Source: Rhodospirillales bacterium (GTDB lineage Bacteria; Pseudomonadota; Alphaproteobacteria; Acetobacterales; Acetobacteraceae). Taken from it: a DNA stretch of 42,671 nt. The DNA lies in the NCBI GenBank assembly GCA_028869595.1, contig JAGWRU010000006.1, forward strand, positions 1 to 42,671. Reading direction: 5' to 3'. The notes beneath the pieces were generated by a model. The model was not told where the DNA came from and searched no databases. It was given only the letters and a program-made list of their open reading frames with translations. Every line of letters begins with the position of its first letter. Positions within the stretch are counted from its first letter, which is position 1. Below are positions 1 to 42,671 of the stretch, piece by piece. The translations under genes and the position numbers were made by a program.

Positions 1-185
1 ACGCCCAACCCGACCAGCACGGTGACACGCTCCGGCCCCACCAGCACGGCGCTCTCTCCCGCCGCGCCGGTGCAGCGCGCGGCGCGAGCCGCCGCTGCCA
101 GCTCGGCCGGGATCGCGCCCGGCCGAACCGCCAAGGCCAAGGCCGCGCCCGGTGGCGGCGCGGTGCCGAGCGAGAGCGCCGCCAC
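1..185 (-). CDS. Leucyl aminopeptidase family (M17) paralogue, N-terminal part, truncated by window edge
   Basis: Minus-strand reading from a GTG at 185 gives (M)AALSLGTAPPPGAALALAVRPGAIPAELAAAARAARCTGAAGESAVLVGPERVTVLVGLGV, open to the window edge. It resembles the M17 N-terminal domain (..VLVGLG..) and starts 8 nt after the pepA stop. Confidence 0.5.
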   Translation of the reverse strand, partial: MAALSLGTAPPPGAALALAVRPGAIPAELAAAARAARCTGAAGESAVLVGPERVTVLVGLG

Positions 186-192
186 GGCGCGC

Positions 193-1692
193 TCAGCTTT
201 CGAAATGGCGCGCGACCAGCCGATCCAGCAGGCGCACCCCGAAAGCGGTGGCGCCCTTGGGCACGGTGGGGGTGTCCTTGCCGCTCCAGGCGGTGCCGGC
301 GATATCGAGATGCGCCCAGGGACGGCCGGCGACGAAGCGCTGGATGAACTGCGCGGCGGTGATCGAGCCGCCCGGGCGGCCACCGACATTCTTCATGTCG
401 GCAATGTCGGAGCGCAGCTGGCGGTCATAGGCCTCGTCCAGCGGCATGCGCCACAGCTTCTCGCCGCTTTCCGTGCCGGCTTCCAGAAGCTGCGCGGCCA
501 GGGTGTCGTCATTGCTGAACAGGCCGGCATGTTCATGGCCCAGCGCGATGATGATCGCCCCGGTCAGGGTCGCCAGATCGACCATGAAGCGCGGATCGTA
601 TTTCTTGATGCAGTAGGTGATGACATCGGCCAGCACCAGCCGGCCCTCGGCGTCGGTGTTGATAACCTCCACGGTCTGGCCGGAATAGGATTTCACGACA
701 TCGCCCGGACGCTGGGCATTGCCGGAGGGCATGTTCTCGACCAGCCCGACCAGCCCGACCGCATCCAGTTTCGCCTTGCGCCCGGCAAGGGCGGCCATCA
801 GCCCGATCACCGTGCCGGCGCCGGCCATGTCCCATTTCATGTCCTCCATCCCGCCGGCCGGCTTGATGCTGATGCCGCCCGTGTCGAAGGTCACGCCCTT
901 GCCGATGAAGGCCAAAGGCTGGCTGGTCTTGGCGCGCTTGCCGCTGCCCGCCTTGGCGGGCTTGGGCGCGCCGTGCCACTGCATCACCACCATGCGCGGC
1001 TCGTTCACGCTGCCCTGCGCGACGCCCAGCAGCGCGCCGAAGCCGAGCTTGCCCATCTCCTTCGGGCCGAGCACCTCCACCGACAGGCCGAGCGCGGTGA
1101 GTTTGCGACAGCGATCGGCCATCTCCGCCGGGTTCAGCACGTTGGGCGGCTCGCTCGCCAGATCGCGGCTGAGGAACACGCCCTCGGCCACGGCCTGGGC
1201 CGCACCCCAGGCGGCACGGGCGCGGGCGGGATCGCCGGTCAGCACGGTGAGCTTATGCAGCTTGGGCTTGTCCTCCGGCTTTTCGGTGGTGCGGTAGCGA
1301 TCGAAGCGATAGCTGCGCAGCACCGCCCCGAGCGCGACCGAGACCGCCTGCTCGGCGGTCATGCCGGCCGCATCGATGGCCGCCTGGCTTTCACCGGCGA
1401 GGGCGGCCGCCGCAGTGCCGCCCGCCCGCTCCAGCACCAGGGCCGACAGATCGGAAGCCTTGCCAAGCCCGACCGCGACGATGCGCGAGAGGCCCGCGCC
1501 GGGTGCCAGCAGCGTGCAGGTCTTGCCGCGCCCGGCGGTGAAATGCGCCACCTCCAGCCCCCGCGTCAGGGCACCGCCGGTCGCCGCATCGGCTTCCTCG
1601 GCAAGGTCGGCGCGCGGCTCGTTCTCGGCCAGCAGCAGCGCGAGCGCGCCCTGGCGGGGCAGGCCGGATTTGGCGAACACGATGTCGAGCAT
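193..1692 (-). CDS. pepA: Leucyl aminopeptidase (M17)
   Basis: MLDIVFAKSGLP... with the M17 signatures GKGVTFDTGGISIKPAGGMEDMKWDMAGAG and VINTDAEGRLVLAD. Start taken at the internal Met (1692) rather than at the ORF end. Confidence 0.95.
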   Translation of the reverse strand: MLDIVFAKSGLPRQGALALLLAENEPRADLAEEADAATGGALTRGLEVAHFTAGRGKTCTLLAPGAGLSRIVAVGLGKASDLSALVLERAGGTAAAALAGESQAAIDAAGMTAEQAVSVALGAVLRSYRFDRYRTTEKPEDKPKLHKLTVLTGDPARARAAWGAAQAVAEGVFLSRDLASEPPNVLNPAEMADRCRKLTALGLSVEVLGPKEMGKLGFGALLGVAQGSVNEPRMVVMQWHGAPKPAKAGSGKRAKTSQPLAFIGKGVTFDTGGISIKPAGGMEDMKWDMAGAGTVIGLMAALAGRKAKLDAVGLVGLVENMPSGNAQRPGDVVKSYSGQTVEVINTDAEGRLVLADVITYCIKKYDPRFMVDLATLTGAIIIALGHEHAGLFSNDDTLAAQLLEAGTESGEKLWRMPLDEAYDRQLRSDIADMKNVGGRPGGSITAAQFIQRFVAGRPWAHLDIAGTAWSGKDTPTVPKGATAFGVRLLDRLVARHFES

Positions 1693-1826
1693 GGCGGGCA
1701 GCACTCCCAAAGCGGATTGGTCGCCGAGTGTAGCAGCCCGGCCCCGCTTTGCCATGGAGCGGGAGAGAAGGCGCGGCGGCACCGGGCTTGCTTTCCCATC
1801 CCGGATCGCCGCGCTATCACCGCTTC

Positions 1827-2831
1827 ATGCCGATCGCCACCGAATATCTGCTGGATACGCCCGCCGGACGGGCCCGTGCCGCCGCCCTGCTGGGCAGCGG
1901 CCGGCTGGTCGCCTTCGCCACGGAGACCGTCTATGGCCTGGGCGCCGATGCCACCGATGCGCGCGCCGTGGCGGGCATTTTCGCCGCCAAGGGCCGCCCG
2001 CGCTTCAATCCGCTGATCGCGCATTACCCCGACGCCGCCGCCGCCTTCGCCCATGTCGCCGCCGATGCGCGGGCGCGCAGCCTGGCCGCCGCCTTCTGGC
2101 CCGGCGCGCTGACGCTGGTACTGCCGCGCGCCGCAGCGTGCCCGGTCGCCGAGATCGCTGGCGCCGGCCTGCCGTCGCTCGCCGTGCGGGTGCCCTCCCA
2201 TGACGGGGCGCGGGCCTTGCTGCGCGCCATCGGCCGCCCGGTTGCCGCGCCTTCGGCCAATCCTTCCGGCCGCGTCTCGCCGACGACCGCCGCGCATGTG
2301 CTGGAAGGGCTGTACGGACGGATCGACGCGGTGCTGGAAGGCGGCGCCTGCCCGGTCGGGGTGGAATCGACGGTGCTCGACCTGACCGGCGCCGCGCCGC
2401 GCCTGCTGCGCCCCGGCGGCATCCCGCGTGAGGCGATCGAGGCGGCGATCGGCCCGCTCGCGATCGCCAACACGTCCGATGACAATGCCCCGCGCGCGCC
2501 GGGCATGCTGTCCTCGCATTACGCACCGTCGCTGCCGCTCCGCCTGGATGCGCGCGCGGTCGGCTCGGATGAGGCGCTGCTGGCCTTCGGCCCGCCCTTG
2601 CCGGGCGCGCGCATGGTGTTCAATCTGAGCCCCGAGGGCGACCTGACCGAGGCGGCGGCGCGGCTTTTCGCGGGGCTGCGCAGCCTCGATCGCGCGGCAC
2701 TTCAGGCCGGCTGCACCGCCATCGCCGCTATGGCAGTGCCGGGGCGCGGCCTGGGATTGGCCATCAATGACAGGCTGGCGCGCGCGGCAGCGCCGCGACC
2801 GGCCGGCACGGAAGGAACGCATCCATCATGA
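1827..2831 (+). CDS. L-threonylcarbamoyladenylate synthase (Sua5/YrdC/YciO family)
   Basis: MPIATEYLLDTPAGRARAAALLGSGRLVAFATETVYGLGADATD...KGRPRFNPL...APSANPSGRVSPT...GVESTVLDL; the C-terminal Sua5-type domain is present. Confidence 0.93.
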   Translation: MPIATEYLLDTPAGRARAAALLGSGRLVAFATETVYGLGADATDARAVAGIFAAKGRPRFNPLIAHYPDAAAAFAHVAADARARSLAAAFWPGALTLVLPRAAACPVAEIAGAGLPSLAVRVPSHDGARALLRAIGRPVAAPSANPSGRVSPTTAAHVLEGLYGRIDAVLEGGACPVGVESTVLDLTGAAPRLLRPGGIPREAIEAAIGPLAIANTSDDNAPRAPGMLSSHYAPSLPLRLDARAVGSDEALLAFGPPLPGARMVFNLSPEGDLTEAAARLFAGLRSLDRAALQAGCTAIAAMAVPGRGLGLAINDRLARAAAPRPAGTEGTHPS

Positions 2832-3715
2832 TCGAAGCGCCCAAAGCCCAGATCCCCGGCATTTACCGCCGCCGCATCGGCGATATCGTCGTCACCGCCT
2901 TGAGCGACGGCTTTCTCGACGGTGCGCTCGACGTGCTGCGCAACATCACGCCGGAGGAGACCGGGCGCATCCTGGCGGATAATTTCCGCCCCGGCCGGCG
3001 CACCTCGGTCAACGGCTTCGCCATTCATTCCGCCGGGCGGCTGGCGCTGATCGAGACCGGCTGCGGCACCTATATGACGCCGACTTCCGGCTTCCTGCGC
3101 CGCAACCTGCTGGCCGCCGGCATCGATCCGCATGATGTGGAAGCGGTGCTGCTGACGCATATGCATCCCGATCATTCGGCCGGCCTGTCGGATACGCGCA
3201 GCTTCGCGCCCTTCTTTCCCAATGCCGAGCTGGTGGTGCATGAAGCCGAGCCGCGCCACTGGCTGGACGATGCCGCGATGGCGCGCGCGACGGAGCGCGA
3301 GAAGAAGCTCTATTTCCAATGCGCGCGCGAGCAGATCGCGCCGTATCGCGCCCGCATGCGCAGCTTCGCCAAGGAGACGGAGGTGTTTCCCGGCGTCACC
3401 GCGATTCCGATGCCTGGCCATACGCCCGGGCACAGCGCCTATCTGATCGCCTCCGGCAAGGAACAATTGCTGATCTGGGGCGACACGGTGCATGTGCCGG
3501 AAATCCAGATCCCGCGCCCGGAAGTGACCATCGCCTTCGATACCGACCCGGATGCGGCGGCAACCACCCGTAAGCGCGTCTTCGACCGCGTGGCGAGCGA
3601 CCGGCTGCTGGTCGCCGGGATGCATCTGCACTTCCCCGGCTTCGCCCATCTGGTGCGCGGCCCGGCCGGCTATGCGCTGCTGCCCGAACCTTGGGTGCAG
3701 TTTCTCGATCGATGA
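2828..3715 (+). CDS. MBL-fold metallo-hydrolase
   Basis: LLTHMHPDHSAGL (HxHxDH), PGHTPGHSAYLI, WGDTVH. ATGA overlap with the preceding gene. Confidence 0.92.
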   Translation: MIEAPKAQIPGIYRRRIGDIVVTALSDGFLDGALDVLRNITPEETGRILADNFRPGRRTSVNGFAIHSAGRLALIETGCGTYMTPTSGFLRRNLLAAGIDPHDVEAVLLTHMHPDHSAGLSDTRSFAPFFPNAELVVHEAEPRHWLDDAAMARATEREKKLYFQCAREQIAPYRARMRSFAKETEVFPGVTAIPMPGHTPGHSAYLIASGKEQLLIWGDTVHVPEIQIPRPEVTIAFDTDPDAAATTRKRVFDRVASDRLLVAGMHLHFPGFAHLVRGPAGYALLPEPWVQFLDR

Positions 3716-3832
3716 AGGCGCGGGGATAGGCGGGATGCATCCGGTCCACCCCGCTGTCGCGTAATCCCTGCATGCGCCCCGGCGTCAGCCTTGCGGCGGC
3801 GCGCGGCGGCAAAGCATGCAGGGAAGAATGCG

Positions 3833-4384
3833 ATGGCGATGCGGATTGCGGCGCCGGCGGCGGCGATTCTGTTCGGCCTGGCCGGCTGCGCGAATAACCG
3901 CGTGGCACATTTCGCCCAGGGCAGCCCATCCATGGCGCCGCCGGACTGGATGGTGGGCACGGTCGACGGATACGGCATCGTGGTCGACCGTTTCGGACAT
4001 ATCGCAACGCAGTTCCGGGCCCATGAAGTCGGGCATTGGGACAGCGCACGCCGCACGCTGACCCTTGTCGAGCACATCACCTACCCGCAGGGCGACGGCA
4101 AGCCGCAGGACCGCATCTGGCATTTCGTCGAACATGGCAAGGGAGAGTGGACCGGCACCGCGAATGACGTGCTCGGCACCGCCCATGCCGAGCAGGCCGG
4201 CAATGCCTGGCATCTGCAATTCGATCAGATGCTGCCGGTCGGCGGCAGCCGGATCGCGGTTGCGGTCGATGACTGGCGCCTGCGCGAGGCGGGCGATGTG
4301 GCGGTGGATTACTCCACCCTCAGCAAGCTGGGGGTGACGCTGGCGACGGCGGAGATCGCCTTCGTCAAGCGGGCGAAGAAATAG
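3833..4384 (+). CDS. DUF3833-like putative lipoprotein
   Basis: Signal with lipobox-like LFGLAGC, then VDGYGIVVDRFGHIATQF...WHFVEHGKGEWTGTANDVLG...DDWRLREAGDVAVDYSTLSKLGVTLATAEIAFVK, resembling the DUF3833 pattern. Confidence 0.7.
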   Translation: MAMRIAAPAAAILFGLAGCANNRVAHFAQGSPSMAPPDWMVGTVDGYGIVVDRFGHIATQFRAHEVGHWDSARRTLTLVEHITYPQGDGKPQDRIWHFVEHGKGEWTGTANDVLGTAHAEQAGNAWHLQFDQMLPVGGSRIAVAVDDWRLREAGDVAVDYSTLSKLGVTLATAEIAFVKRAKK

Positions 4385-4404
4385 CCGCGCCGGCCCAGGC
4401 TTGC

Positions 4405-5160
4405 CTACCCCGCCGCCGGAATCCAGTTGTACAGCGCGAGCCCGCCATCCACCGCCACCGTGGTGCCGGTCACGTACCCGCTGAAGCGGTCGCAGAGCAG
4501 CGCCACCGCCATGCCGGCGATATCCGCCGCCGTGCCGGGCCGACGCATCGGAATGATGCGCGAGAATGCCTCCACATCCGCCGCGAAGCCGCCGCCGGGA
4601 ATGGCTCCCGGGGCGATCGCGTTCACCCGGATACCGTCCGGGGCAAGCGCGCGGGCAAGCTCGCGGGTCAGCATGGTCAGCCCCGCCTTGGCGGCGCTGT
4701 AATGCGGCAGGTTGCGCGGCGTTTCGGCGTGCAGGGAGGTGACGAACAGCATTTTTCCGCCCTTCCCGGCGGCGCGCATCGCCCGCCCCGCCGCCCGGCC
4801 CAGCACGAAGCCGGCACGCAGATTGATGTCGATCATCGCATCCCACTCGGCCTCGGTCACGGCGAGCGCGGTCTGGCTTTCCGCCCGGCGCGGCGCGGCG
4901 GAATGGACCAGAATGCTCACCCCGCCCAGCGCGGCCTCGGCGGCGGCGAACAAGGCCCCCGGCGCGGCCCGATCGGCGAGGTCGGCGGGCAGAAACACAG
5001 CCCCCGGCACGGCAGCCAGGGCGGCCTCGCGCAAAGCGGGCAGATCGCTGATCGCAACCGCCGCCCCCTCCGCCGCCAGGGCGGCGGCGATGCCCCGCCC
5101 GATCCCCGATCCCGCCCCGGTCACCAAAGCCCGCTCGCCCGCCAGCAATCCGTCCGCCAT
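4405..5160 (-). CDS. SDR family oxidoreductase
   Basis: MADGLLAGERALVTGAGSGIGRGIAAALAAEGAAV... TGxxxGIG motif, YSAAK catalytic motif (HYSAAKAGL), C-terminal VDGG. Confidence 0.9.
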   Translation of the reverse strand: MADGLLAGERALVTGAGSGIGRGIAAALAAEGAAVAISDLPALREAALAAVPGAVFLPADLADRAAPGALFAAAEAALGGVSILVHSAAPRRAESQTALAVTEAEWDAMIDINLRAGFVLGRAAGRAMRAAGKGGKMLFVTSLHAETPRNLPHYSAAKAGLTMLTRELARALAPDGIRVNAIAPGAIPGGGFAADVEAFSRIIPMRRPGTAADIAGMAVALLCDRFSGYVTGTTVAVDGGLALYNWIPAAG

Positions 5161-5181
5161 CGCCGATCCCCCTCCCACATG

Positions 5182-5255
5182 CCGCCGGGCGCTTGTCTCG
5201 CGCCGGCCGGCGTCGGATATCTTGCCCGGGGAAGAAGGATGCCGCCATGCCTGCC
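5182..5255. repeat. 74-bp perfect direct repeat, copy 1
   Basis: ccgccgggcgcttgtctcgcgccggccggcgtcggatatcttgcccggggaagaaggatgccgccatgcctgcc; identical to 6110-6183 (offset 928), with mismatches immediately on both sides. Confidence 0.97.
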
Positions 5256-5307
5256 TGCTGCTAGTATGCAACGTTAGGCCAGGATCCGAACATCAGGAGG
5301 GTGGAGC

Positions 5308-5664
5308 ATGCCGGCCAATCCGCGACCCCGCCCGGCAAGCGGCGAGCGCCGTGCGATTGCCGCGTTCCTGAACCGGCTGCGCGGCACCTATGACGTATCC
5401 GGGTCGATCCTGTTCGGATCGCGGGCGCGCGGCGAGCACCGGGCAGATAGCGACCTCGACCTCGCCGTCCTCCTCCGCGGCCAGCGCGGAGATCTCGTCG
5501 AGGCGAAGCTCGACATGGCCGGGCTGGCATTCGACGTACTGCTGGAGACCGGGATCCTGGTCCAGGCACTGCCGCTGTGGGAGGAAGATCTCGCGCATCC
5601 GGAACGGTTTTCCAACCCGGCGCTGCTGCGCAGGATCGAACGCGAAGGCATTCGCCTCGGATGA
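5308..5664 (+). CDS. MNT-type nucleotidyltransferase domain protein
   Basis: GSILFGSRARGEHRADSDLDLAVLL (GSxARG...SDxDL motif) and a later FDVLL; RBS-like aggagggtgg upstream; ATGA overlap with the HEPN gene. Confidence 0.9.
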   Translation: MPANPRPRPASGERRAIAAFLNRLRGTYDVSGSILFGSRARGEHRADSDLDLAVLLRGQRGDLVEAKLDMAGLAFDVLLETGILVQALPLWEEDLAHPERFSNPALLRRIEREGIRLG

Positions 5665-6059
5665 GGCCGGACCTCATGAACAAGGCGCGGACCGCGCTCG
5701 CCTCGGCCCGCATCCTGCTGGAAGCGGGCGATACGGATGGTGCCACGAACCGCGCCTATTATGCGATGTTCGATGCGGCCATCGCGGCCCTGGCCTGGGC
5801 CGACCCCGATATCGGGCACGATCCTCCCAGGACGCATGGCGGGCTGATCGCGCGCTTTGGTCGGAGGCTGGTGCAGACCGGGGTGCTCTCTGCCGCATAT
5901 GGGCGCGCCTTCAATCGTGTGCAGGAGCTTCGCCTGACAGCCGATTATCTGGCCGCGCCCGTGACATCGGAAAAAGCCGCATGGGCCATCGGCGAGGCGG
6001 AAAATTTCGTCGCGGCGATCGCGCTCGCGCAGTCCGGTCCTTCGCCGCCAACCGGCTGA
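5661..6059 (+). CDS. HEPN-domain protein (PF05168/UPF0332-like), partner of the MNT nucleotidyltransferase
   Basis: MRPDLMNKARTALASARILLEAGDTDGATNRAYYAMFDAAIAAL...THGGLIARFGRRLVQTG...ELRLTADYLA; typical RAYYAMF and LR..ADY pattern. Confidence 0.87.
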   Translation: MRPDLMNKARTALASARILLEAGDTDGATNRAYYAMFDAAIAALAWADPDIGHDPPRTHGGLIARFGRRLVQTGVLSAAYGRAFNRVQELRLTADYLAAPVTSEKAAWAIGEAENFVAAIALAQSGPSPPTG

Positions 6060-6109
6060 GCCTGCTTGCCGCCCCCGCCCGCGCCGCCGCGCGGCGCGCA
6101 ACTCCGGGA

Positions 6110-6183
6110 CCGCCGGGCGCTTGTCTCGCGCCGGCCGGCGTCGGATATCTTGCCCGGGGAAGAAGGATGCCGCCATGCCTGCC
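6110..6183. repeat. 74-bp perfect direct repeat, copy 2 (overlaps leader and first three codons of the FAD oxidase gene)
   Basis: Identical to 5182-5255; contains the ATG CCT GCC start at 6175. Confidence 0.97.
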
Positions 6184-7599
6184 GCCGAAATGTCCGAACT
6201 GCTTGCCGCCATCGCCCAGCGGGTCGGCCCCGCCGGGCTGCTGACCGATCCGGCCGATACCGCCGCCTATGCCGAGGATTGGCGGCGCCTTTATCAGGGC
6301 CGCACGCAGGCCGTGGTGCGCCCGGCAAACACCGCCGAACTGGCCCAGGTGATGGCGCTGGCAGCCAAGGCGCGGATCGCCATCGTGCCGCAGGGCGGCA
6401 ATACCTCGATGGTGGGCGGGGCGGTGCCGGCCGAGGATGGCAGCCAGATCGTGCTCAGCCTGGCCCGCATGCGCACCATTCGCGCCGTTGATCCGGTGGA
6501 CATGACCATGACCCTCGATGCCGGGGTCACGCTGAAAGCCGCGCAGGACGCGGCGGCCGCAGCGGGCTGCATGCTGCCGCTCTCGATCTCCTCGGAGGGT
6601 ACGGCGCAGATCGGCGGCGTGCTGGCCACCAATGCCGGGGGCAACAACACGGTGCGCTACGGCAATGCCCGTGATCTGGTGCTGGGGCTGGAGGTGGTGC
6701 TGGCCGACGGGGCGGTGTGGAACGGGCTGCGCCGGCTGCGCAAGGACAATACCGGCTACTGCCTGCGTCAGTTGTTCGTCGGCGCCGAAGGCACGCTCGG
6801 CATCATCACCGCCGCCGTGCTGAAGCTGGTGCCGCGCCCGCGCGAGGTGGCCGTCGCCCTTTGCGCGGTTGCCTCGGTGGAGGCAGCGCTGGCCCTGTTC
6901 GCGCGGTTTCAGGCGCATGATCCGGCGGCGATCCAGGCCTTCGAATACATGTCCGGCCCCGGCATGGGCTTCGTGCTGCGCCATATTCCCGGCGCCAGCC
7001 TGCCGCTGGCCGCGCCCGCCGATCACTATGTGCTGATCGAACTCGCCACCCCGCGCCCGGAAGCGGGGCTGCGCGCCAGCCTGGAGGCGGTGCTCGGCCA
7101 GGCGATGGAGGATGGGCTGGTCGCCGATGCGGCGCTCGCCGAAAGCGAGGCCCAGCGCGCCGCCATCTGGCGCCTGCGCGAGGAGCATTCGGAGGCGCAG
7201 AAGCGCGAAGGCGCCTCGATCAAGAACGACGTCTCGGTGCCGGTCTCGCGCGTGCCGGAGCTGATCGCGCGGGCCTCGGCGGCCTGTCTGGCGCTGCTGC
7301 CGGGCGTCCGCCCGGTGCCGTTCGGCCATATGGGCGACGGCAATATCCACTTCAACCTGGAACAGCCGCCGGATATGGACGGCGCCGCCTTCCTGGCCTG
7401 CGATCATGAGATCATGGATGCGGTCAACGCGGTGGTGCGCGACCTCGACGGCTCCTTCTCGGCCGAGCACGGGGTCGGGCGCCTGAAACCTTATATGATG
7501 GCGGAATGGCGCGGCGGGGCGGAACTGGCCATGATGCAGCGGATCAAGGCCGCCCTCGATCCTGCCGGGCTGCTCAACCCGGGCAAGGTGCTGCCCTGA
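6175..7599 (+). CDS. FAD-binding oxidoreductase, GlcD / D-2-hydroxyacid dehydrogenase family
   Basis: VPQGGNTSMVGGAVP (FAD-binding), ISSEGTAQIGGVLATNAGGNN, FVGAEGTLGIITAAVLKLVP, FGHMGDGNIHFN, SAEHGVGRLK. Confidence 0.93.
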   Translation: MPAAEMSELLAAIAQRVGPAGLLTDPADTAAYAEDWRRLYQGRTQAVVRPANTAELAQVMALAAKARIAIVPQGGNTSMVGGAVPAEDGSQIVLSLARMRTIRAVDPVDMTMTLDAGVTLKAAQDAAAAAGCMLPLSISSEGTAQIGGVLATNAGGNNTVRYGNARDLVLGLEVVLADGAVWNGLRRLRKDNTGYCLRQLFVGAEGTLGIITAAVLKLVPRPREVAVALCAVASVEAALALFARFQAHDPAAIQAFEYMSGPGMGFVLRHIPGASLPLAAPADHYVLIELATPRPEAGLRASLEAVLGQAMEDGLVADAALAESEAQRAAIWRLREEHSEAQKREGASIKNDVSVPVSRVPELIARASAACLALLPGVRPVPFGHMGDGNIHFNLEQPPDMDGAAFLACDHEIMDAVNAVVRDLDGSFSAEHGVGRLKPYMMAEWRGGAELAMMQRIKAALDPAGLLNPGKVLP

Positions 7600-7679
7600 A
7601 CCGGGCGGGATACCGACTGTAACAAACCCGGTCTGCCGGCGTGCTTGACAAGCGCTGGCGAAGGAAGCCACCTGCCGCC

Positions 7680-8810
7680 ATGCGCCTCGGCATTTCGATC
7701 ACGCGGATCGACCGGTACCTGTTCCGCCAGCTTCTGCTTGCCCTGGTCGCGGTGACGCTGGGGCTGACCGCCTTTGTCTGGCTGACGCAAAGCCTGCGTT
7801 TCGTGCAGCTGGTGGTCGATCACGGCCTGTCGATCGGCGTGTTTCTGGAGCTGACCGGATTGCTGGTGCCCAGCTTCGTTGCCGTGATCCTGCCGATCAC
7901 CACCTATGTGGTGATCCAGTTCATCTATCAGCGCCTGGCCGGCGACCGGGAATTGATGGTGATGCGCGCCGCCGGCCTGTCCTCCTTCACCCTGGCGCGC
8001 CCGGCGCTGACGGTCGCGGTGCTGGCGACGATCGCCTGCTACATCCTCAATCTCTGGGTGGTGCCGGCGAGCTTCGCGCATTTCCGCACGTTTCAGTGGG
8101 AGATCCGCAACCGGGTCGCCGCCTTCCTGCTGCAGGAAGGGGTCTTCACCCCGGTTTCGGACAAGCTGACCGTCTATGTCCGCTCCCGCGAGCCGAATGG
8201 CACGCTGCACGGCATCCTGATCGACGATGCCCGCGATCCGAACGCGCATGCCACCATCCTGGCCGAAAGCGGGCGGCTGATCAGCGGCGCCAACGGGCCG
8301 CAAGTGCTGCTGGAAAACGGCTCCCGCCAGGAGCTGGACCGCCGCACCGGGCGGCTCGACGTGCTGACCTTCAAGGAAAACACGCTCGATCTCTCGGATG
8401 TGAACAAGGATACCGGGGTGCGCCCGCCGGAGATGAACGAGCAATCGCTTTATTCCCTGCTGCACACCAAAACGCCCAACCCCGCCGATACGCCGAAATG
8501 GCGGGCCGAGGCCCATAAACGGCTGGCGGGGCCGCTGGCCTGCCTCAGCTACGCCATGGTGGCCCTGGTCGCGGTGCTGAGCGGGCAGTTCCAGCGCCAC
8601 GGCAATCTGCTGCGTCCGCTCGGCTCGGTCGGCATCGTGGTCGCGCTGCTGGCGACCGGGCTGGCGGCGGATAATCTGGCGGCACGCAGCAATGCGCTGC
8701 TCTGGCTGATCTGGGTGCAGGCGGTGCTGCCCGGGCTGATCGCCGCCTGGATGCTGTTCGGGCCGGAGCTGCGCGCACCGGCGCTGCGGCGGACGCGCGT
8801 GCCGGCATGA
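7680..8810 (+). CDS. lptF: LPS export ABC transporter permease LptF
   Basis: [51 protein letters not shown]...; YjgP/YjgQ family, ATGA overlap with a second family member. Confidence 0.93.
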
Positions 8811-9919
8811 ATTTCGCCCTGACGCTCGGATGGTATATCGCCCGGCAGTTCAGCGCCTGGGTGCTGGCCATGCTGGTATCCCTGTCGGGGCTGGTGGCGC
8901 TGTTCGACTTCATCGAGCTGCTGCGCCGCTCGGCTTCCAAGCCGGCCGCGACCTTCGGCGTCGTGACCGAGATCGCGGCGCTGCGCCTGCCTTATATCGC
9001 CATGCAGGTGCTGCCTTTCGCGGTGCTGGTGGGCGGCGTCCTGGCCTTCTGGCGGCTGACCCGCTCGTCAGAGCTGATCGTCGCCCGCGCGGCCGGGGTT
9101 TCGGCCTGGGAATTCCTGACCGCGCCGGTGCTGTGCGCGGCCCTGCTGGGGGTGGCCGCCACGGCGCTGGGCAGCCCGATCTCCTCGGTCATGCTGGCCC
9201 GGGCGGAACAGATGGAAAATGCCTATCTCAGCGTCGGCGGCGGTCCGCTCGATCTCGAGGATGGCCAGCTCTGGCTGCGCCAGGCCGATCACGAACTGAC
9301 GCCCAACGGCGTCGCGATCCTGCACGCGCATGGCGTACGCATGAAGAACAAGACCTTGACGGCACAGGAAGTGAGCGTTTTTCGCCTGGACGGGCAGGAT
9401 CGCTTCCTGGAGCGCATCCAGGCGCAGAACGCGGTGCTGAGCCCGCATCGCTGGCTGCTGCATGATGCCGAGGTGATCCGCCCCGACCGCAACCCGATGC
9501 CGGCCGGCACGCTCGATCTGCCCACCGATCTGACCGTCAAGCGGGTGCAGGAGAGTTTCGCCCTGCCCGATACGCTATCGGTCTGGGCGCTGCCTGGGTT
9601 CATCGCGCTGCTGAACCGTTCCGGCTTCTCCTCCATCCGCCACCGGCTGCATTTCCAGGCGTTGCTGGCATTGCCGCTGCTGGCGGCGACCATGGCGCTG
9701 GTCTCGGCCGGGTTTTCGATGCGCCCGACACGGCGCGGCGGGGTGGCACAGATGCTGGGCGGCGGTGTTGCCGCCGGCTTCGCGCTGTTCATGATCTCCA
9801 AGATCGCCGAGGAATTCGGCCAATCGGGCGCCCTGCCGGTGGCGCTGGCCGCCTGGGCGCCAGCCGCGGCCGGGCTGATGCTGGCCATCGCCTTGTTGCT
9901 GCATATGGAAGACGGCTGA
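8807..9919 (+). CDS. lptG: LPS export ABC transporter permease LptG
   Basis: [45 protein letters not shown]...; YjgP/YjgQ family, directly downstream of lptF. Confidence 0.93.
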   Translation: MNFALTLGWYIARQFSAWVLAMLVSLSGLVALFDFIELLRRSASKPAATFGVVTEIAALRLPYIAMQVLPFAVLVGGVLAFWRLTRSSELIVARAAGVSAWEFLTAPVLCAALLGVAATALGSPISSVMLARAEQMENAYLSVGGGPLDLEDGQLWLRQADHELTPNGVAILHAHGVRMKNKTLTAQEVSVFRLDGQDRFLERIQAQNAVLSPHRWLLHDAEVIRPDRNPMPAGTLDLPTDLTVKRVQESFALPDTLSVWALPGFIALLNRSGFSSIRHRLHFQALLALPLLAATMALVSAGFSMRPTRRGGVAQMLGGGVAAGFALFMISKIAEEFGQSGALPVALAAWAPAAAGLMLAIALLLHMEDG

Positions 9920-9921
9920 GC

Positions 9922-12300
9922 ATGGCGCCGTTCCGCATCGCAGGCCGCCCAGCGCGGACGCGCCCGCCCCGCAGGTCGATGCCCGTGGGGTGGATTCTGG
10001 CGATATTGCTGCTTGCCGCCCCCCTGCCTGGCGCGGCAGCGCGCGCGGCGGGTGCGGCATCGGCGGCGCCGGACGCATCCGCCATCGCCGCTTCCACCCT
10101 GGCCACCCCGCCCCCGCCCGGCAACGCGCGCAAGAGCCCGGGCACCGCGTCCGGCAAACCGGCCGGCCCCAACGCCGTCACCAGCCCGGTGAAAGGCAGC
10201 CAGGGTCCGGTTACCTTCACCGCCGACCGCGTCGAATACGATCAGGCGCACAGCCTGGTGACCGCTTCGGGCCATGTCGAGGCATGGCAGAACGGGCGCG
10301 TGCTGCATGCCGATACGATCACCTTCGACCGCACCACCGGCGTGGTCGCGGCCCATGGCCATGTCGTGCTGCAGGACCCGGACGGGGAGGTGATGTTCGC
10401 CGATTACGCCGAGCTCGATCAGGGCATGAAGGATGGCGTGCTCAGCGGCATGCGCGCCCTGCTCGCCCAGAATGGCCGGCTGGCCGCCAACGGGGCGCGG
10501 CGCGAGGCGGGCAAGCTGAACGAGCTCAGCAAGGTCGTCTATTCCACCTGCAATATCTGCGCGAAGCACCCCAACCGTCCGCCGCTATGGGAATTGCGCG
10601 CCGCTTCCGCCGTGCAGGATCTGGAACACAAGAAGATCGAATACACCGACGCGACGATGGATATTCTCGGCGTGCCGGTCGCCTATTTCCCCTATTTCTG
10701 GCACGTCGATCCGTCGGTGAAGCGGGCTTCGGGCCTGCTGATCCCGTCCTTCGGCTATTCCTCCCATATCGGCGCCTTCTTCGCGCAGCCTTATTACTGG
10801 GTGATCAACGACCAGTCGGACGCCACCTTCACGCCGATGATCACCTCGCGCGCCGGGCCCAATCTGGATGTGCGCTATCGCCGGCGCTTCAATAACGGCT
10901 ACCTGACCGCCGATGGCTCGCTGGGCTATCTGGACAATTCCCCGCAGGGCACGCTGTACCTGAACGGGCAATTCGACTACGACCAGAACTGGCGCTGGGG
11001 CTTCAACATCAACCGCGCCTCCTCCTCCACCTACATCAACGATTTTCACCTCAGCCACGATCTCGGCAGCGACATCAACCTGCTGACCAGCCAGATCTAC
11101 GTGGAAGGCTTCGGCCAGGGTGCCTATACGCGCCTCGATACGCGCTTCTATCAGGGCATCAACTCGACCATCGTCGACAGTGAGCTGCCGGTGGTGCTGC
11201 CGCGCTATCAATACAGCTTCTTCGGCACTCCCGATTTCCTGGGCGGGCGCACCAGCCTCGATGTCGGCGCCTTCAACGTGCTGCGCACCGTCGGCACCAA
11301 TACCCGCCGCGCCAACCTGACCTGGGAATGGGACCGGCCCTTCACCGGCCGGCTGGGCGATCTGTGGACGGCCAAGCTCCATCTCGATGCCGCCGGCTAT
11401 GATGCCAGCCATTTCAACGAACAGCCGAATTACGGCCCGACCGACACGGTGAATACCGCGCGCGCCCTGCCGCAGGCAGCGCTGGACTGGCGCTGGCCCT
11501 TCATGCGCAACAGCGGTAGTTGGGGCACCCAGATCATCGAGCCGATGGCCGAGCTGATCGTCGCCCCGCAGGCCGGCGACAGCCAGAACCAGCTTTATCC
11601 GAACGAGGACAGCCTCGATCTGGAATTCACCGATGCCAATCTGTTCGGCTTCAACCGCTTCACCGGCATCGACCGGCTGGAGGGGGGCTCGCGCGCCAAT
11701 CTGGCGCTGCACGGGGCGTGGTATCTCGATGGCACCGCGCTCGACGGGCTGATCGGCCAGTCTTATCAGCCGACGCCGAACAATGTCATGCCGGTCGGCT
11801 CGGGGCTGCACGGCACGGTATCGGATGTGGTGGGCCGGCTCAGCTTCACGCCGACGCCCTGGCTCGATCTGACCTACCGCACCCGGCTTGACCACAAGAG
11901 CCTCGCCACCCGCTTCGCCGATGCGACGGCGGCGGTGGGCAACAGCCGGTTTCAGGTGACAGGCGGATACATCTATACCACGACGAATCCGTTCAGCCTG
12001 TACGATCAGGCCTACCCGCCGCCGGTCGGCAGTGCCTATTACTTCCCCCGCAACGAGGCCTCGCTCGGCTTTTCCACCCGCTTCGGGCAGTATCGCTTCA
12101 ATGCCTATGCACGGCGCGATCTGGCCACCAACAAGATGGTCGCGATCGGCGGCGACGCCGTCTACGAGAATGAATGCCTGATCGTCGACCTGCACCTGTA
12201 CCGCCGCTATACCTCCTTCGATGGCGATAACGGCTCGACCACCGTTCTGCTGCAACTGACCTTCAAGACGGTCGGCCAGCTTGGCTTCAATGCGCTGTGA
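9922..12300 (+). CDS. lptD: LPS-assembly protein LptD
   Basis: OstA-like N-domain (VTFTADRVEYDQAHSLVTASGHVEAWQNGRVLHADTITFDRTTGVVAAHGHV), VYSTCNICAKHPNRPPLWELRA, C-terminal beta-barrel; follows lptFG. Confidence 0.95.
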   Translation: MAPFRIAGRPARTRPPRRSMPVGWILAILLLAAPLPGAAARAAGAASAAPDASAIAASTLATPPPPGNARKSPGTASGKPAGPNAVTSPVKGSQGPVTFTADRVEYDQAHSLVTASGHVEAWQNGRVLHADTITFDRTTGVVAAHGHVVLQDPDGEVMFADYAELDQGMKDGVLSGMRALLAQNGRLAANGARREAGKLNELSKVVYSTCNICAKHPNRPPLWELRAASAVQDLEHKKIEYTDATMDILGVPVAYFPYFWHVDPSVKRASGLLIPSFGYSSHIGAFFAQPYYWVINDQSDATFTPMITSRAGPNLDVRYRRRFNNGYLTADGSLGYLDNSPQGTLYLNGQFDYDQNWRWGFNINRASSSTYINDFHLSHDLGSDINLLTSQIYVEGFGQGAYTRLDTRFYQGINSTIVDSELPVVLPRYQYSFFGTPDFLGGRTSLDVGAFNVLRTVGTNTRRANLTWEWDRPFTGRLGDLWTAKLHLDAAGYDASHFNEQPNYGPTDTVNTARALPQAALDWRWPFMRNSGSWGTQIIEPMAELIVAPQAGDSQNQLYPNEDSLDLEFTDANLFGFNRFTGIDRLEGGSRANLALHGAWYLDGTALDGLIGQSYQPTPNNVMPVGSGLHGTVSDVVGRLSFTPTPWLDLTYRTRLDHKSLATRFADATAAVGNSRFQVTGGYIYTTTNPFSLYDQAYPPPVGSAYYFPRNEASLGFSTRFGQYRFNAYARRDLATNKMVAIGGDAVYENECLIVDLHLYRRYTSFDGDNGSTTVLLQLTFKTVGQLGFNAL

Positions 12301-12317
12301 GGACCGGAGACCAGCCC

Positions 12318-13664
12318 ATGCCGCCGCTGTTTTCATCTCTCCGTCGGGGCAGGCCGGCGCTGACCGCGCTGCTGCTTGCCGCCGCCATCGCCCTGCCCGG
12401 CACCGGCTTCGCCGCCCCCGCCCATCGGACACCGGCACCGCAATCGGTTCCCGGCGCGACGATGCGCATCGTCGCCGTGGTGAACGGCGACGTCATCACC
12501 AATCGCGACGTCGATAATCGCGCCCGGCTATTCGCGCTGTCGGCCAATCTGCCGCTTTCGCCCGATACGCTGAACCGCTTGAAGCCGCAGATCCTGCGCC
12601 AGCTGATCGACGAGAAGCTGCGCATGCAGGCGGTGCAGAAGGCGCGCATCGTGGTGCACGACGCGCAGATCGCCGACGCGATCCATCAGATCGAGGCGCG
12701 CAACGGCATGCCGGCCGGCGCCCTGCGCGCCAAATTCGCCGCCGACGGGGTCAGCCTGGAAACGCTGATCGATCAGATCCGCACCCAGATCGGCTGGAAC
12801 GAGTATCTGCGCGAAAAGCTGGGCGATCGCATCAAGGTCAGCCCCGCCGACATCGCCCAGCAGAAAGCCGTGCTGCAGGCACAGAGCGGCCAGACGGAAT
12901 TCCGCATCGGCGAGATCTTCATCCCGATCGAAACCGCCGCCAGCGCCGCCGATACCCAGCGCTTCGCCCAGACCGTCATCACCGAGCTGCGCAACGGCGC
13001 GCCCTTCTCGGTCGTGGCGGCCGAGTTCAGCCAGGACCAATCGGCGCTGCAGGGCGGCGATCTGGGCTGGGTGACGCTCAATCAGCTCGACCCGGAAGTG
13101 GCCAAGGTGGTGCAGGAAATGCCCGCCGGGGCGATCAGCAACCCGATCGAGGTGCCGGGCGGCCTGTCCATCGTCACCCTGGCCGGCAAGCGGGTGATCG
13201 GCCAGGAGATCGGCACCGTGGTGTCGCTGCGCCAGGTGTTTCTGCCCTTCACCAGCCGGCTTGATCCCAATAACCCGACGGCGCAGCAGCGCGCGACGCT
13301 GGACAAGGCACGCCAGATCGGCGCCACTGTGCATAGCTGCGATCAGATGACGCAGATCGCTTCCACGATGCACTCCCCGCGCCCCGCCGATCCCGGGCCG
13401 GTGCCGCTGGCGGCAATCAATCCGCCGGCATTCCGCCAGGAAATCGCCACCATCCCCTATGACCACACGACCCAGCCGCTGGTTTCGCCGGACGGGATCG
13501 CGGTGGTGATCGTCTGCTCGCGCGAGCAGAAGAATCTCGCCCAGGAAAACGACCAGCAGATCACCAACCAGATCATCGACCAGCGGGCCGAGCTTCTGTC
13601 GCGCCAGTTGCAGCGCGCGCTGCGCCGCGAAGCCACCGTGCAGCGTTTCCCCGGCGCCGCCTGA
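12318..13664 (+). CDS. surA: SurA-like peptidylprolyl isomerase / periplasmic chaperone
   Basis: Signal peptide, VAVVNGDVITNRDVDNRARLFAL, QGGDLGWVTLNQLDPEVAKVVQEMPAGAISNPIEVPGGLSIVTLAGKR (parvulin); synteny with lptD and rsmA. Confidence 0.9.
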   Translation: MPPLFSSLRRGRPALTALLLAAAIALPGTGFAAPAHRTPAPQSVPGATMRIVAVVNGDVITNRDVDNRARLFALSANLPLSPDTLNRLKPQILRQLIDEKLRMQAVQKARIVVHDAQIADAIHQIEARNGMPAGALRAKFAADGVSLETLIDQIRTQIGWNEYLREKLGDRIKVSPADIAQQKAVLQAQSGQTEFRIGEIFIPIETAASAADTQRFAQTVITELRNGAPFSVVAAEFSQDQSALQGGDLGWVTLNQLDPEVAKVVQEMPAGAISNPIEVPGGLSIVTLAGKRVIGQEIGTVVSLRQVFLPFTSRLDPNNPTAQQRATLDKARQIGATVHSCDQMTQIASTMHSPRPADPGPVPLAAINPPAFRQEIATIPYDHTTQPLVSPDGIAVVIVCSREQKNLAQENDQQITNQIIDQRAELLSRQLQRALRREATVQRFPGAA

Positions 13665-13668
13665 TCGG

Positions 13669-14496
13669 ATGGCGGGGTTGCCGCCTCTGCGCGAGGTCAT
13701 TGCCCGCCACGGCCTGGATGCGCGCCGCGCCCTCGGCCAGCATTTCCTGCTGGACGGCAATCTGACCGATCGCATCGTGCGCCTGGCCGGCCCGCTTGCC
13801 GGGGCACAGGTGCTGGAGATCGGGCCCGGCCCGGGCGGGCTGACGCGTTCCCTGCTGGCCAGCGATGCGGCCGCCATCACCGCGATCGAGGTCGATCCGC
13901 GCGCCGTGGCGGCGATGCACGAGCTGGCGGGCAGTGCCGAAGGACGGCTGCGGGTGATCGCCGGCGACGCGCTGGCTATCGATCTTGCCGCGCTCTGCCC
14001 ACCGCCGCGCCACATCATCGCCAACCTGCCCTATAACATCGCCACGCCTTTGCTGATCGGCTGGTTGCGTCAGGGGGTGGAACAACCCGGCACGTTCGCG
14101 GCGATGATGCTGATGTTTCAGCAGGAAGTGGCCGAGCGCATCTGCGCCCCACCGGGCGGCAGCGCCTATGGCAGGCTGGCCGTGCTGACCCAGTGGCTGT
14201 GCCGGGCGGAGATCGCGCTGCGCATCCCGGCCAGCGCCTTCGTGCCGCCGCCGCGGGTGATGTCCGCCGTGGTGTCGCTGCTGCCGCATCCGCAGCAGCC
14301 GGCGCCGGCTTTGTTCGCGACGATGGAGAAGCTGACGGCAGCCGCGTTCGGCCAGCGGCGCAAGATGCTGCGCGGTGCCCTGTCGGCGCTGGGCGGCGCG
14401 GCCTTGCTGGAACGCGCCGGCATCGACCCGATGCGCCGGGCCGAGACGCTGTCGATCGCCGAATTCGATCTTCTGGCGCGGCTGCTGGCGGGGTAG
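13669..14496 (+). CDS. rsmA: 16S rRNA dimethyladenosine transferase
   Basis: LGQHFLLDGNLTDRIV, VLEIGPGPGGLTRSLL, IANLPYNIATPLLIGWL, MLMFQQEVAERICA, FGQRRKMLRGAL. Confidence 0.96.
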   Translation: MAGLPPLREVIARHGLDARRALGQHFLLDGNLTDRIVRLAGPLAGAQVLEIGPGPGGLTRSLLASDAAAITAIEVDPRAVAAMHELAGSAEGRLRVIAGDALAIDLAALCPPPRHIIANLPYNIATPLLIGWLRQGVEQPGTFAAMMLMFQQEVAERICAPPGGSAYGRLAVLTQWLCRAEIALRIPASAFVPPPRVMSAVVSLLPHPQQPAPALFATMEKLTAAAFGQRRKMLRGALSALGGAALLERAGIDPMRRAETLSIAEFDLLARLLAG

Positions 14497-14502
14497 CCGC
14501 GC

Positions 14503-15207
14503 CTACTCTCCCGCCTCGCGAGCAAGGCGTCGCTCGGCGATGGCATCGCGCCAGGCATCGAGCGACCGCCGCAGGCGCAGCGTGTAGACGCCAGCCAGCG
14601 CGGCTTCGTCGCGGGCAGCCAGCGCGGCCAGGATCGCCCCATTCTCGGTCAGCGAATCGTCCACCCGGTGACGCATCACCTCGAACACCGCGGTCGAGGA
14701 ATATTGCCAGACCTGGTCCCACAGAACCTGGATGTGCTCGCGCAGAAACAGATTGGAGCAAGGTTCATAGACGGCCCTGGCGAAGGCGCGATTGCCGAGA
14801 GCGAACTGCACCAGATCGCCCGCGTCCTTGCGCATCGCCTCCAGCGCCGTCGCCACCGCGCGCAGGGATGCCGCGTCGTGATGGCCGAGGGCTGCCAGGG
14901 CGGCGGCATGTTCCAGCGTCATGCGCGCCTCGGTGATTTCAAGCGCGCGCGCGAAAGCGAGCGAGGCGACCTGCGCGCCGCGATGGAGATGGATGCGCAC
15001 GAGGCCATCCTTCTCCAGCAGGCGCAGCGCTTCTCGCACCGGCATCTCGCTCAGTGCGAGACGCGCGGCGATCCGCGACATGCGCAGCCATTCGCCGGGA
15101 CGATGCACACCGTCGAGGATTTCGCCCCGCAGCACCGCATAGGCGTGCTGCACCTTGGAGAAGCCGCCGGCGGGCGCCTCGGCGCTGCGATCGAGGATCA
15201 CGCTCAT
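14503..15207 (-). CDS. GntR family transcriptional regulator (FCD-like C-terminal domain)
   Basis: KVQHAYAVLRGEILDGVHRPGEWLRMSRIAARLALSEMPVREALRLLEKDGLVRIHLHRGAQVA: GntR winged helix followed by an all-helical domain. Start uncertain: ATG at 15207, GTG at 15282 also possible. Confidence 0.9.
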   Translation of the reverse strand: MSVILDRSAEAPAGGFSKVQHAYAVLRGEILDGVHRPGEWLRMSRIAARLALSEMPVREALRLLEKDGLVRIHLHRGAQVASLAFARALEITEARMTLEHAAALAALGHHDAASLRAVATALEAMRKDAGDLVQFALGNRAFARAVYEPCSNLFLREHIQVLWDQVWQYSSTAVFEVMRHRVDDSLTENGAILAALAARDEAALAGVYTLRLRRSLDAWRDAIAERRLAREAGE

Positions 15208-15379
15208 GCGCGCGGCGGCGGGCCGGCGCGGCTGGCGGGGGCGCCGTGGCGGGACGGATGCGGGATCGGTCGACAAAGACACCTCCGGACGGCGGGCGGC
15301 GGCAGGGCGGCAATCGGCAGGACGCGAGCATAGCGCCGCGCGGGCGGGAAAATAGGATTGACCCCGTCGCGATGGCACG

Positions 15380-15393
15380 ATCATATATCATAT
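15380..15393. promoter_or_regulatory. AT-rich tandem heptamer (atcatat)x2, candidate operator
   Basis: atcatatatcatat in the divergent GntR/hydrolase intergenic region, a conspicuous AT-rich patch in a very GC-rich sequence. Confidence 0.3.
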
Positions 15394-15442
15394 CAGATTT
15401 GCAGACCAGAACGGCGCAAGCGGGGACCGGAGGGGCCAATCA

Positions 15443-16123
15443 GTGAAAAAGCCATGGGATGGGATCATCTCGGCCGAGGAACAGCGCGCCTATGGGGCTG
15501 CCGGTTTCGGCCGTCCGACCGGTCTGGGCCGCCGCCCGGCGATGCTGATCATCGATGTGCAGTACCGCACCGTCGGCACGACGCCCAAGCCGTTCTGGCA
15601 GGCGATCGAGGAATTTCCCACCTCCTGCGGTGAAATCGGCTGGCAGGCCGTCGGCAATATCCGCAAGCTGCTCGACCTGTTCCGCGCCCGCGGTTGGCCG
15701 GTGCTCTATCCGCATGTCGCGCCCAAGGAATCCTTCGATCACGGCCGGCTGTCGGACAAGGTGCCGGCGATCATGGGGGTGGCGGCGCGCGGCTATGATT
15801 TCGTCGCCGAGGTGGCGCCCGCGCCGGGCGATATTCTGCTGCCGAAAAAACATCCCAGCGCCTTCTTCGGCACGCCCCTTGCCAGCTACCTGATCAATTG
15901 CGGCGCCGACAGCCTGATCGTGACCGGCTGCACCACCAGCGGCTGCGTGCGCGGCAGCGTGGTCGATGCCTTCGCCTATAATTTCCGTGTGCTGGTGCCG
16001 CAGGATGCGGTCTATGACCGCAGCGCCACCTCCCACGCCGTCAATCTGTTCGATATGGCGTCAAAATATGCCGACGTGATGCCGACGGAAGACGCGATTG
16101 GCGTGCTGAACGCCATCGGCTGA
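15443..16123 (+). CDS. Isochorismatase-family cysteine hydrolase (N-carbamoylsarcosine amidohydrolase-like)
   Basis: GTG start with upstream ggagggg; catalytic D in MLIIDVQ, K in LPKKHPSAFFGTPLASYLI, C in VTGCTTSGCVRGSVVDAF; FRVLVPQDAVYDRSATSHAVNLFDMASKYADVMPTE. Confidence 0.9.
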   Translation: MKKPWDGIISAEEQRAYGAAGFGRPTGLGRRPAMLIIDVQYRTVGTTPKPFWQAIEEFPTSCGEIGWQAVGNIRKLLDLFRARGWPVLYPHVAPKESFDHGRLSDKVPAIMGVAARGYDFVAEVAPAPGDILLPKKHPSAFFGTPLASYLINCGADSLIVTGCTTSGCVRGSVVDAFAYNFRVLVPQDAVYDRSATSHAVNLFDMASKYADVMPTEDAIGVLNAIG

Positions 16124-16154
16124 TTACCCCCCATCAACAGGCGAGGTTTTTTTC

Positions 16155-17333
16155 ATGCAGACCGATCGGACTTCCCTTCCGCTGTCGCGCCGTACGCTGC
16201 TGGGCGGGCTTGGCGCCGCCGGCGTTGCGCTGCGCATCGGCGCGCCGGGCATTGCCCGCGCCGCCGACAAGCTCAGCTTCGGTCTGGCGATGCCGCTGAC
16301 CGGCAGTCAGGCGACCTATGGCCAGGATCAGGTGCGCGCCACGCGCTGGGCGATCGAGGCGATCAACAAGGCGGGCGGCGTCGACGGACGCCCTCTGGAG
16401 GCGATCATCCTGGATACCCAGGCCGATCCGCAGGTCGGCATCCAGGCGGTGAACCGTCTGATTTCCGTCGATCACGTGCCGATCTTCGTCACTGCCTGGT
16501 CCGAAGTGGTGAAGGCCGTCGCGCCGATCGCCAATGACAGCAAGACGCTGGAATTGTCGGTCGGCGCCAACGCCCCGGCAGTCGCGAAGCTGGGCGAGTA
16601 TGTCTACACCACCTTCCCGCTGGCCGATGTGGATGTCGCCGCCGTCGCGCGCTACGCCGCCACCACGCTGCATAAGAAGCGCGCGGCGGTGCTGTTCATC
16701 AACAACGAAACCGGCATCGGCAGCGCCCAGGTATATCGTAAATCCTTCACCGGTGCCGGCGGCACGGTGGTGGGCTACGAGGCCTATGATCCGAAGGCGA
16801 CCGACTGGACCGGCCAGATCCTGAAGCTGCGCGGCGCCAATCCCGATGTCGTGCACATCCAGGGGCTGGTGGCCGACACGCCGCAGATCATCGCCCAGAT
16901 GCGCCAGCTCGGGATGAACCAGACCATCTCGTCCTATTCGGCGATCTATAATCCCGGGCTGATCCAGAAGCTGGGTGCGGCGGCGAACGGCGTTATCGCC
17001 ACCTCTCTGGCGCCCGGTGCCTCGGACAGCCCGGCGGTGAAAGCCTATGTCGAGCGCTGGGTGAAGGAAGTGGGCCGTCAGCCCAACGGTCTGCCGTACA
17101 CGCAATATCTGCACGACACGCCCTATCTGGTCGCCGATATCTACAAGGGCATGCTGGCCAAGAAGATGGCGATGACCGGCGCCAATGCCCGCACCGAGAT
17201 GCTGGCGATCGGCACCTTCCAGCTGCCGCTAACGGGCAAGCTGGTCATCAACCCGAACCACACCGTCGATAAGCCGGTCTATCTGATGGAAGTGGTGAAC
17301 GGCGCATGGAAACAGATCGCCGTGGTCGGCTGA
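16155..17333 (+). CDS. Liv-type ABC transporter substrate-binding protein (Tat-like signal)
   Basis: LSRRTLLGGLGAAGVALRIGAPGIARAADKLSFGLAMPLTGSQATYGQDQVRATRWAIEAINKAGGVDGRPLEAIILDTQADPQVG...; Peripla_BP_6 type. Confidence 0.93.
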   Translation: MQTDRTSLPLSRRTLLGGLGAAGVALRIGAPGIARAADKLSFGLAMPLTGSQATYGQDQVRATRWAIEAINKAGGVDGRPLEAIILDTQADPQVGIQAVNRLISVDHVPIFVTAWSEVVKAVAPIANDSKTLELSVGANAPAVAKLGEYVYTTFPLADVDVAAVARYAATTLHKKRAAVLFINNETGIGSAQVYRKSFTGAGGTVVGYEAYDPKATDWTGQILKLRGANPDVVHIQGLVADTPQIIAQMRQLGMNQTISSYSAIYNPGLIQKLGAAANGVIATSLAPGASDSPAVKAYVERWVKEVGRQPNGLPYTQYLHDTPYLVADIYKGMLAKKMAMTGANARTEMLAIGTFQLPLTGKLVINPNHTVDKPVYLMEVVNGAWKQIAVVG

Positions 17334-17343
17334 GCAATACGGC

Positions 17344-17369
17344 TGGTTGCCGGCGCAAGCCGGCAACCA
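17344..17369 (+). other. Perfect 11-bp stem / GCAA tetraloop hairpin in the intercistronic gap
   Basis: tggttgccggc-gcaa-gccggcaacca between the binding-protein and permease genes. Confidence 0.85.
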
Positions 17370-17384
17370 CGCCCGGAGCGGTGC

Positions 17385-18320
17385 ATGTTCTCCCTCGTCA
17401 ATCTCCTGCAGATCGGCTGGACCTCGCTTGCGACGTCGAGCTACCTGGTCCTGTTCACGCTGGCGTTCGCGCTGGTGCTGAAGGTCAACCGGGTGTTCAA
17501 TTTCACCCAGGCGGCGGTGATGACGGTCGCCTTCTACGCCGCCTATACGCTGGTCAGCCTGCTGCACCTGCCGGGGGCAGCAGGTCTGCTGGGCGCCTTC
17601 GCGGCGACGCTGATTCTGTCGGCACTTCTTGAAATCGGCGGGTTCCGCACGCTGCGCCGCCGCCGGGCTTCGCCGATCTTTCTGTTTATCTTCACGCTGA
17701 TCGTTTCCGAACTCGTTTCCTACCTCGCGATGATGGTCTATGGGACCTGGCCCACGACCATCTTCCCCTCGCTGTTCTGGCCGGTGCGGATCATTGCCGG
17801 CGTCGCCGTCAGCCAATGGGACGTGCCGGCGATCGGCGCGACCATCGCAACCGTCGCCGCGCTGTTCGCCTTCCTGCGCTTCACGCGGATCGGACGCTCG
17901 ATGGTGGCGGTCGCCGATAATCCCGATCTCGCCGAATTCTACGGTATCGCCAAGGATCGCGTGTATCTGGTCACGCTGCTGGCGGCCGGGCTGATCTCGG
18001 CGGTGGCGATGTTCCTGTACGGCACGCGTGCGCAGGTGGAGCCGACCACCGCGCTGAACCTGCTGCTGTTCGCCATCGCCGCCACCATCATCGGCGGCAT
18101 CGGCAATCTGGGCGGGGCGGTGGCCACGGCGGTGGCGCTGGGGCTGCTGCAGAATGGCAGCATCCTGTTCATCCCCTCCTCCTGGCAGGGGTTTCTGCTC
18201 TACGCCTTCCTGTTCCTGGCGATCGTCTGCTTTCCGCGCGGCATCCGCCTGCCGCGCCGCCGGCTGGTGCGCAATACCCCCACTCCCGATCTCGATGACG
18301 GTAAGGCGGAGAAGGCCTGA
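17385..18320 (+). CDS. Branched-chain amino acid-type ABC transporter permease (LivH family)
   Basis: LFTLAFALVLKVNRVFNFTQAAVMTVAFYAAYTL...GIAKDRVYLVTLLAAGLISAVAMFLYGTRAQVEPTTALNLLLFAIAATIIGGIGNLGGAV. Confidence 0.93.
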   Translation: MFSLVNLLQIGWTSLATSSYLVLFTLAFALVLKVNRVFNFTQAAVMTVAFYAAYTLVSLLHLPGAAGLLGAFAATLILSALLEIGGFRTLRRRRASPIFLFIFTLIVSELVSYLAMMVYGTWPTTIFPSLFWPVRIIAGVAVSQWDVPAIGATIATVAALFAFLRFTRIGRSMVAVADNPDLAEFYGIAKDRVYLVTLLAAGLISAVAMFLYGTRAQVEPTTALNLLLFAIAATIIGGIGNLGGAVATAVALGLLQNGSILFIPSSWQGFLLYAFLFLAIVCFPRGIRLPRRRLVRNTPTPDLDDGKAEKA

Positions 18321-18323
18321 GCG

Positions 18324-19223
18324 ATGGAGTATCTGTACACGATCATCGTGATGATGGCGCTCTATGTCATCCTGGCATCGAGCTTCGATTTCGTGATCGG
18401 CCATGGCGGGCTGATCTCCATCGCCCATCCGATCTTTTATGCGCTCGGCGCCTATGCCTCGGCACTGCTGGCCAAGGATCTGCACTGGCCGATCGTGCTG
18501 GCGATCCCGGCCGGCGCGGTGGTGGCGATGGTCGCCTCGGTCCTGGTGGCGCTGCCGGCGCTACGCGTGTCCGGCGATTACCTGCTGATCGCCAGTATCG
18601 GATTTCAGCTCGGCGTGATCGAGGCGATCAAGAATCTCGACTGGACCGGCGGTGCCGGCGGCTTGAGCAATATCCCAGGCGTATCCATCACCCAGGGTCA
18701 CGGCCCGTACGTGATCGCCGTGGTGCTGATCGCCATCGCCACGGTGGCGCTGCTGCGCTTCGTGGCACACAGCCCCTATGGGCGGGCGATCAGCGCGCTG
18801 CGCGATGACGAGCCGGCCTTCATCGCGCTGGGACGCAATGCGATGCACATGAAAATCGGCATCTTCGCGCTCGGTTCGGCCATCGCCGGTCTGGCCGGCG
18901 GGCTCTATGCGCATTACTTCCGCTTCCTCAGTGCCGATCAGTTCGGGATCATGCAGTCAGCGGCATTGCTGACCATGGTGGTGGTCGGCGGCATGCGCAG
19001 CATCTGGGGCCCGGTGCTGGGCGCCATCGTGCTGGAAGCGCTGCCCCAGGCGCTGACCTTCCTCAATCTGCCGCCCTCCATTCTGGGGCCGCTGCAGGGG
19101 ATATTGTTCACCGGGCTGGTGCTGATCTTCATGTTCTTCCGCCCGCAGGGGCTGATTGTCGCCGGCGATGTCTGGACCGGACGCCGCAACGCGAAGGAGG
19201 CCGCGCATGTCCGCCGGGCTTGA
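18324..19223 (+). CDS. Branched-chain amino acid-type ABC transporter permease (LivM family)
   Basis: SSFDFVIGHGGLISIAHPIFYALGAYASALLAKD...SPYGRAISALRDDEPAFIALGRNAMHMKIGIFALGSAIAGLAGGLYAHY. Confidence 0.93.
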   Translation: MEYLYTIIVMMALYVILASSFDFVIGHGGLISIAHPIFYALGAYASALLAKDLHWPIVLAIPAGAVVAMVASVLVALPALRVSGDYLLIASIGFQLGVIEAIKNLDWTGGAGGLSNIPGVSITQGHGPYVIAVVLIAIATVALLRFVAHSPYGRAISALRDDEPAFIALGRNAMHMKIGIFALGSAIAGLAGGLYAHYFRFLSADQFGIMQSAALLTMVVVGGMRSIWGPVLGAIVLEALPQALTFLNLPPSILGPLQGILFTGLVLIFMFFRPQGLIVAGDVWTGRRNAKEAAHVRRA

Positions 19224-19977
19224 GGCGACGGGCCTGGAAGTTACCGGCCTGTGCAAGCGATTCGGCGGCATCGTCGTCGCCGACGCGATCGATCTGGCCA
19301 TTCCGCCGGGACGCGTGGTCGGGCTGATCGGACCGAACGGCGCGGGCAAGACCTCGTTCTTCAATCTGGTGGCGGGGATGGTGCGCGCCGATGCCGGCCG
19401 GGTGCGGCTGGATGGCACCGATCTGACCCGTCTGCCCGGATATTCCCGCGCCCGGCTGGGCCTGGCGCGCACCTGGCAGAATTTACGGCTGTTCCCCTCG
19501 CTTTCCGTGCTCGACAATCTGCTGATCGCGCCGCGCCGGTATCCCGGTGAAAGCCTGGCCGCGCTGCTGCGTCCGGCCCGGTTGCGCAGCGCCGAATATC
19601 AGGCGCGCGAGCGCGCCGCCTCGGTGCTGGAACGTACCGGACTTGCCGCCATCGCCCATCACCCGGTCGCCGATGTCCCGTTCGGCCAGCAGAAGCTGAT
19701 CGGTGTGGCACGCGCGCTGATGAACGATCCGCGCTGTCTGTTGCTGGACGAACCGATGGCCGGGGTAGAGGGGGCGGCCTATGGCGCCATCCAGCGCGTG
19801 GTGCGCGATCTGGCCGCCGCCGGCATCGCCATCTGCGTGGTGGAGCACAACGTCGCCTTCATCCGCGACCTGTGCGACGAGGGTGTGTTCATGTTCGCAG
19901 GCCGCGTCCTGGCACGCGGCGAGGTCGGCACGCTGATCGCCGATCCGCGCCTGACCGAACTCTATTTCGGGACGTAA
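19207..19977 (+). CDS. ABC transporter ATP-binding protein (LivG family)
   Basis: Walker A GPNGAGKTSFF, LLLDEPMAGVEGAAY, VEHNVAFIRDLCDEGVFMFAGRVLARG. Confidence 0.94.
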   Translation: MSAGLEATGLEVTGLCKRFGGIVVADAIDLAIPPGRVVGLIGPNGAGKTSFFNLVAGMVRADAGRVRLDGTDLTRLPGYSRARLGLARTWQNLRLFPSLSVLDNLLIAPRRYPGESLAALLRPARLRSAEYQARERAASVLERTGLAAIAHHPVADVPFGQQKLIGVARALMNDPRCLLLDEPMAGVEGAAYGAIQRVVRDLAAAGIAICVVEHNVAFIRDLCDEGVFMFAGRVLARGEVGTLIADPRLTELYFGT

Positions 19978-19980
19978 GCG

Positions 19981-20664
19981 ATGCTGCGGATCGAAAACCT
20001 CACCGCCTGCCATGGCTCGCTGACCGCCTTGTCGGAAATCGGCTTCACCGCCGCGCCAGGCAGCCGCATCGGCGTGTTCGGCCATAACGGCGCCGGCAAG
20101 ACCACGCTGCTGCGCTGCCTGATCGGCGCGCATCCGCAGGCCCAGGGGCGCGTTACCTTCAACGACCTGCCGGTGCCGCCCGGGCGCGTGGCGGAAACCG
20201 TGCGCCGTGGCATCGCCTTCGTGCCGCAGGGCCATAATGTCTTTCCGACCTTGTCGGTGCAGCAGAATCTGCAGGTCGCCGGACTGCATTTCGATCTGCG
20301 CTTCCTGTCGGAGGTACTGCGCCTGTTTCCCGTGCTGCAGGAACGGCGCGGGCAGATGGCAGGTTCGATGTCGGGCGGCGAACAGCAGATGCTCGCGCTG
20401 GGCATGGCGCTGATGACGCAGCCGAAATGGCTGCTGCTGGACGAGCCCTCGACCGGCCTTGCGCCGGTGATCGTGCGCAACGTGATGCGTCAGCTGGCCG
20501 AGGTGAACGCCTCGCTCGGCACCGGGATCATCGTGGTGGAGCAGAACGTCCCGGCGACGCTGAAGCTGGTGGAACGCGCGCTGATCCTGAAATCCGGCCG
20601 GCTGGTCTTCGACGGCAGCGCCGAACAGCTCGCCGCCGATCCTGATCTATGGAAGTGGTTCTGA
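19981..20664 (+). CDS. ABC transporter ATP-binding protein (LivF family)
   Basis: GHNGAGKTTLLRCLIG, MSGGEQQMLALGMALM, LLLDEPSTGLAPVIV, VVEQNVPATLKLVERALILKSGRLVFDG. Confidence 0.94.
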   Translation: MLRIENLTACHGSLTALSEIGFTAAPGSRIGVFGHNGAGKTTLLRCLIGAHPQAQGRVTFNDLPVPPGRVAETVRRGIAFVPQGHNVFPTLSVQQNLQVAGLHFDLRFLSEVLRLFPVLQERRGQMAGSMSGGEQQMLALGMALMTQPKWLLLDEPSTGLAPVIVRNVMRQLAEVNASLGTGIIVVEQNVPATLKLVERALILKSGRLVFDGSAEQLAADPDLWKWF

Positions 20665-20667
20665 GCC

Positions 20668-22080
20668 ATGACGGATGCCGATCCCGCACGACGCCGTTCG
20701 ACGGCCATCGCGATGCGCAGCCTCGCCCATTGGGCCGCCGATCCGGCGAGCCGCGTGCTGCCCGAGGCGATCCGCAGCCGCGCCGCGCTGATCCTGATGG
20801 ATGATCTCGGCGCCATGGTGGCCGGTTTCGGCGAACCGCAGCTGCGTGCCGCCACCGCCCAGTTCGTGCGCGGCGCGGGCATCGCCGAGGCCAGTGTCTT
20901 CGCACCGGGCACGCCGCGCCTGGATCGCGCCAGCGCCGCCGCTGCCAATGGCATGGCCGCCGCCTGGTGCGAGCTGGATGAGGGGTTTCGCGACGCGCCC
21001 TGCCATGCCGGCGCCTATATCCTGCCGGCGCTGCTGGCCGAAGCCGAAGCCGGCGGCGCGACCACCGCCGAGATGCTGTCCGCCCTGGCGCTCGCTTATG
21101 AGATCACGGTCAGGCTGGCGCTGGCCTTTCCCTTCCCGGCCATGACCGTGCACCCGCACGCCGCCTTCGCCCCGATCGGCGCTGCGGCCGGCATCGGGCT
21201 GCTCCGCCGTCAGGATGGCGACACGCTGCTCGGCGCCATCGCCGGGGCGGCCAGCATGGCCTTCGCCGGCCCTTTCCAGCACGCGATGGATGGCGCGCTG
21301 GTGCGCAATGCCTGGACCTCGGCCGGCGCCTGGATCGGCATCAAGGCGGCGGATTGGGCAGAGATCGGCATCGCCGGCCTGCCCGAAACCGCGTTCGACG
21401 TCTTCGCGGTTTCCTTCGCCACCGGCTGCCGTCCGGAAATCCTGACCGCCGATCTGGGCACGTCCTGGGCGATGCAGGCCGGCTATCACAAGATTTTCGC
21501 CTGCTGCCAGTATGCCCATTCGACGGTCGAAGCGAGTCTGGCTTTGCACGCGCGGCTGCGAGCGGCGGAAAATGCGGCGCAGAATCCCGCCGCGATCGAG
21601 GAGATCGTGGTGCACACCCATCCCCGCGCCATGGCGCTGACGGCGGTGGAACCGGCCAGCGTGCTGGCGGCGAAATTCTCCATCCCCCATGCCGCCGCCG
21701 CCAGCGCGGTGTTCGGCACCGGCAGCGCGCGCGCCTTCTCGGCCGATGCGATGGAGGATCCGGCCGTCGCGGCGCTGCGACGCAAAGTCCGCCTTGCGCC
21801 GTTCACGCCCCTTACCGCGCCGCCGCATGACCGCCCGGCGCGCGTCGAGTGGCGCTTCGCCGACGGCACGACATGGAGCGAGACCTGCCTGACCGCGCAG
21901 GGCGGCGCCGACCGGCCTTTCGAGACGGCGGCGCTCGACGCCAAATTCGCCGAGATCGCGGCACCGGTGTTTCCCGCCATGCAGCCGGTGCTGCACGCCA
22001 TTCGCGCTGGCGAGCGCTCGGCCATGGCGCGGCCCTGGGCCAAGGCGGTGGCCATGATGACGCAAGGAGCGCGCGCATGA
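20668..22080 (+). CDS. MmgE/PrpD family protein (copy A, divergent)
   Basis: AAWCELDEGFRDAPCHAGAYILPALLAEAEAGG...MTVHPHAAFAPIGAAAGIGLLRRQDGDTLLGAIAGAASMAFAGPF; MmgE/PrpD N-domain layout. Confidence 0.87.
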   Translation: MTDADPARRRSTAIAMRSLAHWAADPASRVLPEAIRSRAALILMDDLGAMVAGFGEPQLRAATAQFVRGAGIAEASVFAPGTPRLDRASAAAANGMAAAWCELDEGFRDAPCHAGAYILPALLAEAEAGGATTAEMLSALALAYEITVRLALAFPFPAMTVHPHAAFAPIGAAAGIGLLRRQDGDTLLGAIAGAASMAFAGPFQHAMDGALVRNAWTSAGAWIGIKAADWAEIGIAGLPETAFDVFAVSFATGCRPEILTADLGTSWAMQAGYHKIFACCQYAHSTVEASLALHARLRAAENAAQNPAAIEEIVVHTHPRAMALTAVEPASVLAAKFSIPHAAAASAVFGTGSARAFSADAMEDPAVAALRRKVRLAPFTPLTAPPHDRPARVEWRFADGTTWSETCLTAQGGADRPFETAALDAKFAEIAAPVFPAMQPVLHAIRAGERSAMARPWAKAVAMMTQGARA

Positions 22081-23441
22081 GCGACGCCGATCTCGATCTT
22101 CTGGTGATCGGTGCCGGGGCATGCGGACTGGCCGGTGCGATCGCGGCGCACGATGCCGGGCTGTCGGTTGCGATCGTTGAAAAACTCGATCGCCCGGGCG
22201 GGAATTCGGCGCTCTCCACCGGTTCCGTCCCCGGCGCCGGCAGTCGCTTTCAGCGCGCTGCGGGGATCGAGGACGATGCCGCGCGGATGCTGCGCGATCT
22301 CCACGCCATTGCCGGGGAAACCGATGATCGGGCGCTGGTGGCGCGCATGGCGGAAGTATCCGCGGCGACCGTGGAATGGCTGGTCGATACGGTCGGCGCC
22401 CGCCTCGCCCTGATCACCGCCTATCGCCATATCGGCCATTCCGTGCCGCGCCTGCATGCGCCCCCCTCGCGGCGCGGCCAGGATCTGGTGGATGATCTGC
22501 TGGGCGCGCTTGCCAGCCGCGCCATCCCGCTGGCGGTCGGCAATGCCGCGACCGATCTGCTGGTAGAAAACGGCGCCGTGTTCGGCGCGCGCATCGACAC
22601 CGGCACGGGGGTGGAGGAAATCCGCGCCCGCAAGACGCTGCTGGCGGTCAATGGCTTTGCCGGCGATCCCGCTTTGGTGCGCCGCTTCTGTCCGGAAATC
22701 GCCGGGGCCGCCTATTACGGCGCGCGCGGCTCCACCGGGGAGGCGATCCGCTGGGGAGAGGCGCTGGGCGCGGAACTGCGAAATATGGGCGCCTATCAAG
22801 GCTATGCCGCGGTCGCCTATCCGCATGGCTCGATCCTGTCCTGGACGACGATCGAGAAGGGCGGCGTGCTGCTGGGCGCCGACGGGCGGCGTTTCGGCAA
22901 CGAGGCGCTGGGCTATTCCGGCTATGCCCGCATCGTGCTGGGCCAGGGGGACGGTGCCGTCGCGCTGTTCGATCAGCGCATCTTCGACATCGCCGCGCAG
23001 GAGGAGGAGTTCGCCGAGCTCGCCGGCTATGGCGGGGTGCGTCGCGCCGACACGCTGGCGGAGGTGGCGGTCCAGCTCGGCTGCGACGCCGCCGTGCTGG
23101 AGGCGGAGATCGCCGCCTATAACCAGGCCGCGCGCGGCGCCGGGGCGGATCGCTTCGGACGCGCCGAATTCGGGCTGGCACCGCTGAGCGCGCCGTTCCA
23201 TTTCGCCCGCACCGTGCCCGGGCTGTTTCACACCCAGGGCGGGCTGCGCGTCGATGGCGATGCCCGCGTGCTGCGCGCCGATGGCAGCGCCATCGCCAAT
23301 CTGTTCGCCGGCGGCGGCGCTGCGGCGGGGATCAGCGGACGCAGCGGCGCGCTGGGCTATGCCTCCGGCAACGGGCTGCTGACCGCGGTCGCGCTGGGCC
23401 GGCTCGGCGCGCTGGCGGCGGCGGCGGAAATCGCGCGATGA
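22077..23441 (+). CDS. FAD-dependent oxidoreductase (fumarate reductase / 3-ketosteroid dehydrogenase flavoprotein-like)
   Basis: LLVIGAGACGLAGAIAAHDAGLSVAIVEKLDRPGGNSALSTGSVPG (FAD-binding) and LFHTQGGLRVDGDARVLRADGSAIANLFAGGGAAAGISG; ATGA start overlapping the upstream stop. Confidence 0.92.
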   Translation: MSDADLDLLVIGAGACGLAGAIAAHDAGLSVAIVEKLDRPGGNSALSTGSVPGAGSRFQRAAGIEDDAARMLRDLHAIAGETDDRALVARMAEVSAATVEWLVDTVGARLALITAYRHIGHSVPRLHAPPSRRGQDLVDDLLGALASRAIPLAVGNAATDLLVENGAVFGARIDTGTGVEEIRARKTLLAVNGFAGDPALVRRFCPEIAGAAYYGARGSTGEAIRWGEALGAELRNMGAYQGYAAVAYPHGSILSWTTIEKGGVLLGADGRRFGNEALGYSGYARIVLGQGDGAVALFDQRIFDIAAQEEEFAELAGYGGVRRADTLAEVAVQLGCDAAVLEAEIAAYNQAARGAGADRFGRAEFGLAPLSAPFHFARTVPGLFHTQGGLRVDGDARVLRADGSAIANLFAGGGAAAGISGRSGALGYASGNGLLTAVALGRLGALAAAAEIAR

Positions 23442-24829
23442 GTCTGTCGCGCCGCATCGTCCGCGCCTGGCGCGATACCGCCGCGCGGCCTTTGCCGCCG
23501 GAAGTGCTGGGCGCGGCGAAGGCGCATCTGCTGGACGCCATCGGCGTCGGGCTGGCTGCCTCGGCCAGCGCGGCCGGCCTGCCCTATCGCCGCTTCGCCG
23601 CCACGCTGCGCGGCGAGGGGCCGGCGAGCCTGTTCGGCGCGGCCCACGGCGTCAACCCGGCCGATGCGGCGATGATCAATGGCGGGCTGATCCACAGCCT
23701 GGAATACGATGACACGCATACCGGCTCGATCGTGCATGGCAGCGCGGTGCTCGCCGCCGCTGCCCTGGCCGCTGCCGAGGCCGGCGCTGCCGGCGGTGCC
23801 GCCCTGCTCGGCGCCTATGTGCGCGGCTGGGAGGTGCTGGTGCGCATCGGCCTGGCCGCGCCCGGGGCGTTTCAGGCGCGCGGCTTTCAGATCACCTCGG
23901 TCGGCGGGGCGCTGGTGGCGGCGCTGATCGGCGCCGATCTCGCCGGGCTCGACGAGGATGGCATGGTGATGGCGCTGGGCATCGCGCTGAGCCAGGGATC
24001 GGGCGTGTTCGAATTCCTCTCCAACGGTTCCTCGGTGAAGTCGCTGCATCCGGGCTGGGCCGCGCATGCCGGGCTGATCGCCGCACATTTCGCCGCCTGC
24101 GGCATGACCGGGCCGGAAACCGCCCTGGATGGTCGCTTCGGTCTGTTCGCGAGCTTTGCCGGCGATCCCGGCGGGCCGGCCCGGCTGGATGCGCTGATGG
24201 CCGATTTCGGTGCGCAATGGCACCTGCCCCAGGCCGCCTTCAAATTCCATCCCTGCTGCCATTACCTGCATCCCTTCATCGAGGCGGCAGAGGCGTTGCT
24301 GGCGCGCGGGCTGGAGCCGGCGCGGCTGCGCTGCCTGACATGCCGGGTGCCGGCGGGCGCGGCCGGCATCATCTGCGAACCCTGGGCGGAGAAATCGGCC
24401 CCGGCCAGCGCGCATGCGATGCGCTGGTCCCTGCCCGCCGTGCTGGCCGCCAGGCTGGTCGACGGGCCGATCGGACTGGCGAGCTTCGAGCGCCCCTTAT
24501 CGCCGGCGGCCCGCGACTTCACCGCGCGCATCGCCTGGGAACCGATGACCGATACCGCGTTTCCGCGCGTCTTCGAGGCGGAGCTGATCGCCACGCTGGA
24601 CGATGCCGAGCCGCTTCGCATCCGCATCGCCGATGTCTACGGCAATGCCGGCCGCCCCGCGCCGGAGGATGCGGTGCGCGCGAAATTCCGCGCCAATGCC
24701 GGGCTCGCTTTGCCCGGTTCCGCAATTGCCGCGCTGGAGGAGGCGATCGCCAAGCTGGATCGCGCAGCCTCGGTCACCGCACTCGGCGCGGCGCTGCGTC
24801 AGGTTTCGTCCAAGGGAGGCTTCGCATGA
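23438..24829 (+). CDS. MmgE/PrpD family protein (copy B, canonical motifs)
   Basis: LLDAIGVGLAASASAAG...INGGLIHSLEYDDTHTGSIVHGSAVLAAAALAAAE...SVKSLHPGWAAHAGLIAA; ATGA overlap upstream and downstream. Confidence 0.92.
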   Translation: MSLSRRIVRAWRDTAARPLPPEVLGAAKAHLLDAIGVGLAASASAAGLPYRRFAATLRGEGPASLFGAAHGVNPADAAMINGGLIHSLEYDDTHTGSIVHGSAVLAAAALAAAEAGAAGGAALLGAYVRGWEVLVRIGLAAPGAFQARGFQITSVGGALVAALIGADLAGLDEDGMVMALGIALSQGSGVFEFLSNGSSVKSLHPGWAAHAGLIAAHFAACGMTGPETALDGRFGLFASFAGDPGGPARLDALMADFGAQWHLPQAAFKFHPCCHYLHPFIEAAEALLARGLEPARLRCLTCRVPAGAAGIICEPWAEKSAPASAHAMRWSLPAVLAARLVDGPIGLASFERPLSPAARDFTARIAWEPMTDTAFPRVFEAELIATLDDAEPLRIRIADVYGNAGRPAPEDAVRAKFRANAGLALPGSAIAALEEAIAKLDRAASVTALGAALRQVSSKGGFA

Positions 24830-26232
24830 CCCCATCCTTCGACACGGTGCTGCGCGGCGGCATCGCGATCCTGCCCGGCGAAGGCCCGCGCGCCTGCGAC
24901 CTTGCGCTGCAGGACGGACGGATCGGCGCCATTCTCGCCCCGGGCGCAGCGATCGCCGCCGCCGAGACGATCGACATCACCGGCCTGGTGGCGATGCCCG
25001 GGGCGATCGACGTGCATCTGCATCTCGGCCACGGCAAGGATATCGCCCGCCCGCGCGTGCCCGGCGATGCCGACCGCGAATCCGCCGCCGCCGCGATGGG
25101 CGGCATCAGCTGCTTCATTCCGTATCTGATGGCGACCGAGCCATTCGATCGCATCTTCGATACGGTGGTGGGCGTGACCGAGGCCGGATCGCGCACCGAT
25201 TTCGGCTATCATTTCATCATCAGCACCGAAGAGCAGCTTGCCGGCATCGCGGCCTATGTGCGCGATTATGGCGCGCCGAGCTTCAAGATTTTCATGAACA
25301 ACCGGGGCGGCGAAGGCAGCCGCCTGGGTCTGCCCGATATCGATGACGGCTTTCTGCTGCGCCTGTGCGAGGCCGCCGCCCAGCATGGCGGCATGGTCTG
25401 TCCGCACCCCGAAACCATCGAACTCGCCTGGGTGATGCGCGCGCGCGCCCAGGCCGCCGACCCCGAGGGCACAGGCGGGCTGCGCAGCTGGAACGCCACG
25501 CGCCCGCCTTTCGTGGAGGCCGATGCGGTGCAGCGCGCCGCCTATGTCGCGCATATTGCCGGCGCACCGCTTTATGTCGTGCATACGTCCTCGGCCGAGG
25601 CGCTGCACGCGGCGCTGCGCCACCGCGCCGCCGGGGCGCGGGTCTTCATCGAAACCTGCCCGCATTACCTGACGCATGATGTGGACTGGGAAGGCGGCGA
25701 TATCGGCAAGATCAATCCGCCCTTGCGCGAAGCCGCCGACCGCGAAGCACTGTGGCAGGCCGTGCTGGACGGGCGGGTCGACACGATCGGCACCGATCAC
25801 GTGCATCGCGACATCACCGCCAAGCAGGGCGGCATCTGGGCAGCCTCGCCGGGCTGCCCGGGAATGGAAACCTTGCTGCCGGTACTGCTGAGCGAGGGCC
25901 ACTACAAGCGCGGCATGAGTCTGTCGCGCATCGCCGAGGTCACCGCCACCAATCCGGCGCGCGCCATGGGGCTGTCGCACGTCAAGGGGCGGATCGCCGT
26001 CGGGCTGGATGCCGATCTGGCCATCATCGATCCGCAGGCCACCTGGACGCCGACGCGGGAGGCCGTGGTCTCCTCCGCCGGGTATTCGATCTATGAAGGC
26101 TGGAAGCTGCGCGGACGCGTCGTGCATACGCTGGTGCGCGGGCGCGCCGTGCTGCGCGACGGCACGCTCGATCCCGCCTGTGTCGGGCATGGCCGCTATG
26201 TGCGCCGCCATCTGGCGCACGCGGCGCGATAG
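24826..26232 (+). CDS. Dihydropyrimidinase/hydantoinase/dihydroorotase-like amidohydrolase
   Basis: GAIDVHLHLGHG (HxH), SFKIFMN (candidate carbamylated Lys), VCPHPE, YVVHTSS, TIGTDHVHRD (metal ligands); NPARAMGLSHVKGRIAVGLDADLAIID. Confidence 0.92.
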   Translation: MTPSFDTVLRGGIAILPGEGPRACDLALQDGRIGAILAPGAAIAAAETIDITGLVAMPGAIDVHLHLGHGKDIARPRVPGDADRESAAAAMGGISCFIPYLMATEPFDRIFDTVVGVTEAGSRTDFGYHFIISTEEQLAGIAAYVRDYGAPSFKIFMNNRGGEGSRLGLPDIDDGFLLRLCEAAAQHGGMVCPHPETIELAWVMRARAQAADPEGTGGLRSWNATRPPFVEADAVQRAAYVAHIAGAPLYVVHTSSAEALHAALRHRAAGARVFIETCPHYLTHDVDWEGGDIGKINPPLREAADREALWQAVLDGRVDTIGTDHVHRDITAKQGGIWAASPGCPGMETLLPVLLSEGHYKRGMSLSRIAEVTATNPARAMGLSHVKGRIAVGLDADLAIIDPQATWTPTREAVVSSAGYSIYEGWKLRGRVVHTLVRGRAVLRDGTLDPACVGHGRYVRRHLAHAAR

Positions 26233-26237
26233 CGATC

Positions 26238-26837
26238 CTACCGCCGGGCCGTCGCCAGCCGCGCCGCCGTCAGCACGGCGCGCAATTCCCCCAGCGCCGT
26301 GTCGAAATCGTCATTGACCAGCACGTGATCGAATTCGCGCCAATGGCTGATCTCGGCATCGGCTTCGGCCATGCGCTGGGCGATCACCTCCGCCGTGTCG
26401 GTGCCGCGTCCGGCCAGTCGGCGGGCCAGTTCCTCGCGAGAGGGCGGCAGGATGAAGACGCCCACCACGTCGCCGGGCAGGGCCGCGCGCAGCAGACGAT
26501 GCCCCTGCCAGTCAATGTCGAACAGCACGTCGCGGCCATCCGCCAGCGCGGCCTCCACCGGCGCGCGCGGCGTGCCATAGGCGCGCGCGAACACCGTCGC
26601 CCATTCCAGCATCTCGCCGGCGGCGACCATCCGGTCGAATTCCGCGCGTTCGCGAAAATAATAATGCTGGCCTTCCACTTCGCCCGGACGCGGGGCGCGG
26701 GTCGTGACGCTGACCGACAGCGTCAGATTGGCATCGTCCGCCAGCAGCGCCCGGCTCAGCCGGGTCTTGCCGGCGCCGGACGGGGCGGCAAGCACCAGGC
26801 ACAGGCCACGCCGCGCCGGGGGAAGAAACGCGCTCAT
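26238..26837 (-). CDS. gmk: Guanylate kinase
   Basis: MSAFLPPARRGLCLVLAAPSGAGKTRLSRALLADDANLTLSVSVTTRAPRPGEVEGQHYYF...DVLFDIDWQG. Confidence 0.96.
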   Translation of the reverse strand: MSAFLPPARRGLCLVLAAPSGAGKTRLSRALLADDANLTLSVSVTTRAPRPGEVEGQHYYFRERAEFDRMVAAGEMLEWATVFARAYGTPRAPVEAALADGRDVLFDIDWQGHRLLRAALPGDVVGVFILPPSREELARRLAGRGTDTAEVIAQRMAEADAEISHWREFDHVLVNDDFDTALGELRAVLTAARLATARR

Positions 26838-27724
26838 TCGATGTTCTGCACCTGCTCGCGCATCTGCTCGATCGCCGCTTTCAGCTTCAGCCCGACCGCG
26901 GTTAGCCCGGCCGAGGCGGATTTGGAACACAGCGTATTCGCTTCGCGATTGAATTCCTGCACCAGAAAATCGAAGCGCCGGCCGATCTTCACCCCCTCGG
27001 CCAGCAACGCCCGGGCAGCGGCGATATGGCTCTCCAGCCGGTCGAGTTCCTCGCGCACATCCGCCCGCGCGGCCAGCAATGCCACTTCCTGGGCGATGCG
27101 TTCCGCAGGCGGGGTGGGAATTTCGCCCAGCAGCGCGGTCACGGTCTGGATCATGCGGGCGCGCTGGGCCTCCGGCTGGCCGGAGGCAAGCATGGCCGCC
27201 TGATCGCGCAGGGCAGCGATTTCCTCCAGCAGGGCGCCCAGCACCTGGCCCATGCGCAGCCCTTCCTCGGCCCGCGCCGCGCATAGACCGGCCAGGGCTT
27301 CGGCAAATCCCGCGCGCAGCGCCTGGTGCAGGGCGGTGCTGTCGGACTCCGCCGGTTCGCCGCCGCCGGCGCGCACGATACCGGGCAGCGCCAGCAGCGC
27401 CTCGGCCTGCGGCGGCGCGCTGCCGGGGATCCGCGCGGCCAGCGCCGTGGCCAGTGCCAGCACCTGTTCCAGCGCCGCCTGATCGACGATCAGCCGCCCC
27501 GCCGCCTCCTGGCGGATGGTCAGATTGGCGGTGACATTGCCGCGTGTCAGCGCCTTGGTGGCGACCTCGCGCAGCCCTGGCTCCAGCGCGTCGCAGCCGG
27601 GCGGCAGGCGGAAGCGCAGATCGAGGCCGCGGCCATTGACGCTGCGCAGTTCCCACGCCCAGGCGGTGGCGCCGGCCTGCCCGGCACTGCGGGCGAAACC
27701 GGTCATCGAGGCGAGCAGGCTCAT
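26834..27724 (-). CDS. YicC family protein
   Basis: MSLLASMTGFARSAGQ...WELRSVNGRGLDLRFRLP...KIGRRFDFLVQEFNREANTLCSKSA; overlaps gmk start. Confidence 0.95.
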   Translation of the reverse strand: MSLLASMTGFARSAGQAGATAWAWELRSVNGRGLDLRFRLPPGCDALEPGLREVATKALTRGNVTANLTIRQEAAGRLIVDQAALEQVLALATALAARIPGSAPPQAEALLALPGIVRAGGGEPAESDSTALHQALRAGFAEALAGLCAARAEEGLRMGQVLGALLEEIAALRDQAAMLASGQPEAQRARMIQTVTALLGEIPTPPAERIAQEVALLAARADVREELDRLESHIAAARALLAEGVKIGRRFDFLVQEFNREANTLCSKSASAGLTAVGLKLKAAIEQMREQVQNIE

Positions 27725-27740
27725 GCAGGGGCGATCCGGA

Positions 27741-28730
27741 TCAAGGGGCATGCCCGCTTGTAGCAGCCGCGGCGGCATCGGGCGAACCGAGCGCGCGCCA
27801 ACGCGCGACATTGCGCAGATGCTGCGCCAGGGTGCGGGCGAAGGCATGGCCGCCGCTGCCATTGGCGACGAAATAGAGATCGGCGCTGGCATCGGGATGG
27901 GCGGCGGCTTGCAGGCTGGCCAGGCCCGGCGCGCAGATCGGTCCGGGCGGCAGGCCGGCATTGCGATAGGTGTTGTAGGGGCTGTCGATCCGCAGATCGG
28001 CATGGGTGATGGGATGATCGAGCTTTCCCGCCCCGTCGCTCGCCGCATAGATCACCGTCGGATCCGATTGCAGCCGCATGCCGAGCCGCAACCGGTTGAG
28101 AAACACCGCCGCGATGCGGGGCCGCTCGGCGGGCAGCGCCGTCTCCCGCTCGACGATGGAGGCCAGGATCAGCAGGGCGCGCGGATCGGGCAGTTCCGGG
28201 TCCGGCGCGCGCCCCGCCCAGACTTTGGCCAGGGTGCGGCGCATCGCTGCCTCCGCCCGCGCCAGCAGCGCGGCACGCGGCGTGCCCCAGACATATTCGT
28301 AGGTCTGCGGCAGCACCGCGCCTTCTTTCGGCAGCGGCGCCGTGCCGGTCATGGCCGGGGCTGCTTCCAGCAGGGCGGCGATTTCCCGCGCCGTCAGCCC
28401 TTCGGGGATGGTCAGGAAATGGCGGACCGGCGGGGCGGTGCGCAGGATATGCAGCACCAGGGCGAGCGAGGCATGGGCGGGGAATGCCAGCTCCGCCGCG
28501 TGCAGCGCGCCCTGCGCGCGGGTGGCCGCCTCGGCCAGGCGGAAGGCGGTGACGCTGGCGATGGCATCGTCACGGCGCAGCGCCTGTGCGACCTCGGCCA
28601 CCGTGCCATGCGGCACGACGATGGCGCGCGCGGCAGGCAGCGGCCCGGCGGCACGGTAGCGGTGCACGGCGTACAGACCGGCAAGCCCGGCCAGCAGACC
28701 GAGCGTCAGCGCCAGCCCGGCCAGACGCAT
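27741..28730 (-). CDS. mltG: Endolytic murein transglycosylase MltG
   Basis: RHFLTIPEGLTAREIAALL, GAVLPQTYEYVWG, LLILASIVERETALPAERPRIAAVFLNRLRLGMRLQSDPTVIYA, DSPYNTYRNAGLPPGPICAPG. Start at MRLAGLAL; could be further upstream. Confidence 0.94.
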   Translation of the reverse strand: MRLAGLALTLGLLAGLAGLYAVHRYRAAGPLPAARAIVVPHGTVAEVAQALRRDDAIASVTAFRLAEAATRAQGALHAAELAFPAHASLALVLHILRTAPPVRHFLTIPEGLTAREIAALLEAAPAMTGTAPLPKEGAVLPQTYEYVWGTPRAALLARAEAAMRRTLAKVWAGRAPDPELPDPRALLILASIVERETALPAERPRIAAVFLNRLRLGMRLQSDPTVIYAASDGAGKLDHPITHADLRIDSPYNTYRNAGLPPGPICAPGLASLQAAAHPDASADLYFVANGSGGHAFARTLAQHLRNVARWRALGSPDAAAAATSGHAP

Positions 28731-28761
28731 CGGCCAACGCGGCCGGCGCGGCTCCGCCGGC

Positions 28762-30024
28762 TCAGGCGGCGGCGCGGAAGATGACGCTGGCGTTGGTGCC
28801 CCCGAAGCCGAAACTGTTCGACAGCGCCACTTTGATCGGCCGCTGCTGCGCGGTGCGGGCAACACGGTCGATCACGCTCGGGCGGCTCGGCTCTTCCAGA
28901 TTGAGCGTCGGCGGCGCCACGCCGTCGCGCACGGCGAGGATGGAGAACACCGCCTCGATCGCACCGGCAGCGCCCAGCAGATGCCCGGTCGCGGATTTGG
29001 TCGAGGACATGGCGATATGCTTCGCCGCGTCGCCGAACATGCGCTCCACCGCCTCCAGCTCCAGATCGTCGCCGAGCGGGGTGGAGGTGCCGTGCGCATT
29101 CACGTACTGGATGTCGGCCGGCGTCAGCCCGCCATTGCGCAATGCCGCCTTCATCGCGCGGAAGGCGCCGTCATGGCCTTCCGCCGGGGCGGTGATGTGG
29201 TAGGCATCGCCGGACAGGCCATAGCCGGAAACCTCGGCATAGATTTTCGCGCCGCGGCGGCGGGCATGCTCGTATTCTTCCAGCACCAGCACGCCGGCCC
29301 CCTCGCCCATCACGAAACCGTCGCGATCCTTGTCCCAGGGGCGCGAGGCACGCTCCGGCGTGTCGTTGAAGCCGGTGGACAAAGCGCGAGAGGCGCAGAA
29401 CCCGGCAATGCCGAGTTCGCACACCGCCGCTTCCGCGCCGCCGGCCACCATCACCTCGGCATCGCCGAGCATGATCAGCCGCGCCGCATCGCCGATCGCA
29501 TGCACCCCCGTGGCGCAGGCGGTGACGACCGAATGGTTCGGTCCCTTGAAGCCGTATTTGATCGAGACATGGCCGGAGACCAGGTTGATCAGCGCCGAGG
29601 GGATGAAGAACGGCGACAAGCGCCGCGTCTTGCCCTGGATGACCAGTTGCGAGGCCTCGAAGATGGTCTGCAAGCCGCCAATGCCGGAGCCGATCATGAC
29701 GCCGGTATCGCAGCGCTGCTCCTCCGTCTCGGGCACCCAGCCGCTATCTTCCACCGCTTCGGTGGCGGCGGCGAGGCCGAGATGGATGAAGCGATCCATC
29801 TTCTTCACGTCTTTGACCGGGACATATTCGGTCACATCGAAGCCGCCATCGGCGCGCGTGCCGGCCGGCACCTGCCCCGCAACCTTGCAGGGCAGGTCCT
29901 TGGTGTCGAAGGACTGGATGGATGTGATACCCGATTCGCCGTTGATCAGCCGGCGCCAGACATGGGGCACGCCAACGCCCAGCGGGCAGGCAATGCCCAG
30001 CCCGGTAACCACCACGCGACGCAT
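28762..30024 (-). CDS. fabF: Beta-ketoacyl-ACP synthase II
   Basis: MRRVVVTGLGIACPLGVG...VVTACATGVHAIGDAARLI...VNAHGTSTPLGDDLE...KSATGHLLGAAGAIEAVFS...NSFGFGGTNASVIF. Confidence 0.97.
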   Translation of the reverse strand: MRRVVVTGLGIACPLGVGVPHVWRRLINGESGITSIQSFDTKDLPCKVAGQVPAGTRADGGFDVTEYVPVKDVKKMDRFIHLGLAAATEAVEDSGWVPETEEQRCDTGVMIGSGIGGLQTIFEASQLVIQGKTRRLSPFFIPSALINLVSGHVSIKYGFKGPNHSVVTACATGVHAIGDAARLIMLGDAEVMVAGGAEAAVCELGIAGFCASRALSTGFNDTPERASRPWDKDRDGFVMGEGAGVLVLEEYEHARRRGAKIYAEVSGYGLSGDAYHITAPAEGHDGAFRAMKAALRNGGLTPADIQYVNAHGTSTPLGDDLELEAVERMFGDAAKHIAMSSTKSATGHLLGAAGAIEAVFSILAVRDGVAPPTLNLEEPSRPSVIDRVARTAQQRPIKVALSNSFGFGGTNASVIFRAAA

Positions 30025-30052
30025 GGAACCGCTCCCTCCAGACCGCCTCTGG

Positions 30053-30292
30053 TCAGGCCGCCTTCTGCTTCTCGATATAGTCGATCGCATCCTTGACGGT
30101 GCTGATCTTCTCGGCGGCATCCTCGGGGATTTCGACGCTGAAGGCTTCCTCGAAAGCCATCACCAGCTCGACCGTGTCCAGGCTGTCGGCGCCCAGATCG
30201 TCGATGAAGGATGCCTCGGAGGTGACCTTCGCCTCCTCGACGCCCAGATGCTCCACCACGATCTTCTTAACCTTGTCGGCGATCTCGCTCAT
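30053..30292 (-). CDS. acpP: Acyl carrier protein
   Basis: [63 protein letters not shown] (DSL motif). Confidence 0.98.
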
Positions 30293-30446
30293 CGGCCTTG
30301 CATCTCCTGCCTGGGTCCTGCGGTTGGGGTCCGGGCCTGCCTGGGGGCGCTGCCGCCAGGGGAAGGCTTCGGGTACGCGTGCCGATCCGCTTCGGACGAA
30401 ACTGACCGGCGCTTAGCATGGTTTGCCCGGGCGCGCCAACGCCGGG

Positions 30447-30477
30447 AAAAAGATTGCCGGCCGGCCAGATGCCGGCC
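30447..30477 (-). terminator. Candidate Rho-independent terminator downstream of fabG
   Basis: Minus strand: ggccggc-atctg-gccggcc ggcaatcttttt; 7-bp perfect GC stem, 5-nt loop, short T tract a few nt after the stem. Confidence 0.45.
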
Positions 30478-30490
30478 CGGAACATAAGTC

Positions 30491-31252
30491 CTACAGCATG
30501 GCCATGCCGCCATTGACGTGCAGCGTGGCGCCGGTGACCCAGCCCGCCTGATCGGAGGCGAGGTAGACCACCGCCGCCGCCACATCCTCCGGCTGGCCCA
30601 GCCGGCCGAGGGGGATCGCCTCGGAGAGTTTGGTTTTCTGTGCCTCGCTGAGGGAATCGGTCATCGGCGTCGCAATGAAGCCGGGCGCCACCGCGTTCAC
30701 GGTGATGCCGCGCGGCGCCACTTCCTGGGCCAGCGCCTTGGTCATGCCGATCAGCCCGGCCTTGGCGGCGGCGTAATTGGCCTGGCCGGCATTGCCGGTG
30801 GCCCCGACGATCGAGGAAATCGCGATGATCCGCCCCGCCCGGCGGCGCAGCATGCCGCGCAGCGCGGCGCGGGCCAGGCGGAAGGGCGCGGCGAGATCGA
30901 CCTCCTGGACGATGTTCCAATCCTCGTCGCGCATGCGCAGCGCCAGCATGTCGCGGGTCAGCCCGGCATTATTGACCAGGATATGCAACGGGCCGGCCGC
31001 TTCCTCGGCGGCGGCGATCAGCGCATCGGCGGCTTCCGGCGCGCGCAGATCGGCGGGCGCGACATGGGCGCGTTCGCCGAGCTCGCCGGCCAGCGCATCG
31101 AGCGCGTCGCGCCGCGTGCCCGACAGCACCACCGCCGCGCCAGCGCCGTGCAGGGCGCGCGCGATCGCCGCCCCGATCCCACCCGAGGCGCCGGTGACCA
31201 GCGCCGTCTTGCCATCCAGCCGGAACATCGGCTTCCCCTTATCCGCGCTCAC
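30491..31252 (-). CDS. fabG: 3-oxoacyl-ACP reductase
   Basis: MFRLDGKTALVTGASGGIGAAIARALH...YAAAKAGLIGMTKALAQEVAPRGITVNAVAPGFIATPMTD. Start at 31252 or 31228. Confidence 0.95.
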   Translation of the reverse strand: MSADKGKPMFRLDGKTALVTGASGGIGAAIARALHGAGAAVVLSGTRRDALDALAGELGERAHVAPADLRAPEAADALIAAAEEAAGPLHILVNNAGLTRDMLALRMRDEDWNIVQEVDLAAPFRLARAALRGMLRRRAGRIIAISSIVGATGNAGQANYAAAKAGLIGMTKALAQEVAPRGITVNAVAPGFIATPMTDSLSEAQKTKLSEAIPLGRLGQPEDVAAAVVYLASDQAGWVTGATLHVNGGMAML

Positions 31253-32235
31253 GCCGAAAGCAGTTTCAGCACCGCCTCGATCTCGGCGGGGGTGCCGGCA
31301 GCGGCGGTCTGCGCCTCCGGCGCGATGCGCCGCACCAGACCGGACAGCACCTTGCCGGCGCCGAGTTCGACGAAACTATCCACCCCCATCGCGGTCATCG
31401 CCTGCACGCATTCGCGCCAGCGCACCGTTGCCGTTACCTGGCGGACCAGCAGATCGCGGATCGCCAGCGGATCGGTTTCCCGGCTCGCCGTGACATTGGC
31501 GACCACCGGCACGACCGGAATGGCCGGCGGCGTCGCGGCCAGCGCCTCGGCCATGGCATCGGCGGCCGGCGCCATCAGCGCGCAATGGAAGGGCGCGGAA
31601 ACCGGCAGCAGCATGGCCCGGCGCACGCCGCGCGCCTTCGCTACCTCCACCGCCCGCTCCACCGCCGCGCGGGCGCCGGAAATCACGATCTGCCCGCCGC
31701 CATTATCATTGCCCGGCTCGACCACCTGTCTGGTGCCGGGCGTCAGCGCCGGATCGCCTTCGGGCACCGGCGCCGCTTCGGCGCAGATCGCCAGGACATC
31801 CGCCATTTCCACGCCGATCAGCGCGGCCATGGCGCCTTCCCCGGCAGGCACGGCCTTCTGCATCGCCTGGCCGCGCAGCCGCAGCAGCCGCGCCGCATCG
31901 GCCACCGAGAAGGCGCCGGCCGCAGCCAGGGCGGAATATTCGCCCAGCGAGTGCCCGGCCACCAGCACCGCCCGCTCGGCCAGACGGAAGCCGCCTTCAT
32001 GCTCCAGCACGCGCAGCACCGCCAGCGACACGGCCAGCAGGGCGGGCTGGGTGTTTTCGGTCAGGGTCAGGGTTTCGCCGGGACCTTCGAACATCAGCTT
32101 GGACAGCTTCTGCTTGAGGACCTCGTCCACCTCCTCGAACACCTCCCGCGCGGGGGCGAAGGCGGCGGCGAGATCGCGGCCCATGCCAACGGCCTGGCTG
32201 CCCTGGCCGGGGAAGATGAAAGCATGCACGGACAT
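31249..32235 (-). CDS. fabD: Malonyl-CoA-ACP transacylase
   Basis: MSVHAFIFPGQGSQAVGMG...VLVAGHSLGEYSALAAAGAFS (GHSLGE)...APFHCALMAPA. Confidence 0.95.
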   Translation of the reverse strand: MSVHAFIFPGQGSQAVGMGRDLAAAFAPAREVFEEVDEVLKQKLSKLMFEGPGETLTLTENTQPALLAVSLAVLRVLEHEGGFRLAERAVLVAGHSLGEYSALAAAGAFSVADAARLLRLRGQAMQKAVPAGEGAMAALIGVEMADVLAICAEAAPVPEGDPALTPGTRQVVEPGNDNGGGQIVISGARAAVERAVEVAKARGVRRAMLLPVSAPFHCALMAPAADAMAEALAATPPAIPVVPVVANVTASRETDPLAIRDLLVRQVTATVRWRECVQAMTAMGVDSFVELGAGKVLSGLVRRIAPEAQTAAAGTPAEIEAVLKLLSA

Positions 32236-32507
32236 CAGACGCTTCCCATCGCAGCACGGAGGCAAGGCGGCCCGGGACAAAGCCCGGCAGGCGAAACGAG
32301 GCCGGGGCGTAGCCGCCGGGCGGCAGGCTGTCAATCGAAACGGATGGGCAAGGCCCGGCGAGGGGCATGGCCGCCGCCGCCCCCTTCACGATCGCGCGGG
32401 AGTGCAAGACCGGCGACAGGCATGAAACCTGGCTGCCCACGAGCGTGGCAGCGGCTAGAATGCCTCGATTCGCCCCTGTTCCTGCGCCGATCAGCCCGGA
32501 GATCGCG

Positions 32508-33293
32508 ATGTGCCGCTTCCTTGCCTATCGGGGGGACCCGATCTTCATGGAGGACCTGATCGCCTCGCCCAGCCATTCGCTGGTCGCGCAATCGCTGCAT
32601 GCCACCGAAAGCAAAAGCGAAACCAACGGCGACGGTTTCGGCATCGGCTGGTACGGCGCCCGCCCGGCGCCCGGCCTCTACCGGGAAGTGCGACCCGCCT
32701 GGTCGGACGAAAATCTCCGCTCGCTCTGCGCCCAGGTGGAAGCGAGGCTGTTCTTCGCCCATGTCCGCGCCGCCACCGGCACGGCGACCACGCGGGCCAA
32801 TTGCCACCCTTTCGCGGAAGGCCGCCTGCTGTTCATGCATAACGGCCAGATCGGCGGTTTTGCCGCGATCCGCCGGCGGGTGGAGGCGATGATCCCCGAC
32901 CCGCTCTACCCGTCGCGCACCGGCACCACCGATTCGGAGGCGATTTTTCTGTCAGCGGTCGGGCTGGGACTGGCCGAGGAGCCGCTCTGCGCCATCGCCA
33001 CCGTGCTCTCCCGGGTGCGCGAGGAGATGGCCCGCGCCCAGGTCGCCGCGCCGCTGCGCTTCACCGCCGCGCTGACCGATGGCGCGCATCTCTGGGCGTT
33101 TCGCTGGGCCAGCGACGATGCCCCGCCGACGCTTTATTTCCGCGATGGCTGCTATGACGACGGCGCCAAGGGGCTGGTCGTGGTGTCGGAACCGATCGAC
33201 GGCAAGCGCCAGGACTGGCACGCCGTGCCGCCCGGCCACGCCCTGATCGCCGCCCCGGACGGCAGCAAGAAACTCGCGCTGCTGGAGGTTTAA
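32508..33293 (+). CDS. Class II glutamine amidotransferase (YafJ/EgtC-like)
   Basis: MCRFLAYRGDPIFMEDLI (Cys2 nucleophile), NGDGFGIGWYG, FFAHVRAATGTATTRANCHPF, LFMHNGQIGGF. Confidence 0.93.
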   Translation: MCRFLAYRGDPIFMEDLIASPSHSLVAQSLHATESKSETNGDGFGIGWYGARPAPGLYREVRPAWSDENLRSLCAQVEARLFFAHVRAATGTATTRANCHPFAEGRLLFMHNGQIGGFAAIRRRVEAMIPDPLYPSRTGTTDSEAIFLSAVGLGLAEEPLCAIATVLSRVREEMARAQVAAPLRFTAALTDGAHLWAFRWASDDAPPTLYFRDGCYDDGAKGLVVVSEPIDGKRQDWHAVPPGHALIAAPDGSKKLALLEV

Positions 33294-33297
33294 GCCG

Positions 33298-33738
33298 TCA
33301 TTTCCCCGGCATCTGCCGGGCCAGCGCTTCCAGCGCCATGACGTAGCCATAGCTGCCGAAGCCGCAGATCACGCCCTTGGCCGCCGTTGCCGTCATCGAA
33401 TGGCGATGGAACTCGTCGCGGCCATGGATGTTGGAGATATGCACTTCCAGATACGGCGTGCGCAGGATCTTCACCGCGTCCAGCACCGGCACGGAAAAGA
33501 ACGACAGACCGGCCGGATTGCAGATCACGGCGGCATCCTCGCGATAGGCCTCGTGCAGCCATTCGACCATCGTGGCTTCGGCATTGGTCTGGCGAAATTC
33601 GACGGCAAGGCCGAGACGCGCCGCCGTTTGCGCACATAGCGCGGCGATATCCGCCAGCGTCTCGCGCCCGTAAATCTCCGGCTCGCGAATACCCAGCATG
33701 TCGAGATTGGGCCCGTTCAGAACGAAGATCGCTTTCAT
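33298..33738 (-). CDS. Type II 3-dehydroquinate dehydratase homologue (AroQ-like, altered active-site motif)
   Basis: MKAIFVLNGPNLDMLGIREPEIYGRETLADI...VEFRQTNAEATMVEWLHEA...ICNPAGLSFFSVPVLDA...LEVHISNIHGRDEFHRHS...GVICGFGSYGY. Confidence 0.85.
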   Translation of the reverse strand: MKAIFVLNGPNLDMLGIREPEIYGRETLADIAALCAQTAARLGLAVEFRQTNAEATMVEWLHEAYREDAAVICNPAGLSFFSVPVLDAVKILRTPYLEVHISNIHGRDEFHRHSMTATAAKGVICGFGSYGYVMALEALARQMPGK

Positions 33739-33766
33739 ATCCCCTCCCGACGACGCCGGCGCGCCG

Positions 33767-34171
33767 CTACCCGTCCGCGCCCAGCGCGCTGCGCAGCCGG
33801 GCGATGATCGCGTCCAGTTCGGCGACCAGTGCCGCCGCCTCGGCCGGATCGGGGATGGCATGCGCGTTGGTGCCGGATGCCGCGCCCGGCGGCGGTGCAT
33901 CGGCATCCGCCCCGTCCTCTTCCGTCCAATCCTGATCGGCCCATGCGGCGGGCGCGCCCGGGCGGGTCGCCGCCTCCATCGCCGCGTCATGCTGGGCCGC
34001 CTGCTCGGCCAGCGCGGCCAGCGCCGCCTCCCGCTCCGCCATGGCCTGGCTGGCGGCCAGACGGGCGGCATCGGCATCGGCCTGGGCCCGCGCCGCCGCC
34101 GCCGCGATGCGTTCCAGCGCGGCTTCCAGCCGTTCCGCCGCCAGTTCCGGATCCTCGGATTCGCCTGCCAT
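33767..34171 (-). CDS. Hypothetical Ala-rich, probably coiled-coil protein with acidic segment
   Basis: MAGESEDPELAAERLEAALERIAAAAARAQADADAARLAASQAMAEREAALAALAEQ...DWTEEDGADADAPP...; position downstream of aroQ on the opposite side of a divergent gap. No family recognised. Confidence 0.5.
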   Translation of the reverse strand: MAGESEDPELAAERLEAALERIAAAAARAQADADAARLAASQAMAEREAALAALAEQAAQHDAAMEAATRPGAPAAWADQDWTEEDGADADAPPPGAASGTNAHAIPDPAEAAALVAELDAIIARLRSALGADG

Positions 34172-34285
34172 GCTACCGACCGCGCCGCCCTGGTTGCTGT
34201 GCGGCGGCGCATGGCGCGCTGCCGTCCTCCCCCCATGTGCCGCGCCACTGGCGGGCGGTCAATCATGATGTGATCCTGCGCCGCC

Positions 34286-34732
34286 ATGCGCCCTGCCCTT
34301 CCTCCCCCGGCCGGCCCGGTTCTGCCGCCCGCCGTGATCATTCACGGAGCCCGCGATGCCGAAACGGTGCTGCACGTCGCCGCCGGGCGCGCGGTGCTGC
34401 TGCTTTCCGCGCCCGGCGCGGCGCTGTTCGCCGGCATCGGCTGGTGGCGCGCGCTGATCGGCGATGCCCGCGCCGCCCATCCCGGCCCCTGGCAGGAGGC
34501 GCTGGATTGCGCCGATGCCGCGGCGCTCGCCCTAGCCGCGCTGCGGGTCGGCCAGCGCGGGCTGATCCTGTGGCCCGATGCGCCCGGCCGCGCGGCGGTG
34601 GCGGCGATCGCGCGCGATTGCGGCGCGCTGCTGCTGGATGGCGCGCCGCCCTGCCTCGATCTTGCCGGGCATCCTGCCCCGGACCGGCTGGCCACCTGGC
34701 TCTCGGGCGCGGCGGCAGGCGGGAGATTGTGA
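34286..34732 (+). CDS. Hypothetical protein
   Basis: MRPALPPPAGPVLPPAVIIHGARDAETVLHVAAGRAVLLLSAPGAALFAGIGWWRALIGDARAAHPG...; coherent globular-looking translation upstream of fbaB, no family recognised with certainty. Confidence 0.6.
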   Translation: MRPALPPPAGPVLPPAVIIHGARDAETVLHVAAGRAVLLLSAPGAALFAGIGWWRALIGDARAAHPGPWQEALDCADAAALALAALRVGQRGLILWPDAPGRAAVAAIARDCGALLLDGAPPCLDLAGHPAPDRLATWLSGAAAGGRL

Positions 34733-34838
34733 AGCGGGCCGGCCTGGGTTAAGGGGCGGTCTGACGCCCCATCCCGGCCAGCCGCCGGGGCCGGATCGCG
34801 CCCCGCCTCTCTCGGCCCAACCCAGAAGGACCGCCCGC

Positions 34839-35759
34839 ATGCGCATCACCCAGCGAGTGAAGAAGATCCTGGACTGGTACGAAAGCGACAATCCCGGCAC
34901 CAAGGCCAACCTTGCCCGCATCCTGATGACCGGCAAGCTGGCCGGCACCGGCAAGCTGGTGATCCTGCCCGTCGATCAGGGCTTCGAACACGGCCCGGCG
35001 CGCAGCTTCGCGCCCAACCCGGCGGCCTATGATCCGCATTACCATTTCCAACTGGCGATCGATGCCGGGCTGTCGGCCTACGCCGCGCCGCTCGGCATGA
35101 TCGAGGCCGGGGCGGCGAGCTTCGCCGGCGCGGTGCCGACCATCCTCAAGCTCAATTCCTCGAACAACCTCGCCACCTCCAAGGATCAGGCGGTGACCGG
35201 CACGGTGGGTGATGCGCTGCGGCTGGGCTGCTCGGCGATCGGCTTCACCATCTATCCCGGCAGCGAATACGCCTTCGATCAGATGGAGGAATTCCGCGAG
35301 CTGGCCGACGAAGCCAAGGCATCCGGCCTGGCCGTGGTGCTGTGGAGCTATCCGCGCGGGCCCAATCTCGACAAGGCGGGTGAAACCGCCCTCGATATCT
35401 GCGCCTATGCCGCGCATATGGCCGCTCTGCTCGGCGCGCACATCATCAAGGTGAAGCCGCCGACCGCGCATATCAGCCTGGATGCGGCGAAGAAGACCTA
35501 CGAAAGCCAGAAGATCGATACCTCGACCATGGCCGCGCGGGTGCGCCATGTCGTGCAATCCTGCTTCAACGGCAAGCGCCTGGTGGTGTTCTCCGGCGGC
35601 GAGGCCAAGGGGCTGGACGGGCTGTACGAGGAAATACGCGGTCTGCGCGATGGCGGAGCGACCGGCAGCATCATCGGCCGCAACACCTTCCAGCGCCCGA
35701 AGGAAGAGGCTCTGGCAATGCTCCAGACCATCATCGATATCTACCTCAACAAGGCCTGA
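34839..35759 (+). CDS. fbaB: Class I fructose-bisphosphate aldolase (DhnA/FbaB type)
   Basis: MRITQRVKKILDWYESDNPGTKANLARILMTGKLAGTGKLVILPVDQGFEHGPARSFAPNPAAYDPHYH...HIIKVKPPTAHI...GGEAKG. Confidence 0.93.
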   Translation: MRITQRVKKILDWYESDNPGTKANLARILMTGKLAGTGKLVILPVDQGFEHGPARSFAPNPAAYDPHYHFQLAIDAGLSAYAAPLGMIEAGAASFAGAVPTILKLNSSNNLATSKDQAVTGTVGDALRLGCSAIGFTIYPGSEYAFDQMEEFRELADEAKASGLAVVLWSYPRGPNLDKAGETALDICAYAAHMAALLGAHIIKVKPPTAHISLDAAKKTYESQKIDTSTMAARVRHVVQSCFNGKRLVVFSGGEAKGLDGLYEEIRGLRDGGATGSIIGRNTFQRPKEEALAMLQTIIDIYLNKA

Positions 35760-35762
35760 TCG

Positions 35763-36485
35763 ATGGCGGAGGCGGCGTGCCGGCTCTATCTGATCACGCC
35801 CGCCGCGCTCGATCCGGCGGCTTTCGCCGACACGCTCGCCCGCGCGCTCGATGCGGGCGACGTGGCGGCGGTGCAGCTGCGCCTGAAGGAGGCCGATGAT
35901 CGGGCCTGGCACGCGGCGATCGCCGCCCTGGCCCCGGTCGCACAATCGCGCGACGTCGCCTTTCTGCTGAATGACCGCGCCGATCTGGTGCGCGACAGCG
36001 GCGCGGACGGCGTGCATGTCGGCCAGGAGGATATGCCGGCACGCGAGGCCCGCCGCCTGATCGGCGCCGAGGCGACGCTGGGCGTGACCTGCAAGGCCAG
36101 CCGCGATTGGGCGATGGAAGCGGGCGAGAATGGCGCCGACTACGTCGCCTTCGGCGCCTTCTACCCCAGCGGCAGCAAGGCGGTGCGCCACTTCGCCACC
36201 CCTGCCATCCTGCGCTGGTGGTCGCGCATGATGGAACTTCCCTGCTGCGCCATCGGCGGCATCACCGCCGAAAATTGCGCGCCTCTGGTGCGCGCAGGGG
36301 CGGATTTCCTGGCGGTGATCGGCGCGGTATGGAACCATCCGGACGGCGCGGCAACGGGGGTGCGGGCGCTGAATGCGGCCATCGCCGCGGCCGCCGCGCT
36401 GGGTCCGCTGCCCGATACCGAGATGGATGCGTTCACGCTGCAGGGGGATGACGACGATGGCGCGGCTGAGCGTCAACCTCAATAA
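35763..36485 (+). CDS. thiE: Thiamine phosphate synthase family protein
   Basis: CRLYLITPA...[16 protein letters not shown]...[35 protein letters not shown]...[33 protein letters not shown]...[10 protein letters not shown]. Confidence 0.88.
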
Positions 36486-37203
36486 GATCGCGCTGCTGCG
36501 CAATGCCCGCCATACCGGCGTGCCCGATCTGGCGCATTTCGCCCGGCTCGCCCTGAAATCCGGCGCGGCGGGGCTGACCGTGCATCCCCGTCCCGATCAG
36601 CGCCATATCCGCGATACCGACGTGCCGCTGCTGGCCGCGCTTCTGGCCCGCCATGGCGGCGATACGGAATTCAACATCGAAGGCTATCCCGATGACCGCC
36701 TGCTGGGCTTCGCCGCCGCGCATCGACCGGCCCAGGTGACGCTGGTGCCGGATGCGCCGGATGCCTTCACCTCCGAGGAAGGCTGGCACCTCGATGCCGC
36801 GCAGATGGCCATCGCCCAGCCCGCCGTGGCGGCGCTGCGCGCGCGCGGCTGCCGGGTGATCCTGTTCGTCGATCCCGATCCGCGCGTCATCAGCCGCGCC
36901 CAGGAAGCCGGCGCCGACGGGATCGAGATCTTCACCGGGCTTTATGCCGGTGCGATGCGCGACGGGGCCGGCGAGGCCGCATCCCTGGCCGCCATCACCG
37001 CGACCGCGCGCGCCGCGCTGGCGGCGGGGCTGGTGGTCAATGCCGGGCATGACCTCAATCTGCGCAACATCCCGCCGCTGATCGCCGCCGTGCCGGAACT
37101 GGCCGAAGCCTCGATCGGCCATGAGCTGACGGCGGATGCGCTGGAGATGGGCTTCGCCCCGGCAGTCGCGGCCTATCGCGCGGCGCTCGATCCGGCCGGG
37201 TGA
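36457..37203 (+). CDS. pdxJ: Pyridoxine 5'-phosphate synthase
   Basis: [56 protein letters not shown]...[14 protein letters not shown]...[18 protein letters not shown]...[11 protein letters not shown]. Confidence 0.96.
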
Positions 37204-37218
37204 TCGGGCGCGTTCACG

Positions 37219-38310
37219 TCACGATGCGAGGCGCGCGCCGACCCGGGCGGGGATCAGGGCCTGCTTGCCGGCTTTGACCATGCGCTTGCGATATTCGGCG
37301 TAATTGGCCGCCGCATCCTTTTTCTGCCCCAGCGCGAATTCGGCATCGGCGAGGTTGAGATAGGCAACGATGCGTCCGGCATCGACATCCGTTACCTGCG
37401 ACAGCACGCCGACGGCGTCGTTGAACCGCTTCGCCTGCTCCAGATAGAAGCCGTAATCGTTGAACTGCCCGACCAGGCGAAGATCTCCGGCATCGCCCTG
37501 CACCGGATAGGAGGTGGTCAGCAGCCCCAGCTCCTTTTTCCCGACCACCGCCGCGATCGCCGCCGCCGCGCCCGCCGCATCGCCATGCCGGTAGAGCGTC
37601 CGCGCATGCGCCGAAGCCGCCGCCATCTGCGCCAGAAACGCATTGCGGGCCGGTGAGTCGCTGCTGAAGCCGACGATCGCGCGATGCGTCACGCGCGGCG
37701 GCGTGACGGTCAGATCGGTGGTCACATCCTCGATCCAGACCTTGCCGGCGGTGCGGCTATCGGTGCCGATGACGACCGCGCGACGGCCGGCGATGCGATA
37801 GGTGAAATCGGTATATTCGATCGCGCTAGCGCGGACATGGCTGACCAGAAGATGATCTTTCCACGGCGCCAGGGTCACGTCGCTGCCATCGTCGCCGACC
37901 CGCTCCAGCGCGGCGAAGCGCCTGGTCTTTGGCTGATAGACCCAGTACTCGGCATCGGTATTGTCCGCCGCCTGCAGCGTGACGATGGACAGATCGCCGA
38001 GATGATCGAAATTGATGTCGCTGGGATCGAGCGTGAAGCCGTCGGGGAAATCGCTCACGGCGAGCGGCCCGACCGCCAGATGCTGCACCGCCCCGTCCGG
38101 TGCGGCGATATCGAGCGCGCGGAGCGCCCGCTGATCGCCGCTGCCCTGAAACACGAAGGTCAGGGCGAATTCCGGCTGGCCCGGGCCCGGCGAAAACCGG
38201 CAGGGCCGGCAATCCTTCACCGGCTGGGCGAAAGGATCGGCGGCCCGTGCCGGAGCGGCCAGCGCCAGCATCAGGCAGGCGGCGATCGCCATTCGGATGG
38301 CCATGCGCAT
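37219..38310 (-). CDS. Hypothetical secreted protein, possible TPR-like C-terminal region
   Basis: Signal peptide MRMAIRMAIAACLMLALAAPARAADPF; LDPSDINFDHLGDLSIVTL (repeat-like D-rich motif); C-terminal FNDAVGVLSQVTDVDAGRIVAYLNLADAEFALGQKKDAAANYAEYRKRM. Confidence 0.8.
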   Translation of the reverse strand: MRMAIRMAIAACLMLALAAPARAADPFAQPVKDCRPCRFSPGPGQPEFALTFVFQGSGDQRALRALDIAAPDGAVQHLAVGPLAVSDFPDGFTLDPSDINFDHLGDLSIVTLQAADNTDAEYWVYQPKTRRFAALERVGDDGSDVTLAPWKDHLLVSHVRASAIEYTDFTYRIAGRRAVVIGTDSRTAGKVWIEDVTTDLTVTPPRVTHRAIVGFSSDSPARNAFLAQMAAASAHARTLYRHGDAAGAAAAIAAVVGKKELGLLTTSYPVQGDAGDLRLVGQFNDYGFYLEQAKRFNDAVGVLSQVTDVDAGRIVAYLNLADAEFALGQKKDAAANYAEYRKRMVKAGKQALIPARVGARLAS

Positions 38311-38326
38311 TCCCCTTCGCCCCGCC

Positions 38327-38713
38327 TCAGCCGCAGCCATTGCCGCGCACCGCGACGCTGTCGACGATGCCCTTGGTGACGGCAAAGGTCGCCTCGCAAT
38401 GCTGCACGATCACCTGCGGCGGAAAATAGCCGGGCGGGGCGTACCAGCCCGGCATGCCCCATGGCGCGCCCCAGCCCGGTCCATAGAAGCCGGGCGTGCC
38501 CGGGATCAGCACCGGGCGCTGGCGGATATAGGCCAGATAGGTGACATCGCCGCTCTGGATGCTGCGGCTCGGCACGCCCAGATTGGCGATCAGCACCTGC
38601 TCGCTCTGCCCGATCAGCGGTTGCAGCCGGGCGCGTTCGGCGGCCAGCGGATCGCCGCAGGCGGCCAGCCCCAGCGTCAGGCCGAGTGCTGCCAAAGCCC
38701 GCCACTTTCTCAT
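38327..38713 (-). CDS. Putative lipoprotein with aromatic/Gly/Pro-rich segment
   Basis: MRKWRALAALGLTLGLAACGDPLAAERARLQPLIGQSEQVLIANLGVPSRSIQSGDVTYLAYI...; lipobox LAAC. Confidence 0.82.
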   Translation of the reverse strand: MRKWRALAALGLTLGLAACGDPLAAERARLQPLIGQSEQVLIANLGVPSRSIQSGDVTYLAYIRQRPVLIPGTPGFYGPGWGAPWGMPGWYAPPGYFPPQVIVQHCEATFAVTKGIVDSVAVRGNGCG

Positions 38714-39726
38714 GCCTCATCCCCTCCCAGCCAGAGCACATCGCCGATCGTCCGCGCCCCGGCGGCGATCATCGCCAGCCGGTCGAAGCCCAACGCGATG
38801 CCGGCGCAATCGGGCATGCCATAGCCCAGCGCGGCAAGAAAATCCTCATCGAGCGGCCAATCCGCGCCGCCGATCGCCTGCCGCCGCGCCCGATCCGCCA
38901 GGAAGCGCGCCCGTTGTTCCTCGGCATCGGTGAGTTCGACGAAGGCATTGGCCAGTTCGATGCCGCAGACATAAAGCTCGAACCGCTCCGCGACGCGCGG
39001 ATCGGCGGGATCGCGCCGCGCCAGCGCCGCCTGCGCGGCCGGCCAATGGGTCAGGAAGGTGGGGTGATCGCGGCCGAGATGGGGCTCGATCCGTTCCAGC
39101 ATCAGGCGAAAGAACAGATCCTCCCAATCCTCGCCCGCACGCAGCCGCACCCCCGCCGCCGCCGCCAGGGAGGGCGCATCGCCGGCGCTGGCCAGCACAT
39201 CGACGCCGATATGGCGGGCGAAAGCCTCGGCCACGCTGAGCGTCTCGATCCGGTCGAGCCGCGTCGTCACCCCTTGGCAGGTGACCACCGGCGGCAGCAC
39301 GGCGCGCAGAAAATCACTGGTCTCGGCGATCAGCGCGGCCATGTCGGCGCCCGGGGCATACCATTCCAGCATGGTGAATTCGCGGGCGTGGCGGGCGCTG
39401 CCCTCGTTGTTGCGCCAGACCCGGGCGAGCTGGAAAATCGGCCCGGCGCCGGCCACCAGCAGCCGCTTCATCGCCAGTTCCGGCGAGGTATGCAGCCAGA
39501 GCGGTTCGACCCGTCCATCCGGATGGCGCGCCTCGGTGGCGAAGGCGGCCAGATGCACTTCTTCCCCCGGGCAGGGTACCGCATAGGGGGTTTCGACCTC
39601 GGTATAGCCGCGCGCGGTGAAGAAGGCGCGGGTGGCCGCCGCAAGCTGGCCGCGCCGGCGCAGGAAGGGAAGACGGGCGGCGAAGCGTTCGGGATGCCAA
39701 AGCGGGGCGGCGGACGGCATCGGCAT
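38710..39726 (-). CDS. epmA: Elongation factor P--lysine ligase (GenX/YjeA/PoxA; class II LysRS-like)
   Basis: YTEVETPYAVPCPGEEVHLAAF...LHTSPELAMKRLLVAG...IFQLARVWRNNEGSARHAREFTMLEWYAPG...GIELANAFVELTDAEEQRARF...GIALGFDRLAMI; lacks the anticodon-binding domain. Confidence 0.94.
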   Translation of the reverse strand: MPMPSAAPLWHPERFAARLPFLRRRGQLAAATRAFFTARGYTEVETPYAVPCPGEEVHLAAFATEARHPDGRVEPLWLHTSPELAMKRLLVAGAGPIFQLARVWRNNEGSARHAREFTMLEWYAPGADMAALIAETSDFLRAVLPPVVTCQGVTTRLDRIETLSVAEAFARHIGVDVLASAGDAPSLAAAAGVRLRAGEDWEDLFFRLMLERIEPHLGRDHPTFLTHWPAAQAALARRDPADPRVAERFELYVCGIELANAFVELTDAEEQRARFLADRARRQAIGGADWPLDEDFLAALGYGMPDCAGIALGFDRLAMIAAGARTIGDVLWLGGDEA

Positions 39727-39819
39727 CATCCTGAAGGGCGCTTCGGGCGAAGGGGGCGGGCAGACCCGGCGCACCAGACGGTTGCGACGGCGCCGCGCCG
39801 GGGTTAGAGCGGGCCGATC

Positions 39820-40875
39820 ATGCCGGATGGAACCCCCTTGCACCAGCGCGTGCTGCGCGATGCCCCCGCCCTGCGCGTGGCCGGGCTGATCGCGCCCGCC
39901 CAGGAAGCGGCGGTGGCGGCGGTGGAGGCGCGCTATGCGGTGGCCATCACCCCGGCCATGGCGGCGCTGATCGAGACCGCCGAGGATCCGATCGCCCGGC
40001 AATTCATCCCCGATGCCGCCGAACTGACCACCGCGGCGCATGAAAGCGCCGATCCGATCGGCGATGACGCGCTCTCGCCGATTCCCGGCATCGTGCATCG
40101 TTATGCGGATCGGGTGCTGCTGAAGCCGACCCTGATCTGCCCGGTCTATTGCCGCTTCTGCTTTCGCCGCGAGCATGTCGGCCCCGATGGCGGGCTGCTG
40201 AAGGACGCGCAGCTGCAAGCCGCCTATGCCTGGATCGCCGCCCGCCCGGCAATCCGCGAGGTGATCCTGACCGGCGGCGATCCGCTGATGCTCTCGCCAC
40301 GCCGGCTGGCCTCGATCCTGGGCGCCCTGTCGGCCATTCCGCATGTCGAGACGCTGCGCATCCATTCCCGGGTGCCGGTCGCCGAGCCCGCCCGGCTGAG
40401 CGAAGAATTGGCCGAGGCGATGGCGACCGAGAAGCCGCTTTTCCTGGTGGTCCACGCCAATCACGCGCGCGAATTCACCGCCGCCGCGCGCGCCGCCCTG
40501 CGCCGGGTGCAACGCCGGGCGATCCCGGTGCTGGGCCAGTCCGTCCTGCTCGCCGGGGTCAATGACAGCGAGGCGGCGCTGGAGGATTTATTCCGCGCCA
40601 TGCTGGCCGCCCGGGTGAAACCCTATTACCTGCACCAGCTCGACGCCGCCCCCGGCACGGCGCGGTTCCATGTGCCGATCGCACGCGGTCAGGCGCTGCT
40701 GGCCGGGTTGCGCGGGCGGGTTACCGGGCTCGCCTGGCCGACCTATGTGCTGGATATTCCGGGCGGGCACGGCAAGGTGCCGATCGGGCCGGAGTATCTG
40801 GAGCAAACCGGGGCGGTGCGCGATCCGCAGGGCGCGCACCACGCCCTGGCGGCGCACCAGCCGGATCGGGGCTGA
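39820..40875 (+). CDS. epmB: EF-P beta-lysylation protein (lysine 2,3-aminomutase-like radical SAM)
   Basis: HRYADRVLLKPTLICPVYCRFCFRREHVG (CxxxCxxC), EVILTGGDPLMLSPRRL, VRVKPYYLHQLD-type C-terminus. Confidence 0.93.
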   Translation: MPDGTPLHQRVLRDAPALRVAGLIAPAQEAAVAAVEARYAVAITPAMAALIETAEDPIARQFIPDAAELTTAAHESADPIGDDALSPIPGIVHRYADRVLLKPTLICPVYCRFCFRREHVGPDGGLLKDAQLQAAYAWIAARPAIREVILTGGDPLMLSPRRLASILGALSAIPHVETLRIHSRVPVAEPARLSEELAEAMATEKPLFLVVHANHAREFTAAARAALRRVQRRAIPVLGQSVLLAGVNDSEAALEDLFRAMLAARVKPYYLHQLDAAPGTARFHVPIARGQALLAGLRGRVTGLAWPTYVLDIPGGHGKVPIGPEYLEQTGAVRDPQGAHHALAAHQPDRG

Positions 40876-40965
40876 ATCCCGCCCAAGCTTGCCCGTTTGG
40901 CCGGCGCGGCCTAAAAGCCCCGCCAATCCTTACGCTCCCCCCATGCGAATGCGAGTTTTCGACCG

Positions 40966-41532
40966 ATGAAGCAGCAGGCCAATCTGATCCGCGCCGGCCA
41001 GGTGATCGAGCATGAAGGCCGTCGCTGGACCGTCCTCAAGCAGCAGATCATCACCCCGGGCAAGGGCGGCGCCTTCATCCAGGTGGAGATGCGCGACCTC
41101 AAGACCGGCAACAAGACCAATGAACGCTGGCGCACCGCCGATACGGTGGAACGGCTGATGACCGAGGAAAAGGAGTACACCTACTCCTACACCGACGGCG
41201 ACAACATGGTGCTGATGGACGGCGAAACCTTCGAGCAGGCCCATATCCCGCTGGAATTGCTGGGCGATCTGGCGCCCTTCCTGCAGGACAACATGGCCGT
41301 GACCGTCGATCTGGTGGAAGGCGATCCGGTCGGCATCCATCTGCCGGCGACCGTGGTGCTGGAAGTGGTGGAAGCCGATCCGGTGGTGAAGGGCCAGACC
41401 GCCGCCTCCTCCTATAAGCCGGCGCGGCTGTCGAACGGGGTGAAGACCTCGGTGCCGCCCTTCATCGAAACCGGGGAAAAAATCGTCGTGCGCACCGAGG
41501 ATGCCAGCTACGTCGAGCGGTCGAAGGGCTAA
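40966..41532 (+). CDS. efp: Elongation factor P
   Basis: MKQQANLIRAGQVIEHEGRRWTVLKQQIITPGKGGAFIQVEMRDLKTGNKTNERWRTADTVERLMTEEKEYTYSYTDGDNMVLMD; conserved PGKGGAF loop Lys. Confidence 0.97.
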   Translation: MKQQANLIRAGQVIEHEGRRWTVLKQQIITPGKGGAFIQVEMRDLKTGNKTNERWRTADTVERLMTEEKEYTYSYTDGDNMVLMDGETFEQAHIPLELLGDLAPFLQDNMAVTVDLVEGDPVGIHLPATVVLEVVEADPVVKGQTAASSYKPARLSNGVKTSVPPFIETGEKIVVRTEDASYVERSKG

Positions 41533-41559
41533 AGCACCGGGCACGCGGGAAGCACCGCC

Positions 41560-42447
41560 ATGGCACTCCGCCTGTCCCCCCATCTGACGGTGATGGCCAA
41601 TGCCGCGCAGAAAGCGGCCAAGCGCCTGCTGCGCGACTTCAACGAGGTCGAGCATCTCCAGGTCAGCGTGAAGGGACCGTCCGATTTCGTCTCTCAGGCC
41701 GATCTCAGGGCCGAGGCGACGCTGCGCGAGGAACTCACCAAGGCGCGTCCCGGCTATGCCTTCCTGATGGAGGAATCGGGCGCTTCAGGCTCGGAGAACT
41801 GGGCCTGGCGCTGGGTGGTCGATCCGCTGGACGGCACGACGAATTTCCTGCACGGCATGCCGCATTGGGCGATTTCGATCGGGCTGGAAAAGCGCCTGGA
41901 GAATGGCGGTTCCGAAGTCGTCGCCGGACTGATCTATGCGCCGGCCGCCGATGAGATGTTCTGGGCCGAAAAAGGCGTCGGCGCTTTCGTGAACGAGCGC
42001 CGGCTGCGCGTCTCCGCCCGACGGGAGCTGAAGGAGGCGGTGTTCGCCACCGGCATTCCCTTCGCCGCCGTGACACCGGCCAACCGCCTGGCTTTCGCGC
42101 GCACGCTGGGCACGCTGATGCCGCAAGTGGCCGGCATCCGCCGCTTCGGCGCGGCCGCGCTCGACCTCGCCTGGGTCGCGGCGGGGCGCTATGACGGGTA
42201 TTGGGAACTCGGCATCAAGCCATGGGATCTGACCGCCGGCATTCTGGTGGTGCGCGAGGCAGGCGGCTATGCCACCGCGCCGGTGGGCGAGGACCCGCGC
42301 GAGCGCGGCGATGTCGTGGCCGCCAATCCGCATCTGCACCCGGTGCTGCGCGAGATCGTGGCCGATGGCCAGGCCGCGGCGCGCGGGCGCGCGGGCGAGG
42401 CGACGTCCCCCCGCCCGGACGAAAAGCAACAGGACGCGGAAAACTGA
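41560..42447 (+). CDS. suhB: Inositol monophosphatase family protein (SuhB-like)
   Basis: DFVSQADLRAEATLREEL, FLMEESGASG, WVVDPLDGTTNFLHGMPHWAISIGLE, WELGIKPWDLTAGILVVREAGG. Confidence 0.94.
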   Translation: MALRLSPHLTVMANAAQKAAKRLLRDFNEVEHLQVSVKGPSDFVSQADLRAEATLREELTKARPGYAFLMEESGASGSENWAWRWVVDPLDGTTNFLHGMPHWAISIGLEKRLENGGSEVVAGLIYAPAADEMFWAEKGVGAFVNERRLRVSARRELKEAVFATGIPFAAVTPANRLAFARTLGTLMPQVAGIRRFGAAALDLAWVAAGRYDGYWELGIKPWDLTAGILVVREAGGYATAPVGEDPRERGDVVAANPHLHPVLREIVADGQAAARGRAGEATSPRPDEKQQDAEN

Positions 42448-42504
42448 TGCCGCCCGGGCGCACCACGCTGGGCGCGCCCGCCGCTTCCCGGTAGTCTGCC
42501 CGCC

Positions 42505-42671
42505 ATGCGTAGCCAGATTCGCCTTTTCCCCCGGGTTCTGCTCGTGGCCCCGGCGCTGCTTCTGCTTGCGGCGCCACTGCCGGCCCGCGCCCAGGTCACC
42601 GTCGATCTGCGGGCGCTCGATGCGCTGCCCGCCGCGCCCTATCCGCTGGGCGGCGCGGCGCGGCGGGTGCC
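42505..42671 (+). CDS. Secreted protein, N-terminal part, truncated by window edge
   Basis: MRSQIRLFPRVLLVAPALLLLAAPLPARAQVTVDLRALDALPAAPYPLGGAARRVP...; clear signal peptide, open to the window end. Confidence 0.6.
   Translation, partial: MRSQIRLFPRVLLVAPALLLLAAPLPARAQVTVDLRALDALPAAPYPLGGAARRV

Follow-up and report, generated by a model that had tools for sequence, protein, structure and literature searches.

A recently captured MNT–HEPN cassette? A two-gene insert between perfect 74-bp direct repeats in a divergent intergenic region of an Acetobacteraceae genome

Results and discussion

A perfect 74-bp direct repeat encloses the cassette

The locus described here raises the question of how a two-gene MNT–HEPN cassette came to lie at the start codon of a FAD-linked oxidase gene, between two identical copies of that gene's upstream sequence. 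The window (the whole stretch of 42,671 nucleotides that was analyzed, which is the entire contig C54) belongs to the genome assembly of an uncultured bacterium, 3.44 Mb in 256 contigs and 86.7% complete. A repeat search of the window returned positions 5182–5255 and 6110–6183 as a perfect 74-bp direct repeat with a spacing of 928 bp, the copies diverging immediately outside both ends, exactly as described in an earlier reading made from the sequence only. The features of the locus were assigned as follows.

4405–5160, minus strand: SDR-family oxidoreductase gene (PF13561/PF00106), left neighbour; from ORF, Pfam and the G112 orthologue
5182–5255, plus strand: left repeat copy; from the repeat search, with promoter-like boxes matched by eye to those of relatives
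5247–5264, plus strand: relic start, a 5-codon ORF (MPACC, then a stop); from sequence and translation
5256–6109, plus strand: unique part of the insert, 854 bp, between the repeat copies; missing from the orthologous G112 site
5308–5664, plus strand: MNT gene, 118 amino acids; from PF01909/PF18765, PADLOC PDC-S09 and motif
5661–6059, plus strand: HEPN gene, 132 amino acids; from PF05168
6110–6183, plus strand: right repeat copy, with promoter-like sequence, leader and first three oxidase codons
6175–7599, plus strand: FAD-linked oxidase gene (PF01565, PF02913; GlcD-like), right neighbour; from ORF and Pfam

At the base composition of the window, chance would be expected to give perfect repeats of up to ~16 bp, and ~5e-32 pairs of 74-mers. 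The whole genome assembly holds these two copies and no third. A 287-kb sample of the genome, made up of the window and 21 contigs or parts of contigs of the same assembly, was screened for perfect direct repeats of 24 bp or longer; the 74-bp repeat was the sole interspersed one, and all the others were tandem short-period arrays.

Each copy reads, in order, TTGTCT...GATATCTT, the leader and ATG CCT GCC, which confirmed the claim that the repeat includes the oxidase leader and first three codons. The right copy ends after oxidase codon 3 (ATG at 6175, M-P-A-A-E). The left copy now lies upstream of both MNT and the divergent SDR gene, and its ATG runs into the insert as the relic 5-codon ORF, which stops 43 nt before the MNT start. 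When repeat and insert were collapsed, 86 bp separated the SDR and oxidase start codons; the ancestral divergent SDR–oxidase region anticipated by the sequence-only reading was thus recovered, with the refinement that the repeat accounts for 74 of those 86 bp, counting nine oxidase coding bases.

Several relatives have TTGACC...GATACC-type boxes ahead of the oxidase, and by eye the two boxes of the repeat correspond to these. A sigma-70 promoter scan of positions 5000–6300 found no promoter, so the assignment of an oxidase promoter is drawn from conservation; judged in this way, the repeat likely carries it. A terminator scan of the same positions gave one weak terminator-like site, which was not above shuffles. 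Between the promoter-like boxes, both copies contain a 12-bp perfect palindrome, CGCCGGCCGGCG (5201–5212 and 6129–6140), which is missing from the G112 site described below and is a possible candidate operator.

A related genus retains an empty site

An empty site with one intergenic copy had been predicted, and was found on contig C230 of G112 (locus L039), a genome from another genus of the same family. Here, the SDR and oxidase genes (65 and 79% identical to those of the window, respectively) are divergent across a single 81-bp intergenic region, with no cassette and with one promoter-like set, TTGACC...GATACCTT. Because the comparison crosses genera, it displays the ancestral layout and not the exact pre-insertion sequence. 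Taken with the repeat, this site bears out the proposal that a unit of ~928 bp entered the SDR–oxidase region with the oxidase 5' end kept.

Identity to the nearest oxidases of the family is ~80%, and the upstream neighbours of these are mostly different. When 398 family genomes were searched with the SDR–cassette–oxidase DNA, the cassette lay beside the oxidase or SDR gene in none, strong cassette matches being on other contigs only; at 29 oxidase loci, no MNT or HEPN gene was present upstream within the sequence examined. The window's genus is represented by a single genome, the window's own, and an SDR scan of genome contigs for a closer empty site returned no locus with an adjoining oxidase. 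The insertion is documented in one genome only.

Relatives differ in what separates the threonylcarbamoyl-AMP synthase gene from the oxidase (1824–4384 in the window). In the window, the MBL, DUF3833 and SDR genes and the cassette lie between these two genes, which are nearly adjacent in G068; in G025 (from the genus of G112), threonylcarbamoyl-AMP synthase is followed by the MBL-fold gene and then the oxidase, with neither SDR nor cassette. Given the G025 gene order, the stretch preceding the oxidase varies, and the threonylcarbamoyl-AMP synthase–oxidase interval is a local insertion hot spot.

The insert carries an MNT–HEPN pair and no transposase

Only the MNT and HEPN genes lie between the repeat copies, as first read; no other ORF of the insert matched known families. 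MNT is directly upstream of HEPN, both on the plus strand, and the ORFs overlap by ATGA. The MNT protein retains an intact GSx10DxD motif (GSRARGEHRADSDLD, residues 37–51) and scores 40 bits against the NCBIfam MntA cut-off of 60. The HEPN protein matches PF05168 at 1.5e-13. A search of it for the HEPN RNase motif (Rx4-6H or RX4HXY) gave no match; RLTADY stands in its place, D occupying the position of the motif H, and THGGLI contains a conserved H. Many PF05168 members likewise lack the canonical motif. Homologues share this R..xDY pattern, with their conserved H in xHxGxx. Replacement of the motif H by D, with a conserved H elsewhere, is the HEPN-T pattern (PMC3710099), and on these residues and its family match the protein falls within HEPN-T (PF05168). 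Motif-less HEPN proteins proved toxic in a genome-scale screen (PMC3710099). On sequence grounds, a toxin–antitoxin function for the MNT–HEPN pair is plausible but unproven. The GC3 of the cassette (0.77–0.80) is lower than that of its neighbours (0.83–0.88), which is weakly consistent with a foreign origin.

By ORF and family search, the insert contains no transposase, tnpA, tnpR or recombinase gene, so the absence of a transposase or integrase noted at first reading stands. No terminal inverted repeat pairs the ends of the insert.

Origin of the insertion

The explanation that we favour, with a confidence that is about evenly balanced, is that a small MNT–HEPN segment was captured once and recently by general recombination or repair, with no dedicated transposase. 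The target would have been the 86-bp intergenic region between the divergent SDR and FAD-oxidase genes, and the most likely route, which we infer, would be a single crossover of a small circularized fragment, or homology at one end combined with illegitimate joining at the other; such capture can leave the insert flanked by direct duplicates of resident sequence. There is precedent in E. coli, where 56 of 60 clones from tests of homology-facilitated illegitimate recombination were instead duplications, produced by single crossovers of a shortened circle (PMC3240628). The insertion is probably recent, since the repeat copies are perfectly identical. ComEC is present in the genome, but is common. 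A homology-based route requires a donor in which the 74-bp oxidase upstream region adjoins the cassette, and none was found; moreover, 74 bp is short for a RecA-dependent crossover, and a donor-free local repair duplication would fit the same anatomy. The crossover or homology route is therefore preferred over local repair only modestly.

Break repair with local duplication is a possible, although clearly less probable, origin. Here, staggered nicks or a stalled fork ~74 bp apart would have been refilled, or copied anew through template switching, as an 854-bp fragment of foreign or ectopic origin became joined to the site; the duplication would be a by-product. A homologous donor is not needed, perfect copies would be produced, and the insert has neither a terminal inverted repeat nor a recombinase gene. 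Ku was not found in the 86.7%-complete genome, so that a Ku-independent route would be required. Against this origin, 74-nt staggering that captures a whole operon would be unusual; a microhomology signature, in turn, could be assigned only with an identified donor.

Site-specific integration is unlikely. The 74 bp would in that case serve as an attachment core, and an integrase or transposase acting in trans would have moved the module, itself a satellite or remnant. Genomic islands are known to have long att cores that restore the end of a gene, and related MNT/HEPN pairs are found in recombinase contexts: one adjoins a Tn3 transposase gene on a Nitrosomonas plasmid, and resolvase–MNT fusions occur on plasmids. 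Such pairs travel, and the module is therefore mobile in a broad sense. Against site-specific integration, the insert has no recombinase gene, the site was used once only in the family sample, and the G112 site is too dissimilar to show a common core. Homologous MNT–HEPN pairs, found in relatives, on plasmids and in the same genome (MNT 37–69% identical), likewise lack conserved ends or repeats. The sequence-only reading had proposed a search for the cassette at other loci with locus-specific flanking repeats, and no such repeat was clearly above shuffles: across ~16 distinct homologous cassettes, several of them distant or near a contig end, the best flanking direct repeats were at about shuffle level, and no terminal sequence was held in common with the ends of the window's insert.

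Several observations were made alongside this comparison. A paralogue in the same genome (G000, contig C177; L063:7635–8333), with an MNT ~51% identical and a HEPN gene split by a frame break, is without flanking repeats. A serine resolvase–MNT fusion in one polypeptide, followed by a HEPN gene, is present in a family genome (L066:3516–4415), and the same layout occurs on plasmids (e.g. L192:5446–6354, Sphingobium plasmid pTK3); the polypeptide is possibly a recombinase–antitoxin fusion. A resemblance between the left end of the insert and the resolvase part of these fusions (CAACGTTAG) was dropped, as it was not above shuffles. For a viral carrier, phage records gave no HEPN match, and viral contigs, searched at a depth that detects close relatives only, gave no MNT relative.

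An assembly artefact, in which metagenome assembly merged an empty chromosome with a separate circle or with duplicated reads, is very improbable, even though the window is one contig of a 256-contig, 86.7%-complete assembly. Several contigs that start in copies of one insertion sequence share 138–141 nt before unique sequence; the assembler therefore probably used overlaps much longer than 74 bp, and both junctions of each repeat copy were probably covered directly. Mis-assembly, an early concern, is thus made unlikely by contigs that extend through 138 nt of insertion-sequence repeat, close to double the 74 bp, and the 287 kb holds no second interspersed repeat of 24 bp or more. Exact contig-end overlaps that would reveal the assembler's k were absent among the sampled full contigs. 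Insertion-sequence copies ending GTCTCCGGGAAACCCGGGCCGGTTCA break contigs at the starts of L183, L207, L208, L209 and L181.

Least credible of all is a recombinase-less minimal HEPN/MNT unit that spreads by copying the target promoter region to each side, whereby neither neighbour would be harmed and the module would gain a host promoter at each target; the undescribed minimal TA-type mobile unit that had been suggested finds no support in the homologous cassettes, which lack clear flanking repeats or shared ends, and movement of the 928-bp unit on its own is not supported. The case looks like a single one-off insertion of a module type already known and not like a new kind of mobile element.

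Predicted expression and stability

Following a one-off capture, the oxidase promoter in the left copy would drive MNT–HEPN, and this copy probably hands the module a host promoter. The SDR gene would also be read from the left copy, and the oxidase from the right copy, possibly with read-through as well, such that each neighbour would retain its original upstream sequence. The module could be lost through slippage or RecA recombination involving the two copies, exactly restoring the empty site. The locus would then be a snapshot of a small toxin–antitoxin-like module settling in a chromosome without a transposase, in which duplication of the divergent promoter region spares both neighbours, may supply the module's promoter and permits precise deletion. 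With several strains, the case could serve to test the resistance of such a module to loss by repeat recombination.

Comparison with known systems

The cassette resembles type VII HEPN/MNT (HepT/MntA) systems, and especially HEPN-T (PF05168) pairs, in its upstream MNT gene, overlapping ORF ends and GSx10DxD motif. It differs from type VII in that its HEPN protein lacks Rx4-6H and RX4HXY and its MNT protein falls below the MntA cut-off.

Tn3 elements generate 5-bp duplications. Transposons of the Tn3 family carry toxin–antitoxin passengers, including TnSod9 with HEPN–MNT (PMC7157771), and the homologous pair next to the Nitrosomonas plasmid transposase gene is a further instance of HEPN/MNT on mobile DNA. 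Unlike Tn3 elements, the window's insert is without tnpA, tnpR and terminal inverted repeats.

In the E. coli single-crossover work, the duplications in 14 sequenced recombinants measured 109–950 bp (PMC3240628), whereas the natural duplication described here is 74 bp. The two are alike in anatomy, with captured DNA enclosed by directly duplicated resident sequence and no transposase.
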